Made by a program: the position numbers and the translations under genes | Notes under the pieces: model-generated | What the model was told of the DNA's origin: nothing | Seen by the model: only the letters and a program-made list of their open reading frames with translations | The model's database searches: none | Origin: an uncultured Cohaesibacter sp. | GTDB lineage: Bacteria > Pseudomonadota > Alphaproteobacteria > Rhizobiales > Cohaesibacteraceae | NCBI RefSeq assembly: GCF_963678225.1 | Contig: NZ_OY782764.1 | Location: forward strand, 248,001-312,000 | Direction: 5' to 3' | Length of the DNA stretch: 64,000 bases | Shown: piece after piece, positions 1-64,000 of the stretch | Layout of the letters: every line of letters starts with the position of its first letter | Position numbering within the stretch: the first letter of the stretch is position 1

Positions 1-2
1 AG

Positions 3-524
3 GCGATCGGCTTTCTCATTGGCTTTGCCGGACTTGTACTCATTATCAAACCCGATTCAGGCCCCGCCTCACCCGGGCACAATCTAGAGCTACTGGGTGA
101 GTTGGCCATTTTCTTCTGTAGCATGTGCTACGCAATGAACACGGTTTCCTCGCGCCTCATCCCGGCAGCAGACAATCTGGACAAGGCTACAGCGGTGGTG
201 ACCACAAGCTCATGCCTATTGCTATTGGCTGCATTCCTCTTTGAGCCTGCAGATGCCCTTCTCAATGCGGACATAAGGCAGTGGCTCATCCTCATTTATC
301 TGGGCATTGTCCCGACGGCGCTGGCCACCCTGATGGTCTTCGTCCTGCTTTCCCAGACCACGGCAACCTTCCTGGCCATGAGCAACTATCTGATCCCCGT
401 GGCCACGGCTCTTGGCGGGATTATCTTCCTCAACGAAAGCCTCACATGGGTTGTATGGGTCGGTTTTGCGATCATTCTTGCAGGGGTTGCCATCAGCAGC
501 CGTCAGGGTCGTCTTCCGGTTTAG
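3..524 (+). CDS. EamA/DMT-family permease, C-terminal part (5' end outside window)
   Basis: The frame is open from the first bases of the window to a TAG stop, giving 173 visible residues; the start lies upstream of base 1. The visible part has about five hydrophobic helices, including the opening AIGFLIGFAGLVLIIKP and the closing WVVWVGFAIILAGVAIS. The helix containing GIVPTALATLMVFVLL and the following AMSNYLIPVATALGGIIFL segment match the second EamA repeat of drug/metabolite transporters, where the protein ends just after the last helix. Substrate cannot be told. It converges on glmM, with a shared terminator between them. The family call is firm; the function is open. Confidence 0.75.
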   Translation, partial: AIGFLIGFAGLVLIIKPDSGPASPGHNLELLGELAIFFCSMCYAMNTVSSRLIPAADNLDKATAVVTTSSCLLLLAAFLFEPADALLNADIRQWLILIYLGIVPTALATLMVFVLLSQTTATFLAMSNYLIPVATALGGIIFLNESLTWVVWVGFAIILAGVAISSRQGRLPV

Positions 525-533
525 GCAGACAAT

Positions 534-567
534 AAAAAAGCCGCCCCGGTCTGGAGCGACTTTTTCA
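534..567. terminator. Bidirectional rho-independent terminator between the EamA gene and glmM
   Basis: An A-run is followed by AGCCGCC, a ten-base loop, GCGACT and a T-run. It therefore works as a hairpin with a U-tract on either strand, and it lies between two convergent genes. Confidence 0.7.
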
Positions 568-593
568 ACTTTCTGCAAAGGATTGATGAGCCC

Positions 594-1937
594 TTAGCCG
601 CTGACTTTGCGCACCTCGTCGCAAATGTCGCCAACGACCTTTTCCACAAGGTCGGAATCATCCCCTTCCGCCATAACGCGAATAAGCGGTTCTGTGCCGG
701 ATTTGCGAATGACCAAACGCCCGCTGTCGCCAAGCGCGGCTTCACCCGCCGTAATGGCCTTTTTCACGGCATCCGCTTCCAGAGGGGCCCCGTCGGAATA
801 GCGCACATTCATCAAGAGCTGCGGCACCGGCTCAAACCGGGTGCATACCTCACTGACCGGTTTGCCCATTTTGACCACAACGGCCAAAATCTGCAGCGCG
901 GCGATCAAGCCGTCGCCCGTGGTGCAATAGTCGCTCAGCACGATATGACCAGACTGCTCACCGCCCACATTATAGTGGTGTTTGCGCATATGCTCGACCA
1001 CATGACGGTCACCGACCTTCGTGCGCACCAGAGAGAGCTTGAGGCTATTGAGATAGCGCTCCAGCCCCAGATTGGACATGACGGTGGCAACGATACCCGG
1101 CGCGGTCAGCAAGCCCTCACGGAACCAGCTCTCGGCAACCACAGCCATCAACTGATCCCCATCGACCACGCTGCCCGTTTCATCGACGATGATCACCCGG
1201 TCTGCGTCTCCATCTAGTGCGATTCCGATATCGGCCCGCACTTCGCGTACTTTGGAAACAAGCGCCCCGACAGACGTTGAGCCGCAATTGTCATTGATGT
1301 TGAAGCCGTTCGGATCAACACCGATCTTCACGACTTCAGCACCCAACTCCCACAGGGCATCCGGAGCAACCCGATAAGCCGCCCCGTTGGCGCAATCGAT
1401 CACAACACGCAGACCCTCCAGCGAGAGATCCTTGGGCATGGTCCGCTTGGCAAATTCAATATAACGGTCATAAACGCTCTCGATGCGCTTGGTCCGCCCC
1501 AGACCTTCCGGAGCCACCAGACTGTTGACCATGTCGGTTTCGATCAGCTCTTCGATCTCCGCTTCGATCTCGTCAGACAGCTTGTAACCATCCGGGCCGA
1601 AGAGCTTGATGCCGTTGTCCTCATAAGGATTGTGCGAGGCAGAAATCATCACGCCGAGATCGGCGCGTAAAGACCGCGTCAACATGGCAACCCCCGGTGT
1701 CGGTACAGGCCCCAGCAGGAACACATCCATCCCCATGGCCGTCAGCCCTGCGGTCAGGGCCGGCTCCAACATATAGCCGGAAAGACGCGTATCCTTGCCG
1801 ATCACCACCCGATGGCGAAAGTCACCACGGCGGAAGATCTTGCCGGTCGCCATGCCAACCTTCATTGCAATTTCTGGCGTCATTGGAAAACGATTGGCGC
1901 ACCCTCGAATACCGTCTGTTCCGAAATATTTAGCCAT
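594..1937 (-). CDS. glmM: Phosphoglucosamine mutase GlmM
   Basis: GlmM interconverts glucosamine-6-phosphate and glucosamine-1-phosphate in the cytoplasm, leading to UDP-GlcNAc for peptidoglycan and lipid A. The protein starts [12 protein letters not shown], the usual GlmM opening, so I chose the ATG at 1937 and not an in-frame ATG further upstream; this gives 447 residues, normal for the family. The phosphoserine loop [14 protein letters not shown] places the catalytic serine at residue 101. The metal loop DGDADR and the sugar-binding GEQSGH follow, and the phosphate-binding [12 protein letters not shown] is near the end. It is the last gene of the long minus-strand series after ftsH, but the ftsH terminator and a 352-base gap suggest its own promoter. 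Confidence 0.97.
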
Positions 1938-2289
1938 CAGTCTCAACCAACCTTTCAAGCGGAAAATTATCAAGGCCAACCGCGCTCCCGTCAGCCAATA
2001 AGCAATCCGGCGCAGCCAGCAAAACACAAGTGCCAATAGATAAAGGACACTAGGGCGGGACTCGCTAAAGCCCCGTAAATGCACTGCCATTCCTACGCTT
2101 TTTATACGTTAAATTGAGAAAGAATTCAGGATCATCCAGTCAAACTTTGTTTCCTGTTGTTACAGGCTGTCGCCTGCCAGCCCGCATACGATCCAATAGC
2201 CATGAGACCAATGCACAGGCAGCCAACAAAAAAGCGCCCTCAAAGGGGCGCTTTCTTTATCATAATCTTACACTCGACAGGCAGACAAA
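1938..2289. other. Gene-free region between ftsH and glmM
   Basis: These 352 bases hold the ftsH terminator near 2228-2256 and presumably the glmM promoter on the minus strand. I see no convincing small gene and no clear sigma-70 boxes. Confidence 0.5.
2228..2256 (-). terminator. Rho-independent terminator of ftsH
   Basis: Read on the minus strand: AAAGCGCCCC, a short loop, GGGCGCTTT and a T-rich run. It starts about 35 bases after the ftsH stop codon. Confidence 0.85.
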
Positions 2290-4212
<1,923 letters not shown>

Positions 4213-4464
4213 ATGTTATCCCTTGGTTCCTCAGATATCGGGATCGTTCTGTTCCGAAAAACGACCCGTCTCTCTCTTCTGACTGACTTGTTGCAAGCGC
4301 AAGGGGGTGATCACACGCCCTTTACAGCAGGCCAGAATTTGCGGCGGCCATAAAAATCGGAAGATTTCTTCGGCGCCTATGTTCATTCTCGATGAATTTA
4401 GGGTCTCGATGGGTCCTTGCCAAGGCAAGTGCCCCCCTTTTCTGCATTATTATAGTAATAAGAT

Positions 4465-5919
4465 TTACTCTAACGTTTCATTTGCGTCGAAATTCGAATG
4501 TTTTTCCTCAAATTCAACGTGAAAATCCTCAACCACCTCAACTTTTGGCCAATCAACCACAAACTGGGGGCGTCCATCACACCAGACAGAGGGAAGCGCC
4601 TCAATGATCCCCTTGGGGCCAGATTCGCCGCTCCATCCTTGCTCAGGGAAAGAAAGCCCTTCCTTACTCAACAATGTTCGACCGTCCTCGCCCAATGGCC
4701 GCAGCACAATATCCAATCGCTCCCCGGCCAAGACATCGCCCGCAAAAGCGCCTGAAATCTTTACGCTATAAAGCCCTTGCCAGTTCACCTCACACGGGCG
4801 ATCAAGCGCAATTTCCTGCCGATTGCGCCCCGGTTCACGATAAACCCAAAGGCGCGCAGCCGAAACTTCAAAGCAACAGCCTGCCACAGTCCGCTTCATC
4901 CGCTTCTCAAGGAGCTCCTCCCCACCAAGAGCAGCATCAATCGCCATCAGCTTTTCTTCCCTTGGCGGATAGGCCGGAGCGACCACATCAGCGATCATCA
5001 TGCGCAGCAGACGAAGACGGATCTCGTCGCTCTGTTCTCGCAGAGAGGTAAGGGAAACAGAGAGAGACCGCCCTGGCTCCGAGGCGATATGTCGCAGATA
5101 AAATCCATAGGCAATTTCACCTAGAGCCTGATCTGCCCGTTGCAATCGCCGGGCCGTTGCGGCCAAGCGGGCAGAATCGCATCCTTCTTGCGCAAAGACC
5201 GGAAGCAGGGAGCGCACACGCACGCGCATATAGTTCGGGCTCTGGTTGCTCGGATCCTCGAACCAGTCGATTGACCGCGCATTAAGGCTTGCCTTTAACC
5301 GCGCCTTGGGAAACGCCATCAGGGGCCGCAGAAGAGTAACCGCTCCGAAGGCCTGTTGTGGCCGCATCGCCGCCAATCCCGTCACGCCACTGCCGCGGAT
5401 GAGCCGCATCAATAAGGTTTCCGCCTGATCATCCTGATGATGCGCAATCACAATATGAGCGCATCCCAAACGATGGGCATGCTCTGACAAAAGCCGGTAG
5501 CGAGCTTCACGCGCCTCCCCCTGAAGATTTGAGTGGGATTTCTCTTCATCCCAGACGAGCGTCGCGTGGTCCATCCCGCGCAACCGGGCAAGCTTACCCA
5601 CATAGGCGCATTCGTCCGCAGCCTCAGGCCGCAGGCGATGATCCACACTGGCAACAGACAGGGAAATGGGCAGCTTGTTGCGCTCGACCCACTCATGGCA
5701 AAGCACCATCAGACTGACCGAATCTGCACCGCCGGAAACCGCCAGCAAAAGCGGCAAACGAGCCTGCGCCGCGCCTTGGCTCTCAGCCTCAGATCGGGAG
5801 GAATGTGTCTTCTTCAGAGCATCAAGCATAAAAGAAAAGGCCGCGTCCAATTCTGCATCGGACAGCGGCTGAGCCTTAGACGGATCGTCTTCAGCGGTCG
5901 TTACATTAGCATTTGGCAC
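4465..5919 (-). CDS. tilS: tRNA(Ile)-lysidine synthetase TilS
   Basis: TilS converts C34 of the CAU-anticodon tRNA-Ile to lysidine using ATP and lysine, changing both its charging and its decoding. The PP-loop ATP motif LLLAVSGGADSVSL is clear, followed by the VDHRLRPEAADE segment and the HHQDDQAETLLMRLIRGSG motif, both typical of TilS. The start is uncertain: I chose a GTG at 5919 (484 residues), which overlaps the end of cpoB by 14 bases, as expected for coupled genes. An ATG at 5832 lacks a visible ribosome-binding site. The N-terminus before the PP-loop is longer than in E. coli TilS. Essentiality is known for the family, not shown here. Confidence 0.93.
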   Translation of the reverse strand: MPNANVTTAEDDPSKAQPLSDAELDAAFSFMLDALKKTHSSRSEAESQGAAQARLPLLLAVSGGADSVSLMVLCHEWVERNKLPISLSVASVDHRLRPEAADECAYVGKLARLRGMDHATLVWDEEKSHSNLQGEAREARYRLLSEHAHRLGCAHIVIAHHQDDQAETLLMRLIRGSGVTGLAAMRPQQAFGAVTLLRPLMAFPKARLKASLNARSIDWFEDPSNQSPNYMRVRVRSLLPVFAQEGCDSARLAATARRLQRADQALGEIAYGFYLRHIASEPGRSLSVSLTSLREQSDEIRLRLLRMMIADVVAPAYPPREEKLMAIDAALGGEELLEKRMKRTVAGCCFEVSAARLWVYREPGRNRQEIALDRPCEVNWQGLYSVKISGAFAGDVLAGERLDIVLRPLGEDGRTLLSKEGLSFPEQGWSGESGPKGIIEALPSVWCDGRPQFVVDWPKVEVVEDFHVEFEEKHSNFDANETLE

Positions 5920-6925
5920 TTTGAATCTCTGCCCGCACGCGCTGACGGATAGCGGATGATGCATTGGGGAATTTCTGCAGCAATTCCTCATAGGTCGCGC
6001 AAGCCGCGTCACGTTCGTTGATCTGGCGCAGAGACATGCCCGTTCTCAACAGCATGTCAGGGGCTTTCTGCGCGCTTGGATATTTGGAATAGGCATCCAG
6101 AAAGACCTGAATAGCGTCGCGATATTTGCCCTGCTGGAATTTGGCTTCGCCCAGCCAGTAATAGCCATCCGGAAGACGACGATCCTGACTGTAGGCCCCG
6201 ACAAATTGCTGAAAGGCTTGTTCTGCGGCGACGTAATCGCTCTGAAGCATATAGCCATAAGCCACATCATAATCCGAATTCGGGTCCCCGGTCAGCCCGC
6301 CCGTCGAGCTGGCGCCAAAAGATCCGTTATTCGCAGGTTGGCTGACCCCGCCGCCGCCACCGCCCAGCATGGATGACAGATCAATCGGGGCAGATCCATT
6401 GCTGCTCGGAGCTTGCCCGATCAGGTTTGAACTGCCGAAATCATTATTTTGGGGCACAGGATCTTGCGAAAGGCTGCCCAGACTTTGTGGTGGGCTGCCA
6501 AGTTGATCAAATTGCTGCGGGGCCGGATTGCTCGGTTGCGGCCGATTGTTTGAAGACCGGCGCGGGCGTTTCCCACCTTCCAGATCCTGAAAGCGGAATT
6601 CGGTATCTTCCTGAAAGCGCTGCAGCTGCTCCTGCAACTGGCGCACACGGAAATTGAGCTCTTCGATCTGACCATTATACTGCCGCATCTGCTCTTCAAG
6701 GCGATCCACCCGTACCGCAAGACCGGCCGCCGACTGGGCGACCTGCATGCGCTCGGGCTGAGATGCTATCGGCATGGGCGGCATCGGCACGCCATGTTCG
6801 GCCACCTGCGTCTCAAGCGCACCGATCCGGCTGGATAATCCATTCTGCGAGGTTTGACTAGAAGCAAGTGCCGCTCCACTGCCACCTACGACCACTGCCA
6901 CCATGGCTACAAAAAATCTATTCAT
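5906..6925 (-). CDS. cpoB: Tol-Pal system protein CpoB (YbgF)
   Basis: CpoB is a periplasmic protein that links the Tol-Pal machine to peptidoglycan synthesis during constriction. The start is the ATG at 6925, which has GGGGA six bases upstream and opens with MNRFFVAMVAVVVGG, a signal peptide ending near ALAS; two upstream in-frame ATGs would bury that signal. The 339-residue product then has a coiled coil (LEEQMRQYNGQIEELNFRVR), a Gly/Ser/Pro/Asn linker, and TPR-like repeats beginning DYDVAYGYMLQSDYVAAEQAF and ending NASSAIRQRVRAEIQSAKC. This is the standard YbgF plan. It lies downstream of pal and overlaps tilS. Confidence 0.93.
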   Translation of the reverse strand: MNRFFVAMVAVVVGGSGAALASSQTSQNGLSSRIGALETQVAEHGVPMPPMPIASQPERMQVAQSAAGLAVRVDRLEEQMRQYNGQIEELNFRVRQLQEQLQRFQEDTEFRFQDLEGGKRPRRSSNNRPQPSNPAPQQFDQLGSPPQSLGSLSQDPVPQNNDFGSSNLIGQAPSSNGSAPIDLSSMLGGGGGGVSQPANNGSFGASSTGGLTGDPNSDYDVAYGYMLQSDYVAAEQAFQQFVGAYSQDRRLPDGYYWLGEAKFQQGKYRDAIQVFLDAYSKYPSAQKAPDMLLRTGMSLRQINERDAACATYEELLQKFPNASSAIRQRVRAEIQSAKC

Positions 6926-7129
6926 CAAAATCCCCATTAAATCAATTCGCGCAACCATGGCACGCCGTCCAGTACGACCCTAGTCCAGCAGGCAACAGCA
7001 GAAGCCCGGCATGCTGACACAGCCCCTATCAATGGCCCTGACATTGAAACCAACGCTTACAGCAAATGGTACCGTGCATAGTTTGCACGCAAATATAGGA
7101 AAATGTGTGGCGCCATGCAACGAAACAAA

Positions 7130-7155
7130 AAGGACCGGTATAACCGGCCCTTTCC
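7130..7155 (-). terminator. Rho-independent terminator of pal
   Basis: On the minus strand GGGCCGGT, a three-base loop, ACCGGTCC (one G-T pair) and TTTTTG follow the pal stop by about 80 bases. Confidence 0.8.
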
Positions 7156-7232
7156 ATAAAACTCTTCGTCGCTTTTTGCCCCGGCACCCTCGGGAGGCTT
7201 CCCGTCAGGATACCTAACAACGCCTTGTAGGA

Positions 7233-7712
7233 TCAGTTTGCCAGCGTCGTAACGGCGCGGCGGTTCTGAGACCAGCAGGAAATGTCGTTGCAGACCGCAA
7301 CAGGACGTTCCTTGCCATAGGATTTGGTCGTCAGGCGGCCAGACTGAATGCCTTTGGAGACGAGATAGTTACGCACCGAGTTGGCTCGGCGAGCACCCAG
7401 AGCGATGTTATACTCGCGGGTTCCTCGTTCGTCGGCATGCCCTTCAATCGCAATGCGATAGTTGGGATATTGCTGCAGCCAGGTGGCCTGTTTGTCCAGA
7501 GTGGCCTGCGCCGAGTAGTTCAGATCGGAACTATCGGTTTCAAAGAAGACACGGTCGCCAACATTGACCACGAAATCCTGTGCCGTACCCGGGGTCGCCG
7601 AGTTCAGACCAGCACCACTCAACTTGTCAGGCGTCGAAGAACAGGCTGCCAACGCAGTCAGCAGAGCGACGCCGAATACAACACGAATGGAAGATTTTGC
7701 ACGATTTGACAT
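7233..7712 (-). CDS. pal: Peptidoglycan-associated lipoprotein Pal
   Basis: Pal is an outer-membrane lipoprotein that binds diaminopimelate in peptidoglycan and is recruited by TolQRAB to the division site. The 159-residue product has a signal peptide with lipobox LTALAAC-S (lipidated Cys near residue 24) and a short linker. The OmpA-like domain contains FETDSSDLNYSA, IAIEGHADERGTREYNIALG and RRANSVRNYLVSKGI, with the Asp and Arg that bind the peptide stem. It is transcribed apart from tolB, because the tolB terminator intervenes. A near-match to the CtrA box lies about 90 bases upstream of the start. Confidence 0.97.
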   Translation of the reverse strand: MSNRAKSSIRVVFGVALLTALAACSSTPDKLSGAGLNSATPGTAQDFVVNVGDRVFFETDSSDLNYSAQATLDKQATWLQQYPNYRIAIEGHADERGTREYNIALGARRANSVRNYLVSKGIQSGRLTTKSYGKERPVAVCNDISCWSQNRRAVTTLAN

Positions 7713-8007
7713 CTGATTGTCCTTCGAAAGTTCATTGAGATCAGGGTTTGTCGATCGGAATAATAGAAAATTTAGGTTAACCGCCCGTTCGCAAACATGG
7801 TTACCAAACCATTAATAACCACCTTGCCGCGTTATCTTCAGAGCGACACGCCTCTGCCCTTCTGATTAAATCAAAAGATGGCTACACTGAGGCGTGACAC
7901 CCTTTCCGCCCGCGAAAAGTGAGGGAAATCGGGCAACCACACTAATGCACCAACACCAACGTCGGCATCATTGTGCCTTATTCAGTCCTCCGTTCTAAGA
8001 GGCGCAA
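7713..8007. other. pal promoter region
   Basis: About 300 bases without a gene lie between pal and the tolB terminator. The only signal I find is a CtrA-like box with one mismatch at 7800-7815 on the minus strand. Confidence 0.4.
7800..7815 (-). promoter_or_regulatory. CtrA-like box with one mismatch, upstream of pal
   Basis: On the minus strand the sequence is TTAA, seven bases, GTAAC. This matches the full CtrA site TTAA-N7-TTAAC at all but one position. It sits 88 bases before the pal start codon. Binding is inferred only. Confidence 0.35.
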
Positions 8008-8047
8008 ACAAAAATCTCCGGGCTGATGGCACCATCAACCCGGAGAC
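8008..8047 (-). terminator. Rho-independent terminator of tolB
   Basis: Minus strand: GTCTCCGGGTTGATGG, a short loop, CCATCAGCCCGGAGA and TTTTTGTTT. The long stem lies about 40 bases after the tolB stop, so pal needs its own promoter. Confidence 0.9.
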
Positions 8048-8085
8048 TGGAACAGGAATAGCTATTTAAATTGATCCCAACCGGA

Positions 8086-9447
8086 TCAATCGATGAGAGG
8101 CGACCAGGCCGGGTCTGACGCAAAGGCAGGCGTCGGGACCATATATTTGTTGCGGCCGGTGAGATCGATAGAATAGAGCTTCGGCCCACCATTGGGTCCC
8201 TGACTTTCAGAGAAGAACATCAGCACGCGCCCATTGGGAGCCCAAGTTGGCCCTTCATTGTGGAAACCGCTGACAAGAATGCGCTCACGAGATCCATCCG
8301 TCTTCATGACCCCGATCTGGAACTCGCCTTTATAGCGCTTGGTAAAGGCAATAAGATCGCCCCTAGGTGACCAGACCGGTGTTGAATAGCTGCCTTCGCC
8401 AAAGCTGATACGCTGCACATTGGAGCCATCGACGCCCATGACATAAATCTGCTGTCTGCCGCCACGGTCGCTTTCAAAAGTGATTTGGCGACCATCGGGC
8501 GAAAAGCTCGGGCTGGTATCAATGGAGGCCGAGTTGGTCAGGCGGGTGATCTTGCCGTTGCGCAGATCCATACGGTAGATGTTGGCGTCGCCACCCTGCT
8601 GCAGGCTAAGCGCAATGCTCTGGCCATCAGGAGAGAAACGGGAAGAGAAGCTCATGCCCGGAAACTGCCCAACAACAGACCGACGACCGGATTCGATGTT
8701 GAGCAGATAGGCGCGCGGCTCCCCGTCTTCCAGAGCCATATAGGTGATTTCCTGCTTGGTTGGCGAGAAGCGCGGTGTCAGCACCAGATTGCGCCCATCC
8801 GTCAGATAGCGCACATTGGCACCATCCTGATCCATGATGGCCAAACGTTTGACGCGCCCGTCCTTGGGTCCGCTTTCATCGACAAAGACGATACGGGTAT
8901 CAAAATAGCCCTTTTCACCGGTCAGACGCTCGTAGATGGCATCCGAGATGATGTGCGCGACACGGCGCCAGTTTTCCGGTGTGGTGAAAAATTGCTGGCC
9001 GGTCATCTGTTTGCCTGCATAAACGTCCCACAGGCGAAACTCAGCCTTGAGGCGTCCATCGGCTTCGCGGGTCACGGTGCCTGTCACCAGAGCCTGGGCA
9101 TTGATAACGGTCCAGTTTGAAAAGGATGGCACGGATGAAGATGACAGATCCTTCTGCAGAAAGGTATTCCGATTGAGCGGCGCAAAAAGGCCCGAGCGTT
9201 GTAAATCCGCCTCGATCACCTTGGAAATCTCCACGCCCTGTCCCACACCGCTGAAATCGGTAATAGCAATCGGCATCGGCTGGATATTGCCGCGCGTGAT
9301 GTCAATTTCGATCAGAGCATAGCTGGGGCGAACCATGGCCATGCTGGACAGAATGGCAAGGGCCACAAGAGGCAGCAAGACGGCTTTCATGGTCACAAAG
9401 GCATTGAGGAGCCGGATGGGCATTGCATGTCGAAGCTGTTTCATCAC
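8086..9447 (-). CDS. tolB: Tol-Pal system translocation protein TolB
   Basis: TolB is the periplasmic beta-propeller that shuttles between TolA and Pal. The 453-residue product carries an N-terminal hydrophobic signal (around [22 protein letters not shown]). The amino domain begins [20 protein letters not shown]. It is followed by repeated propeller blades of the form [24 protein letters not shown] and [11 protein letters not shown]. The start at 9447 gives two adjacent ATGs and a rather long leader; M20 is an alternative start. It follows tolA after 102 bases and ends in a strong terminator, so tolQRAB probably forms one transcript. Confidence 0.96.
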
Positions 9448-9549
9448 AATTATTGTCCTGTCCTATCCAGACCGCGAGCGGCCCGCTTGATGAATGAACA
9501 TCCTGATAATCTATACCGAAGAGCCCAGCGGGCTCCTCATACATTGGGT

Positions 9550-10503
9550 CTAGAACATGTCGCTTGGATCAAAATTGATCCGGACACGGCGCCAAGCTTC
9601 ATATTTATCAGCTGGCAGCGAGTATGGGGCACAGCGGCGAACCGCACGCATGGCGCTTTCAACGGCAGCAACACCGAACTGGTTGGCCGGATACTGGATC
9701 GGCTGAGGCCCAAAATTCACATTGCCCTGCCGGTCGAGCCCGAACTCGATCTTTACAGCCAATTGTGACGCATCCGCGGCACCAACCGGCGGCGACCAGC
9801 AACGGGAAATCTGCGCCCGCAAGGCATCCAGTTCGCTCTGCGTCATCGCAGCTGCCTCGGTGCCGTTTCTGGAGCCGAAGGAAGCGGATTGATCCTGCGC
9901 GCCACTCTGGGTGGGAGCTCCCGTCTCGGCCTCATTGGCTAGGGCCTTCAGCGCATTGACATCAAACTCACGCTTGGGCTCTTCCTGACGGGCAGGCTGG
10001 CGCGGAATGCGAGGCTTGATCTTGGGCAAGGCCGCAATCGGTTTTGGCGCTACTTCTGCTGGCTTTTCAGGCTCTGGCTCGGGCGTTGGTTCTGGCTCCG
10101 GGGCCACCTCAGGTTCTGGCTGTGGTTCCGGCTCGGGCTCCGGTTCAGGAGCTGGCTCGGGCTCCGGCGTAGGAACCGGATCAGGCTCAACAACGGGCGG
10201 CTGCGGTTCCGCCTGCTCCTGCGGTGCAGCCTCTTCCGGTTTCGGCGCAACCTTGGGCGCTGGCTCCGGAACTTCCTCAATTGGTTCAGGCGTCTTCTTT
10301 GTCGCTTCCTTGACCTCTTCCTGAACCTCTGCGGTAGCCTCCCCCTTGACCACATCGGTCACATCAGAGACGGACACCAACTCGATCGGCAGGATTTCAA
10401 GATCGCTCACGTCACTAGCGCTCGGTGACGGAAGGCTAATCAAAGCCCAACCCATCAGCGCTGCATGACCAACACTTGAAACAATAAGACCGACATTCTT
10501 CAA
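9550..10503 (-). CDS. tolA: TolA-like cell envelope integrity protein
   Basis: TolA spans the periplasm and couples the TolQR proton channel to TolB-Pal. The 317-residue product has one N-terminal membrane helix (about 5-25). A highly Pro/Glu-rich stretch with many PEPEPEP-like repeats (roughly residues 70-155) follows, in place of the alanine-rich helix of enterobacterial TolA. The globular C-terminal domain begins SELDALRAQISRCWSPP and ends with paired cysteines (CWSPP ... VRRCAPYSLP). The C-terminal domain resembles TolA/TonB domain III. It starts 2 bases after tolR. The Pro-Glu rod is common in alphaproteobacterial TolA proteins but makes similarity searches unreliable. Confidence 0.88.
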   Translation of the reverse strand: MKNVGLIVSSVGHAALMGWALISLPSPSASDVSDLEILPIELVSVSDVTDVVKGEATAEVQEEVKEATKKTPEPIEEVPEPAPKVAPKPEEAAPQEQAEPQPPVVEPDPVPTPEPEPAPEPEPEPEPQPEPEVAPEPEPTPEPEPEKPAEVAPKPIAALPKIKPRIPRQPARQEEPKREFDVNALKALANEAETGAPTQSGAQDQSASFGSRNGTEAAAMTQSELDALRAQISRCWSPPVGAADASQLAVKIEFGLDRQGNVNFGPQPIQYPANQFGVAAVESAMRAVRRCAPYSLPADKYEAWRRVRINFDPSDMF

Positions 10504-10505
10504 GG

Positions 10506-10958
10506 TTATTGAAGCTCCTCGGTGCTAACCAGCCCGATTTTCTTGAAACCGGCGCGGTTCATCGCGCCCATCACCTTCATGATGGAGCCATAGTCCACAT
10601 CTTTGTCACCACGCACAAAGATTCGCTCTTCATAGCCATTCTCAGCGACGCCGAGCAGGGTATCGACCAGAGCATCAAACTCCACTTGCTGATCCTGCAG
10701 ATAGATGCTGCCATCCTTGCGAATGGAAAGCGTCAGCGGTTCGGTCTGGCTGGAGAGCGGCTTGGCCGTGCTTTCTGGCAAATCGAGCGGAACACCCACC
10801 GTCATCATTGGCGCAGACACCATGAAAATGATGAGCAACACCAGCATGACGTCGACCATTGGCGTCACGTTAATTTCAGCAACAGGCCTGTGGCGCATAG
10901 CACGGCGCGCACCGCGCCTGCGTGACGTTCCTGGAGACCCCATCGAGCCCATACCCAT
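10506..10958 (-). CDS. tolR: Tol-Pal system protein TolR (ExbD family)
   Basis: TolR is the plug of the TolQ proton channel and binds peptidoglycan. The 150-residue product has a basic N-terminus and then the membrane segment INVTPMVDVMLVLLIIFMVS, in which the aspartate of MVDVMLVL is the conserved proton-relay residue. A small periplasmic domain ends near GAMNRAGFKKIGLVSTEE. It starts 3 bases after the tolQ stop and ends 2 bases before tolA, showing tight coupling in the tolQRA unit. Confidence 0.97.
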   Translation of the reverse strand: MGMGSMGSPGTSRRRGARRAMRHRPVAEINVTPMVDVMLVLLIIFMVSAPMMTVGVPLDLPESTAKPLSSQTEPLTLSIRKDGSIYLQDQQVEFDALVDTLLGVAENGYEERIFVRGDKDVDYGSIMKVMGAMNRAGFKKIGLVSTEELQ

Positions 10959-10961
10959 AGA

Positions 10962-11672
10962 TTAACCCCTTTCGTCCATCAGACGCGACAGGATCGCGGA
11001 GAACTCATCGGCAAAGCCTTCAAGGCGCATGGCGTGCTGGGAGGCGATCGACGCCAGCTTGTTATAGGCAATAACCGCAGGAATAGCGGCAACCAGACCA
11101 ATTGCCGTTGCAAACAGGGCTTCGGCAATACCGGGGGCAACCACGGCAAGGGACGTATTTTTGGATGCAGCGATGCCCTGAAACGCGCTCATAATGCCCC
11201 AAACCGTACCAAACAGACCAACAAAGGGCGCCGCCGAGCCAACGGTTGCCAGAAACAGCAAGCGTTTTTCCAGTCGATCCACCTCGCGGGACAAGGTCAC
11301 ATCAAGCACCTTTTCAAGGCGCGCTGGCAAACCGGCAACCGAACGGGCCTGTCCCTCGAAACTGCGTTTCCATTCGCGCATCGCGGCAACGAACAGCGCC
11401 GCCATGGCATGATTGGGACGCCCCGAAAGCGTCTGATAGAGGTCTTCAAGAGATTGCCCGGACCAAAAGACCTTTTCAAACCGGTCCATCTGTCGCTTGG
11501 TGCGCGTGTAAAGCAAACTCTTGTCGATGATGATCGCCCAAGACCAGACCGACGCAGCCATCAAGCCAACCATCACGAGCTTGACCACAATATGAGCCTG
11601 CATGAACAGGGTCATCAGCGATACATCGGTAGTGGCATTGGCAAGGGCTGTTTGCACAACCTCATTGGGCAT
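10962..11672 (-). CDS. tolQ: Tol-Pal system protein TolQ
   Basis: TolQ is the pentameric inner-membrane proton channel that drives TolA. The 236-residue protein has the family's three helices: an N-terminal one near residues 28-48 (VKLVMVGLMAASVWSWAIII), and two after the cytoplasmic loop (LLFLATVGSAAPFVGLFGTVWGI and APGIAEALFATAIGLVAAIPAVIAYN). It heads the tolQRAB unit. The 340 bases upstream carry a perfect CtrA-type box. Confidence 0.97.
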   Translation of the reverse strand: MPNEVVQTALANATTDVSLMTLFMQAHIVVKLVMVGLMAASVWSWAIIIDKSLLYTRTKRQMDRFEKVFWSGQSLEDLYQTLSGRPNHAMAALFVAAMREWKRSFEGQARSVAGLPARLEKVLDVTLSREVDRLEKRLLFLATVGSAAPFVGLFGTVWGIMSAFQGIAASKNTSLAVVAPGIAEALFATAIGLVAAIPAVIAYNKLASIASQHAMRLEGFADEFSAILSRLMDERG

Positions 11673-12012
11673 GAAACTTAGTCCTTTCTAGCGCATGTCC
11701 TCATCTCGCCCCATCCGGCAAGAAAAGGGTCATGAGTGAAACCATGCATAAAAACCGGGTTTGCGGAGAGATCCGGCAAATCAACTTGCCACGGTCCACA
11801 CCGCAACCATTCTCAAACAGGCACAACCGACCGGCCCCGGCTTGACCTTCCAGCGACAGCATTTGTCAGCAGAATTTGTCAAAACTAGGGTCGGTGCGTG
11901 CGCACAACCATAATGGGCGCACCCTTTGACAAGGCACGATTATGGTTAATGAAAGTTTAAGTAAAGTGAACAGAACCGAAAGGAAAGGCTCTGATGCGGA
12001 GAAATTCAACCC
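11673..12012. other. Region between ybgC and tolQ; probable tolQRAB promoter
   Basis: These 340 bases are gene-free. They contain a full CtrA-type box at 11945-11960 and an inverted repeat GGTGCG...CGCACC around 11893-11923. I could not place convincing -35/-10 boxes. ybgC may also read through into tolQ, since I see no terminator. Confidence 0.45.
11945..11960 (-). promoter_or_regulatory. CtrA-type box upstream of tolQ
   Basis: On the minus strand: TTAA-ACTTTCA-TTAAC, an exact match to the full CtrA consensus TTAA-N7-TTAAC, 273 bases before the tolQ start. Occupancy by CtrA is inferred from the motif. Confidence 0.55.
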
Positions 12013-12471
12013 TCAGGGGACCAAAATTTTTCTCATCTTTTCAGGCAAACGACGGGGTTTTCCCTCACGAGTGATGGCAACAACGGTCACTTGTGCAGTA
12101 AACAGCACCTCTTCGCCACGCAAGATCTGCTGATCGAGTATCATGCGCGCGCCCTTGATGGTGTTGATGCGCGTCTCGACCTTCAGAATATCATCGATAT
12201 GGGCAGACCGCAGATAGTTGATATCCATATGACGCACGGCCAAAGCCAGCCTCTCGCCATTCTCGCCACTATCAAGTGCGCTATGCTGCACCCCCAGAAG
12301 CCGGATATAGTCAGAGCGCCCGCGTTCAATAAACCGCAGGTAGGAGGCATGATAGACGATACCGGAAAAGTCTGTGTCTTCGTAGTAAATCCGGATCATC
12401 TGCTGATGTCCGTAGTCAGTCAATCGACCGGCAAGATCTGGCCAGTCGCCTTCATTGCGATGCTCAGGCAT
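12013..12471 (-). CDS. ybgC: Tol-Pal-associated acyl-CoA thioesterase YbgC
   Basis: YbgC is a hot-dog-fold thioesterase acting on short or medium acyl-CoA and is usually encoded next to tolQ. The motif [19 protein letters not shown] contains the catalytic aspartate, the second D of EDTD, at residue 34. I chose the second of two adjacent ATGs (12471), seven bases after GAAGGA; the first is at 12474. Either start overlaps the ruvB stop by 8-11 bases, indicating translational coupling. The 152-residue length is slightly above the E. coli protein owing to about 17 extra N-terminal residues. Confidence 0.93.
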
Positions 12472-13516
12472 CATCAATTCCTTCAGCAAACAGACCCATT
12501 TGTGGAGGAGTGTCTTTCTGAGGCACAGCCAACCCAAGATGGGCAAAAGCCTTGGGCGCCAACAGACGTCCACGCGGTGTGCGCTGGATGAATCCCTGCT
12601 GGATCAAATAAGGCTCTATTATCTCTTCAATAGCGTCCCGAGGTTCCGAGAGCGCTGCGGCTATGGTCTCTACTCCAACCGGACCACCGCCAAAGGAGGT
12701 GGCGATCAAGGTCAGGTACCGTCTGTCTAGGGCGTCAAGCCCCTCATTGTCAACTTCGAGCATCTGCAGGGCGCGGTCAGCCAATTCACGACTGATTTCA
12801 CCACCGGCCTGAACGATGGCGACATCTCGCACGCGCCGCAGAAGTCTGCCAGCAATACGGGGGGTTCCGCGCGAACGGCGGGCAATTTCAGTTGCTCCGT
12901 CCCGGGTGATGGATACTCCCATCAAACGAGCCCCACGTGTGACAATATATTCCAGTTCTTCCACAGTATAAAAATTAAGCCGCACCGGAATCCCGAAGCG
13001 ATCCCGCAATGGCGTGGTCAGAAGCCCCAACCGCGTTGTCGCCGCAACAAGGGTGAATTTGGCAAGATCAATCTTCACTGAGCGGGCCGCAGGCCCCTCT
13101 CCGATGATCAGATCGAGCTGGAAGTCTTCCATCGCCGGATAGAGAATTTCTTCCACCGCCGGATTAAGCCTGTGGATTTCATCGATAAAGAGAACGTCAT
13201 TCTCTTCCAGATTGGTCAGCAGAGCGGCCAGATCCCCCGCCTTGGCGATGACAGGACCGGACGTGGATTTGAAATTCACGCCCAACTCGTGGGACACGAT
13301 CTGAGCCAGCGTCGTCTTGCCCAGCCCCGGAGGGCCAACAAAAAGAACATGGTCAAGCGCTTCCTTGCGCGTGCGGGCCGCTTCAATGAAAATCGAAAGA
13401 TTGGCCCGCGCCTGCGCCTGCCCGACGAAATCATCCAGCATCTGCGGTCGCAGGGCCCGATCCGTATCTTCCTCGCGAGTGCCCGCCGCAACGAGGCGCT
13501 CTTCCTCTTCAATCAT
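12464..13516 (-). CDS. ruvB: Holliday junction DNA helicase RuvB
   Basis: RuvB is the hexameric AAA+ motor that drives branch migration with RuvA. The 350-residue sequence shows the opening [17 protein letters not shown], Walker [13 protein letters not shown], Walker [13 protein letters not shown], sensor region [21 protein letters not shown], and the C-terminal winged helix ending near [20 protein letters not shown]. It overlaps ruvA by 4 bases (ATGA) and ybgC by about 8, so ruvCAB-ybgC reads as one operon. Confidence 0.98.
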
Positions 13517-14130
13517 TGGCTAAGCTCCTTGAGCGCATGACGAATGAGAGCAGCGGTACCCAGCCCCTCCCCTTCCCGCTTGATGATGGTGGCGACCGCT
13601 GCACCTGCCTGAACCTGAGAATAGCCCAGATTGGAGAGCGCCGAAACCGCCTCTGCCATGGCTTTTGGCGCGCCAACGGCATCGATCTCGGCCTGCAGAT
13701 TGGCTACGGCCCCATCGGTTGCAGCAAGGCTCGGCGTCTTGTCCTTCAGCTCGGAGACAATCCGCTGGGCCACCTTGGGCCCGACACCGGGAGAGCGGGC
13801 AACCATGGTTTTGTCCTGCAGGGCAATGGCCGAGGTCAATTCGGAAATCTTGAGGGTCGAGAGAATGGCCAAAGCCACCTTCTGCCCTACCCCTTGCACA
13901 GTTGTCAAAAGCCGGAACCAGTCCCGTTCAAGCGCTGTTGCGAAGCCGAAAAGCTTGATCTGGTCTTCCCGCACATGGGTTTCGATCAGAACCGTCGCAG
14001 CTTCCCCGATCGAAGGCAAGGATTGCAAGGTCTGGTTCGAGCAATGAACCTCATAGCCAACACCACCGACATCAACGATGACATAGCCATCAGCATATTC
14101 ATCGATCAACCCCTTGAGCTTGCCAATCAT
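13513..14130 (-). CDS. ruvA: Holliday junction DNA helicase subunit RuvA
   Basis: RuvA tetramers hold the four-way junction open for RuvB. The 205-residue protein opens [29 protein letters not shown] (OB fold). It then has the helix-hairpin-helix segments [17 protein letters not shown] and [22 protein letters not shown], and ends with the RuvB-binding domain [19 protein letters not shown]. It lies 22 bases after ruvC and overlaps ruvB by four bases. Confidence 0.98.
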
Positions 14131-14152
14131 CGGGCACTGTCCTCATCTTCAA

Positions 14153-14656
14153 CTAAGCAATCTTATAGGTCTTCTGCCCGCGCTGATGCGCGTGACAAAT
14201 GGCGATGGCAAGCGCATCGGCCGCATCCTCGCTATCGAAATGGGCCTTGGGCAGCAACATCTTGACCATGGTCTGCACCTGATTCTTGTCCGCATGCCCC
14301 ACCCCAACAACGGTTTTCTTGACCGCGTTGGGCGCATATTCAGACACAGGCAGCCCGAGCTGCGCCGGTGCCAGCAGGGAAATGGCCCTTGCATGCCCCA
14401 GCTTCAGAGTCGCTGTCGCGTCCTTGTTGACAAAGGTCTGCTCGACAGCCACCTCCTGTGGCTCATATTTCTGCAACACACTCATGACCCCGTTGTGCAA
14501 TTGAAGCAGACGGGTCGCAAGGTCGCTCTTGCCCTCTGATGTGATCAGGCCCGAGCCGACAAAGATCAGCCGGTTGTTGATCACGTCAATGGCGCCCCAT
14601 CCGGTTTTGCGCAATCCGGGGTCGAAGCCAACGATTCTGGTAGGATGCTCTCTCAT
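14153..14656 (-). CDS. ruvC: Crossover junction endodeoxyribonuclease RuvC
   Basis: RuvC cuts Holliday junctions symmetrically. The 167-residue sequence has the first catalytic aspartate in [17 protein letters not shown], the glutamate in [20 protein letters not shown], and the acidic [17 protein letters not shown] cluster near the end. It is the first ruv gene, preceded by about 145 bases containing the yebC terminator. Confidence 0.98.
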
Positions 14657-14735
14657 GCCTCATGCATAGCTCAAGAATATGAACAATACCAGAACAAACA
14701 AAAGCCATGGGCTCTAAACTCACAAGCACCGATCA

Positions 14736-14772
14736 ACAAAAACCCCACAGCGTTGCTCCGCTGCAGGGTTCA
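14736..14772 (-). terminator. Rho-independent terminator of yebC
   Basis: Minus strand: AACCCTGCAGCG, loop, CGCTGTGGGGTT, then a T-rich run (TTTGTT). It sits about 30 bases after the yebC stop. Confidence 0.85.
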
Positions 14773-14801
14773 AATCTGTTTCGCATCTTGAAAAGAAAGC
14801 C

Positions 14802-15551
14802 TCAGCCTTCCAGAGACGCAGCCACTTCATCGCTCATGGTGAAGTTTGAATAGACATTCTGTACGTCGTCATCATCTTCCAGAACGTTGATCAGCTTCAT
14901 GATCTTTTCGGCTTTTTCAGCGTCAACATCGATCTCGTTCTGTGGTTTCCAGATAGCTTTCTGGGATTCGGCTTCCTTGCCGAAGGCCTCTTCCAAAGCC
15001 TTGCCCACATCATTCATGTCTTCAAATGTGGTATAGATGGTGTGCCCTTCTTCGTCGCTGACCACGTCATCAGCGCCAGCTTCGATAGCAGCTTCCAGGA
15101 CAGTATCTGCATCACCAACCTCTGCCGGATAATAAATTTCACCGACGCGATCGAACATGAAGGCAACCGAGCCGGTTTCCCCCAAAGACCCGCCACTTTT
15201 GGTAAAGGCTGCACGCACGTTGGAAGCAGTACGGTTGCGGTTATCGGTCAGGGCTTCAACAACAAGTGCCGTGCCTGCCGGGCCATAGCCTTCATACCGG
15301 ACTTCATCGAAGTTGCCTTCATCACCGGCTTCAGCCTTCTTGATGGCACGGTCGATATTATCCTTGGGCATGGACTGGCCACGCGCGTTCTGAATAGCCA
15401 GACGCAAACGGGCGTTCGAATCCGGATCTCCGCCACCCATTTTCGCGGCAACGGTAATCTCCTTGGAAAGTTTGGAGAACAGCTTGGACCGCTTGGCATC
15501 CTGTGCGCCCTTGCGATACATGATGTTCTTGAATTTTGAATGGCCTGCCAT
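14802..15551 (-). CDS. yebC: YebC/PmpR-family protein
   Basis: YebC-family proteins have been described as transcriptional regulators (PmpR) and, more recently, as ribosome-associated factors that help with difficult peptide bonds. The 249-residue sequence opens [23 protein letters not shown] and contains [28 protein letters not shown] and [21 protein letters not shown], the hallmark stretches. The C-terminus is acidic. It is commonly found upstream of ruvCAB, as here, but its own terminator makes it a separate unit. Confidence 0.95.
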
Positions 15552-15671
15552 ATCCTACATTCCGTATAATCTTTGGTCGTCGCGCGTCCTACGCAGTATT
15601 TGCTGCCGGTCATGCCACACTATGGCGGCAAAGATCAAGTGACCTTGGCACACGAGACTGGTTAGTTTGGT

Positions 15672-16505
15672 TCAATTTCCGCTCTTTTCCCAGAAACTCG
15701 GGATATGTCGGGATAATTGGCCACCGATCCGAAGAGGTTCAGCAGCCAGTGCCAGTCCGGTGCGATCATCCGTATCAACAGCAAAACCACAAAGGGTCGC
15801 CTCGCCCAGAGCTGGCGTGTAACGCGAAGAAGAGACCTTGCGCAAAAAGCGCTGAACGGGTTCTTCCTTGTCCATGCCGAGCACGGAATCATAATCACCG
15901 CACATGCCAGCATCGGTCAAATAGGCCGTTCCAGTTGGCAAAATCCGGTGATCAGAGGTTGGGGTATGGGTGTGGGTGCCCACCACCATGCTGACGCGGC
16001 CATCGCAAAAATATCCCATCGCCTGCTTCTCGGACGTCGCTTCAGCATGAAAATCAAGAATGATCGCATCGGCAAATTCGCCCAATGGGCAATCGGCAAG
16101 CGCCTTGTCCACCGCATGAAACGGGCAATCGAGCGCATCCATATAGACCCGCCCCATTGCATTCATGACCAGCACAGAAGCGCCATTTCGGGCATGGTAG
16201 AGATTGGCTCCCTTGCCCGGAACGCCTTTGGGAAAGTTGATCGGACGCAGAAAGGCCGGCTGGCGCTCGCAATAGACCATTGCGTCGCGCTGATCCCAGA
16301 CATGGTTGCCTGTAGTAATGACGTCGGCGCCCGCATCAACCAGATTCTGCACAATTGTTTCGGTGATACCGAAACCGCCTGCTGCATTCTCGCCGTTGAT
16401 CACGACGAAATCGAGACCATATTGCTCGATCAGCCCCGGAAGTTTTTCTTCTACAATAGCCCGCCCGGACCGTCCAACAATGTCCCCAATAAACAGCAGT
16501 CGCAT
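15672..16505 (-). CDS. YmdB-type metallophosphoesterase (TIGR00282 family)
   Basis: Members of this family are two-metal phosphodiesterases; Bacillus YmdB cleaves cyclic 2',3'- and 3',5'-AMP, but the alphaproteobacterial role is unknown. The 277-residue sequence has the full metal-ligand set: LLFIGDIVGRSGR, VINGENAAGGFGI, VITTGNHVWDQRD, LDFHAEATSEKQAMGYF and VVGTHTHTPTSD. The start ATG at 16505 is the natural beginning, just before the first metal motif. It follows the cyclo-ligase gene by 36 bases on the same strand, so the two are probably cotranscribed. Confidence 0.93.
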   Translation of the reverse strand: MRLLFIGDIVGRSGRAIVEEKLPGLIEQYGLDFVVINGENAAGGFGITETIVQNLVDAGADVITTGNHVWDQRDAMVYCERQPAFLRPINFPKGVPGKGANLYHARNGASVLVMNAMGRVYMDALDCPFHAVDKALADCPLGEFADAIILDFHAEATSEKQAMGYFCDGRVSMVVGTHTHTPTSDHRILPTGTAYLTDAGMCGDYDSVLGMDKEEPVQRFLRKVSSSRYTPALGEATLCGFAVDTDDRTGLALAAEPLRIGGQLSRHIPSFWEKSGN

Positions 16506-16541
16506 GAATTCCCGCTCAATCTAACCGGCGCTGTCTCTCAA

Positions 16542-17135
16542 TTAGGCCGGAACAACAATTTCTTTTTCAGTCAAAATGGCATCTAGCGGAAGGTCATACT
16601 CTCCAACGGGTATCTTGTCCAGTTGCTGCAAGGCAAAAGCCAACCCCACCAGATAGGGCTTGGAATTCTGGATGATGCGTTCGGAGATATAGCGGTCATA
16701 ATGGCCAGCACCATACCCCAAGCGGTTGCATTGCGCATCAAAGGCCAAGAGGGGCATCAAGAGACAATCAGGAAAAACCTCCGGAGCATCGACCTTTGGC
16801 CCTACGGTGCCGTAGCCCGCATCAACCAGTTCGGCCCCATCATCCCAGCGCCGGAAGATCATGCCCGTAGCGCCGACTGTCACTGGCAGGGCAAGACGCA
16901 ACCCCTTCTCGCGCAAGGGCCGCTCGAGCAAAGACACATCGACCTCGGACTGGACCGGCCAGAACAGGCCGATGCAGCCGTCATCAGGCACCATATCCCA
17001 ATCCAGATAATTGATGAGATTGTCACAGATCTGCTTGCTTGCAACAGCATGCTGTTCGGCGGGAATGGCATTTCTGGAGGCGCGCATCTGGCGCCTTGCA
17101 TCCCGCTTGCGGTCTCTTGTTGCTACGTCGTCCAT
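16542..17135 (-). CDS. 5-formyltetrahydrofolate cyclo-ligase
   Basis: This enzyme converts 5-formyl-THF to 5,10-methenyl-THF with ATP. The 197-residue sequence starts with a basic RDRKRDARRQMRASRNAIP segment. It has the motif LLMPLLAFDAQCNRLGYGAGHYDRYI, whose GYG-GxYDR part is the family signature. It lies directly downstream of the 6S RNA gene, which is the conserved zapA-ssrS-ygfA order seen across proteobacteria. Confidence 0.95.
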   Translation of the reverse strand: MDDVATRDRKRDARRQMRASRNAIPAEQHAVASKQICDNLINYLDWDMVPDDGCIGLFWPVQSEVDVSLLERPLREKGLRLALPVTVGATGMIFRRWDDGAELVDAGYGTVGPKVDAPEVFPDCLLMPLLAFDAQCNRLGYGAGHYDRYISERIIQNSKPYLVGLAFALQQLDKIPVGEYDLPLDAILTEKEIVVPA

Positions 17136-17157
17136 CGGTCGATTACCAGCTTATTGT

Positions 17158-17193
17158 AAAAGAGCGGCAAGCCCCAAAAGGACCGCCGCTCCA
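17158..17193 (-). terminator. Terminator-like hairpin at the 3' end of the 6S RNA gene
   Basis: Minus strand: GAGCGGC, a 16-base interval, GCCGCTC, TTTT. The interval contains the 3' arm of the 6S closing stem, so the hairpin and the mature 6S fold share bases. Confidence 0.6.
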
Positions 17194-17324
17194 AAACTGA
17201 AGCCGCAACGACCGTCGACGCTTTCATGATCCTGGGACACCTGAATTACAGGTGGGTGCCAGTTGAAACGGACCACGGTCCAGATCAGCGCCAGCTCCCG
17301 TTCGGATCTTTAAGGCCCCGAGGA
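17171..17324 (-). ncRNA. ssrS: 6S RNA
   Basis: 6S RNA mimics an open promoter and sequesters sigma-70 RNA polymerase. Between zapA and the cyclo-ligase gene the minus strand reads CCTCGGGGCC at its 5' side and GGTCCT...GGGG at its 3' side; these pair as the closing stem with a few G-U pairs. The conserved alphaproteobacterial central part is also present: CGTTTCAACTGGCACCCACC, then TTCAGGTGTCCCAGGATCAT. Ends are approximate, set by the closing stem; the primary transcript probably extends through the hairpin at 17158-17193. Location and motif support are strong; the exact 5' end is not determined. Confidence 0.85.
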
Positions 17325-17407
17325 AAAGTTGCATCTAACGCGAAGTGCAGCAAGCTTATCATATATAGAGGAATTGCTATCGAATTTCCAGTGCGATTGT
17401 TATCACA

Positions 17408-17767
17408 TTAGCTTTCAAGCAGAACTTTCGACAGTTTCTCCAACTGTTCGGCCGCCTTGTCGATTCTTTCCGCAAGAGCTTCCTGATCCCCTTCAGATTT
17501 TTCCATCACCGCCGAGCGTGCATCCCGCAAGGCCGAAATCTCCTCATTGAGGGCTTTGACCTTGCCATCAGCTTCAGCCAGCAGATCCATCGCCATGATT
17601 CCGGCCATAACGGTCAGGCGTTGATCGCCAATTTCACCAAAGCTTTCCTTCAGCTGCTCTATCATGGCGTCAAAACGCCGCGACAATGCCAGCAGGTGCT
17701 CTTCCTGCCCATCTTCACAGGCCATCCGGTAGGCACGCCCGTTAATGCTGACACTGACTTGAACCAT
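17408..17767 (-). CDS. zapA: Cell division protein ZapA
   Basis: ZapA crosslinks FtsZ filaments at the Z ring. The 119-residue protein opens MVQVSVSINGRAYRMACEDGQE and continues HLLALSRRFDAMIEQLKESFG with RLTVMAGIMAMDLLAEAD, the N-terminal ZapA domain. A C-terminal coiled coil ends near EQLEKLSKVLLES. It is followed by 6S RNA and preceded by the DUF4164 gene on the same strand. Confidence 0.94.
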   Translation of the reverse strand: MVQVSVSINGRAYRMACEDGQEEHLLALSRRFDAMIEQLKESFGEIGDQRLTVMAGIMAMDLLAEADGKVKALNEEISALRDARSAVMEKSEGDQEALAERIDKAAEQLEKLSKVLLES

Positions 17768-17805
17768 CTTTTACTCCAGCCGACCTTTGTGGCTGACCAC
17801 GCATG

Positions 17806-18087
17806 TCATCCACCATGCCGGTCCAAAACGGCCCGGACTGATTCCATTGCTGCACCAAGCCTGCGGGACACTTCTTCACTGGCCCCTTCCAGCTTCTCGG
17901 TACGCTTCTTCTGCTTCTCCAGCGAGCCTGTCAGCTCCGATCGCTCTTGCGTCAAACGTTGCAGATCATCTTGCAGGGCCTTGACCGACAATTCTCTGGT
18001 CTGTCTCTTGTCAACCGATTGCGATAGTGCCTCGATTGCCCTGTCGAGTCTGCCCAAAGCCGCCTCTACCCGCGCATTTTCACTCAT
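17806..18087 (-). CDS. DUF4164 coiled-coil protein
   Basis: The 93-residue product is almost wholly heptad-rich coiled coil (LGRLDRAIEALSQSVDKR ... LQRLTQERSELTGSLEKQKK) and matches the short DUF4164 proteins encoded just upstream of zapA in Hyphomicrobiales. No biochemical function is known to me; linkage to zapA suggests a link to division. It has GGGGG shortly before the ATG. Its start overlaps the stop of an upstream frame as ATGA. Confidence 0.8.
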   Translation of the reverse strand: MSENARVEAALGRLDRAIEALSQSVDKRQTRELSVKALQDDLQRLTQERSELTGSLEKQKKRTEKLEGASEEVSRRLGAAMESVRAVLDRHGG

Positions 18088-18311
18088 ATAGCCCCCAAAC
18101 TCACACGAAACGGCCCATTTTCCTTGCCTTCCGGCCTTGCGACCGGCTGCGGCCGAAAGAGGTATAAAACCGATATGGTCTCACCCCCAGCTGCGCCAGG
18201 CTGCTGCAAAACCGGCTTACAGATAACCGGAAATTTTGTTTTTACCAAGTCGAAGATGCTTTCAGCGTTCTTTCCCCAGGCAGAACCATCAAACATCACG
18301 CCACCAGACAT
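18084..18311 (-). CDS. Possible small lipoprotein frame without a clear start
   Basis: From the first ATG (18311) the frame encodes 75 residues beginning MSGGVMFDGSAWGKN. The same frame stays open upstream to about 18374 and there reads RILAWFACLILFIGGCFLPAN, which looks like a lipoprotein signal with lipobox FIGGC. No ATG, GTG or TTG precedes that signal; only ATT or CTG codons do. The stop overlaps the next gene by ATGA. It could be a real lipoprotein with a rare start, a decayed gene, or chance. I do not recognise the mature part. Confidence 0.3.
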   Translation of the reverse strand: MSGGVMFDGSAWGKNAESIFDLVKTKFPVICKPVLQQPGAAGGETISVLYLFRPQPVARPEGKENGPFRVSLGAI

Positions 18312-18374
18312 GGGATTTGCGGGAAGAAAACAGCCACCGATGAACAGAATCAGACAGGCAAACCACGCAAGAAT

Positions 18375-18700
18375 CCTTACATGATTTAAATCTAGGAGAC
18401 ATAATCTAACTTCGTCAATGGCCCCGACTCTTCAACAGTCCAAGTCCACAGACGAATAAAACTGGACCGTATATCATGCATATTCTGCTGTTTTGACGGA
18501 TTGCCCTTTCGGGCGCATTGACTCTCATCCCCTTGATGTTAAATGTCAGGGCGTTTGTAAAACGCCTCTGTCTGCCGGGCTTGCTAAGTGGCAAGGCAGT
18601 TCCTGTTTAACCAGATTGCGTTCGATTGTAGACACGACGATGGACAATTCTATTATATGTCCAAGTCGTAGGCATTGAACAACATCCAGAAGCAGAGTTC
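18375..18700. other. tkt upstream region
   Basis: This is about 325 gene-free bases. Small hairpins are visible (GCCCTTTCGGGC near 18504 and AGGCGTTTTACAAACGCC complement near 18552), with no T-run after either. A tkt promoter is presumed here but no strong boxes are seen. Confidence 0.4.
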
Positions 18701-20686
18701 ATGAACAACATGGATAAACAGACTCGCATGGCGCATGCGATCCGCTTTCTTTCAATGGATGCCGTTGAGAAAGCAAACTCCGGACACCCAGGTCTTCCAA
18801 TGGGTGCAGCGGACGTTGCTACCGTTCTTTTCACCAAATTCATGAGATTTGATCCCACCAGCCCCAAATGGGCTGACCGCGATCGTTTCGTGATGTCTGG
18901 CGGCCACGGTTCAATGCTGCTTTATTCCCTGCTGCATTTGCTGGGATATGAAGACATGTCCATTGAGGATTTGGCCAACTTCCGTCAGTTGGGTGCCAAA
19001 ACGGCCGGCCATCCTGAATATGGTCATGCCGCAGGCATCGAAACGACAACCGGCCCTTTGGGTCAGGGCATTGCCAATGCTGTCGGCATGGCGATCACGG
19101 AAAGACTTTTGTCAGCCAAATTCGGCGACGAGCTTGTCAACCACCGGACCTATGTCATGGCTGGTGACGGGTGCCTTATGGAAGGCATCTCTCAGGAAGC
19201 CATCGCATTGGCAGGTCATCTCAAGCTCAACAAGCTTGTTCTGCTGTGGGACGACAACAACATCACCATCGATGGCAATGTCAGCGTCTCCGACTCCACC
19301 GACCAGCACGCACGCTTCAAAGCCAGCAACTGGAACACCATCAGCGTTGATGGCCACGACCAGGCTGCCATCGCTGCGGCCATCGAGGAAGCTCAGAAGA
19401 GCGACAAGCCGACCATGATCGACTGTAAGACAGTGATCGGCTTTGGCTCTCCAAACAAGGCTGGCACCAACAAGGTGCACGGCGCTCCCCTAGGCGCAGA
19501 CGAAATCGCAGCCACCCGCGAAGCGCTGGGCTGGGATTGTGAACCGTTTGAACTGCCTGCAGACATTCGCGATGCATGGCGCATTGCCGGCCTCAATGCC
19601 GCGCAGGCCCATAAAGAATGGCAGAAGCGGCTGGAAGCTACGGATTCTGAAGTCCGTGCAGAGTTCGAACGCCGCATGCGTGGCGATCTGCCATCCGGCT
19701 TCGAAGATGCCATGGCTGCTTACAAGAAGTCTCTGGCTGAAGAACCAAAGAATGTGGCAACCCGCAAAGCTTCCGAAATGGCGCTTAACGTCATCACCGA
19801 AGCCGTGCCGGAAACCATTGGCGGCTCTGCTGACCTCACAGGTTCCAACAACACCAAGACCCCGTCAACCGAATCGGTCACGCCTGACGATTTCTCCGGT
19901 CGCTACATGAACTGGGGTATTCGCGAGCATTGCATGGCCTCTGCCATGAACGGCATGGCTCTGCATGGCGGCGTCATTCCTTACGGCGGCACCTTCCTGG
20001 TCTTTGCGGACTATATGCGTGGTGCAATGCGGCTGTCTTCTCTGATGGAACAGCGGGTCATCTATGTCCTGACCCATGATTCCATTGGTCTTGGCGAAGA
20101 TGGTCCAACCCACCAGCCGGTTGAAACCCTTGCTTCCCTGCGCGCCATCCCGAATATGCTGGTCTTCCGTCCGGCAGACGCGATGGAAACCGCAGAATGC
20201 TGGGAACTGGCAATCAAGGCAGACAAGAATCCAAGCTCCATGGCACTGACCCGTCAGGGTCTGATACCATATCGCACCGAATATTCCGAAGAGAATCTCT
20301 GCGGCCGCGGTGCCTATGTTCTGTCTGACTGCGATGGCGATGCTGACGTATCGATCTTTGCTTCCGGCTCTGAAGTTGAAATCGCCATGGCTGCACAGGC
20401 AGCATTGGCAGAGCAGGATATTCTGGCCCGCGTGGTTTCCGTACCATGCTTTGAGCTTTTCGAAGCGCAGTCAGAAGAGTATAAGAAAGATATCCTGGGC
20501 GAAGCCAAGGTCAAAGTTGGCATTGAAGCAGCCCTTCGCATGGGATGGGATCGCTTTATCGGCTCGGACGGCATCTTTGTTGGCATGGACAGCTTCGGCG
20601 CTTCCGGCCCTTATAAAGAGCTGTACGAAAAATTCGGCATCACCTCCGACAATGTTGTCGCGAAGGTTGTCGAACGCCTAAAATAA
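18701..20686 (+). CDS. tkt: Transketolase
   Basis: Transketolase moves two-carbon units between sugar phosphates with thiamine diphosphate in the pentose phosphate pathway. The 661-residue product opens [35 protein letters not shown]. It has the cofactor motif [14 protein letters not shown], the second-domain [12 protein letters not shown] and the transketolase signature around [16 protein letters not shown]. The start is preceded by AAGCAGAG; a second ATG three codons on is possible. It precedes gap and pgk in the same orientation, each with its own terminator, and all three show strong codon bias for highly expressed genes. Confidence 0.97.
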
Positions 20687-20713
20687 GCGTAAATACCTAT
20701 AAAGAGCACCTGA

Positions 20714-20744
20714 TTGGCAGGAAAAAAATGATTTTTTCTGCCAA
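20714..20744 (+). terminator. Hairpin terminator after tkt
   Basis: TTGGCAG, AAAAAA, a four-base loop, TTTTTT and CTGCCAA form a long stem with a single bulge 27 bases after the tkt stop. The T-run is inside the stem. Confidence 0.6.
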
Positions 20745-20914
20745 TTCGCTTAACAGCGATGTTGAATTGTCATACGACAAAAGTATATTGTCCACCTAAT
20801 ATGAGATCGATCAAAGCGCGGACATAAACCCTCTTATATCACGCGTTCATCAAGTTGATCTAAGTGCAAGACCGGCTCGATAAGAAAAAGTGCCGGCTAA
20901 ATCAGGAGAAAGTC

Positions 20915-21925
20915 ATGACTGTAAAAGTGGCGATCAATGGTTTCGGTCGTATTGGCCGTAACGTGCTTCGTGCTATCATCGAATCCGGCCGTACCGACAT
21001 CGAAGTTGTTGCAATCAACGATCTGGGCCCGGTTGAAACCAACGCTCACCTCGTACGTTTCGACTCTGTACATGGCAAATTCCCTGGCACCGTTACCGTT
21101 GACGGCGACACCATTGACGTAGGCCGTGGCCCGATCAAGGTAACCGCCATCCGCAACCCTGAAGAACTGCCTTGGGGCGAACTGGGTGTTGACGTTGCAA
21201 TGGAATGCACCGGTATCTTCACCGCCAAGGAAAAAGCTTCCATGCACCTGACCGCTGGTGCAAAACGCGTTCTGGTTTCTGCTCCTGCAGCAGGCGCTGA
21301 CAAAACCATCGTTTTCGGTGTCAACCACGACTCCCTGACTGCAGATGACCTGGTTGTTTCCAACGCATCCTGCACCACCAACTGCCTGTCTCCGGTTGCT
21401 TACGCACTGAACGAAGCTGTTGGCATCGAAAAAGGCTTCATGACCACCATTCACTCCTACACTGGTGACCAGCCTACCCTCGACACCATGCACAAAGATC
21501 TGTATCGCGCACGCGCTGCTGCTCTGTCCATGATCCCAACCTCTACCGGTGCTGCTAAAGCTGTTGGTCTGGTTCTGCCAGAACTGGCTGGCAAACTGGA
21601 CGGCGTTGCAATCCGCGTTCCTACCCCGAACGTATCTGTTGTCGACCTGGTATTCGAAGCCAAAAAAGACACCACTGTTGAAGAAGTCAACGCAGCAATC
21701 AAGGCTGCTGCCGACGGCAAACTGGCTGGCGTTCTGGGCTACACCGATCTGCCAAACGTTTCTTCCGACTTCAACCATGACAGCCACTCTTCCATCTTCC
21801 ACATGGATCAGACCAAAGTCATGGACGGCCGCATGGTTCGTATCCTGAGCTGGTACGACAACGAATGGGGCTTCTCCAACCGTATGGGCGACACTGCAGT
21901 CGCAATGGCTAAACTCATCAAATAA
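20915..21925 (+). CDS. gap: Glyceraldehyde-3-phosphate dehydrogenase, type I
   Basis: GAPDH oxidises glyceraldehyde-3-phosphate to 1,3-bisphosphoglycerate. The start ATG at 20915 has AGGAGAA upstream and opens [19 protein letters not shown], the NAD fold; an ATG at 20864 would add 17 non-homologous residues. The catalytic cysteine is in [14 protein letters not shown], and [11 protein letters not shown] and [13 protein letters not shown] are the usual later blocks. The Asp in AINDLG suits NAD use. The 336-residue length is normal. Codons are strongly biased. Two hairpins follow the stop. Confidence 0.98.
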
Positions 21926-21940
21926 TTGATGACAGCCTTT

Positions 21941-22038
21941 TCTGCCGGAGCAATCCGGCAGAATGTGAAATTTTCAAAGGCGCTGTTTTAGAGACAAAAC
22001 CGGACTAGCGGTTTTTAGTCCGGGAACAGCGCCTTTTC
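21941..22038 (+). terminator. Double hairpin downstream of gap
   Basis: The first hairpin is TCTGCCGG, loop, CCGGCAGA (21941-21962). The second has outer arms AAAGGCGCTGTT and AACAGCGCCTTTT (about 21976-22037) enclosing an inner CCGGACTA...TAGTCCGG hairpin. The second ends in T4 and is the likelier terminator. Confidence 0.75.
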
Positions 22039-22184
22039 TACTTCATGAGCGGCAGACATGCCGCGCCTGCAACAGGCACCATGGGTAGGCACCCGACCTG
22101 AAGCCTTGTCCGGCCCCAAAAGGACCGAGAAGCTTCAATCAGACACACAGCCGACATGGCTCGGCCAGACTGTAGGATCATCCA

Positions 22185-23378
22185 ATGGCGAATTTCAAAA
22201 CCCTTGATGATGTAGAACTGAGCGGCAAGCGCGTGCTCGTTCGCGTTGACCTGAACGTCCCGATGAAAGATGGCGAAGTCACCGATACCACCCGTATCGA
22301 CCGCATCGTACCGACCCTTTCCGAAATTTCCGAAAAAGGCGGCAAGGTCATCATCCTTGCTCACTTTGGTCGCCCCAAGGGCGAAAAGGTTCCGGAAATG
22401 AGCCTCAAGCAGGTTGTTCCGGCTCTGTCCAAAGCCCTCAAGATGCCTGTTGGCTTTGCAGAAGACTGCATCGGCGATGTTGCCAAGGCTGCCATCGACA
22501 ACATGGCCAACGGCGACGTCCTCGTTCTGGAAAACACCCGCTACTACAAGGGCGAAGAAAAGAACGATCCTGAATTTGCTGCACAGCTGGGTGCCAATGG
22601 CGACCTGCTGGTCGCAGACGCATTCTCCGTTTCCCACCGTGCGCACGTTTCCACCGAAGGCCTGTGCCACCATATGCCAGCAGTTGCCGGTCGCACCATG
22701 CAGCAGGAACTTGAAGCTCTTGATTCCGCTCTGGGTACGCCAAACCGTCCTGTTCTGGCTGTTGTAGGCGGCGCCAAGGTTTCCACCAAGATTGACCTGC
22801 TCGAAAACCTCGTCACCAAAGTTGACGGTCTGGTAATCGGCGGCGGCATGGCCAACACCTTCCTGGCCGCTCAGGGCAAAGACGTTGGCAAATCCCTTTG
22901 CGAACATGATCTGGCTGAAACTGCAAAACGCATTCTGGTCGCAGCTGAAAAAGCTGGCTGTGAAATCGTCCTTCCAACCGACGCTCTGGTTGCCAAGGAG
23001 TTCGCTGCCAACGCACCGTACGAAGTGCTCGACGTGGACAGCATCCCGGCTGACGGCATGATGCTCGACGTTGGACCGAAGTCTGTTGAAGCTGTTGTTG
23101 CATGGATCAAGAAAGCCAACACCGTTGTCTGGAATGGCCCGCTCGGCGCGTTCGAAATCGAACCATTCGACACCGCAACCGTTGCAGCAGCACAGGCAGC
23201 CGCAGAAGAAACCAAAGCTGGCAAGCTGACCTCTGTTGCCGGTGGTGGTGACACGGTTTCCGCGCTCAACCATGCTGGCGTTTACGATGACTTCTCCTAC
23301 ATCTCCACCGCTGGTGGTGCATTCCTCGAATGGATGGAAGGCAAGGCTCTTCCGGGTGTTGAAGTTCTCAAAGCCTGA
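22185..23378 (+). CDS. pgk: Phosphoglycerate kinase
   Basis: PGK makes ATP from 1,3-bisphosphoglycerate. The 397-residue product shows [69 protein letters not shown] and the C-terminal [16 protein letters not shown], so all substrate and nucleotide blocks are present. It follows gap after 259 bases that include the gap terminators. AGGATC lies upstream of the ATG. Confidence 0.98.
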
Positions 23379-23380
23379 TT

Positions 23381-23448
23381 AATGGGGTATTTGCCCCATT
23401 CTCAATGATCAAAAAGGTGCGCCAATCAACCGATTGGCGCATTTTTTA
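23381..23448 (+). terminator. Terminator(s) of pgk
   Basis: A small hairpin AATGGGGTATTTGCCCCATT directly follows the stop. A stronger one, GTGCGCCAATC, loop, GATTGGCGCA and T6, lies at 23418-23448. Confidence 0.88.
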
Positions 23449-23540
23449 TTTCCCGAGCCGTTCGCGCTCTTGCAACAGCCCCACTTTTGCGAGATATGAG
23501 AGCGAAGCAACAAACCGTCCAACCATCGATAGGTCACATC

Positions 23541-24179
23541 ATGGAGCCCACCCAGATTTATCTCGTCACCCCGCGGCACATTGATCTGGAAACATTCCCG
23601 GCCCAATTGCAAGCCGCCATGGATGGAGGCGATATCGCAGCCCTGTTGATCGATTGCGAAACAAACAACGACAACGAGCTGCAGAAAATCACCCAGACCA
23701 TCGCCCCCATGGCGCAAAAGCACGACATCGCCGTGGTGTTGCGCGGGGATTCCCGCGTCGCTGGTCGCACCAAATGTGACGGCCTGCATATTGATGGCGA
23801 TCTTACCGACATCCAGAATGGTGTCGAAGACTATGCCAATCGCTTCATGCTCGGCGCAGAGGGTGGCAACAAGCGCCACACGGCAATGGAAATCGGCGAA
23901 AGCGGCATTGATTATATCATGTTCGGTCGTCTGGACGCGCCAACTATGGATACGATTCACGAAAAGTCGCTGGATATGGCCGACTGGTGGTCCACTCTGT
24001 TCGAGGTGCCCGCGGTGATTATCGGCGGTTCTGATCTTTCCGAATGCGCAAAAGTCTCGGCCATGGGCATTGAATTCATCGCCCTGCGCGAAGCCATCTG
24101 GGACCATGAAGCCGGTCCGCAGGTTGCCGTGAGCGAAGCATGCGCCCTGCTTGCAGAAGGCGCCAAGGAACAATCCTGA
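23541..24179 (+). CDS. Thiamine-phosphate-synthase-like (ThiE/TenI fold) protein
   Basis: The 212-residue product has a TIM-barrel start (MEPTQIYLVTPRHIDLETFPAQLQAAM) and blocks CDGLHIDGDLTDIQNGVED, GIDYIMFGRLDAPT and VPAVIIGGSDLSECAKVSAMGIEFIALREAIW, laid out as in ThiE/TenI proteins. The ThiE-type pyrophosphate loop and the GQ/D motifs are degenerate, so catalysis of thiamine phosphate formation is doubtful. The start at 23541 follows AGGTCACATC; an earlier in-frame ATG adds a poorly conserved stretch. Such a gene next to pgk/fba is common in Hyphomicrobiales. The true function is unknown. Confidence 0.7.
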   Translation: MEPTQIYLVTPRHIDLETFPAQLQAAMDGGDIAALLIDCETNNDNELQKITQTIAPMAQKHDIAVVLRGDSRVAGRTKCDGLHIDGDLTDIQNGVEDYANRFMLGAEGGNKRHTAMEIGESGIDYIMFGRLDAPTMDTIHEKSLDMADWWSTLFEVPAVIIGGSDLSECAKVSAMGIEFIALREAIWDHEAGPQVAVSEACALLAEGAKEQS

Positions 24180-24290
24180 GCCAACCTCTCATCCCGCAAA
24201 GATGAGAGCGACACAGAATGGCCGAATTTGGTTGCCAAACAAGAGCCGAACGGGCCCATGGACGGCCCACAGCAAACGACGTCAGATTAC

Positions 24291-25412
24291 ATGGTCATGC
24301 TTTCCAAACTGAATGCTGCGCCAAGCGCAAGCCGATTGACTATCCGCGCTTTCTTGCGCAAATGTCTGAGTGCATCGCTTGCATCAGCCCTGACGCTGTG
24401 CATAGCCCCCGCATGGGCTGCGCAGACTGCCCCTGAGGTCAGCCAGCCAGCAGACGCTGGCGAGCAATTGACAACACCAATCGGGGCTGCACCGGAAGAC
24501 GGCTCAAAAGTCCCTTATGTGTTTGATGGCTCAGCTTCGATTACCGATCCGAGCAATCCGTTTGATGTGCCCCGCTTTGTGCTGAAGAAAACGTCGGCCT
24601 ATTCTGCCTACCAGCGAGGCTTCTATCTCACGGCCTTTGCGCTGGCCACAAAACTGGCCGGTATGGATGACATCCATGCCCAGACATTGCTAGGAGAGCT
24701 GTATCTGAAAGGGATCGGCGTCGAGCAAGATCTGAAGGAAGCAGCAAACTGGTTTGAACTTGCCGCCGACAGAGGCGATAGGGAAGCCCAGTTCAACATC
24801 GGCCTGCTCTATGCGCAGGGGCAGGGCGTTGAGAAAAACCTCGACAAGGCTCTCGCCTATTTCCGGAAGGCTGCCGAGCAAGACCAGAAAAATGCTCAAT
24901 TCAATCTGGGCCTTCTCTATCTGCGCGGACAGCTGGTGGAAAGAGATATCACCAAAGCCATGGACCTGCTGACCAAATCCGCCCAGCAGGGTGTCGCAGC
25001 AGCGCAATATACCCTGGCCAATCTTTACCAGTCGGATTTTTTCCCTGCACCCAACCTCGATCAGGCCGCCTACTGGATGCAGCGCGCCGCACAGGGTGGC
25101 TTTCTGGATGCACAACTGGAATTTGGCCTGATGCTGTTCCACGGAAAAGGCGTTCGACAGGATTTCTCCGCCGCTCGTGCATGGCTCAAGCAGGCCGCCG
25201 ATGCAGGCAGCATCCTTGCGCAGAACCGCCTTGCCCGCATTCTAGCACGTGGCTATGGCCAGTCAGCAGATCCTATCGATGCAGCAAAATACTATCTTTT
25301 GTCCAAGCGTGCAGGCAAAAGCGATGATTGGCTTGAGAAGTTTTTCCAGGAGCTGCCCGACAAGGAAAAGCAGTTGGCAATAAATGCCCTCAAGGCACAT
25401 ACCCTTTGGTAG
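24291..25412 (+). CDS. Secreted Sel1-repeat (TPR-like) protein
   Basis: The product, 373 residues from the ATG at 24291, has a basic N-terminus and hydrophobic stretch LSASLASALTLCIAPAWA, a probable signal peptide. At least five Sel1 repeats follow from about residue 120, for example AQTLLGELYLKGIGVEQDLK, AQFNIGLLYAQGQGVEKNLD and AQFNLGLLYLRGQLVERDIT. Sel1 proteins act as protein-interaction scaffolds in the periplasm or outside the cell. ATGs at 24258 and 24297 are alternative starts, as none has a strong ribosome site. It follows the ThiE-like gene on the same strand and could be cotranscribed with it. Confidence 0.82.
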   Translation: MVMLSKLNAAPSASRLTIRAFLRKCLSASLASALTLCIAPAWAAQTAPEVSQPADAGEQLTTPIGAAPEDGSKVPYVFDGSASITDPSNPFDVPRFVLKKTSAYSAYQRGFYLTAFALATKLAGMDDIHAQTLLGELYLKGIGVEQDLKEAANWFELAADRGDREAQFNIGLLYAQGQGVEKNLDKALAYFRKAAEQDQKNAQFNLGLLYLRGQLVERDITKAMDLLTKSAQQGVAAAQYTLANLYQSDFFPAPNLDQAAYWMQRAAQGGFLDAQLEFGLMLFHGKGVRQDFSAARAWLKQAADAGSILAQNRLARILARGYGQSADPIDAAKYYLLSKRAGKSDDWLEKFFQELPDKEKQLAINALKAHTLW

Positions 25413-25656
25413 CCCATTCTCGCCTCCGGCATCAAAGAAGAGAGCAAATTTACCAAAATTGAGAGACTTTAGGCAGTTTTTAGCCGGAAACTCTGCCAAA
25501 AGCCTTGCAAATGCACCCTGAATATGGTCCTACAGGGCCACCTGCCCCGAAGATCATTCTCGATTTGATCCGTACGGGGCCTTTTCACCCTATGGCATTT
25601 TTACAGGATCGCTGCAGCCGTTCTCGTCTCGCGTCCTGTCAGCAAGATGGTTTGTT

Positions 25657-26220
25657 ATGAAGATCAATGGCAACGAAATCCGTCCTGGCAACGTAATCGA
25701 ACATCAGAGCACGATCTGGGTCGCGGTGAAAGTAAATGCAGTCAAGCCAGGCAAAGGCGGCGCATTTGCTCAGGTTGAGCTGAAAAACCTACTCGACGGC
25801 CGCAAACTCAACGAGCGTTTCCGCGCCAGTGAAACCGTTGAACGCGTGCGTCTTGAGCAAAAGGATTTCACGTTCCTCTATGAAGAAGGTGAGAATCTGG
25901 TATTCATGGATACCGTTTCCTACGAACAGCTTGAACTGAACAAGGATTTTGTCGGTGAGCGCGCCGCATTCCTGCAGGACGGCATGCCTGTCGTTGTAGA
26001 ACTGTATGAAGAAAAGCCGATCGGCATCGACCTTCCCGATCAGGTAACTCTGGAAGTGACCGAAACCGAGCCGACCATCAAGGGCCAGACCCAGTCGTCT
26101 TCCTACAAGCCAGCAATGCTTGAAAATGGCGTTCGCTGCATGGTCCCTCCGTTCGTCACCACCGGTGAAAAGATCGTGGTGGACACCAACGAAATTGAAT
26201 ATGTGAAGCGCGCTGACTAA
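25657..26220 (+). CDS. efp: Translation elongation factor P
   Basis: EF-P relieves ribosome stalling at polyproline; TolA and the DUF882 protein in this window contain such stretches. The 187-residue product opens [25 protein letters not shown]. The modifiable loop KPGKGGAF puts lysine at residue 33, as in EF-Ps that use lysylation; the modifying enzymes are not in the window. Domains II and III end with [19 protein letters not shown] terminator follows. Confidence 0.97.
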
Positions 26221-26268
26221 GCTCGCTTGTCAACCTGGCCGATCATGATTGGCCTTCGCAATCCTTAC

Positions 26269-26307
26269 GGCGCGTCGCTTGAGTAAAATCGTCGACGCGC
26301 CTTGTTT
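26269..26307 (+). terminator. Rho-independent terminator of efp
   Basis: GGCGCGTCG, loop, CGACGCGCC and TTGTTTT, about 50 bases after the efp stop. Confidence 0.85.
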
Positions 26308-26386
26308 TACATGGTGCATAGCCGCTTCACTGCCAAACGGGCAGTCAGGAGTATGCACCAGCCGCTTATCTGGGAACTTAAAGACA

Positions 26387-27172
26387 ATGGCACGCTCTGC
26401 TCTTCTCAATGTTATGGTTCAAGCCGCCCTCAAGGCAGGCCGCCGACTGGCTCGAGATTTCGGCGAACTGGAAAATCTTCAGGTCTCCCGCAAGGGCCCG
26501 GGCGATTTCGTCTCGAATGCCGATCTGCAATCGGAAAAAATTATTTCCGATGAGTTGAGAAAGGCCCGTCCGAATTTCGGCTTCCTCAGAGAGGAAAGCG
26601 GCGAGGAAGAGGGCATCGACAAGAGCCATCGCTGGATCATCGATCCGCTGGACGGCACCACGAACTTCCTGCACGGCATTCCCCTGTTCGCAATCTCCAT
26701 TGCGCTGGAACATGAAGGCCGCATCATTGCCGGGGTTATCTACAATCCGGCAACCGATGATCTCTACACTGCAGAGCGCGGCCGTGGCGCCTTCTATAAT
26801 GACCGTCGCATGCGCGTTGCGGCCCGTGACGATTTTCATGATTGCGTCATCGGCACCGGCGTTCCGCATCTAGGCCGTGGCAAGCACAAGCCTTATCTGG
26901 AACAGCTGGAAAAGGTTATGGCAGACGTCTCCGGCATCCGTCGACTTGGTGCAGCATCCCTGGATCTGGCCTATGTGGCATCTGGCCGCTTTGATGGCTA
27001 TTGGGAAGAAGCACTGAACGCCTGGGACATCGCAGCAGGCATCATCATGGTGCGCGAAGCCGGTGGCTTTGTAACGGACATCAATGGCGGCGACAAAATG
27101 CTGGAAAATGGCTCTGTCATTGCTGGCAATGAACTGATCCGCACACGCCTTGAAAAGACCCTGAAGAAATAG
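26387..27172 (+). CDS. Inositol monophosphatase-family phosphatase (SuhB-like)
   Basis: The family removes phosphate from inositol-1-phosphate and related sugars with Mg2+; E. coli SuhB also acts in rRNA transcription. The start at 26387 opens MARSALLNVMVQAALKAGRRLARDF; earlier in-frame codons give an unrelated leader that overlaps the efp terminator. Metal ligands are in FLREESGEEEG, WIIDPLDGTTNFLHG and WEEALNAWDIAAG. The length is 261 residues. The true substrate cannot be read from sequence. Confidence 0.93.
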   Translation: MARSALLNVMVQAALKAGRRLARDFGELENLQVSRKGPGDFVSNADLQSEKIISDELRKARPNFGFLREESGEEEGIDKSHRWIIDPLDGTTNFLHGIPLFAISIALEHEGRIIAGVIYNPATDDLYTAERGRGAFYNDRRMRVAARDDFHDCVIGTGVPHLGRGKHKPYLEQLEKVMADVSGIRRLGAASLDLAYVASGRFDGYWEEALNAWDIAAGIIMVREAGGFVTDINGGDKMLENGSVIAGNELIRTRLEKTLKK

Positions 27173-27213
27173 CCCCGAACGGACGCATTTCGAAGCATAC
27201 TTTCAAGACCTCA

Positions 27214-27246
27214 AAAGAGACCGCCTTATCGGCGGTCTTTTTTTGT
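27214..27246 (+). terminator. Rho-independent terminator after the inositol monophosphatase gene
   Basis: AGACCGCC, TTAT loop, GGCGGTCT and T7. Confidence 0.92.
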
Positions 27247-27411
27247 GCCATCCCCCGAGCCAAGGCTCCGCTTTGCTCCATGAGCAAGGATAGCCAAGGA
27301 CGGAAATTCATCCTCCTTCAAGGGCAACAAAGAGAAAGGCATGCCACCAAACCGGCCTTTAATATACCAATATTCGAAATCCACGAAATAATCATGAAAA
27401 CGCTCGATAAT

Positions 27412-27442
27412 TTGACTTAAGTCGAATATAAGAAAGTATAAA
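27412..27442 (+). promoter_or_regulatory. Promoter with palindrome upstream of the YeeE/YedE pair
   Basis: TTGACT at 27412 and GTATAA/TATAAA ending at 27442 (spacer 18-19) look like sigma-70 boxes. The perfect palindrome GACTTAAGTC (27414-27423) overlaps the -35 box, as an operator would. The promoter position favours the GTG start at 27503. Confidence 0.5.
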
Positions 27443-27502
27443 AGGATTATGGTGATGCCAATCTGCACTGCATCACACCCTTCCCTTCGTGGAGTAAATC
27501 AA

Positions 27503-27919
27503 GTGACTGAATTCACCCCTCTGGTTTCCTTTGCAGGCGGCACACTGATCGGGCTTGCCGCGGTTCTGCTGATGCTCTCATGGGGCCGCATTGCGGGCAT
27601 GACGGGCATTCTAGCCGGCATCCTGCCGCCCCTTGGCAGCGACATGCGCTGGAAAGCGAGCTTTCTGGCGGGTGCAATTCTCGCCCCGCTTTTATATGAG
27701 GCAACCATCAGCGACATTGCCTATCAGATGCCCGTTTCCCTTGAAGCCCTGATCATTGGCGGCGTCATCACCGGTATCGGCGTTACCTTCGGCTCTGGCT
27801 GCACCTCCGGCCATGGCGTCTGCGGCCTCGCGCGCTTTTCACGCCGCTCCGCCGTGGCTGTTGTCATGTTCATGAGCTTTGCTTTCCTGACGGTCTTCCT
27901 CACACGTCATATCTTTTAA
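27503..27919 (+). CDS. YeeE/YedE-family sulfur transporter subunit, N-terminal half
   Basis: YeeE/YedE proteins import thiosulfate or related sulfur compounds. This 138-residue product has four hydrophobic helices and the cysteine motif GSGCTSGHGVCGLARFS. I chose the GTG at 27503 (VTEFTPLVSFAGG), which has GGAG upstream and matches the usual N-terminus; an ATG at 27449 is possible but sits almost at the inferred transcription start. The second half is encoded 11 bases downstream. Pairs like this (PmpAB type) are found with BigR regulators in rhizobia, but no regulator gene is next to it here. Confidence 0.9.
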   Translation: MTEFTPLVSFAGGTLIGLAAVLLMLSWGRIAGMTGILAGILPPLGSDMRWKASFLAGAILAPLLYEATISDIAYQMPVSLEALIIGGVITGIGVTFGSGCTSGHGVCGLARFSRRSAVAVVMFMSFAFLTVFLTRHIF

Positions 27920-27930
27920 AGGACATCCCC

Positions 27931-28422
27931 ATGCGTTATCTGGCAGCCGGCCTGATCGGAGCCATCTTTGGCCTCGGCATCATCACCTCGGGCATGGCAA
28001 ATCCCGCCAAAGTGCTCAACTTCTTTGATTTGGCAGGCAGTTTCGACCCCAGCCTCGCCTTTGTCATGGCGGGCGCCCTCACCATTGCGGTTCCCGGTTA
28101 CGCGCTCATCTTTCGAAAAATGCGCAAGCCTGTCTTTACGCCGAATTTCAATGTCCCAACCAATCGCACAATCGACCGCAAACTGGTAATCGGCTCATCC
28201 ATCTTCGGCATCGGCTGGGGCATCGGCGGCTTTTGCCCGGGCGCATCCCTACCCGCCCTTGGTTTGGGACATCCGACAAGCTTCCTGTTCGTGCTCGCGC
28301 TGATCGCGGGAATCATGCTCGCGCAACTGATTCAGAAGGCACGGATCTTCGAACATTCCGCCTCGTCGGCACCCCCGATTTCCCTTACCGGCACCGCCGA
28401 AAAGATTCAGGATCACGCATAA
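27931..28422 (+). CDS. YeeE/YedE-family sulfur transporter subunit, C-terminal half
   Basis: The 163-residue product begins MRYLAAGLIGAIFGLGIITSGMANPAKV and has four hydrophobic helices. Its conserved cysteine lies in GIGWGIGGFCPGASLPALGLG, the second half-motif of the YeeE pore. It starts 11 bases after the partner gene, so the two are cotranslated and probably form one channel. The C-terminus is short and soluble. Confidence 0.9.
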   Translation: MRYLAAGLIGAIFGLGIITSGMANPAKVLNFFDLAGSFDPSLAFVMAGALTIAVPGYALIFRKMRKPVFTPNFNVPTNRTIDRKLVIGSSIFGIGWGIGGFCPGASLPALGLGHPTSFLFVLALIAGIMLAQLIQKARIFEHSASSAPPISLTGTAEKIQDHA

Positions 28423-28570
28423 GCCCTTGTTTGCGTCATCTTTCTGCCTCTGATTGCGTGTATAGTCCACAAGACCCCTTTTACTATTGGACGAAATTGG
28501 GCAAAGTTCTTGAGCTTGGCGTTAACCCTTCGTCAAGCTCTTGACCAGCTTTTCGCGTAACCGGAATCGG

Positions 28571-29608
28571 ATGATGTCTAGCGAACTCGATCCTTACAAG
28601 CTTTCAAGCCCACAACGCTACTTGTGGCGCATGCTCATCTTCATTGGCGCAGCTGCCTTTGTTCCCATCATCCTGTACCGCCAGATCCTTGAAGCTTTCT
28701 GGAGCAACCCGCTTCTGAATGCGATGATCTTTTTCGTTCTGATCGTCGGCATTTTCCTTGCGCTGCGTCAGGTCGTGCGGCTGTTTCGCGAAGTCAAATG
28801 GGTCAATAATTTCCGCCTAGGTGATCCGGGGCTGGAAGTAGATCGCCCCCCAATCCTTCTGGCTCCCATGGCCACCCTTCTGGGAGACCGTGTAGGCCGC
28901 ATGGCGATCAACACTTCGACCATGCGTTCCATTCTGGAATCGGTCGGCATGCGCCTTGATGAAGCCCGCGACATGTCGCGCTATTTCACCGGTCTTCTGG
29001 TGTTTCTCGGCCTTCTGGGCACCTTCTGGGGCCTATTGCAAACGGTGAGTTCCGTGGGCGATGTCATCAGTTCCCTTTCGGTCGCATCCAGCGATGTTGG
29101 CGTTATCTTCGAAGATCTCAAACAGGGGCTTGAAGCCCCATTGCAGGGCATGGGCACCGCCTTTTCCTCCTCGCTGTTTGGTCTTTCCGGCTCTCTCGTG
29201 CTTGGCTTCCTTGATCTGCAGGCCAGTCAGGCGCAGACCCGATTCTTTACCAATCTGGAAGACTGGCTCTCAACTGTCACCGACATCAATTTCGAAGATC
29301 TCGACAACAGCTATGGCGAAGCACTGGGCAATGGCGACAATGAACAACTGGTCGCCGTCCTAGAGCAACTCTCCCGCAAGATCGATCAGGCCGGAGAAGA
29401 TGCCAAAACAGGTAGCGGCCGCAACGCGACATCAGCCATGGCCAATCTTGCCGAAGGCATTCAGGGCCTTGTTCAGCATTTGCGCTCCGAGCAGCAGTTG
29501 ATGCGCGAATGGGCCGATCAGCAGGCAAGCCAGCAGGAAGAAGTCAAGGATGTGCTGGTCAAGCTCAATGACGTTCTGTCAAAAGCCAGCTCCAACAGGC
29601 AAAACTAG
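28571..29608 (+). CDS. MotA/TolQ/ExbB-type proton-channel protein (non-flagellar)
   Basis: The 345-residue product has two N-terminal helices (LIFIGAAAFVPIILY and AMIFFVLIVGIFLAL), a cytoplasmic section, and then two helices with the MotA/TolQ signature: FTGLLVFLGLLGTFWGLLQTV and APLQGMGTAFSSSLFGLSGSLVLGFLDL. Its C-terminal tail has a coiled coil. I start it at the ATG at 28571. It is followed by a MotB/OmpA-like partner, so together they look like a stator complex, yet no flagellar gene is near. Such pairs are conserved in Hyphomicrobiales but their task is not known to me. Confidence 0.82.
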   Translation: MMSSELDPYKLSSPQRYLWRMLIFIGAAAFVPIILYRQILEAFWSNPLLNAMIFFVLIVGIFLALRQVVRLFREVKWVNNFRLGDPGLEVDRPPILLAPMATLLGDRVGRMAINTSTMRSILESVGMRLDEARDMSRYFTGLLVFLGLLGTFWGLLQTVSSVGDVISSLSVASSDVGVIFEDLKQGLEAPLQGMGTAFSSSLFGLSGSLVLGFLDLQASQAQTRFFTNLEDWLSTVTDINFEDLDNSYGEALGNGDNEQLVAVLEQLSRKIDQAGEDAKTGSGRNATSAMANLAEGIQGLVQHLRSEQQLMREWADQQASQQEEVKDVLVKLNDVLSKASSNRQN

Positions 29609-29671
29609 GCAACAGGGGTTCCCTTCACACCGTGAAGCAACGAGCCCATGATTGATGTGTGAGGAAGTAAG

Positions 29672-30700
29672 ATGGGCCTGTCCCGTAATCGCCGCAGTGA
29701 ACAAAGAGCCGACTATTGGCCAGGCTTTGTCGACGCCATGGCGACCTTGTTGCTTGTGCTCATCTTTCTGCTCACCGTTTTCATGGTGGCCCAGTTCTTC
29801 CTCAGTCAGGAAATCTCCGGCAAGGACACGGCACTCAATGAACTGAACAGCCAGATTGCCGAACTCACCGAATTGCTTGCGCTGGAACGTGCCAATGGGC
29901 AGGATATGGAAAGCTCGATAGCCACCCTTCAGGCCAGCCTTTCCAGTGCCGAGGCTGCGCGAGACCGCTTTGCCATGCAGCTTGAAACCCAGAAGGGGGA
30001 TCAGGATAGTGCAGGCGGGCAGATTGCGACCCTGACCAATCAGCTGGAAAGTGAAAAAGCCATTTCCCAGCGAGCTCTGGCTCAGGTGGAATTGCTCAAT
30101 CAGCAGATCTCTGCCCTGCGCCGCCAGATCGCGGCTCTGGAAGACGCTTTGGAGGCCTCTGAGACCCGTGACAGGGAAAGTCAGACCAAGATTGCCAGCC
30201 TTGGCAAACGCCTCAATATCGCGCTGGCCCAGCGCGTGCAGGAGCTATCGCGCTATCGTTCGGACTTCTTTGGCCGATTGCGGGAAATCCTTTCCCAGCG
30301 TTCAGACATCCGCGTCGTCGGCGACCGCTTCGTCTTCCAGTCCGAAGTGCTCTTCTCCTCTGGCGAAGATCGCATGAAAGCGGAAGGCGAGCAGGAACTA
30401 GACCATGTGGCAGAGGCCCTCCTGGAACTGATTCAGGATATTCCGGAAGAGATCGACTGGGTGTTGCGTGTCGACGGTCATACGGATAACCGCCCCATCA
30501 ACAGTGCCCGCTTCCCTTCCAACTGGGAGCTGTCATCGGCCCGCGCCATTTCGGTTGTCAAATATCTGATTTCCAAGGGCGTGCCACCCGAGCGCCTCGT
30601 AGCCGCAGGCTTTGGTGAATTCCAGCCGCTCGAAGAAGGCGAATCGGACGAAGCCCTGCGCAAGAACCGCCGTATCGAATTCAAGCTAACCCAGCGCTAA
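29672..30700 (+). CDS. MotB/OmpA-like peptidoglycan-binding protein
   Basis: The 342-residue product has a short N-terminus and one membrane helix FVDAMATLLLVLIFLLTVFM. Asp21 lies where MotB carries its proton-binding aspartate. A coiled coil of about 140 residues (NSQIAELTELLALERANG ... LNQQISALRRQIAALEDAL) follows. The C-terminal OmpA domain has DGHTDNRPI and SSARAISVVKYLISKGVPPERL. The start has GAGGAAG seven bases upstream. The gene lies 63 bases after the MotA-like gene. Predicted role: the wall-anchored partner of a proton-driven machine. Confidence 0.85.
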   Translation: MGLSRNRRSEQRADYWPGFVDAMATLLLVLIFLLTVFMVAQFFLSQEISGKDTALNELNSQIAELTELLALERANGQDMESSIATLQASLSSAEAARDRFAMQLETQKGDQDSAGGQIATLTNQLESEKAISQRALAQVELLNQQISALRRQIAALEDALEASETRDRESQTKIASLGKRLNIALAQRVQELSRYRSDFFGRLREILSQRSDIRVVGDRFVFQSEVLFSSGEDRMKAEGEQELDHVAEALLELIQDIPEEIDWVLRVDGHTDNRPINSARFPSNWELSSARAISVVKYLISKGVPPERLVAAGFGEFQPLEEGESDEALRKNRRIEFKLTQR

Positions 30701-30708
30701 CAGGCAAA

Positions 30709-30729
30709 GATGCCCCATTATGGGGCATC
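30709..30729. terminator. Hairpin between the convergent MotB-like and ABC exporter genes
   Basis: GATGCCCC, ATTAT, GGGGCATC is a perfect stem that includes the stop codon of the ABC exporter gene. There is no long T-run, so termination strength is uncertain. Confidence 0.5.
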
Positions 30730-32511
30730 CAGATCATGTCCTAGATCATCCATGCCAAACTGCAACTGTGCAAGACGGGCATAAAGCCCGCCTGCGGCGA
30801 CAAGACTGTCATGGGTGCCCTGCTCCACCAGCGTTCCGCTTTCCAGCACCAGAATACGATCAGCCTTCTTTACCGTTGCCAGACGGTGGGCAATGACAAT
30901 CGTCGTGCGCCCTTTCATCAGGTCGGCAAGGGCCAACTGCACATAGCGCTCGCTTTCCGCGTCCAAAGCGCTTGTGGCCTCATCCAACAGCAAAATCGGC
31001 GCATCCTTGAGGATTGCCCGCGCAATGGCCAAACGTTGCCGCTGACCACCCGAGAGTGTCACCCCGCGTTCCCCGACCATGGTGTCATAGCCCTCGGGCA
31101 ATTGCGCAATGAAGTCATGGGCATGCGCTGCTCTGGCTGCCTCGATGATGGCTTCGCGCTCGGCCCCTTCCTGCCCCATGGCGATATTGTCGGCAATCGA
31201 CATGGCGAAAATCACCGGTTCCTGCGGCACCAGCGCGATGGCGCTGCGCAGGACATTGAGATCCAGCCCCCCGATGGGTTGTCCACCAAGCAAAATGCGC
31301 CCCTTCTCGGGATCATAAAAGCGCATCAGTAGCTGAAAGACTGTGGTCTTGCCCGCCCCGGATGGCCCAACGATGGCCACCGTCTCCCCGCCAGCAATGG
31401 CAAAGGAGAGCGCAGAGAGCACCGGCTGCTCTTCCGATGAGGGATAGTGAAAATCCACCCCCTCAAATGCGACCGACAGGTTGGACGCCGTAACCAGAGG
31501 GCTTACCACTTGGGCATTTTTCACCAGCACCGGCTCGTCCAGCAACTCAAACAGCCGCTCGGCAGAGCCGGAAGCCTGCGATATCTCGCCCCAAACCTCG
31601 CTCATGCCGCCAAGGCCGGCTGCAGCCATGGTGGAATAGATAACGAACTGGCTAAGCGCGCCAGCAGAAAGCCGCCCGGCTGTCACATCATGGGCCGCAT
31701 ACCAGAGCACGGCCACGATCGAGGTAAAGATGACAAAGAAGGCAAAAGCCGTCAGCACGGCCCTCGCTCGGACAGAAGCCCGTGCCGCGCCGAAAGCGGC
31801 TTCAATATTGCTGCTGAAAACGGACTTGGCCCGCTCCTCCTGCGTGAATGACTGCAAGATCCGCATGGACCCGATGGCCTCTGTGGCGAAGGCCGAGCTG
31901 TCAGCCAACCGATCCTGCGCAAAGCGCTGTCGCCTGCGCACCCAACGCCCCAACAGCACCAGCGGAATGACAACGAAAGGAATCGCTCCCAGCACCAGCA
32001 GAGACATGCGCGGACTGGTTACCACCATCATCACTGCCGCGCCTGCAAACAGCAGGAAATTCCGCAGAGCCATGGAGGCGGACGCCCCGACGGCCGAGCG
32101 AATCTGGGTGGCATCAGCCGTCAGGCGCGAGACGATCTCGCCGCTGCGCACCCGATCATAGAATGCCGGCGAGAGCAGCGTCAGCTTAGCGAAAACAGCC
32201 GAGCGCAGATCATTGACCACACGCTCCCCCAGAATGATCACAAAATAATAACGACTGGCGGACATGAGCGCGAGCACGACCACAGCCAGAACAAGCAACA
32301 TGGTGTAATGGTTCACATCGGCGATGTTATTCTCGGAGATGCCCCGATCAACAAATCCCCGTACGAGAATCGGCAGAGACAACGTCGCCAGAGAGGCAAC
32401 AACAAGCGAAGCAAGAGCAGCCAAAACGAGCCCTTTATATTTCCAGGCAAATGGCGCCAACCGCCGCAGAGGCTGGAATCGAACCCTGGATTGGGAATTG
32501 GACTCGGTCAT
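30718..32511 (-). CDS. ABC exporter, fused permease and ATPase (MsbA-related)
   Basis: The 597-residue half-transporter starts at the ATG at 32511, preceded by GGGAG; an upstream in-frame start would add 88 residues without family features. It has six helices (residues about 25-310), then the ATPase with Walker A VGPSGAGKTTVFQLL, Q-loop LVPQEPVIF, signature LSGGQRQRLAIARAIL, Walker B ILLLDEATSALD and H-loop IAHRLATV. All catalytic residues are present, so a homodimer is likely. Substrate (lipid or drug) is not predictable. It converges on the MotB-like gene. Confidence 0.93.
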   Translation of the reverse strand: MTESNSQSRVRFQPLRRLAPFAWKYKGLVLAALASLVVASLATLSLPILVRGFVDRGISENNIADVNHYTMLLVLAVVVLALMSASRYYFVIILGERVVNDLRSAVFAKLTLLSPAFYDRVRSGEIVSRLTADATQIRSAVGASASMALRNFLLFAGAAVMMVVTSPRMSLLVLGAIPFVVIPLVLLGRWVRRRQRFAQDRLADSSAFATEAIGSMRILQSFTQEERAKSVFSSNIEAAFGAARASVRARAVLTAFAFFVIFTSIVAVLWYAAHDVTAGRLSAGALSQFVIYSTMAAAGLGGMSEVWGEISQASGSAERLFELLDEPVLVKNAQVVSPLVTASNLSVAFEGVDFHYPSSEEQPVLSALSFAIAGGETVAIVGPSGAGKTTVFQLLMRFYDPEKGRILLGGQPIGGLDLNVLRSAIALVPQEPVIFAMSIADNIAMGQEGAEREAIIEAARAAHAHDFIAQLPEGYDTMVGERGVTLSGGQRQRLAIARAILKDAPILLLDEATSALDAESERYVQLALADLMKGRTTIVIAHRLATVKKADRILVLESGTLVEQGTHDSLVAAGGLYARLAQLQFGMDDLGHDLDAP

Positions 32512-32843
32512 AAAGGCGCTCCCATAAAAGAAATGCTCGCAACAAGCAGGAAATCGAAGAAGGAATAAGCTTTTTTCACCCTCAAAGTAGGGAACAGGCT
32601 TGTATAACTCAACGCACTGCGGTATACGAACGCAAATTATTTTGATGGCTGTGTGGCGAGCCCGCCCGCAGCCTAGCTTTTTGGTTCCGCTTGATCGCTT
32701 AGCCCACGTGGCAGCATCATACCGGAACCATAGAATATGGTGGCCGGTTTCAGCCAGGCATATTCCGAACCTCAATTCAGATTGGCCGCAGGCAAAAGGA
32801 TGTATCCTGTTGCAGGCCGGTTGACCCTAAGGACGTCCTGACG
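32512..32843. other. Divergent promoter region between the ABC exporter gene and rpmE
   Basis: These 332 gene-free bases must carry promoters for both directions. I see no clear boxes and no structured leader beyond the small palindrome GGACGTCC directly before rpmE. Confidence 0.4.
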
Positions 32844-33068
32844 ATGAAAAAAGATATCCATCCTGAATACCACACGATCAAAGTTGTCATGACCGATGGC
32901 ACCGAATTCATGACTCGTTCCACCTATGGTTCCGAAGGGGATACCCTGAACCTGGACATTGATCCAACCTCTCATCCGGCTTGGACTGGTTCTTCCAACC
33001 AGCTGCTGGACCGTGGTGGCCGCGTTTCCCGCTTCAAAGACAAATTCGCTGGCTTCCTCGGCGCCTAA
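32844..33068 (+). CDS. rpmE: 50S ribosomal protein L31
   Basis: The 74-residue protein begins [22 protein letters not shown] and ends [13 protein letters not shown]. It lacks the zinc-binding cysteines of the C+ type, and the region after TDGTEF reads MTRSTYG; this is the zinc-independent form usual in alphaproteobacteria. AAGGA lies upstream of the ATG and a strong terminator follows. Confidence 0.97.
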
Positions 33069-33097
33069 GCCGATCAGCCGCATTTGTTGTGCATTTG

Positions 33098-33133
33098 AAA
33101 ACCCGATGTCATCTGGCATCGGGTTTTCTTTTT
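33098..33133 (+). terminator. Rho-independent terminator of rpmE
   Basis: AAACCCGATG, loop, CATCGGGTTT followed by a T-rich run. Confidence 0.92.
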
Positions 33134-33199
33134 GTCTGGAAGCCTTGGCAAAGGCTCGACCCATGAGCGACCAGCTAAGAGCATTGTCTCGAAACAAAA

Positions 33200-33232
33200 C
33201 AAAAGGGGCGCCAATTTGACACCCCTTTTTGA
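33200..33232 (-). terminator. Rho-independent terminator of the DUF1465 gene
   Basis: Minus strand: AAAAAGGGG, loop, CCCCTTTTGTTTTG, just after the DUF1465 stop. Confidence 0.75.
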
Positions 33233-33258
33233 TTCACTATCGATTTTGTAACAGAGGC

Positions 33259-33807
33259 CTATTCGGCGGCTCTTGCAGCAAAGGCATTGGCGATCATGCC
33301 GATCTGATCTCCAACCGGATTGGCCTGCACGATGTCTTCTCTGGTGTCTTCAGTATCGCGCTTGGAGTAGATGACCTCGTCAAGATGACGGATGCGCTTC
33401 TGCATATGCATGGACTGTTCAATCAGATCACGCAGGCGCGGCGGCAGTTCATCCCACCCCGGGCTATCCTTGGAAGAAGAGAGCCCATGCAGGCGAACCT
33501 TGTTTTTCTCTTGTCCAGCCTGCTCCAGCGTCATTTCGCCTTCATTCACCGCACGCTGCAGAAGCAGCCAGGATGCCATCTGCATCAGGCGCGTTGTCAG
33601 CCGCATGGATTCGGTAGCATAGGCAAGAGAAGCAACCCGCGGCAGGCTCTTTGCCTCGGAGCGCCCTTCCCCGTCCAGATAGTCGGCGGCTTCTTCTACC
33701 AGCGCCATACCATCACGAAACAGGGTTTTAAAACTATCGGAATCTGCAAGCTTTGCTCCAAAGGAAACCGGAGCCGTTATATTCGTTTGCTTACGCTTGT
33801 CGTTCAT
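33259..33807 (-). CDS. DUF1465 protein, RcdA family
   Basis: The 182-residue product is largely helical (FRDGMALVEEAADYLDGEG, YATESMRLTTRLMQMASWLLLQRAV, WDELPPRLRDLIEQSMHMQKRIRHLDEVI) and matches DUF1465. To my knowledge this family includes Caulobacter RcdA, the adaptor that helps ClpXP degrade CtrA and other cell-cycle proteins. Assigning that role here is inference from family and from the CtrA boxes in the window. Next to rpmE it is in its usual Hyphomicrobiales position, though on the opposite strand. It has its own terminator. Confidence 0.8.
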   Translation of the reverse strand: MNDKRKQTNITAPVSFGAKLADSDSFKTLFRDGMALVEEAADYLDGEGRSEAKSLPRVASLAYATESMRLTTRLMQMASWLLLQRAVNEGEMTLEQAGQEKNKVRLHGLSSSKDSPGWDELPPRLRDLIEQSMHMQKRIRHLDEVIYSKRDTEDTREDIVQANPVGDQIGMIANAFAARAAE

Positions 33808-34168
33808 GTGACCTCCAAATGCCTGGTCATGCCTACCATGTCCGATGTGTCAAATTCAAACAGACATTACACCAAATTGTCATTTCGCAGAATAACAAGC
33901 ACAAACCATGCCATCGACATTTTGCAATCTTGACAGATGCCCAGACCACTGAGAACAAGCCAATTTGGTCAGGTAACGTGCTGACTTTAGCAGAAACGAT
34001 CTCACGGAGCCAATGATTCCCGCCGATCGTATAAAAGCGCACGGTCTGACCGGCCACGCCAAGCCATCACCAAAACAAGACACAAACAGCTCCATAATGA
34101 GACAGTGGTGATTTTACACGATTCCAGCAAAAGCCGGCGACAAGAAAATAAAAGTCAATTCAATTGGT

Positions 34169-34184
34169 TAACAATTCACTAACG
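34169..34184 (-). promoter_or_regulatory. CtrA-like box with one mismatch, upstream of the DUF1465 gene
   Basis: Minus strand TTAG-TGAATTG-TTAAC. It lies about 360 bases before the DUF1465 start, which is far for direct activation. Confidence 0.25.
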
Positions 34185-34201
34185 CATTAGTTGCTTAACC
34201 T

Positions 34202-34221
34202 GAAAGGAAAGGAAAGGAAAG
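34202..34221 (+). repeat. Short tandem repeat (GAAAG)4
   Basis: Four exact GAAAG units lie in a gene-free region. This is a microsatellite-like tract that could vary in length between strains. Confidence 0.8.
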
Positions 34222-34267
34222 CACCCCCCAAGCCTTACCTGAATACCGGTTGATAAAATCCGACACG

Positions 34268-34294
34268 CAAAAAAAGAGCCGCAAGAGCGGCTCT
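34268..34294 (-). terminator. Terminator of the candidate sRNA
   Basis: Minus strand: AGAGCCGC, TCTT loop, GCGGCTCT, then T-run. On the plus strand no T-run follows, so it acts on the minus strand only. Confidence 0.85.
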
Positions 34295-34353
34295 CAGGAG
34301 TTAACAGGGAGGCGTCAAACAGAGTGACAGGAGCCACTCAAAATCCATAAAAC
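34268..34353 (-). ncRNA. Candidate small RNA with anti-Shine-Dalgarno loops
   Basis: No gene is present on the minus strand here, yet it carries a textbook terminator (GAGCCGC, TCTT, GCGGCTC, T7). Upstream of it lies TATATT as a -10 box, with a CtrA box in the -35 position. The inferred RNA of about 86 bases has a hairpin GAGTG-GCTCCTGT-CACTC whose loop carries CUCCU. A second exposed segment, GCCTCCCTG, is flanked by GTT and AAC, and ACTCCTGAG follows. Repeated CUCCU/CUCCC motifs suggest base-pairing with ribosome sites of many mRNAs, as in the alpha-r14 and AbcR-type sRNAs of rhizobia. Homology to a named family is not established. Confidence 0.55.
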
Positions 34354-34359
34354 ATGGAT

Positions 34360-34398
34360 AATATACTTTACACATATAATGCTTAATTTTTAGTTAAC
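34360..34398 (-). promoter_or_regulatory. CtrA box and -10 box of the candidate sRNA
   Basis: TTAA-CTAAAAA-TTAA (34383-34397; on the plus strand TTAA-N7-TTAAC) is followed after 17 bases by TATATT at 34365-34360. Placement of the second half-site at -35 is typical of CtrA-activated promoters. Confidence 0.55.
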
Positions 34399-34651
34399 TT
34401 CAATTTTTTCCTTTATAAACTCAAATAGAGAACAAATTTAAGCACAACCAAACAAAATTAATTTCAACAAAAACTTACAAATACATCGAACTAAAAATTT
34501 TATACTTAAGGACTTCGACTTCCGATCCAGCCTACCCCTTAGGCCAATCTTAAGACCTAAAGCCTTTAAGCCATTGAGCGCATTCCCTAGATAAAGAATA
34601 TCCGCTAGAAATGACACAATGTCACAAAACTCCAGTCAGACAGGAATGATC
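34399..34651. other. AT-rich region before the quinone oxidoreductase gene
   Basis: About 250 bases are clearly richer in A/T than their surroundings and have no coding potential I can support. They must hold the oxidoreductase promoter. Confidence 0.4.
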
Positions 34652-35647
34652 ATGCAGGACGCAACGGAAATGAAAGCCATCATAGCCTCTGAGCCGGGAG
34701 GACCGGAAAAACTCCAAGTCATCACCCGCCCCGTTCCCACCCCCGCAGACGACCAGATACTGATCAAGGTCAAGGCAGCCGGAGTGAACCGTCCTGACTG
34801 CATCCAGAGGGCGGGCAATTATCCGCCCCCTCCGGGCGCATCCGATATTCTGGGACTGGAAGTCGCCGGAGAAGTCGTAAAAGTAGGTGCCAATGTCACT
34901 GACTGGAAAGTGGGAGATAGTGTCGCCGCTCTGGTCTCGGGTGGGGGCTATGCAGAATATTGCCTCGCGCATGCAGGCAGTGCACTTGAAATTCCCAAGG
35001 GTTGGAGCTTCACCGAAGCGGCCAGCATGCCGGAAAATATTTTCACCGTTTGGCATAATGTATTCCAGCGCGGCAAGCTAAGCGCAGAAGAAACCCTGCT
35101 GGTCCATGGTGGCTCGTCAGGCATCGGCCTCACAGCCATTCAGCTGGGCAAGGCCTTTGGCGCAAAGGTCGCAGTTACGGCTGGCAGCGACGAAAAATGT
35201 CAGGCCTGTCTCGATGCAGGTGCCGATCTTGCGATCAACTACAAGACCCAGGATTTCGTTACCGAAATCAAGAATTGGACCAACCGCAAAGGCGTGAATG
35301 TCATTCTTGACATGGTTGGCGGCGATTACATCTCTAAAAACTATGTCGTCGCAGCGGAAGAAGGACGCATCGTCCAGATTGCCTTCCTCAATGGCGGGGT
35401 CGTCGAAGCAGATTTCCGCCGCCTCATGATGAAACGTCTTATCCATACCGGCTCCACGCTTCGGGCTCGGTCCGATGCGGTCAAGGCTGACATCGCCAAG
35501 GAACTCCGCATGGAGGTCTGGCAGCTGCTCCGGTGTGGTCTGGTCAAGCCACAGATCTACAAATGCTTCCCCTTCGAAGAGGCCTCCAAGGCGCATGAAT
35601 TGATGGAAAGCTCCAGCCATATCGGCAAAATCATGCTGGAATTGTAA
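34652..35647 (+). CDS. NAD(P)H-quinone oxidoreductase, zinc-free MDR family (PIG3-like)
   Basis: The 331-residue product reduces quinones or enals with NAD(P)H in characterised relatives. It opens MQDATEMKAIIASEPGGPEKL and has GLEVAGEVVKVGANVTDWKVGDSV, the nucleotide loop VHGGSSGIGLTAIQLGKAFGAKV, and VILDMVGGDYISKNY. Zinc ligands of alcohol dehydrogenases are absent. The ATG at 34652 follows AGGA with six bases between; an ATG at 34619 lacks such a site. It stands alone, in front of the TadG-like gene. Confidence 0.92.
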   Translation: MQDATEMKAIIASEPGGPEKLQVITRPVPTPADDQILIKVKAAGVNRPDCIQRAGNYPPPPGASDILGLEVAGEVVKVGANVTDWKVGDSVAALVSGGGYAEYCLAHAGSALEIPKGWSFTEAASMPENIFTVWHNVFQRGKLSAEETLLVHGGSSGIGLTAIQLGKAFGAKVAVTAGSDEKCQACLDAGADLAINYKTQDFVTEIKNWTNRKGVNVILDMVGGDYISKNYVVAAEEGRIVQIAFLNGGVVEADFRRLMMKRLIHTGSTLRARSDAVKADIAKELRMEVWQLLRCGLVKPQIYKCFPFEEASKAHELMESSSHIGKIMLEL

Positions 35648-35720
35648 CGGCTCAATTCCGCCCTGCGCCTGCACCAATCATGCCCCCATCGCCTTCATCT
35701 GGTGTTGGGGGCTAACCATT

Positions 35721-35736
35721 TTAAGCCTTTGTTAAC
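35721..35736 (+). promoter_or_regulatory. CtrA-type box upstream of the TadG-like gene
   Basis: TTAA-GCCTTTG-TTAAC, an exact full consensus, 131 bases before the start codon of the TadG-like gene. Confidence 0.55.
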
Positions 35737-35866
35737 GCCAATCGAAAGAAGACGCCGCCGCGCCATCTATTGCGATCAATTTGCAATGAATTGGTAAGGC
35801 ATGTCCGGTTTAGTAGGAAACGATTTTCCCCATAGGGCATCGGGGAGTGCCCAAACAGGATAGGCC

Positions 35867-37489
35867 ATGCATACTTTTGCGCGCATCGTTTCTCGCTGCC
35901 ATCTCGACACGCTGTTTTTTGCCACCACCTCCTCCAGCACGAGGCATGAAGGGCAGAAAGGCAAACGCTCTTTCAGACGCGACCAGAGCGGCGCGATAGC
36001 CATCATTTTCGTCCTGTCGCTTCTTCCCATCATCATGATGCTGGGCGCTGCTATCGACTATGCGCGCGCGGCTCTGGCCCGCTCTGAAGCACAAGATGCT
36101 CTGGATGCGGCCACCCTTGCTGCGGTCAAGCAAATCGGCACATTGGATGAAAAAGACATCACCGACCTGATCTCGGCCTATGTGTCTGCCAATGGCCCCA
36201 AAGATGCCAATATCAAAATCGACAAGGTCGATATTCAGGATAACCCGACCTCCCTTCAAGTCTGGGCATCTGGCTCAACACAAATGACCCTGATGCAGTT
36301 CGCCAATATCGACAATATCGACTTCACGGTCACGTCGAAAACGGTCGCAGGCAACAAAACCCTCGAAGTCGTCATGGTGTTGGACAACTCAGGTTCCATG
36401 GGCAGCAGTGCGGGAACAAAGACCAGAATTGAGGCTCTAAAAGACGCCTCAAAAGAATTGATCGAGATTCTGGATGAGAAAAAACAGGATGAAGAATCCC
36501 TGAGCTTCGGATTGGTCCCCTTTACGCAGATGGTACGTCTCACGGCTGGCCTTGACGGTAAGGATTGGAAAGAAGTCCAATGGATCGACCAGAAAGGTGT
36601 TTCCTCCGTCAACAGCGACAACCTACCGGAAAACTCCAACCGCCTTGATCTGTTCGCCACCCTCAAGGACCCCTACACATACCAACCGGTCAAATGGGCA
36701 GGCTGTGTGGAAGCGCGCCCCCATCCGCTTGATATCAGGGATTCAACACCGAACGAGAATGAGCCGGATAGCTATTTCGTGCCCTTCTTCCATCCAGACA
36801 GCCGAGAGCCAAACAACAACAGGGCATACTACTGGAGCAGAGACTATTATTTGCCACGTTATGACTGGGCAGATGGCCAGACCTATGCGGAGAAACAGGC
36901 CTACGGCTACTATTTCAAACAGACGCTCAGAAAAAGCAACTACAGCCCCAACTACTGGTGCGACATGCCGCGGATCATGCCGCTAACCCATGACACGTCC
37001 GCCGTTGAGAACCATATCTCCACCATGCGGGCAAACGGTGCCACCAACATCCATATGGGTACCATCTGGGGGCTGCGCCTGCTCTCGCCTCAAGCTCCTT
37101 ATACGCAAGGGCGCGCCTATGATGATGAAGAAAATATCAAGGCCCTCATCATCATGACGGATGGCAACAACACCTATTACAACAATTATTATCACGCCTA
37201 TGGCTGGTATAATGACGGCCGCATTTCCGGCTCATCCTCGATTGTCGCCGAAATGAACAAGCGTACCACCGAGGCCTGCCAGGCCGCCAAGGATGCCATT
37301 TCGGACAAGGCCAGAAAGATAAAGATCTTCACAATCTACTTCGGCTCCCCCTCTGTCTCGACAGCAAACATGCTCAAGGGCTGCGCCAGCAAGGCTGAAT
37401 GGTACAAAAGCGTGAGCAATGCCTCGGAGTTAACCAAGGTATTCCAGAATATCGCATCCGAGTTGAGCAATCTCAGACTCGTTGAATAA
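35867..37489 (+). CDS. TadG-like pilus-assembly protein with von Willebrand A domain
   Basis: The 540-residue product has an N-terminal TadE/TadG-like segment (RRDQSGAIAIIFVLSLLPIIMMLGAAIDYARA, helix about 42-63). From about residue 165 a von Willebrand A domain follows, whose metal-site motif LDNSGSMGSS is at 172-181 and a later MTDGNNTYY block fits the domain. A Tyr/Trp/Arg-rich insert (around YYWSRDYYLPRYDWADGQTY) lies in the middle. TadG proteins belong to Tad/Flp pilus systems, but no other tad gene is in the window, so this is an orphan. AGGATAGG precedes the ATG. Confidence 0.85.
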   Translation: MHTFARIVSRCHLDTLFFATTSSSTRHEGQKGKRSFRRDQSGAIAIIFVLSLLPIIMMLGAAIDYARAALARSEAQDALDAATLAAVKQIGTLDEKDITDLISAYVSANGPKDANIKIDKVDIQDNPTSLQVWASGSTQMTLMQFANIDNIDFTVTSKTVAGNKTLEVVMVLDNSGSMGSSAGTKTRIEALKDASKELIEILDEKKQDEESLSFGLVPFTQMVRLTAGLDGKDWKEVQWIDQKGVSSVNSDNLPENSNRLDLFATLKDPYTYQPVKWAGCVEARPHPLDIRDSTPNENEPDSYFVPFFHPDSREPNNNRAYYWSRDYYLPRYDWADGQTYAEKQAYGYYFKQTLRKSNYSPNYWCDMPRIMPLTHDTSAVENHISTMRANGATNIHMGTIWGLRLLSPQAPYTQGRAYDDEENIKALIIMTDGNNTYYNNYYHAYGWYNDGRISGSSSIVAEMNKRTTEACQAAKDAISDKARKIKIFTIYFGSPSVSTANMLKGCASKAEWYKSVSNASELTKVFQNIASELSNLRLVE

Positions 37490-37516
37490 GCGCGAGAAAT
37501 GAGGGTAAAAAACAAC

Positions 37517-37555
37517 CCAAAACGTCCCTAAACTACAATTGGGGACGTTTTCTTG
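37517..37555 (+). terminator. Rho-independent terminator of the TadG-like gene
   Basis: AAAACGTCCC, loop, GGGGACGTTTTCTTG about 30 bases after the stop. Confidence 0.85.
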
Positions 37556-37669
37556 TTTGCGCATTGACGTCAATGCAAGTATAGTCCCATCATTCCCTGT
37601 CAATTCTAACGAATCTTGAGAGGCTGATCTGGAAGAATATTCCCGGTCAAGCTACAATGAGGATGTACC

Positions 37670-38386
37670 ATGTCGAATGCACCATTGATGCCGAAAGCAA
37701 CCGCAGTTTGGCTGGTCGATAACACGGCGTTGTCTTTCGACCAGATTGCTGCTTTCTGCAAATTGCATCCACTGGAAGTCAAAGCGATCGCAGATGGAGA
37801 GGCCGCCCAGGGTATCAAGGGCATGGACCCCATCATGACAGGTCAGTTGACCCGTGAAGAAATTGAGAAAGCCCAGAATGAGCCAAGATATCGGCTGAAA
37901 CTGGCTCCACCGAAAGTGAGTGTGCCCGAGCCCAAACGCCGGGGCCCACGCTATACGCCGGTATCCAAGCGTCAGGACCGCCCCAATGCCATTCTCTGGC
38001 TGGTACGCAACCATCCGGAACTGAAAGATCAGCAGATTGTGCGTCTGGTCGGCACCACAAAGCCGACCATCGAAGCCATCCGCAACCGGACCCATTGGAA
38101 CTCCGGCCAGCTGACTCCGATGGACCCGGTTACTCTGGGTATCTGTAAACAGCTTGATCTTGATCTGGAAGTGAAGAAGTCTGCGGCCGATGCCCCTGCC
38201 CAGCAGGAATATCAGCAGGATCCAACCCTCTTGTCGCCTGAAGAATCTCTGGCGCCTGCGGCCGATCCGTTCGGTAATTTCAAGCCAACTCAGAAGCCTG
38301 CCGAAGACGAAGAAGCAATCCCGGATGCTGCCTCGGTCTTTGCCAACTTCCAGCCATCTTCCAAGGATGAGGACGAAGAAGAATAA
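37670..38386 (+). CDS. DUF1013 protein, TrcR-family cell-cycle regulator
   Basis: The 238-residue product contains a conserved N-terminal part (TAVWLVDNTALSFDQIAAFCKLHPLEVKAIADGE), a helix-turn-helix-like section (NAILWLVRNHPELKDQQIVRLVGTTKPTIEAIRNRTHWN), and an acidic disordered tail ending in DEDEEE. The family, DUF1013, is now named TrcR after a Caulobacter transcription regulator, as far as I recall; the regulatory role here is inference. The gene stands alone with its own terminator. Confidence 0.88.
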   Translation: MSNAPLMPKATAVWLVDNTALSFDQIAAFCKLHPLEVKAIADGEAAQGIKGMDPIMTGQLTREEIEKAQNEPRYRLKLAPPKVSVPEPKRRGPRYTPVSKRQDRPNAILWLVRNHPELKDQQIVRLVGTTKPTIEAIRNRTHWNSGQLTPMDPVTLGICKQLDLDLEVKKSAADAPAQQEYQQDPTLLSPEESLAPAADPFGNFKPTQKPAEDEEAIPDAASVFANFQPSSKDEDEEE

Positions 38387-38439
38387 GAGCGATAGCACTG
38401 CTTCCCAGTCACATTGCTTCAAACCAGAAGCCATTATTC

Positions 38440-38469
38440 AAAAGGCCGGGTCACAAACCCGGCCTTTTC
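38440..38469. terminator. Bidirectional terminator between the DUF1013 gene and prpE
   Basis: AAAAGGCCGGGT, short loop, ACCCGGCCTTTT is symmetrical, with A/T runs on both sides between convergent genes. Confidence 0.9.
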
Positions 38470-38500
38470 CTTGGTCTTCAAAGAGACAGCGAGAGACACA

Positions 38501-40399
38501 TCAGATCCCGTGCTCACGCAACGCATCCTCAATTTCGGAGAGAATGGTCGGATCATCAATCGTTGCCGGCATCTTGTATTCTTCATGGTCTGCGATCGCA
38601 CGCATCGTACCACGCAGGATCTTGCCTGAACGGGTTTTCGGTAAGCGATCCACGGTCACGGCGATCTTGAAAGCTGCCACCGGCCCGATCTTCTCGCGCA
38701 CCAGCTTGATCAGTTCCTTCTCGATATCCATCGGCGTGCGATCCACACCGGATTTTAGAACAACGAAACCGGCAGGCAACTGCCCCTTGAGCTTGTCGGC
38801 GATCCCGATCACGGCGCATTCTGCAACATCGGGGTGAGCCGCCAGAACCTCTTCCATCGCCCCAGTCGAGAGGCGATGGCCCGCGACATTGATGATGTCA
38901 TCGGTGCGCGACATGATGTAAAGATAGCCATTCTCATCCATATAGCCAGCATCACCGGTCTGATAATAGCCGGGGAATTCATCCAGATAGCTGGACTTGA
39001 AGCGTTCATCATTGTGCCACAAGCCCGGCAGGTTGCCCGGCGCCAGTGGCAGCTTGATGACGATATTGCCCATCTCGTTGGCGGGCACCGGATGCCCATC
39101 AGCGCCCACGATCTGAACATCATAGCCCGGCATGGCAACCGTCGGCGAGCCATGCACGATCGGCATTCGCTCGATCCCGACCGGATTGGCAGCAATCGCC
39201 CAGCCGGTTTCTGTCTGCCACCAATGATCGATCACCGGCACCTTGAGCATGTCCTCGGCCCATTGCACCGTATCCGGATCGGCCCGCTCACCCGCAAGAA
39301 ACAGAGTGCGCAACATCGAGAGATCATATTTCTTGATGAACTCCCCGTTCGGATCTTCCTTCTTGATGGCCCGGAAAGCGGTTGGCGCGGTGAACAGCGC
39401 CACCACATTATGCTCGTTGATCACCCGCCAGAAGGTGCCCGCATCAGGCGTGCCCACCGGCTTGCCTTCAAACACAATCGTCGTCGCTCCATAGATCAGT
39501 GGCGCATAGACAATGTAGGAGTGGCCAACCACCCAGCCCACATCAGACGCCGCCCAGAAGACCTCTCCGGGCTTGATGCCATAGAGATATTCCATGCTCC
39601 ATTGCAAGGCGACCATATGCCCGCCATTGTCCCGCACAACGCCCTTGGGCTGGCCAGTGGTACCGGAGGTATAAAGGATGTAAAGCGGGTCCGTTGCCAT
39701 CACTGGCACACAATCGACCACGCGATGGCGTTCGATTTCATCAACGATGGCCGCATGATAATTAATATCGCGCCCTTCCTTGAGATCGCAGACCAGTTCC
39801 TTGCGCTGGAAGACGATGCATTTTTCGGGCTTATGCGTGGCCAGCTCGATGGCTTCATCCAGCAGTGGTTTATAGGCAACAATCCGGTTCGGCTCCACAC
39901 CGCACGATGCCGAAATGATCGCCTTGGGCTTGGCGTCGTTGAGGCGCGTGGCCAGCTCATTGGCAGCGAATCCACCAAACACCACCGAATGCACAGCGCC
40001 AATCCGCGCGCAGGCGAGCATGGCAATCACGGCCTGAGGGATCATCGGCATGTAGATGATCACCCGGTCACCCTTCTCCACGCCACTGTCCAGCAACACC
40101 GCAGCCAGTGCCTGCGTCTGCATTTTCAGGTCATTATAGGTGTATGTTTCCTTGTGACCGGTAATCGGACTATCATAAATGATCGCGTCTCTCTGGCCAT
40201 GGCCAGCATTCACATGGCGATCCACCGCATTGTAGCAGGTGTTGCATTCAGCCCCTGCAAACCAGCGCCCATAGGTACCGGCATTCGCGTCAAAAATTTT
40301 GTCAGCCGGTTTGTACCAGCTGATCTTCTTGGCCGCATTCGCCCAGAATTCTTCCGGATTCTGCTTCCATCCCTCATAGACTTCCTTGTAAGCTGCCAT
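38501..40399 (-). CDS. prpE: Propionyl-CoA synthetase
   Basis: PrpE activates propionate (and acetate less well) to the CoA thioester by an adenylate. The 632-residue product starts MAAYKEVYEGWKQNPEEFW and has the phosphate loop LYTSGTTGQPKGVVRDNGGH, whose VVRDNGG is characteristic of PrpE rather than Acs. WWQTETGW and GYYQTGDAGYMDENG follow. The C-terminal lysine lies in LPKTRSGKILRGTMR, the acetylation site used for control in relatives. No prpBCD genes are nearby. Confidence 0.93.
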   Translation of the reverse strand: MAAYKEVYEGWKQNPEEFWANAAKKISWYKPADKIFDANAGTYGRWFAGAECNTCYNAVDRHVNAGHGQRDAIIYDSPITGHKETYTYNDLKMQTQALAAVLLDSGVEKGDRVIIYMPMIPQAVIAMLACARIGAVHSVVFGGFAANELATRLNDAKPKAIISASCGVEPNRIVAYKPLLDEAIELATHKPEKCIVFQRKELVCDLKEGRDINYHAAIVDEIERHRVVDCVPVMATDPLYILYTSGTTGQPKGVVRDNGGHMVALQWSMEYLYGIKPGEVFWAASDVGWVVGHSYIVYAPLIYGATTIVFEGKPVGTPDAGTFWRVINEHNVVALFTAPTAFRAIKKEDPNGEFIKKYDLSMLRTLFLAGERADPDTVQWAEDMLKVPVIDHWWQTETGWAIAANPVGIERMPIVHGSPTVAMPGYDVQIVGADGHPVPANEMGNIVIKLPLAPGNLPGLWHNDERFKSSYLDEFPGYYQTGDAGYMDENGYLYIMSRTDDIINVAGHRLSTGAMEEVLAAHPDVAECAVIGIADKLKGQLPAGFVVLKSGVDRTPMDIEKELIKLVREKIGPVAAFKIAVTVDRLPKTRSGKILRGTMRAIADHEEYKMPATIDDPTILSEIEDALREHGI

Positions 40400-40560
40400 T
40401 CACGCCTCCCAGCGGTTAATCCATTTCGCTTATGATTACCTGCGCCTTTAAAATTGGTCTATTCGGCGAAAGAAGGGTTTAGTCTTTAATTTCATTCGAC
40501 TTTTTGATGTATCCACGTTACAACGATACAGCTGCATCACATAGCAAACCAAGAATCACC

Positions 40561-41316
40561 ATGATTACCGATCTCTCATTCTACATCGCCGCAATTCCGG
40601 CCATCATTCTGGTGGGCGTTGCCAAGGGCGGCTTCTGCACCCCTGTAGCCATGCTCGGTGTGCCTATTTTGTCTTTGGTCATCTCCCCCGTTCAGGCGGC
40701 CGCCATTTTGTTACCTATCCTGATCTGCATGGATTTTGTCGGTTTGCTGGCCTACCGTGGCAACGCGAACTGGGCCATATTGAAAAGCATGCTGCCCTTT
40801 GCCTTGTGCGGTATCGCCCTTGGTTGGCTGATGGCGGGCTATCTGGATGAACATATCATCAAATTCATGGTTGGCCTGACAGCCCTTGCCTTCGTTGCCG
40901 ACTATGCCTGGCGTACGCTACGCAAAAAGACCATCGCCACGCGCGGGCCTGTCTCAGCGGCGGTCTGGGGCAGTGTCACGGGCCTTACAAGCTTCATCGC
41001 CCATGCCGGAGGCCCTCCCTACCAGATCCATACCCTGCCTTTGGGCATGAAGCCTTTGGTTTTTGCGGCAACATCGGTCTATTTCTTCACCACGATGAAC
41101 ACGGTCAAGCTAATCCCATATTTTGCCCTCGGGCAGTTCTCAACGCAGAATCTCTGGACCACGCTTGTACTCATCCCCTTCGCACCGGTTGGCACCATGA
41201 TTGGCATTTTCCTTGTCAAACGGATCAGTCAGGATGGCTTCTATCGCATTTCCTATGCGGCCATGTTCCTGATTGCCATCAAACTGTGCTTTGACAGCGT
41301 CTCCCAACTTCTCTAG
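40561..41316 (+). CDS. TauE/SafE-family permease
   Basis: The 251-residue product has about seven to eight helices and begins MITDLSFYIAAIPAIILVGVAKGGFC, the typical TauE start with the GxxKG motif. A second half motif, SAAVWGSVTGLTSFIAHAGGPPYQIHTLP, is equally typical. TauE/SafE proteins export sulfite, sulfoacetate or similar organic anions. An in-frame ATG 57 bases upstream is possible but gives a hydrophilic leader. It diverges from prpE and precedes an acyl-CoA synthetase gene. Confidence 0.9.
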   Translation: MITDLSFYIAAIPAIILVGVAKGGFCTPVAMLGVPILSLVISPVQAAAILLPILICMDFVGLLAYRGNANWAILKSMLPFALCGIALGWLMAGYLDEHIIKFMVGLTALAFVADYAWRTLRKKTIATRGPVSAAVWGSVTGLTSFIAHAGGPPYQIHTLPLGMKPLVFAATSVYFFTTMNTVKLIPYFALGQFSTQNLWTTLVLIPFAPVGTMIGIFLVKRISQDGFYRISYAAMFLIAIKLCFDSVSQLL

Positions 41317-41352
41317 CCACGGCCAGGAAAAGCCCCCAAAATTCCTCCCGCA

Positions 41353-41381
41353 CAAAAGCCCGCTCCAGCGGGCTTTTTATT
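41353..41381 (+). terminator. Rho-independent terminator of the TauE/SafE gene
   Basis: AAAAGCCCGCT, CCA, AGCGGGCTTTTTATT. Confidence 0.92.
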
Positions 41382-41526
41382 GCAGGCGAGCGCACTCCTT
41401 TCCGGGCAGCCAAGATCAAGAACCGGTCAAAAAAAGCCGAATGGCCAATTGAATCAAACCCATTCCTCAGTTTTGATGGTGAGTAGGAAAAAAGCATAAG
41501 AAACCAGCAAGAGGAGGAATAAGGAC

Positions 41527-43155
41527 ATGACTGGCAAACGCTTTTCAACGCATCTTGATCAGAACCCAGCCAACTATGTGCCCCTTTCTCCGGTTTCATT
41601 TCTGGAGAGAGCCGCAACGATCTACCCTGAGCATACGGCCTGGGTGCACGGAGCACAGCGCACAAGCTACAAGGATTTCTTCAGACGGTGCAGACAGTTG
41701 GCCGCAGCCCTTAGCGCAAGGGGTATATCGCAGGGCGATGTCGTCTCTGTCATGCTGCCCAACGTCCCGCCCATGCTAGAAGCGCACTATGGTGTGCCCA
41801 TGATCGGCGCTGTGTTGCATACCATCAATACACGGCTCGATGCCGCCCTGATCGCCTTCCAGCTGGAACATGCCGCCTCAAAGATCATCATCGTTGACAG
41901 TGAATTTGCAGCAGTCATGCGAGCTGCCATAGATCTGGTCGACATCGACCCGATCATTATTCAATATCAAGATTCCGAGTTTCAGGAAGAGGCTCCCTTC
42001 ATCGGTGAACTAAGCTATGAGAATCTGGTTGCAGAAGGCAATCCGGATTTCATCTGGCCGGGTGTCGAGGATGAATGGGACGCTATTTCCCTCAACTATA
42101 CCTCAGGAACGGCCGGAGACCCCAAAGGCGTGGTCTACCACCACCGGGGCGCCTATCTCATGGGCTATTCCAATCTGATCACTGCGGAGCTGGGCAAGCA
42201 TCCGGTCTATTTGTGGACCCTGCCCATGTTCCATTGCAACGGCTGGTCCTTTCCATGGACTCTCTCGCTGGTCGGCGGGACGCATATCTGCCTCAGGTAT
42301 GTGCGGGCAGCACAGATCTTCGAGGCGATAGAAACCGAACAGGTAACCCATCTGTGCGGCGCGCCCATTGTCATGTCCATTCTCCTGAACGCCAAGGAGG
42401 TGGAGAAACGTCCGCTCGAACGGGAGATCCATTTCATTACCTCTGCTGCGCCTCCGCCAGAAGACGTCATGACAGGCATGCAGGCCCTCGGTTTCCGCCT
42501 CACCCATGTCTATGGCCTGACGGAAACTTACGGCCCTTCCGTCATCAACGAATGGAACGAGAGCTGGGATAGCCTGACAAGCGAAGAACAAGCGGTCATG
42601 ATGAAGCGACAGGGCATACGCTACCCCGCCCTTGAGGGCCTATCCGTCATGCTCCCCCACACAATGCAGCCCGTGCCAGCCGACGGCGAAACCCCCGGCG
42701 AAGTGATGTTCCGGGGCAACACACTCATGAAGGGCTATCTGAAAAACGAAGGCGCCACCCATCAGGCCTTCTATGATGGCTGGTTCCATTCAGGCGATCT
42801 GGCGGTTGTGCATCCCGATGGCTATCTGGAATTGCGCGACCGATCCAAGGAAATCATCATTTCCGGCGGTGAGAATATCTCTTCAACCGAGGTTGAGGAT
42901 GCCCTCTACAAGCACCCTGCCGTGGAAGAAGCTGCGGTTGTTTCCATGCCCGATACAAAATGGGGAGAACGCCCCTGCGCCTTTGTCGAATTGACCGAGG
43001 GGCACGACGCGAGCGAAGACAATCTCATCACCTGGTGCCGCGATCATTTGGCCCATTACAAGGTGCCCGAACGCATCATATTTGGAGAATTGCCCAAAAC
43101 GCCGACCGGAAAAATCAAGAAATATGTCTTGCGCAAGAGAGCAAGAAATCAATAG
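41527..43155 (+). CDS. Acyl-CoA synthetase (DmdB/AlkK-like AMP-forming ligase)
   Basis: The 542-residue product adenylates a carboxylic acid and transfers it to CoA. The P-loop is LNYTSGTAGDPKGVVYHHRGAYL, and the downstream LPMFHCNGWSFPW, HVYGLTETYG, WFHSGDLAVVHPDGYLELRDRSKEIIISGGENI and final KTPTGKIKKYVLR (catalytic lysine) are all intact. This pattern is seen in medium-chain ligases and in the methylmercaptopropionate ligase DmdB of marine alphaproteobacteria; the substrate cannot be fixed. GAGGAGGAATAAGGAC precedes the ATG. Confidence 0.9.
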   Translation: MTGKRFSTHLDQNPANYVPLSPVSFLERAATIYPEHTAWVHGAQRTSYKDFFRRCRQLAAALSARGISQGDVVSVMLPNVPPMLEAHYGVPMIGAVLHTINTRLDAALIAFQLEHAASKIIIVDSEFAAVMRAAIDLVDIDPIIIQYQDSEFQEEAPFIGELSYENLVAEGNPDFIWPGVEDEWDAISLNYTSGTAGDPKGVVYHHRGAYLMGYSNLITAELGKHPVYLWTLPMFHCNGWSFPWTLSLVGGTHICLRYVRAAQIFEAIETEQVTHLCGAPIVMSILLNAKEVEKRPLEREIHFITSAAPPPEDVMTGMQALGFRLTHVYGLTETYGPSVINEWNESWDSLTSEEQAVMMKRQGIRYPALEGLSVMLPHTMQPVPADGETPGEVMFRGNTLMKGYLKNEGATHQAFYDGWFHSGDLAVVHPDGYLELRDRSKEIIISGGENISSTEVEDALYKHPAVEEAAVVSMPDTKWGERPCAFVELTEGHDASEDNLITWCRDHLAHYKVPERIIFGELPKTPTGKIKKYVLRKRARNQ

Positions 43156-43292
43156 CGTGACAATAGGTCACGGTCAAGCAACGCGCCTTTGCTCGATGTA
43201 TTCCCACTTCTGGCAAGATGGGTATCTTTACCTGCACTTAACCTTTTCAAGGTCAAAGACTTTATCGGTAAGTATCAGAAAAATCGGGCAAC

Positions 43293-43322
43293 AAAAAAGC
43301 CGCGGAAGCAAACCGCGGCTTG
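43293..43322 (-). terminator. Rho-independent terminator of the minus-strand DUF465 gene
   Basis: Minus strand: AAGCCGCGG, loop, CCGCGGCTTTTTTG. Confidence 0.92.
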
Positions 43323-43345
43323 ATCAATCAAGATGAATATCTGGA

Positions 43346-43516
43346 TCAGCTGGCAGTCCTAAGCTGCGCGATCTCATCTTTCATACTTAATTTTCGTCGT
43401 TTCATCTCCGCAATCTCAAGGTCATCGACAGAAGGGTGGGCGATGGCTTCCTCAATTTCCTTATCCAATTCATCATGCTTACGCTGCAATTCTTGGATAC
43501 GAGAATCTAACGACAT
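43346..43516 (-). CDS. DUF465 (YdcH-like) small coiled-coil protein
   Basis: The 56-residue product is one long helical hairpin: MSLDSRIQELQRKHDELDKE and then MKRRKLSMKDEIAQLRTAS, with the KRRKLxxKDEI motif of DUF465. The start at 43516 has GGAGG six bases upstream; an ATG four codons earlier is less likely. No function is established. It diverges from a second DUF465 gene 200 bases away. Confidence 0.88.
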   Translation of the reverse strand: MSLDSRIQELQRKHDELDKEIEEAIAHPSVDDLEIAEMKRRKLSMKDEIAQLRTAS

Positions 43517-43718
43517 GAACACCTCCATAGGTTCGGTTGAGACACTTTAATTGTGTCATACATATTACATACTGTCGACTCTCTATTTTTTAAACAGATA
43601 GGCCAAAATAAGTTTTTACCTTTGATTTCATCTTTCGATGTAGCATATCGTCGCGCTTGCATTGTCATTTCATATAATTTATTGAAATAATTGAAGATTA
43701 TCAACTCGGCACAAAACG

Positions 43719-43925
43719 ATGACACCAGAAAAAGAAGCTCAAATTCGCAACAAGCTTACGCATCTGAGAACAGAGCATGGCGACCTCGATTTGGCCATTC
43801 AGGCCCTTGAAGCCCGCCCTGGTGGAAACGCTTTGCCGATACAGCGCATGAAGAAGAAAAAACTCCTTTTGAAGGACGAAATCGAGCGTCTGGAGAATGA
43901 ACTTTTTCCAGATATCATCGCCTAA
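43719..43925 (+). CDS. DUF465 small coiled-coil protein, second copy
   Basis: The 68-residue product reads MTPEKEAQIRNKLTHLRTEHGDLDLAIQALE and then MKKKKLLLKDEIERLENELFPDIIA, so it has the same helical hairpin and KKKKLLLKDEI motif as the neighbouring DUF465 protein, although the two differ clearly. The paired divergent genes ahead of purEK recur in Hyphomicrobiales. Function unknown. Confidence 0.88.
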   Translation: MTPEKEAQIRNKLTHLRTEHGDLDLAIQALEARPGGNALPIQRMKKKKLLLKDEIERLENELFPDIIA

Positions 43926-44192
43926 AACAGCGCGCCCCATCTTCGTCAAATTGCTTCCCGATCAGCAGCATTTCGCACATCTTTGTACACATATTTCGCC
44001 TTGTGCCTGATATGAACTTGGCTATACTGCGCGACTTCCGCACCACGGGAGCAAATCCGAGAGAAATGCTCCGGTTCCGGAATAGACAATCGTCCTAAAT
44101 GACACCGACCATGACTTGGCACATTCTTGGGAACCCAGACTGCCCTTGAGGTGTTACAGTCCTAACAGCATATTTCCCGGGAGGCCCCGTTC

Positions 44193-44693
44193 ATGGCACA
44201 TTCTGACTGTCCGGTAGCAATCATCATGGGGAGCCAATCCGATTGGCCAACGATGAAAAATGCAGCAGACATTCTCGACACTTTGGGCGTCGGCTATGAG
44301 GCGAAAATCATTTCCGCCCATCGTACACCTGATCGCATGGCAGACTTTGCCAAGGCTGCCCGCGCGGACGGCTTCAAGGTCATTATTGCTGGCGCCGGTG
44401 GTGCTGCGCACCTGCCAGGCATGACAGCCGCCATGACCTCCCTACCGGTTTTAGGTGTTCCGGTCCAATCCCGCGCCCTTAGCGGACAGGATTCCCTTCT
44501 CTCCATCGTTCAGATGCCAGCGGGTATCCCGGTGGGCACGTTGGCCATCGGTCGCGCAGGCGCCGTCAATGCAGGCCTCATGGCCGCAGCCATTCTGGCT
44601 ACCCATGATGATGATCTGGCGACCCGGCTGGACGCATGGCGCAAGGCACAATCTGATTCCATCGCGCTGACCCCGGTCGACGAAGAGGCTTAA
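44193..44693 (+). CDS. purE: N5-carboxyaminoimidazole ribonucleotide mutase PurE
   Basis: PurE (class I) moves the carboxylate of N5-CAIR to make CAIR in purine synthesis. The 166-residue product has [19 protein letters not shown] and [10 protein letters not shown] with the catalytic histidine. [25 protein letters not shown] and [21 protein letters not shown] follow. The ATG follows GGGAGG. The purK gene begins 26 bases downstream, giving the usual purEK unit. Confidence 0.98.
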
Positions 44694-44719
44694 CCGTTCA
44701 ACAAAAAGGCACATATGAC

Positions 44720-45802
44720 ATGCTTAATCCCGGCGATACAATCGGCATCCTTGGTGGCGGCCAGCTGGGCCGTATGATGGCTTTGGCAGCCAGCCAACTC
44801 GGGCTCAAGACCCATATCTATTGCCCGGACCCGGATAGCCCGGCCTTCGATGTCACTGCTTATCACACCTGTGCGGACTATGAAGACGAAGAGGCTCTGG
44901 AAGCCTTCGCCCAGTCCGTTCAGCGTGTTACCTATGAATTCGAGAATATCCCCGCCCCGACGGTCGAATTTCTCAAGAAACGTTTGCCGGTGTTGCCTGA
45001 CGACAATGTCCTCAAGACATCGCAAGACCGCCTGACAGAAAAGAAATTCTTCCAGTCCATCGACGTCAAAACAGCCAACTTCCGCGACATAACATCTCAG
45101 GAGAGTTTGCAAGAAGCCGTGGAAGCCATGGGGCTCCCTGCCATGCTGAAAACCCGTCGCTTTGGCTATGACGGCAAGGGGCAGGTCTTTCTCAAGAAAA
45201 TTGAAGATGTCGAAGGAGCCTTTGACGCCATCGGGGCACAACCGGCGATTCTGGAATCCTTTGTGCCATTCGAACGCGAAATCTCGGTCATCGCGGCGCG
45301 CAATGAAAAGGGACAGGTTGTCTCTTATGATATTGCCGAGAATGTGCATAAGAACCAGATTCTCGACACCACAACCGTACCAGCGGATATCAGCGAAGGT
45401 GTCGCTGCAGAGGCCCGCAAGATCGGCGAGAAGGTGGCCGAGGCGCTTGATTATATCGGCGTATTGGCGGTGGAGCTTTTCCTCTTGCCAGAGACATTCG
45501 AACGGCGGCTGATCGCCAACGAAATGGCGCCAAGGGTGCATAATTCCGGCCACTGGACTGAAAGTGCCTGTCTGGTTTCCCAGTTCGAGCAGCACATCCG
45601 CGCCGTTGCAGGCTGGCCACTGGGTGATACCACGCGCCACAGTGATGTTGTCATGACGAATCTGATCGGCGATGACATCGAGCGGCGTGAGGAGCTGCTG
45701 ACCAACCCGGCAACCTCTTTCCATTCCTATGGCAAGGCAGAAACAAGAGACGGTCGAAAAATGGGACATAGCAACCATATCAAACCGATCCAGAGCAGCT
45801 AA
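44720..45802 (+). CDS. purK: N5-carboxyaminoimidazole ribonucleotide synthase PurK
   Basis: PurK is an ATP-grasp ligase forming N5-CAIR from AIR, bicarbonate and ATP. The 360-residue product opens with GDTIGILGGGQLGRMMALAA, contains TYEFENIPAPTVEFL, LKTRRFGYDGKGQ and the ATP-grasp block NEMAPRVHNSGHWT. Product and position after purE agree. A weak hairpin with a T-run (CCGACTTTTCGGTGTTTTTT) follows the stop. Confidence 0.97.
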   Translation: MLNPGDTIGILGGGQLGRMMALAASQLGLKTHIYCPDPDSPAFDVTAYHTCADYEDEEALEAFAQSVQRVTYEFENIPAPTVEFLKKRLPVLPDDNVLKTSQDRLTEKKFFQSIDVKTANFRDITSQESLQEAVEAMGLPAMLKTRRFGYDGKGQVFLKKIEDVEGAFDAIGAQPAILESFVPFEREISVIAARNEKGQVVSYDIAENVHKNQILDTTTVPADISEGVAAEARKIGEKVAEALDYIGVLAVELFLLPETFERRLIANEMAPRVHNSGHWTESACLVSQFEQHIRAVAGWPLGDTTRHSDVVMTNLIGDDIERREELLTNPATSFHSYGKAETRDGRKMGHSNHIKPIQSS

Positions 45803-45958
45803 TGTCCGACTTTTCGGTGTTTTTTCCTCAAAACAGACCACTTACTATGGACAAGCATCCATCGGTCTGGTAGAACGCCGATCAAAGTTCGGGCGCTGCC
45901 AAGGCGGTGACCGATTTTTTTTAGAAAATCCACACATCACGAACTTAGGGATTGACGC

Positions 45959-46186
45959 GTGCAGGTACTCGTCCGCGATAACAATGTTGATCAAGCCTTG
46001 AAGGCGCTGAAAAAGAAACTCCAGCGCGAAGGCGTATTCCGCGAAATGAAAATGCGGAATTTCTATGAAAAACCTTCCGAGAAGAAGGCCCGCGAAAAAG
46101 CTGAAGCCGTGCGTCGTGCACGCAAGCTGGCTCGCAAGCGCCTTCAGCGCGAAGGTCTGCTTCCGTCCAAAGGCCGTGGTCACTAA
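45959..46186 (+). CDS. rpsU: 30S ribosomal protein S21
   Basis: The 75-residue basic protein ([30 protein letters not shown] ... [22 protein letters not shown]) is a standard alphaproteobacterial S21. The start codon is GTG at 45959, with AGGGA upstream; no ATG is available in front of the conserved part. It lies apart from purK and has its own terminator. Confidence 0.96.
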
Positions 46187-46280
46187 TATCCTTGCGCGGA
46201 GCCCTCTCTGCGCAATGCGATAGACACAGTCTTCATCGGATTTGACGTCCCAGATCTTGGAACGTCTGCAGAGCTGTCTC

Positions 46281-46315
46281 AACCTGTCTTGTAATGTATT
46301 ACAAGCGCGCAGGTT
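46281..46315. promoter_or_regulatory. Strong nested palindrome after rpsU
   Basis: CTTGTAAT-GT-ATTACAAG is perfect, and outside it AACCTG pairs with CAGGTT. It has no T-run, so it is either a regulator site or an RNA stem-loop. Confidence 0.5.
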
Positions 46316-46326
46316 CGATGAATCGA

Positions 46327-46358
46327 AATCAGGTCCCCGATGGGGCCTGATCTCGTTT
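46327..46358 (+). terminator. Terminator of rpsU
   Basis: ATCAGGTCCC, CGAT, GGGGCCTGAT, CTCGTTTT. Confidence 0.75.
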
Positions 46359-46563
46359 TATTGGCTTGACTAGCTGACATAAGCAAGGCTTGATGAGAGA
46401 GCGATGCCATTCCGGCTCCACTCCCTTGTAAGCATTTTTGTGCTGAATTTTGTCGAAGAAACAATTTTCAGTGGATCCTGCCCCAATTTGGACAGACTGG
46501 GCTGCAAGTTTCGGACCGGATATTAGAAGCTTCTGATTTGCGAAAACCGAACGAGGTCTCATA

Positions 46564-47403
46564 ATGCTTAGCAAGCAACATATCAAATCGTTCCTTGCCG
46601 TTACGAGCCTTTGTGTAGCGCTGGCCGCATGCCAAACCACCGGCATGGAAAACGGCGCAGATTTCGATCGCAACGCAGGCACAGCAGACAATATCGAATC
46701 ACTCAACCGGGTGATCGCCGGCAACCCCAACGACCCGAATGCCTATAATATTCGCGGTACGGCTTATGGGCGTTCCGGACAGTATGATCTCGCCTTGCAA
46801 GACTATACTCGCGCCATTCAGCTGAACCCGAACTTCCATCAGGCCTATGCAAACCGGGCTCTGATTCACAAGAAGATGGGTAACATGCAGGCTGCCATGG
46901 CTGATTACAATCAGGCCATTGCGCTCGACCCGACTTATGACGTCGCCCTTATCGGTCGCGGCGATATTTTCCGGGTTGAAAATCAGTTGAGCCGCGCCGT
47001 ATCGGACTATAATCAGGCCATCATTGCCAAGACACGCGATCCGCGCGCCTATTACCACAGAGGCCTGATTTTCCAGCAGCAACGCAATCACGCACAGGCG
47101 ATCGAAGATTTCACCTTTGCACTCAGCCTGGACGCCTCCAATCCGGATGCCTTCAACTCGCGCGGCGTTAGCTACCTTGCACAAGGTGATATGCGCGGGG
47201 CCCTCGGCGACTTCTCCAATGCTGTCCGCATGGATCGAGACAATTATCGCGCTTGGACCAACCAGGGCATCGCGCTGGAAAATGCGGGCAATTATGAGAA
47301 GGCGTATGATTCCTATTCACGCGCCAAAGTCATCAATCCGAACTATTCCCCTGCAGTCAACGGCATGAACCGGACTCGCAAACTGCGTTTTGCCAAGAAA
47401 TAG
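46564..47403 (+). CDS. TPR-repeat lipoprotein
   Basis: The 279-residue product has a lipoprotein signal SFLAVTSLCVALAAC-Q (Cys at 23) and then about six TPR units such as PNAYNIRGTAYGRSGQYDLALQDYTRAIQLNP and PDAFNSRGVSYLAQGDMRGALGDFSNAV. It is probably anchored to the outer membrane facing the periplasm; the overall plan resembles NlpI-type and rhizobial TPR lipoproteins that bind wall enzymes, but I do not assign a function. GAGGTCTC precedes the ATG. Confidence 0.88.
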   Translation: MLSKQHIKSFLAVTSLCVALAACQTTGMENGADFDRNAGTADNIESLNRVIAGNPNDPNAYNIRGTAYGRSGQYDLALQDYTRAIQLNPNFHQAYANRALIHKKMGNMQAAMADYNQAIALDPTYDVALIGRGDIFRVENQLSRAVSDYNQAIIAKTRDPRAYYHRGLIFQQQRNHAQAIEDFTFALSLDASNPDAFNSRGVSYLAQGDMRGALGDFSNAVRMDRDNYRAWTNQGIALENAGNYEKAYDSYSRAKVINPNYSPAVNGMNRTRKLRFAKK

Positions 47404-47542
47404 AGCTTTCTGCTCAACTATTTGAGAAGCAAGGCTAGTCGACCCTGTCAGTGCAACGGGCCGACATGAAAAGCGCGCCTGCCATAAAGCAGCCGCACCG
47501 CATCTTCCAGATCTGACTATATCGCTATATTGCACTTCTGCC

Positions 47543-47677
47543 CTACAAAAGCGTAATCGCCATCAGCAAAACAACCCCAACGCTGAGTATGGTGCCATAT
47601 TTGACTAATCCGATAAATCGATCATAGGTGCGATAATGCTCGGGATAGTCCATGATCTTGTTCGTCTGGTCGCTCAT
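47543..47677 (-). CDS. aa3-type cytochrome c oxidase subunit IV
   Basis: A 44-residue protein, MSDQTNKIMDYPEHYRTYDR continuing FIGLVKYGTILSVGVVLLMAITLL, with one C-terminal helix. The MDYPEHxxTYxxFIxLxKYGT pattern is that of the small bacterial aa3-oxidase subunit IV. AGGAGGAATTGG directly precedes the ATG. The catalytic oxidase subunits are not in the window, so it is unlinked, as in several relatives. The stop is TAG. Confidence 0.9.
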   Translation of the reverse strand: MSDQTNKIMDYPEHYRTYDRFIGLVKYGTILSVGVVLLMAITLL

Positions 47678-47762
47678 TCCAATTCCTCCTCAAGAAGCCT
47701 CTTGCGACAAATTAGCACACCCAAAACCCCATGCAAAGCCAACCTATCGAAGGGGGCTGCAA

Positions 47763-47793
47763 CAAAAAACGGGATCTCGTGAGACCCCGTTTC
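47763..47793 (-). terminator. Rho-independent terminator of the ABC1-kinase gene
   Basis: Minus strand: AAACGGGGTCTC, short loop, GAGATCCCGTTTTTTG. Confidence 0.88.
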
Positions 47794-47830
47794 CATTCTC
47801 ATTTCCTGCATACTGCAAGAGCGTTACCTA

Positions 47831-49249
47831 TCAGCTCTCTGGCCCGAAAGAAGGATCTAGATTGTTGGGAGAGGCTGGCAAATGGCGCCGTGCATTGCTC
47901 ACCTGCTCCGGACTGAAATCCTCGATCTGTTCATTGAACAGTTTATAGAAATTGAGTTCCGCCCCAAGATGCAGGAACACGCCACCGAGCCCGATGGCTG
48001 CACGGTCCATGAACACAAACTCCCGCGGCACGGTAATCGGCCCCAGCCGCCTGAATTCCTGATGCACCTTGAAGGCCTGCTTGCGGCCATATTCAGCCGG
48101 ACTGACACCATCGGCAATCGAACGCACTCGATCATCCAGCATCGGCCCATAGATGAAACGAGCCCATAGATTGAGCGCATCAATCAATTCATCACTGAGA
48201 TTGGAAAAGCCCCAGCATTCATAGGCATGCACGATCTGATCGCGATCGTCCTTCTCAAGCCCGTGATAAAGATCGACAACCCCTTTGACGAAGCGCGGGG
48301 TAAAAATGCGGATACAGCCATAATCGAACAGATTGAGCCCACCGACCTCTCCTGCCTCTTCAAAGGCGGAATAGTTGCCCAAATGCGGATCACCATGGAT
48401 CACGCCATAATGGGCAAAGGGATACCACCAGGCATGGAACAGCCGCTCGGTGATGAAATTGCGTACTTCCTGACTATGCTGCTTATAATCAAGCAGCTTG
48501 CGCCCATTGAGCCAACTCATGCTCAGAAGGCGCGGCGTTGATAGGTCAGAGTAGAGTTTGGGAACGCGGATACTATCTTTGTTTTTGAAGATCTCGGCAT
48601 AGAGGCTCATATGCCAGGCCTCGCGCACATAATCCAGCTCTTCGCGCACGCGCTCAGCAATTTCTGCGCTCATCTCCCGCGTGTCCACGGCCGATTGCAT
48701 GGAGCGATGCAGGGCAAAAACCATGTTAAGCTGCTTGAGGTCTGCCTCAACCGCGCTTTCCATATCCGGATATTGCAGTTTGCAGGCCAGCACAGTTCCA
48801 TCTTCATGCAACGCCTTATGCACCTGCCCCAGAGACGCAGCCGCAGAGGGTTCATGATCGAACTCGGCAAATTTCGAGCGCCAGCCAGCCCCGAGCTCAG
48901 ATCGCATCCGCCGCTTGGTAAAGGCCCAGCCCATCGGCGGCGCATCGGACTGAAGCTGCGCCAGCTCGGCTGCATATTCGGGCGGCACCACATCGGGTAC
49001 GGTAGCGATCATTTGCGCCACCTTCATCAGCGGCCCTTTGAGCGTACCCAGCACCCGCGCCAGATCAGCCGCTTCGCGCTCGATGTCGCTGGAGCTGCCA
49101 CCGAACAGGCGTGACCCTGCGGCCCGCGCCACAAAGCCTCCCATGCCCGCATTCACGCGTGCATAGCGCTTCAAACGACGACCAAAACGATTCTGGTCAT
49201 CGTAAGATAGATCATCTTCATTCGGGTCAAGAAGGGTCTCATCAACCAT
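47831..49249 (-). CDS. ABC1/UbiB-family atypical kinase
   Basis: The 472-residue protein has the family's regulatory segment GTLKGPLMKVAQMIATVPDVVPPEYAAELAQLQSDAPPM (KxAQ in place of the usual KxGQ), the Ala-rich nucleotide loop PSAAASLGQVHKA with its ACKLQYPD lysine, the glutamate helix EELDYVREA, and the catalytic YGVIHGDPHLGNY and DYGCIR blocks. Relatives (UbiB, COQ8) support ubiquinone synthesis as ATPases. No ubi genes lie nearby. The pepF gene ends 36 bases upstream, so the two are cotranscribed. Confidence 0.9.
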   Translation of the reverse strand: MVDETLLDPNEDDLSYDDQNRFGRRLKRYARVNAGMGGFVARAAGSRLFGGSSSDIEREAADLARVLGTLKGPLMKVAQMIATVPDVVPPEYAAELAQLQSDAPPMGWAFTKRRMRSELGAGWRSKFAEFDHEPSAAASLGQVHKALHEDGTVLACKLQYPDMESAVEADLKQLNMVFALHRSMQSAVDTREMSAEIAERVREELDYVREAWHMSLYAEIFKNKDSIRVPKLYSDLSTPRLLSMSWLNGRKLLDYKQHSQEVRNFITERLFHAWWYPFAHYGVIHGDPHLGNYSAFEEAGEVGGLNLFDYGCIRIFTPRFVKGVVDLYHGLEKDDRDQIVHAYECWGFSNLSDELIDALNLWARFIYGPMLDDRVRSIADGVSPAEYGRKQAFKVHQEFRRLGPITVPREFVFMDRAAIGLGGVFLHLGAELNFYKLFNEQIEDFSPEQVSNARRHLPASPNNLDPSFGPES

Positions 49250-49285
49250 TTGTCACAAGCACTCCAACTCCGGCCCCAACGTTCC

Positions 49286-51169
49286 TTATGCGCCTTCCAG
49301 CGCTTCCAGTTCGTCGATCAGGCCTTCAACTACAGCCAAGCCTTTGGACCAGAAATCCGGATTCCGCGCATCCAGCCCAAACGGCGCCAGCAATTCGGAA
49401 TGATGCTTGGTGCCGCCCGCCTTGAGCATGTCGAAATATTTATCGACAAAGCCCTCATTGCTGTCCTGATAGACAGAATAAAGCGAGTTCACCAGACAAT
49501 CACCGAATGCATAGGCATACACATAGAACGGGGAATGGATGAAATGCGGAATATAGGCCCAATAGGTCTCATAGCCCTCACCCAGCCGAATGGACGGCCC
49601 CAGACTGTCTGCTTGTACGCTCATCCAGATGTCGCAGATCTCATCGGAGGTCAATTCTCCTTCCTTGCGTGCAATATGCAGCTTGCGTTCATAGAGATAG
49701 AAGGCAATCTGGCGCACCACCGTGTTGAGCATATCCTCAACCTTGCTGGCGAGCATGGAACGGCGCTCTTCTGTCGTCTTGGTCTTGGCAAGCAATGAGC
49801 GGAAGGTCAGCATTTCACCAAACACACTGGCCGTTTCAGCCAATGTCAGCGGCGTTGGTGCCATCAGGGCGCCCTGCTTGCCAGCCAGAACCTGGTGCAC
49901 ACCGTGGCCCAGCTCATGGGCAAGGGTCATCACGTCGCGTGGCTTGCCCATATAGTTGAGCAGCACATAAGGGTGAGCGCTCGGCACGGTCGGATGCGCA
50001 AAAGCACCCGGCGACTTGCCATCACGAATGGCAGCATCGATCCAGCCCTTGTCAAAGAACTGCTCTGAAATCTCGGCCATCTCGGGCGCAAAGCCAGCAT
50101 AGGCCTCCTGAACAATGGTCTTGGCTTCAGGCCAATTGATCGTGCGCATCGGCACCTTGGGCAGAGGGGCGTTGCGATCCCAATGATCCAACACATCCTT
50201 GCCGAACCACTTGGCTTTGAGCGCATAATAGCGATGGGAAAGACGCGGATAGGCGTCCTGCACAGCAGCCACCAGCGCATCCACCACCTCGCGTTCGACG
50301 CGGTTCGCCAAATGGCGACTGTCAGCAACATCCTCAAAGCCGCGCCAGCTGTCAGAAATGGCCTTGTCTTTGGAAAGAGTGTTGGTGATCAGTGCAAAGG
50401 TGGAAATATTTTTCTTGAAGGTCACGGCCAGCGCTTCAGCGGCAGCTTTGCGTTTGGCCTCATCACTGTCAGACATCAGGTTCAATGTCTGCTCAATGGC
50501 CAGCTCCTTGCTCTCACCGTCAGTCTCAACCGTGAAGCGCAAGCCGGCCATGGTTTCATTGAACAAACGGTTCCAGGCCATGCCGCCGGTCACGGACTTC
50601 TCATAGAAAAGCTTTTCCAGTTCATCAGAGAGCTGATATGGCTTTTCCTTACGCAGATCATCAAGCCACGGCTTGTAGTGGGCAAGCGCCGCGCTTGAGG
50701 CAATCGCCTTGTCCAGTACGGCATCCTCAACGCGGTTGAGCTCCAACTCGAAGAAAAGCAGCAAGGTGGAAATCGTTGTCAGGCGCTCCTGCGCATCGCC
50801 GTAGAATTTAGCAATTTTCGGATCGGTGGTATTGCCGTTATACATCAAGCCAGCATAGGAAATCAGCCTGCCCATGCGCTCTTGCATCGCTTCGTAGCGT
50901 TTGAGCGCCTCGGCCAATTGCTCGCCCCCCTTGGCCAGCCCGTCTGCAAGCTTACCCTGATAATCGGAAGCAAACCCTTCGGCTTCGCTTTGCGCGAGCT
51001 TGTAGTCTTCCTCGATCGCCGGATCATCAAGCCCCTTATAGAGATCATCAAGAGACCATTCCGGCAGGACTTCTCCTGTCTTGTCAGCAGCGGCTGCATC
51101 GGAAGTGGCGAGATGGGCGTCGAGCGAAGATCGAAATAGGCGTTCAGTGATCATAAGGGCATCCAGCAA
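49286..51169 (-). CDS. M3-family oligoendopeptidase (PepF-like)
   Basis: This cytoplasmic zinc peptidase cleaves short peptides. The 627-residue product contains the zinc motif VMTLAHELGHGVHQVLAG with the downstream TLAETASVFGEMLTF glutamate, and an N-terminal DLYKGLDDPAIEEDYKLA typical of PepF/M3 clade proteins. The FIHSPFYVYAYAFGDCLVNSLY segment near the end is also conserved. ATG at 51154 is an alternative start; neither has a strong ribosome site. The ABC1-kinase gene follows. Confidence 0.93.
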   Translation of the reverse strand: MLDALMITERLFRSSLDAHLATSDAAAADKTGEVLPEWSLDDLYKGLDDPAIEEDYKLAQSEAEGFASDYQGKLADGLAKGGEQLAEALKRYEAMQERMGRLISYAGLMYNGNTTDPKIAKFYGDAQERLTTISTLLLFFELELNRVEDAVLDKAIASSAALAHYKPWLDDLRKEKPYQLSDELEKLFYEKSVTGGMAWNRLFNETMAGLRFTVETDGESKELAIEQTLNLMSDSDEAKRKAAAEALAVTFKKNISTFALITNTLSKDKAISDSWRGFEDVADSRHLANRVEREVVDALVAAVQDAYPRLSHRYYALKAKWFGKDVLDHWDRNAPLPKVPMRTINWPEAKTIVQEAYAGFAPEMAEISEQFFDKGWIDAAIRDGKSPGAFAHPTVPSAHPYVLLNYMGKPRDVMTLAHELGHGVHQVLAGKQGALMAPTPLTLAETASVFGEMLTFRSLLAKTKTTEERRSMLASKVEDMLNTVVRQIAFYLYERKLHIARKEGELTSDEICDIWMSVQADSLGPSIRLGEGYETYWAYIPHFIHSPFYVYAYAFGDCLVNSLYSVYQDSNEGFVDKYFDMLKAGGTKHHSELLAPFGLDARNPDFWSKGLAVVEGLIDELEALEGA

Positions 51170-51566
51170 TAAAGTGAAAGTGTCTGAAACCGGATCAAGC
51201 TCCGGCTGTCGAAGAACCGACCTGTCTAAGATAGGAATTCCTGTCTCAAGGTCAAATATCTAAATCGTAAGAAATCAGGATAAAGGCGTATAACCCGCAT
51301 TCACTCCCGAATACAGACCAGAATTGGTCCAAATATCGGCGCAGAGACCGCGCAATCAATCATTTAATCAAATATGAACATATCTCTCCCACCGCCTTCG
51401 CATTAACGCACAATTAACCGATTGCGCTCATCGTGGTTCAAAATGAAACAGATCGCATCCATGATGTGAGAATCGCCACTGCCAGATAGCGCAGTCGGGG
51501 CCCATGCATTATCGCCCCCACCAAAAGAGCAAGGCGATCAGTTAGAAATCAGCCATCGAGGGCAAG
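51170..51566. other. Divergent promoter region between pepF-like gene and sigma-54 regulator gene
   Basis: These 397 gene-free bases are AT-rich between about 51280 and 51420. A perfect CtrA-type box is at 51403-51418; no other clear signal is seen. Confidence 0.45.
51403..51418 (+). promoter_or_regulatory. CtrA-type box upstream of the sigma-54 response regulator gene
   Basis: TTAA-CGCACAA-TTAAC, exact full consensus, 149 bases before the start codon. Confidence 0.55.
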
Positions 51567-53180
51567 ATGAACGAACGCATCCTGATTGTTGACGATGACC
51601 CGGTACAAAGACGCCTGCTCGAAGCTGTGGTCGAGAAGAGCGGCTTTGAGACGGCCTGTGCTGAAAATGGAGAGCAAGCGCTTGCCATTCTGCAAGAAAA
51701 TCCCTCCACCCATTTCGATCTGATCATTCTGGATCTCGTCATGCCGAATCTCGACGGCATGGGCGTGCTTCAGGCTTTGCAGAAGACCGATATCAAGGCC
51801 CCGATCATCGTGCAGACCGCCCATGCCGGGATCGACACCGCGGTGAATGCCATGCGCGCGGGGGCCTTTGACTTTGTCATCAAGCCGGTTGCCCCCGAGC
51901 GCCTGCAAGTGGCCATGCGCAATGCCCTCAAGGTCAATGCCCTTGAGGATGAAATCACCCGCATCCGCTCCAAGCGCGATGGCAATCTCAGCTTCAAGAG
52001 CATCATCTCCTCAAGCGATACGATGGGGCGCGTCATCAATCTTGGCCAGCGCGCGGCGAAATCCCACATTCCCATTCTCATCGAAGGAGAATCCGGCGTC
52101 GGCAAGGAACTGATTGCCAAGGCGATTCAGCATGCCTCTGATCGTTCCAGCAAACCTTTTGTCACGGTCAACTGCGGCGCCATTCCCGACAATCTGGTCG
52201 AAAGCATTCTTTTTGGCCATGAAAAGGGGGCCTTTACCGGCGCCAACGACAAGCATATCGGCAAATTCGTCGAGGCCAATGGCGGCACGCTGTTTCTGGA
52301 CGAAGTTGGAGAATTGCCACTCGATACACAGGTCAAGCTTTTGCGGGCCCTGCAGGAAGGTGAGATTGACCCGGTTGGTGCTGCCAAGCCCGTAAAAGTC
52401 GATTTTCGCCTGATCTCGGCGACCAACAAGGATCTGATCCAGTTGGTCAAGGATGGCAAGTTCCGCGAAGACCTTTACTACCGGCTCAATGTCTTCCCCA
52501 TTCGGGTGCCGCCTCTGCGAGACCGCAAGGATGACATCCCCGCCCTCACGCGCAATTTCCTTGCGCGCTTTGCCGCCGAGGAAGGCCGCAAGAATCTGAC
52601 GCATGTGACGCCCGAGGCCCTCTCCCTGCTACAGAGCTATGACTGGCCCGGCAACATTCGCCAGTTGGAAAACACCGTCTTCCGCGCTGTCGTTCTGTGC
52701 GACAGCAATCAACTGACTGTGGATGAATTCCCGCAGATCGCCAGTCAGGTGAGCGCCTACAGTGCCTCCGTCGTCAAGGCCCGTTCGCCCAACCCTTCCG
52801 AGCTGGCCTATGTGGAGCAGACAGAGCCTCAATCAGCCCCATCAATGCCCACATCAAGCGCCCCTCATCCCGAGGCCGGCAATCATGGCAATGTGGCTCC
52901 TCGCACAGCTGATCCGGCAGCAGACCAGCCTTTCAAAGCTGCGCCTAGTCCCTCAGCCCTGCAGCAAGACCCATGGGGCTTTCTCAGGCTGCTCGATGAA
53001 CAGGGAAACATACGCCCTCTGGCCGAGCTGGAAGCGGAGATCATCAAACGAGCACTCGAACATCATGACTATCGCATGTCCGATGTTGCGCGCCGATTGG
53101 CTATTGGCCGCTCGACACTCTATCGCAAACTGAAGGAATATGGGCTGGACCAGCCCAGCAACGATGCCGAAGCATCCTGA
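51567..53180 (+). CDS. Sigma-54-dependent response regulator (NtrC family)
   Basis: The 537-residue product has a receiver domain (1-120; DDD at 9-11, phosphorylated Asp56 in LIILDLVMP, Lys106 in FVIKPV). The AAA+ domain has Walker A GESGVGKE (174-181), the sigma-54 contact motif GAFTGA (221-226) intact, GGTLFLDEVGELP and RKDDIPALTRNF. A Pro/Ser/Ala-rich linker leads to a Fis-type helix-turn-helix (YRMSDVARRLAIGRSTLYRKLKEYGL). No sensor kinase gene is adjacent, so it is an orphan. Targets may include the neighbouring cell-wall genes. Confidence 0.94.
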   Translation: MNERILIVDDDPVQRRLLEAVVEKSGFETACAENGEQALAILQENPSTHFDLIILDLVMPNLDGMGVLQALQKTDIKAPIIVQTAHAGIDTAVNAMRAGAFDFVIKPVAPERLQVAMRNALKVNALEDEITRIRSKRDGNLSFKSIISSSDTMGRVINLGQRAAKSHIPILIEGESGVGKELIAKAIQHASDRSSKPFVTVNCGAIPDNLVESILFGHEKGAFTGANDKHIGKFVEANGGTLFLDEVGELPLDTQVKLLRALQEGEIDPVGAAKPVKVDFRLISATNKDLIQLVKDGKFREDLYYRLNVFPIRVPPLRDRKDDIPALTRNFLARFAAEEGRKNLTHVTPEALSLLQSYDWPGNIRQLENTVFRAVVLCDSNQLTVDEFPQIASQVSAYSASVVKARSPNPSELAYVEQTEPQSAPSMPTSSAPHPEAGNHGNVAPRTADPAADQPFKAAPSPSALQQDPWGFLRLLDEQGNIRPLAELEAEIIKRALEHHDYRMSDVARRLAIGRSTLYRKLKEYGLDQPSNDAEAS

Positions 53181-53322
53181 TAAAATGTCCAGATCGTTGC
53201 AGGAAGGCTACACACATCAACGCGATCATGTTCATGTCGCAAATGTGATGAGAAAAAGATTGCATCAAACGTATATTGGACTCAATAACCTTGCTTAGCT
53301 TGATTCACTTACGTGCGGGATA

Positions 53323-55074
53323 ATGATGATGAAACCGACTCTTGCAGCTCTTCTGGCATGTGCCATTTGCCCGACGAGCGCAGCTCTGGCAACGCCGACA
53401 GCCAATGACCCCACGGCCCAGCCGGTGGTTCTGTTTGGAGAAGAACCTGCCGATCCCGTTGCCACGCAGATCCAGGATCAGATCAGAATCCAAAGCGTCA
53501 TTGATAATATGCACCGGGTCATACTGGGGGCGATTGATCAACAGGCCGATCAGGATCTGGCCGATGCTATCTCGACCGCCATCGACACCATGCCTCAGGC
53601 GCCGGACTTTCTGACCAAGAGAGACAATGCAGCCCTTGTCGCTTTCTATGAAGAGCGCGCCTTCGCGCCTGCATGGTTCGACAATGGCGAGTGGACCGCC
53701 AATGCCCGCAAGCTAATTTTCAATCTCGCCCGCGCAGAACGCGATGGCCTTGATCCATCCGATTATAAAACGCCCTCTCTGGCAACTTCACGCAAAAAAG
53801 GCACGAGTGCAGACGCCATCGCCAAGGCAGATCTTGCCCTGTCTCTGGCTCTGACCCGCTATACGCGTCACGCCTATGCTGGCCGGGTTGATCCGCGTAT
53901 CTTCTCCAAAAAAGAAGTGACGATCAAACCGCATTATCCTGATTCCATTGATGCCCTGAACCAGATTGTCAAAGCCGACAATCCGGTGGCAAAAATGCGC
54001 AGCTATAACCCCCAGCACAAGGGCTTCCTTGCTCTGCGTGCGGAATATAATCACCTCAGGGCACAGGGCAGCGAAGACGACACGCCGCCCATTGCCTCCG
54101 GCAAAAGCCTGCGGGTTGGCATGCGTGATGATCGCGTCCCCCTGTTGCGCCGCAAGCTCGGCCTTGCTGCAGCTGAAGACGAATCCTCAAGCACGCTCTA
54201 TAGCAAAGAGCTGGCCAAGGCCGTCGAGACCTATCAGTCCGACAATGGCCTTATTGCAGACGGTATTGTAGGCAACGCAACCCTTAGCGTGCTCAACAAC
54301 AATCGCAAGGATCTGATCGCCGACATCATCGCGAACATGGAACGCTGGCGCTGGCTGCCCCGCGATCTGGGCGACTTCCATGTCATGGTGAACATTCCCA
54401 CCTACAGCCTTGAAGTGGTCAAGAATGGCAAAACCATTCATGAAACCCGTGTTGTCGTTGGCAAGAAGGCCCACAAAACGCCAATCTTCTCCGATGAGAT
54501 GGAATATGTGGTCGTCAATCCATATTGGAACGTGCCACGCTCTATCGCGTCCAAGGAACTGCTACCCAAGATTAAGGCAAATCCGGCCGCCTTTTTCTCA
54601 AACCAGAATTATCAGGTTCTGGCCAGCGTCAAAGGCCGCACTCAGGTCATCGATCCTTCAAAACTGGACTGGGACCGCGTGGAAGCCGATATGGTGCGCC
54701 TGCGCCAGACACCGGGCACGCGCAACGCTCTGGGCAACATCAAGTTCATGTTCCCCAACCAGCATGCGGTCTATCTGCATGACACCCCATCCAAAAGCCT
54801 GTTCAATCGCGATTATCGTGCCTTCAGTCATGGTTGCGTCCGCGTGAACAAGCCATTTGAATTTGCCGATGTGATTCTGTCCCAGACCTCGAAATGGGAT
54901 GCCTCCCGTATCAAGGCGATGCTGGGCTCCAATGAGCGGCGGGTTAATCTGACCAAGAAGATCCCGGTGCATCTGGCCTATTTCACCACATGGATGTCTC
55001 ATGAAGGCACCCTGCAGCTGCGCTCGGATATCTATGGGCACAATGCAAAAGTCAAAGCGGCTCTGGGCCTTTAA
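53323..55074 (+). CDS. L,D-transpeptidase (YcbB-like, YkuD domain)
   Basis: L,D-transpeptidases make 3-3 crosslinks in peptidoglycan. The 583-residue product has a signal peptide (LAALLACAICPTSAALA), an N-terminal domain with ALVAFYEERAFAPAWFDNGEWT typical of YcbB, a peptidoglycan-binding repeat (RVGMRDDRVPLLRRKLGL ... AVETYQSDNGLIADGIVGNATL), and the YkuD core. The active-site cysteine lies in RAFSHGCVRVNKPFEFA. Three ATGs lie at the start; I took the first. A CtrA-like box follows its stop codon. Confidence 0.93.
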   Translation: MMMKPTLAALLACAICPTSAALATPTANDPTAQPVVLFGEEPADPVATQIQDQIRIQSVIDNMHRVILGAIDQQADQDLADAISTAIDTMPQAPDFLTKRDNAALVAFYEERAFAPAWFDNGEWTANARKLIFNLARAERDGLDPSDYKTPSLATSRKKGTSADAIAKADLALSLALTRYTRHAYAGRVDPRIFSKKEVTIKPHYPDSIDALNQIVKADNPVAKMRSYNPQHKGFLALRAEYNHLRAQGSEDDTPPIASGKSLRVGMRDDRVPLLRRKLGLAAAEDESSSTLYSKELAKAVETYQSDNGLIADGIVGNATLSVLNNNRKDLIADIIANMERWRWLPRDLGDFHVMVNIPTYSLEVVKNGKTIHETRVVVGKKAHKTPIFSDEMEYVVVNPYWNVPRSIASKELLPKIKANPAAFFSNQNYQVLASVKGRTQVIDPSKLDWDRVEADMVRLRQTPGTRNALGNIKFMFPNQHAVYLHDTPSKSLFNRDYRAFSHGCVRVNKPFEFADVILSQTSKWDASRIKAMLGSNERRVNLTKKIPVHLAYFTTWMSHEGTLQLRSDIYGHNAKVKAALGL

Positions 55075-55078
55075 GACT

Positions 55079-55094
55079 TTAAGCCTTTGTTAAT
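55079..55094 (+). promoter_or_regulatory. CtrA-like box between the L,D-transpeptidase and DUF882 genes
   Basis: TTAA-GCCTTTG-TTAAT. The core TTAA-N7-TTAA is exact and the 15-base core is identical to that upstream of the TadG-like gene. It is 340 bases from the next start codon and close to the terminator, so its role is less sure. Confidence 0.35.
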
Positions 55095-55103
55095 CATGAA
55101 CAG

Positions 55104-55136
55104 TAAGGCGCGCTTTTGAGTGCGCCTTTGCTTTGT
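55104..55136 (+). terminator. Terminator of the L,D-transpeptidase gene
   Basis: AAGGCGC, loop, GCGCCTT, followed by a T-rich run. Confidence 0.75.
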
Positions 55137-55436
55137 TTTGCCGCATTTCAACAACATACTGGCGAAAACACCATCAAGACATCGGCATTTCACATCAATA
55201 TTTGCTTCCATTTCGGTTTCATTTACCAATTGCTAAGCATAATATTGTCGAAGTAGAGCTGATTTTCTGCTAAGCCTGTTTCGGTGTTGGCAGAAGCAAG
55301 AGGCGTTCACGTTCCAAGGCAGTTGATTCAAAAGCAGCCCTTGTGAGGTGAGCGCATTTTGACATGGAATGGACCGCAAGGCTTGGCGATAGAGCCGGTT
55401 GACGCTCCTTCCTGTTGACCAGATATTGGATGTCCA
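55137..55436. other. Region upstream of the DUF882 gene
   Basis: This is 300 gene-free bases. No promoter boxes stand out and no small gene is supported. Confidence 0.35.
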
Positions 55437-57416
55437 GTGGCCAGACAAGCATCATTCCTGACAAGAAGCCGGCCTACAACCAAGGCCAGCCATTCAGCCA
55501 AGAGCCCGTTCAGTCTCCTTTCAGGCCATGCCCTGGCAGGTCTGTTTGTGCTGCTCTGTGTGCTTATGCTGATGATGGCGTCACAAGCCAACGCCTCTTC
55601 GCGCAGCCTGCGCCTGTCCAACGCCCACACCAAAGAAACAGCCACTATCACCTATAAGCGCAATGGCAAGTTTGATGCTGATGGCCTGCGCAAGCTCAAC
55701 CAGTTTCTGCGTGACTGGCGCCGCAACGAGAAAACCGAAATGGACCCGGCCCTCTTTGATCTGATCTGGGAGGTTTACAAAAAAACCGGCGCAAAACAGC
55801 CAATCACCGTTTTCTCCGGCTACCGTTCACCTGCAACCAACGGCATGCTGCGCTCGCGCAGCAAGGGCGTGGCCAAAAACAGCCGCCATACCATGGGGCA
55901 GGCAATGGACTTCTACCTGCCGGGAGTGCCACTGGCAACGATCCGCCGCGTTGGCTTGCAAATGCAGGCCGGTGGCGTTGGTTACTATCCCGGCTCCCGC
56001 TTTATCCATATAGATACTGGCAATGTGCGCCACTGGCCCCGCATGACGCGCAAACAGTTGGCCAAGGTCTTTCCAGACGGAGTGACCGTGCATGTGCCGA
56101 CCGATGGCAAGCCATTCTCTGGCTATAAGCAGGCCAAGGTTATGGTAGATAAGCGCAAGGCGGAAATGGCCCGTTCAACGCGTTCGGTCCGGCGCTTTAC
56201 GCAATATGCCTCCGCAGCACCTGCTGCACCGAAGAAAAACCTGACCCGCACGCAAGTCGCCTCTCTGGCGCGCAAGGAAGAGGAAAGCAAGGGCGGCCTC
56301 TTGCAAACGCTCCTTCGGCAAACGCCCAAGGAGCCACCAAAGCCGCAGTTCTCCAACGACGAACCTTTGGGCAATTCCGATCCGGAAGCCGTGGCCGACG
56401 AATTGCTTGAGGAATCCCCATCGGCGCAGGCCCTGCTCCTGCCGCAAAGCCTCTCCACCCTGCCAAGAGTGCGCCTTGTTGAAAGCACGACCATTAGCTT
56501 GGCCGAAGCGGAACCAACAGCTGATACCAACACAGACACGGCGGTTGACGAAACAACAACCGAGACTGACCAGACGCCAGAGAGTGCGCCAATCCAGTTT
56601 GCGTCCCTACCGCGCACCAGACCGGAAACACTTATCGGCGTCCGCTATCAGCTTGCCAGCGCAGAAACTGCGCCCCTACCGGCACAGCAACAGCCGGACG
56701 CACAACAAACGGACAACACCGTCGATACCACTCAGCCTAACGCGGCTGTAATCGAGCAGCCCGCACAGGAACGCGCGTCCACACCAGTTGAAGCGATTGA
56801 ACCGGTCCAGATGGCTTCGCTCCCCCGAGCACGCGAGCAGAATTCAACTCAGCCGCAAGCTGACGAAACACTCGTCGCAGTCCTGCCACAAACACCGACA
56901 CAAAATTCGAAAGCAATGCTTGCCCAAATGGTTGGCAGCAAGGAAGAGCCCACGCCGAACCGCTTTGCCTACGCTTCGGCTGGCAACACATTCTTGTCTA
57001 CGCTGCCATCGGACAGCCCAAGAGAAAATGCTAACAAATCCGGCCCGGCCCAAGCGATTGAACAGCAACAGGCAAGCCTTGCCAGCTCGCTTGATACAGC
57101 CCCTCTGCCAGAACCCCGAGCACAGGCTTCCCGCTCTGACCCCACCCCGTCAGACAATGAAGCCGATCAACTTGCACGCCTGACCTTTGCCTATGGCCCG
57201 TCTGGAATGGCTCACTTTGCCCATATCAAACAGCCAACCAGCACGGCAACATTCGCCCGCCTGTCACGCCCGACGCCGAACAATCTGCGCGCGCTTGTCT
57301 ACAAGCCGCACAGCATGATCAATCAGGGCTTTGGACATCAACTGGCCCACAGACTTGATGACATGCATTTTGAAGGCCCGGCCATCGCCCGCCTTGCTGT
57401 GCGTCGCTTCAATTGA
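55437..57416 (+). CDS. DUF882/YcbK-like murein peptidase with long disordered tail
   Basis: The 659-residue product starts at a GTG (GGATG upstream) and has a hydrophobic signal or anchor (LAGLFVLLCVLMLMMASQANA). The M15-type domain follows at about 60-210. Its metal ligands sit in SRHTMGQAMDFYLPGV and GSRFIHIDTGNVRHW, as in YcbK/MepK-type endopeptidases that cut peptidoglycan. From about 240 to 600 the sequence is low in complexity, rich in Gln, Thr, Pro, Glu and Ala. The last segment, LVYKPHSMINQGFGHQLAHRL, is again ordered. The tail may bind wall or outer membrane. No close homologue of the tail comes to mind. Confidence 0.85.
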   Translation: MARQASFLTRSRPTTKASHSAKSPFSLLSGHALAGLFVLLCVLMLMMASQANASSRSLRLSNAHTKETATITYKRNGKFDADGLRKLNQFLRDWRRNEKTEMDPALFDLIWEVYKKTGAKQPITVFSGYRSPATNGMLRSRSKGVAKNSRHTMGQAMDFYLPGVPLATIRRVGLQMQAGGVGYYPGSRFIHIDTGNVRHWPRMTRKQLAKVFPDGVTVHVPTDGKPFSGYKQAKVMVDKRKAEMARSTRSVRRFTQYASAAPAAPKKNLTRTQVASLARKEEESKGGLLQTLLRQTPKEPPKPQFSNDEPLGNSDPEAVADELLEESPSAQALLLPQSLSTLPRVRLVESTTISLAEAEPTADTNTDTAVDETTTETDQTPESAPIQFASLPRTRPETLIGVRYQLASAETAPLPAQQQPDAQQTDNTVDTTQPNAAVIEQPAQERASTPVEAIEPVQMASLPRAREQNSTQPQADETLVAVLPQTPTQNSKAMLAQMVGSKEEPTPNRFAYASAGNTFLSTLPSDSPRENANKSGPAQAIEQQQASLASSLDTAPLPEPRAQASRSDPTPSDNEADQLARLTFAYGPSGMAHFAHIKQPTSTATFARLSRPTPNNLRALVYKPHSMINQGFGHQLAHRLDDMHFEGPAIARLAVRRFN

Positions 57417-57437
57417 TCTGGAAAAAAGACTGTCCTG

Positions 57438-58787
57438 TCAGCGCTGAAGCTTGAGGCCAACACGAACGGTGTTGGTCTCGGTGTCTTCGCCCACCCAGTT
57501 GCTTTCGCGTTGAGAACGCTCGACGCTGGCGATGAGCTGGAGATTGCGATTGAATGAGTAGGTCGCATTGAGCGTCGCATCAAACACCCAGTCACGCCGA
57601 CTTAACCCGTTATAGCTCTCGCGGCTGATGTCACCGCTTGCGGTAAAGGTCAGGTTACGCAGGACAGCATATTCGGCAGAAGCGCTCACCCGATGAGTCG
57701 CCACACTGCGGGCTGCCGTTGCCGTTGAAGTGAGCTCCGTCTCCAACCCGCCTCGAATGGTCCATAGCCCGTTTGGCGACCAGACCAGACTAGCATCGGC
57801 AAACAGGGTTGTATCGCCAGACTGGCCAGCCTGTTCGGGATCCCAGGCGACAAGTCCGGCAGAGATCTCACCCGAGAGCTTCTCGCGATTGACAACCTCG
57901 ATACCGATGGCACCGCGTAGGCTATTCCCATTCTGCCGGTTGTTCGCATCGCTATATTGGCGGCGAGAAACTTCAGCATCGACAAAGGGCATAACCTGAT
58001 CGGTCACAGGCACTCCGACGCGTGCGCCCAGTCGATAGGTGTCATAGTCACGACTGGATTCCCCTTCATAGCGCAAGGCCTCCACCGATCCGCGCAATTG
58101 CAGATCCAGCTGCCCCAGGCGCTGATCAAGGGTCGCACCAGCAGAAAGACTGGTCTCATAGGTCGCCGCCTGTCCGGTGGCATTTAGCTCTACACTGCTG
58201 TCTTCCTGCAGTCGGGTGAATGAGCCATCCAGTGTCAGCTCTGTTTCGGAAGCCAACTCGAGCCCCAACTCGGCGCTCAACGCCTGATCACTCTCCGGCT
58301 TCCTATGGGGGGTATCATAGGCGGTCATGCCCGCACGACCGGAAAGCGCGAGGGAATGCCGCATCCAGTCAGATTCTACCCTCAGTTCGAATTCGGGATT
58401 GACTGTCCGTCCTTCCTGCCCGACAGCGGAAGAATCGATATTATCGGTCAACTCGCCCCAAAGGGTGAGAGAAGGATAAAACAGAAATTGCCCGACACGC
58501 ACGCCAAGTGGGTCATAAGGCCCCACAGTCTGGCTGGTGGGACCCGTGCGGCCCTGCTCTCTCTGGACCGGACGATTGACACGTTGAGAAGGCTCCGGCT
58601 CAGCCTCCACGCCTGTGGCATCGTCGCCCAACAGGAGACCATCCCCTTCAGCAGCGACTGCCCCATTGTCCTCATAGCCGGTGCGGAGCGCAGCATTGGA
58701 CACAGAATCAGAGAGGCTCTGCCCCACAGCCGGAGACAAAGGCAAACAGGCTGAAACCAACAAGCCGGAGATGAGTATTTGCCGCAT
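57438..58787 (-). CDS. Outer-membrane beta-barrel protein (BBP2-like)
   Basis: The 449-residue product has a signal peptide (ISGLLVSACLPLSPAVG), an acidic linker (AEGDGLLLGDDATGVEAEPEP), and from about residue 100 alternating amphipathic strands such as LFYPSLTLWGELTDNI, HSLALSGRAGMTAYDT and RLGARVGVPVTDQVMPFVDAEVSRRQYSD. This pattern fits a beta-barrel of the BBP2 type (PF10082). The last residue is Arg, not the Phe common in classic porins. It converges with the DUF882 gene. No substrate can be named. Confidence 0.8.
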   Translation of the reverse strand: MRQILISGLLVSACLPLSPAVGQSLSDSVSNAALRTGYEDNGAVAAEGDGLLLGDDATGVEAEPEPSQRVNRPVQREQGRTGPTSQTVGPYDPLGVRVGQFLFYPSLTLWGELTDNIDSSAVGQEGRTVNPEFELRVESDWMRHSLALSGRAGMTAYDTPHRKPESDQALSAELGLELASETELTLDGSFTRLQEDSSVELNATGQAATYETSLSAGATLDQRLGQLDLQLRGSVEALRYEGESSRDYDTYRLGARVGVPVTDQVMPFVDAEVSRRQYSDANNRQNGNSLRGAIGIEVVNREKLSGEISAGLVAWDPEQAGQSGDTTLFADASLVWSPNGLWTIRGGLETELTSTATAARSVATHRVSASAEYAVLRNLTFTASGDISRESYNGLSRRDWVFDATLNATYSFNRNLQLIASVERSQRESNWVGEDTETNTVRVGLKLQR

Positions 58788-59076
58788 GCCTGAGCGCCCT
58801 GCTACCTGTGTGCCGAGTTACTGGACCTGCCACCGAAGCCGCAGCCACATGCTTTTCACGGTCCTTTTCAGGCAGGCACCAAACGCCCGAAAAGAGTTTT
58901 CAAACCTTTCCAGATCGTAAAGAAATTTGGTTAATAACTCCTTGCCAACAGAGCTGCCTTAAAAGCACCCAATTCTGATAAAAAGGATACCGCGAACAAA
59001 CCTTAGACTCCCTTTTCTTCAGCATCTCTATGGTATAGAACACGACCCATCCTCAGCTGAACCATCAGGACAATCC

Positions 59077-60066
59077 ATGTTTACCCAGTCGCAAGGCGAG
59101 ACGATTTCGCCAATCAATTCGGCCCATAACACCATCAACAACGAAATCGAAGGATTGAGCGCCCTGCGCGATGCTCTGAATGGCCCGCTGAAGGCGCCCT
59201 TTCAGGAAGCGATCTCCATTATTCAGGCTGCCAAAGGGCGGGTCATCGTAACAGGCATGGGAAAAAGCGGGCATATTGCACGTAAAATTTCAGCCACGAT
59301 GGCCTCAACCGGCACCCCGTCCTTTTTCGTCCATCCCGGCGAGGCCAGCCACGGTGATTTGGGCATGATCCGCGACATGGATGTTGTTCTGGCCATGTCC
59401 TGGTCCGGCGAAACAGCCGAATTGGCAAGCATCATCTCCTACACCCGCCGCTTTAAGGTTCCTCTGATCGGTATGTCGGCCAATCCGAACAGCACGTTGG
59501 GCAAACAATCCGATATCCACCTTTGCCTGCCAAAAGTGGAAGAGGCCTGCCCCCATGGTCTGGCGCCGACCACCTCCTGCATTCTCCAGCTCGCGTTGGG
59601 CGATACGCTCTCCATTGCCCTTCTGGAGAGCCACGGCTTCACGGCCCATGATTTCAAGATCTTCCACCCCGGTGGCAGCCTTGGTGCGAGCCTGCAATAT
59701 GTCCGCGACATCATGCATACCGGCGACGCACTGCCCCTCATCGCGGCAGACACACGCATGAGCGAAGTCATTCTGATCATGTCGCAAAAGGGCTTTGGCT
59801 GTGTGGGTGTGCTGGACGACAACGGGCATTTGCAAGGCATGGTCACAGATGGTGACTTGCGTCGTAATCTCAGAGACGATCTATTGACGCGCCCGGTTTG
59901 CGACGTCATGACCAAAGATCCCAAGACCCTGACGCCAGACATTCTGGTGCCCACCGCAATCGAAATGCTGCACAGCGCGGCGATCATGTCTATCTTCGTG
60001 GTTGAAGACAAACGTCCTGTCGGTCTTGTGCATATGCACGATTTCTTGCGCGCAGGCGTTGCCTGA
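59077..60066 (+). CDS. D-arabinose-5-phosphate isomerase (KdsD/KpsF family)
   Basis: The enzyme makes arabinose-5-phosphate for Kdo, the inner sugar of lipopolysaccharide. The 329-residue protein has a SIS domain (VTGMGKSGHIARKISATMASTG and MSWSGETAELASIISYTRRF) and two C-terminal CBS domains (DTRMSEVILIMSQKGFGCVGVLDDNG and ILVPTAIEMLHSAAIMSIFVVED). Length and domain order are normal. The gene stands alone; motA follows after 224 bases. Confidence 0.95.
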   Translation: MFTQSQGETISPINSAHNTINNEIEGLSALRDALNGPLKAPFQEAISIIQAAKGRVIVTGMGKSGHIARKISATMASTGTPSFFVHPGEASHGDLGMIRDMDVVLAMSWSGETAELASIISYTRRFKVPLIGMSANPNSTLGKQSDIHLCLPKVEEACPHGLAPTTSCILQLALGDTLSIALLESHGFTAHDFKIFHPGGSLGASLQYVRDIMHTGDALPLIAADTRMSEVILIMSQKGFGCVGVLDDNGHLQGMVTDGDLRRNLRDDLLTRPVCDVMTKDPKTLTPDILVPTAIEMLHSAAIMSIFVVEDKRPVGLVHMHDFLRAGVA

Positions 60067-60290
60067 TCTGTGGATTTCTCACAGCGACGCTCTGGTCAAC
60101 CCATTGCATAAATGGATGAATCCGGAGCGTCTGCAACCGTGTTATCTCTTTGGTAACCCTAATAGAAATTAATCATTAAACTCGCGTTTTTCAGCAATCC
60201 ATTAGCAATCCATTAGAGCTGTTTCCATAGACTGCCAGATAAGAAAAATGGCAGTGGACCCAAGGTCCTCAATTTAGTCAGGAAACAGCA

Positions 60291-61061
60291 ATGGATATTG
60301 CAACGCTTATCGGTATGGTTGCGGCATGTGGCGTCGTTGTAACCGCTATCCTTCTGGGCGGCACACTCGGGCAGTTCATTGACATTCCATCCATCCTCAT
60401 CGTGGTTGGGGGCGGATTGGCTGCTACTCTCATCCGTTTCACACTCGGCGGCATTGGTGGCGCCATCATCACCGGCGGCAAGGTTGCCTTCAGTGGCAAA
60501 TCCGCCAATCCGCGCGAAATGATTGAAAAAATCACCGAGCTTGCTGACGTTGCCCGCAAAAGCGGCCCTCTTGGCTTGGAAGGTGTCGACGTTGACGACC
60601 CCGTGCTGGCCAAGGGAGTGCAGTTCATCGCTGATGGGTATGAACCGAACTTTATTCGCGAAAGCATGGAACGGGAGCGCGATCTCTATATCGAGCGCCT
60701 GCAGGAAGGCAAACGCTTCTACAAACAGCTGGGCGATGCCGCTCCGGCCTTTGGCATGATCGGCACGCTCGTCGGTCTGGTGCAGATGCTTGCTGCCATG
60801 GATGACCCGTCCGCCATTGGCCCAGCTATGGCGATTGCTTTGTTGACCACCCTGTATGGCTCCCTGATTTCCAACATCATCTGCATTCCCATTACCGACA
60901 AGCTCGACGCCAAGCTGGACGGGGAAGACCTCAATCAGACGCTGATCATTGATGGCGTCATGCAGATCCGAGAAAACAAGAGCCCGAACCTCATCCGTGA
61001 AATGCTACTGGCCTATCTGCCAGAAAAAGCACGCAACGAACTTCTGGACGAGGCAGCTTAA
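60291..61061 (+). CDS. motA: Flagellar-type stator protein MotA (PomA-like)
   Basis: The 256-residue protein has four helices: MDIATLIGMVAACGVVVTAILLGG, IDIPSILIVVGGGLAATLI, GDAAPAFGMIGTLVGLVQML and AMAIALLTTLYGSLISNIICIPI. The PAFGMIGTLVGLV and TLYGSLISN motifs are those of MotA/PomA. The cytoplasmic loop holds ESMERERDLYIERLQEGKRFYKQLG with the charged residues that touch the rotor. Similarity looks closer to the sodium-driven PomA than to enterobacterial MotA, but coupling ion is a guess. motB follows after 60 bases, yet no other flagellar gene is near. Confidence 0.88.
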   Translation: MDIATLIGMVAACGVVVTAILLGGTLGQFIDIPSILIVVGGGLAATLIRFTLGGIGGAIITGGKVAFSGKSANPREMIEKITELADVARKSGPLGLEGVDVDDPVLAKGVQFIADGYEPNFIRESMERERDLYIERLQEGKRFYKQLGDAAPAFGMIGTLVGLVQMLAAMDDPSAIGPAMAIALLTTLYGSLISNIICIPITDKLDAKLDGEDLNQTLIIDGVMQIRENKSPNLIREMLLAYLPEKARNELLDEAA

Positions 61062-61121
61062 GGCAGCCCGTCCCTGAAGACCGCATAACGAAGCGAACCG
61101 AGACGAGAAAAGAGCAAGGCG

Positions 61122-61976
61122 ATGGCAAAGAAAAAACCACAAGGCGGAGGCGGTGCTCCCGATTGGTTGGTGACTTTCTCCGACCTCATGTCTCTGCTTG
61201 TCTGCTTTTTCGTGCTCATCATTTCCTTTTCCATTCAGGACAATGAGAAACTACAGGTCGTTGCCGGCTCCATGAAAGACGCATTCGGCGTGAAGCCCGT
61301 CATGCGTAAAGCCGGCATGATCGAGATCGAAGGCATGCCGGTGCGCCAATATATCAAGGAAGTGGCGGCCGTTCCGCAGGAGAATGATTCCGACTATGCT
61401 CAGGAGCGACACGACCAGCGCACCAAGCAGGGACCGGAAGCCAACACCCACGATATCGAAAAGACCGAAATCGAAAAGCCGCGCATGTTTGCCACGGCTG
61501 CAGCCTCCTTGCGTCAAGCATGGCAGGAGCTGCCGGAAATCTCCGAGCTTTCCAAGCATATCATCATCGAAGAGCAGGAAGATGGCCTGAACATCCAGCT
61601 GGTGGATCAGGATGGCCGCTCCATGTTCGCCGAAGGGTCTAAGTTCCCGTATGACTTCACCCGTCGACTGATCGTATCAATGGCACCCGTTTTGGCCAAC
61701 ATGCCCAACCGGATCAAGATCACCGGCCACACGACCGCCTCCAACGTGCCGGTCAACACTGGCTATACCGGCTGGGAACTCTCCGCCGACAGAGCCAACG
61801 CTGTGCGTTCCATTCTGATGGAGCACGGGCTTCCCGCAGATCAGATCTTCGGCGTGGTCGGCAAGGCCGATTCCGAGCCTCTCTTCCCTAATGATCCCTA
61901 TCTGGCAGCCAACCGTCGCATCTCCATTCTGCTGATGAGCGAGGCCCCGCCTCTGCCGCCAACCCACCAACCCTAA
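61122..61976 (+). CDS. motB: Flagellar-type stator protein MotB (PomB-like)
   Basis: The 284-residue protein has the basic start MAKKKPQGGGGAPDWLVTFSDLMSLLVCFF, with the proton- or sodium-binding aspartate at Asp21 in the single helix. A linker rich in charged residues and then the OmpA-like domain (MPNRIKITGHTTASN and SADRANAVRSILMEHGLPADQIFGVVGKADSEPLFP) follow. The domain binds peptidoglycan in relatives. It pairs with motA directly upstream. Confidence 0.9.
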   Translation: MAKKKPQGGGGAPDWLVTFSDLMSLLVCFFVLIISFSIQDNEKLQVVAGSMKDAFGVKPVMRKAGMIEIEGMPVRQYIKEVAAVPQENDSDYAQERHDQRTKQGPEANTHDIEKTEIEKPRMFATAAASLRQAWQELPEISELSKHIIIEEQEDGLNIQLVDQDGRSMFAEGSKFPYDFTRRLIVSMAPVLANMPNRIKITGHTTASNVPVNTGYTGWELSADRANAVRSILMEHGLPADQIFGVVGKADSEPLFPNDPYLAANRRISILLMSEAPPLPPTHQP

Positions 61977-62063
61977 GCGTTAGACCAGATTTGCAATTAT
62001 TCTGAGTATTAGATACAGATATAATCTGACACTGATACTGACACCCACTTGCACTCTGGTCCC

Positions 62064-63140
62064 ATGCACACTCATCACCTGAACCAATGGAAGCATGATC
62101 ACGTCTTTCTGGACGCCAAAGCCAGCGCGGCCAACGAAAAGCGCGTATTCTATGTCGTCCTTCTGACGTTCGTCATGATGCTGATCGAGATCTCGGCGGG
62201 CATCCTCTTCAATTCCATGGCTCTTCTGGCAGATGGCTGGCATATGGCCACCCACGCGGGAGCGCTGGGCCTGACGGTGTTTGCCTATCGCTATGCCAGA
62301 AATCACGCGAAAGATCGGAAATTCACCTTCGGGGTAGGAAAGGTGGAGGTTCTGGGCGGCTACACAAACGCCATCCTTCTGGGCATCGTGGCGCTGTTCG
62401 TGGCCTATGAATCCATCGATCACATGATCAATCCGCGCAACATTGCCTTCAACGAAGCCATGCTGGTGGCCTTCCTCGGATTGCTGGTCAATATCGCGAG
62501 CGTCTGGCTACTGGGCGACAATCATCATCTCGGGCATAGTCACGGTCATTCACATGACCATGATCACCATCACCACCATCATGATACGCATGATGATAAC
62601 GGTGATCACCACCATAGCCACGACAGCCATGCGGCTGCCCATCACAGCCACGATGAACACGCCCACGGCAAAAACCATGATCGCAATCTCAAGGGCGCCT
62701 ATCTTCATGTGCTGGCCGACGCGCTGACCTCTGTTCTGGCGATTGCGGCGTTGCTCATGGGCAAGCTTTTCGGCTGGACATGGACCGACGCCCTGATGGG
62801 GCTGGTTGGCGCTGCCCTCATCGGACATTGGTCCTTCCTGCTGATAAAGGAAACCGGCGGCATCCTGCTGGATCGCGTCAGCAAAATGGATCTTGCCGAC
62901 AGGATCAAAACAGAGATTGAAAACAGAGCCGACAACCGTGTTGTTGACCTCCATGTCTGGTATGTCGGAGCCAACAAATATGCAGCGATCGTGGCACTGG
63001 TCACCCACTATCCAAGAGCCGTGGAGCATTATAAAGAGATGCTGGCCACCATTCCCGAACTCGCCCACACCACAGTGGAAATACATCAATGCGAAGGGGA
63101 AGCCTGCATTGAGGTGAGCCCGCAAGATCGCAGAGCCTGA
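62064..63140 (+). CDS. dmeF: CDF-family metal exporter, DmeF-like
   Basis: DmeF exports cobalt and nickel from the cytoplasm. The start at 62064 gives MHTHHLNQWKHDHVFL, the characteristic DmeF opening, after a non-homologous TTG start possibility. The 358-residue protein has six helices. A histidine-rich loop (HSHGHSHDHDHHHHHHDTHD and more) lies between helices 4 and 5, and the metal site HVLADALTS in helix 5. A C-terminal domain with HVWYVGANKYAA follows. A TATAAT box lies 39 bases upstream. No dmeR regulator gene is visible next to it. Confidence 0.9.
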   Translation: MHTHHLNQWKHDHVFLDAKASAANEKRVFYVVLLTFVMMLIEISAGILFNSMALLADGWHMATHAGALGLTVFAYRYARNHAKDRKFTFGVGKVEVLGGYTNAILLGIVALFVAYESIDHMINPRNIAFNEAMLVAFLGLLVNIASVWLLGDNHHLGHSHGHSHDHDHHHHHHDTHDDNGDHHHSHDSHAAAHHSHDEHAHGKNHDRNLKGAYLHVLADALTSVLAIAALLMGKLFGWTWTDALMGLVGAALIGHWSFLLIKETGGILLDRVSKMDLADRIKTEIENRADNRVVDLHVWYVGANKYAAIVALVTHYPRAVEHYKEMLATIPELAHTTVEIHQCEGEACIEVSPQDRRA

Positions 63141-63158
63141 CCCTGCGAACACAGCCAA

Positions 63159-63208
63159 AGAAAGAAAGCCCCCGAAAAGACCATGCTCTTCGGGGGCTTT
63201 CTTTATTC
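63159..63208. terminator. Bidirectional terminator between dmeF and nfeD-like genes
   Basis: AAAGAAAGCCCCCGAA, 14-base loop, TTCGGGGGCTTTCTTT; the long stem is nearly perfect and flanked by A/T runs. Confidence 0.93.
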
Positions 63209-63245
63209 TACGACCTTGTCTGGCTTAACGAGTTTCACTGACTTG

Positions 63246-63713
63246 TCAGCCTTGACTATCTGGTTCGACAAGGACGACCTCGAGTTCCGTCCCCTCTCCG
63301 CCGATCACCTTGATGCGGCTCCCTGCGGGGCAATCAGGGCCGGAGATACGCCAGTAGCTGTCGCGTACCTTGACCCGGCCATGGCCATTCACAATTGGTT
63401 CGTCCAATTGATAGACATCACCAACCAACGCTTGGGCCCGATCATTGAGCAGAGGCTTGTCCGTGCCGCTCTTGGCCGTCTTGCTCAGAATGAAACGCCC
63501 GACAATGACCGAAAGCAGCGACAGAACCGCAAACAGAATGAGCGCGCTTTGCCATCCGAAATCGATCACGAATGACAAGCCGCCCACGATCAGTGCCGCT
63601 ACGCCAAACCAGAGAAACATGGTTCCCGGCGCCAATATCTCCAGCACCAGCAATATCACGCCCAAAACAACCCAGAACCATGGCCCCAGCACCACCATCC
63701 AATGTGCAATCAT
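63246..63713 (-). CDS. NfeD-family membrane protein
   Basis: The 155-residue product has two or three helices (FWVVLGVILLVLEILAPGTMFLWFGVAALIVGGLSFVI, ALILFAVLSLLSVIVGRFIL) and a C-terminal OB-fold domain (VYQLDEPIVNGHGRVKVRDSYWRISG). It matches the short NfeD form that partners an SPFH/stomatin protein in membrane quality control. GAAGGA precedes the ATG with seven bases between. It follows the SPFH gene on the same strand. Confidence 0.93.
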   Translation of the reverse strand: MIAHWMVVLGPWFWVVLGVILLVLEILAPGTMFLWFGVAALIVGGLSFVIDFGWQSALILFAVLSLLSVIVGRFILSKTAKSGTDKPLLNDRAQALVGDVYQLDEPIVNGHGRVKVRDSYWRISGPDCPAGSRIKVIGGEGTELEVVLVEPDSQG

Positions 63714-63764
63714 TGATCAATCCTTCAATTGCCGAGCCCGTAAAGCCCCGATGCAGCCATCCGA

Positions 63765-64000
63765 TCAGTCTTCCTTGACCGTGGGCACGCGTCCGGAACG
63801 CGCAGGTGGCGTGCCATCCTTGCCGAACACCTGTTTGCTCAATTCGCCAATGCCGCCAAGAGCGCCCAGAATGGATGTCGCCTCAAGCGGCAGCATGACG
63901 ACCTTCTGGTTCGGGGCCTTGACCACTTCGCCCAATGTATCGACATATTTGCTGGCGACAAAATAGTTGACGGCCTGAATGTCACCCTCGGCAATGGCCT
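63765..64000 (-). CDS. SPFH/Band 7 protein, QmcA-like (5' part outside window)
   Basis: The C-terminal 77 residues are visible: AIAEGDIQAVNYFVASKYVD, then LGEVVKAPNQKVVMLPLEATSILGALGGI, ending GRVPTVKED. The NYFVASKYVDTLGE...NQKVVMLPLE segment is typical of the end of QmcA/stomatin proteins. The start lies beyond base 64000. The NfeD-like gene follows by 51 bases, so the two form the usual SPFH-NfeD pair. Confidence 0.9.
   Translation of the reverse strand, partial: AIAEGDIQAVNYFVASKYVDTLGEVVKAPNQKVVMLPLEATSILGALGGIGELSKQVFGKDGTPPARSGRVPTVKED

Follow-up and report, generated by a model that had tools for sequence, protein, structure and literature searches.

A BjrC1505-family small RNA gene of Cohaesibacter with a conserved promoter box that suggests control by CtrA

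In this study, we have followed up a predicted minus-strand small RNA (sRNA) gene in a 64,000-nucleotide stretch of DNA from an uncultured Cohaesibacter sp. (hereafter the window). The Rfam match, the presence in related genomes and the covariation of the helices make this locus, almost certainly, an sRNA gene of RF02356 (BjrC1505). Computation establishes its family, structure, terminator, conserved promoter box and conserved locus (Table 1). The gene is thus a new member of a known Rfam family whose function is uncharacterised. As a CtrA-like box is kept at the sRNA promoter in many related bacteria, our results suggest an RNA output of the cell-cycle circuit that has been overlooked.

The match to RF02356 is full-length (model 1-140, window 34404-34269 on the minus strand) and scores 91.1 bits (gathering score 50, E = 5.2e-16); the RNA shares the terminator, hairpins and core of that family with no difference in kind. 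At the curated score, two families are matched in the window, BjrC1505 and, elsewhere, 6S RNA (SsrS; 17196-17356, minus strand, 55.3 bits, over its gathering score). The original prediction of a minus-strand sRNA gene is borne out by the Rfam match, by the terminator and by the window's list of open reading frames, in which none of at least 60 amino acids covers 34269-34404; a hidden coding role for the RNA was rejected on the same ground. Its placement among the alpha-r14 or AbcR types did not hold: a permissive Rfam scan of 34000-34700 (E up to 1), in which only the best of overlapping matches within one clan is listed, returned neither, and its sole extra match was suhB/mmgR (22.9 bits, cut-off 41). 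The conservation expected in relatives was found, with an RF02356 match in 37 of 41 genomes (our own and its relatives; 36 above the cut-off). Across the class, the same model matched 45 of 387 genomes, 19 of them above the cut-off, and it matched none of 14 control genomes; Caulobacter vibrioides is named among the 14 controls of the GcrA search. An exact pattern of the RNA core occurs in at least 120 stretches of named genomes, and the 80 matches listed include Bradyrhizobium, Afipia, Bosea, Roseibium, Stappia, Mesorhizobium, Phyllobacterium and Brucella endophytica.

Table 1. Features of the sRNA locus and its neighbours, in window coordinates.
Feature	Position	Strand	Basis or occurrence
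Small RNA, BjrC1505 family, about 91 nt	34269..34359	-	Rfam match (34404-34269), which spans the promoter too; fold
CtrA box TTAACTAAAAATTAA (TTAA-N7-TTAA)	34383..34397	-	Exact motif match; conserved across loci
Putative -10 region	34360..34370	-	TAAAGT (34370-34365, fits the conserved geometry) or TATATT (34365-34360)
Hairpin 1 (AUCCAU...AUGGAU)	34343..34359	-	Helix 1: both sides changed in 4 of 5 pairs, compensatory in relatives
Hairpin 2 (GAGUGGC-UCCU-GUCACUC), CUCCU in loop region	34322..34339	-	Helix 2 and fold
Core UUGACG-CCUCCC-UGUUAA, weak hairpin displaying CCUCCC	34301..34318	-	Predicted fold
Intrinsic terminator with T7	34269..34295	-	Terminator scan and helix 3
DUF1465 gene (PF07323), next gene downstream	33259..33807	-	138 of 150 loci
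QOR, zinc-type alcohol dehydrogenase / quinone oxidoreductase-like, divergent neighbour	34619..35647	+	106 of 150 loci

The window RNA (34359-34269) has a predicted fold of -33.9 kcal/mol (z = -6.9) with four hairpins. An alignment of 80 RNAs (A1, 80 of the 102 non-redundant sequences) supports three helices, in which 96.4% of the cells are paired, as against 91.1% in shuffles and 34.2-54.5% with slid partners; changes on both sides occur in 12 of the 18 pairs of these helices, as against 5.0 in shuffles. The orphan terminator noticed beforehand is present, with a stem at 34295-34287 / 34282-34274 and its T7 at 34275-34269 (minus strand), and the next same-strand gene starts at 33807. The third hairpin, which holds the core, has five pairs that are also seen in the alignment; it is less certain because its stem shows no changes on both sides.

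The motifs CUCCU (in a hairpin loop), CCUCCCUG and CUCCUG, to which the original prediction drew attention, are all found in the sequence. Their conservation had also been expected, and here the terminator helix and CCUCCCUG (kept in 101 of the 102 non-redundant members) stand, but the other two CUCC motifs are local. The CUCC of hairpin 2 is kept in 64 of the 102 members and absent from 38, and the CUCCU adjoining the terminator is found in 12 of the 102, yet in 18 of 19 close sequences (our own, 16 others from the genus, and one each from the family and the order). Repetition of anti-ribosome-site motifs is therefore true of the genus itself, whereas the general feature of the family is one CCUCCC loop, within a core, UGACGCCUCCCUGU, that is almost invariant in the 80-RNA alignment. 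These motifs had furthermore been placed in single-stranded parts: UCCU and CCUCCC do lie in predicted loops, but the latter occupies the loop of the weak third hairpin and not an open strand. The loop of hairpin 1 is U-rich and without an anti-Shine-Dalgarno motif, the motif lying in hairpins 2 and 3 of the fold. The Phyllobacterium, Mesorhizobium and Brucella endophytica loci (L087, L098, L101) have a hairpin-2 loop without CUCC and keep the core and the CtrA box.

Upstream of the RNA, the full CtrA box that had been announced is exact (34397-34383, minus strand). It also fits TTAAC-N6-TTAA, of which the window holds four examples, compared to 0.10 on average in dinucleotide shuffles. In PMC12403871, the CtrA motif is given as TTAA-N7-TTAA. 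As the Rfam model with which L001-L030 and L151-L179 were found spans the box, only L031-L150, together with the places found by R1 (see below), are free of bias towards it. Among core-pattern loci with enough flank, a box at one mismatch or fewer is present in 111 of 115 (42 exact); after removal of near-duplicates it is present in 64 of 68 (31 exact), these 68 having been found by the RNA core alone with the box unused in the search. The mixed set comprises 102 non-redundant members; the box is present at up to one mismatch in 97 and exactly in 51, compared to 9.8 and 0.8 in shuffles. Five loci (L035, L092, L105, L134, L171) were left out because their flanks or core were missing. Spacers of 5, 6, 8 and 9 gave 19, 30, 14 and 10 of the 102 at one mismatch (shuffles 9.4 to 10.8), spacers 5 and 6 thus also exceeding their shuffles (10.8 and 10.3), but exact matches numbered 2, 1, 0 and 0, with no rise for 5 and 6. 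In a logo of 168 sequences, near-duplicates included, both half-sites are prominent, as is a C that follows the first; weaker signals are GCTTTC, directly behind the second half-site, and a more distant TTAT. The bases that separate the half-sites are not prominent.

To find relatives without any help from the box, we built a model (R1) on the RNA only; it matched 93 of the 387 class genomes (E up to 0.001). Sixty of the 72 new places were fetched, of which two repeat earlier loci (L215 = L172; L216 = L171), and the box is found in 37 of these 60 distant places. When they are split by a motif, chosen after the sequences had been inspected, the box is present in 34 of 42 places outside a side group (5.0 in shuffles) and in 3 of 18 within it (0.4 in shuffles). 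The side group consists of RNAs with ACGUCUCCCAGACGU, GAAGCCUCCCUGUUAAACUU and a terminator, mostly without a CtrA box (L228, L229, L244-L247, L253, L256, L259, L261-L263, L265 and others), and may represent either an older form of the BjrC1505 family or a separate one. Presence or absence of CtrA was rejected as the explanation for its missing box, CtrA being found at E up to 1e-60 in 12 of the 15 genomes checked.

The position of the box also bears on where the RNA begins. TATATT lies 17 bases past the box, as had been described, at 34365-34360. The -10 in the window is weak, and the sRNA promoter yielded no sigma-70 site in a simple promoter scan. The -10/-35 rules applied here, like the name of the box, follow in part general usage. 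Hairpin 1 begins 23 or 24 bases past the box in 91 of 165 sequences, a spacing that would set the start of the window RNA near 34359. The 5' end is thus probably about six bases upstream of 34353, the position first proposed (for an RNA of about 86 bases), and the transcript would measure about 91 nt; an RNA beginning at 34353 would lose part of hairpin 1. This geometry has a consequence for the Rfam model, whose 5' domain covers the CtrA box. In 58 sequences, the pairs proposed for that domain form in 48.3% of cells, compared to about 96% for the downstream helices; the controls give a mean of 44.0% for shuffles and 31-41% for slid partners, and 48.3% exceeds all 300 shuffles, as can happen with related sequences. 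In view of this poor pairing, the first 45 or so positions of RF02356 look like promoter DNA carrying the CtrA box and not like a folded 5' domain.

If CtrA controls the sRNA, as the conserved site suggests, its gene should accompany the box. Our own genome has a clear CtrA gene (G000:C2:189661-190341), with 81% identity to Caulobacter CtrA, and CtrA is found at E up to 1e-60 in 23 of the 27 genomes checked in the main group, our own included. With the same Caulobacter protein, the other four (G136, G421, G225, G204; assemblies in 20 to 320 contigs) gave no CtrA at this threshold, and against the CtrA of our own genome their best identity is 34-38%, the level of its paralogues. All four carry the box at one mismatch or fewer, which weakens the case for CtrA. 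GcrA was found in all 41 genomes, our own included. The genomes with a box and without a clear CtrA would fit another explanation, namely that the box belongs to the divergent QOR gene or is the site of another regulator, and that the sRNA is transcribed from an ordinary sigma-70 promoter; QOR indeed begins on the other side of the box in most loci (106 of 150). We regard this as unlikely, given that the box stands at the 23- or 24-base distance ahead of hairpin 1 in so many sequences and is kept in L165, L172 and L178, where QOR was not found.

The neighbourhood was counted in 150 loci (L001-L150, 2 to 8 kb each), 97 of which have both DUF1465 and QOR. TrcR ("transcriptional cell cycle regulator", a Pfam name) lies 3.3 kb away in the window and is present in 34 of the 150. 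The place of DUF1465 in the window, downstream of the RNA on the same strand, and its presence in 138 loci would agree with the RNA being a prematurely terminated leader, an attenuator acting in cis on that gene. We hold this to be improbable. In the window, DUF1465 starts 461 bases past the terminator, and in distant families the downstream gene is a different one: a PLP-dependent sulfhydrylase-like gene in L157, L158, L161 and L172 and a dehydrogenase-like gene in L165 and L178 (both by eye), with no DUF1465 match. The RNA, the box and the terminator are kept in all six although the downstream gene differs, so the RNA is not simply a DUF1465 leader, and its description as an independent sRNA gene is right.

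We are inclined, with moderate confidence in the whole chain, towards a CtrA-driven, trans-acting sRNA that masks Shine-Dalgarno sites. We infer that phosphorylated CtrA would bind the box (34397-34383), which would overlap the -35 region, and that it would thereby switch on a transcript of about 91 nt ending at the T7 terminator. The RNA would act in trans: its predicted hairpin loops display CCUCCC, in almost all members, and in many a second CUCC; these could pair with the Shine-Dalgarno regions of chosen mRNAs and so lower their translation while CtrA is active. The anti-Shine-Dalgarno step is proposed from the form of the RNA, by analogy with NfeR1 and AbcR, which carry such motifs and repress by pairing near start sites according to PMC7143759. 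The same source describes alpha-r14 / NfeR1 as displaying the motif in hairpins, as here, but with three hairpins and the motif unpaired in all loops, whereas the loop of our hairpin 1 has none; the NfeR1 promoter is described there as being of the sigma-70 type with its own conserved motif, in place of the CtrA box of our sRNA. AbcR1/2 and suhB/mmgR share CU-rich anti-Shine-Dalgarno motifs with our RNA, and suhB/mmgR has CUCCCU and the terminator region in common with it (the match below cut-off given above), but both differ in structure and locus.

Two further RNAs are close in theme. EcpR1 (SmelC291) is an sRNA that likewise comes from the Rhizobiales and is linked to the cell cycle (PMC4414408). 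It is described there as having the loop UCCGCCGCAUCU, a locus downstream of divK-pleD and a stress-driven sigma-70 promoter; this loop is absent from our RNA, whose neighbours are DUF1465 and QOR and not divK-pleD. As described, EcpR1 acts on cell-cycle genes, as GspR acts on cell-cycle regulators, whereas in our case it is the supply of the RNA that looks cell-cycle controlled. CcnA of Caulobacter is, according to PMC8959179, a noncoding RNA presumably activated by CtrA and with a C-rich loop; it lies at the origin and uses CCCC, while the RNA studied here displays CCUCCC.

Target prediction in our own genome, among the window genes and in relatives gave no firm or recurrent mRNA target. This result, together with the almost invariant core, could also be explained if the RNA bound a protein, in a titration or ribosome-linked role, and did not pair with mRNAs. 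Such a role seems rather unlikely to us, as CCUCCC in a loop is a form known from pairing sRNAs (PMC7143759). In our own genome, the antisense of the core at up to three mismatches occurs only in the sRNA itself and at one site inside an argB-like frame (by eye), and was rejected as a lead. ACAGGGAG precedes an ATG at 30 places there, of which 8 are plausible starts after filtering and 5 of these transport-like by eye; for the control TGAGGGAG there are 31 places, 30 of them read, with 9 plausible starts and 2 transport-like. In two relatives, ACAGGGAG gave 27 and 22 places with 9 and 5 plausible starts and no class in common, the numbers being small. For gcrA (28 of 30 loci readable), duplex energies ran from -13.9 to -23.8 kcal/mol, most of them stronger than the window median, and for ctrA (18 of 30 loci readable) from -6.8 to -22.8 kcal/mol; neither gene stands out as a target, both lying within the range of 49 window genes (median -15.5, best -27.8). 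The best duplex among these 49 belongs to an acyl-CoA synthetase-like gene (38501-40399, minus strand; by eye), with CUGGGAGGCGUGAAUG at its start, a ribosome site of which nine bases are complementary to the RNA core. The start could be read in 24 of 30 loci of relatives, with energies of -11.5 to -28.2; by eye, GGGAGG is present at the start in 20 of these 24 and GGGAGGC in 13. Because GGAGG is an ordinary ribosome site, this gene is a lead only.

The BjrC RNAs were reportedly first described by Madhugiri et al. 2012. In the literature searched, which leaves most subscription journals outside, we found nothing linking BjrC1505 to CtrA, and the name occurs in one paper, in a table; a constant CtrA box in the family was not found there either, although part of this may already be in Madhugiri et al. 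2012. A term search of the Sinorhizobium CtrA paper (PMC4433202) for small-RNA words gave no matches. Tentatively, and with more doubt than for the chain at this locus, we propose that a CtrA-driven sRNA spread over much of the Alphaproteobacteria may be an old, standard output of the cell cycle, made by CtrA in a burst in each cycle, and that its CCUCCC loop would mask Shine-Dalgarno sites on a group of mRNAs; on this view, RF02356 is that RNA, with the promoter mistaken for a folded 5' domain. If this is true, CtrA would act through RNA on a much wider scale, by way of a family whose CtrA box is fixed all the way from Bradyrhizobium to Roseibium and Brucella endophytica, and an uncharacterised Rfam family would gain a testable controller and a corrected boundary.

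Besides the box of the sRNA, the window holds three more exact TTAAC-N6-TTAA boxes. One (35721-35735, minus strand) precedes a Tad/VWA gene at 35867, another (51403-51417, plus strand) stands ahead of the gene at 51567, by eye an NtrC-like response regulator, and the third (55079-55093, minus strand) lies just past a gene ending at 55074; the first and the third are identical over their 15 bases. Finally, two to three copies of the RNA are present per genome in G218 and G359 (L179, L202, L210, L211), those of G359 being about 200 bases apart.
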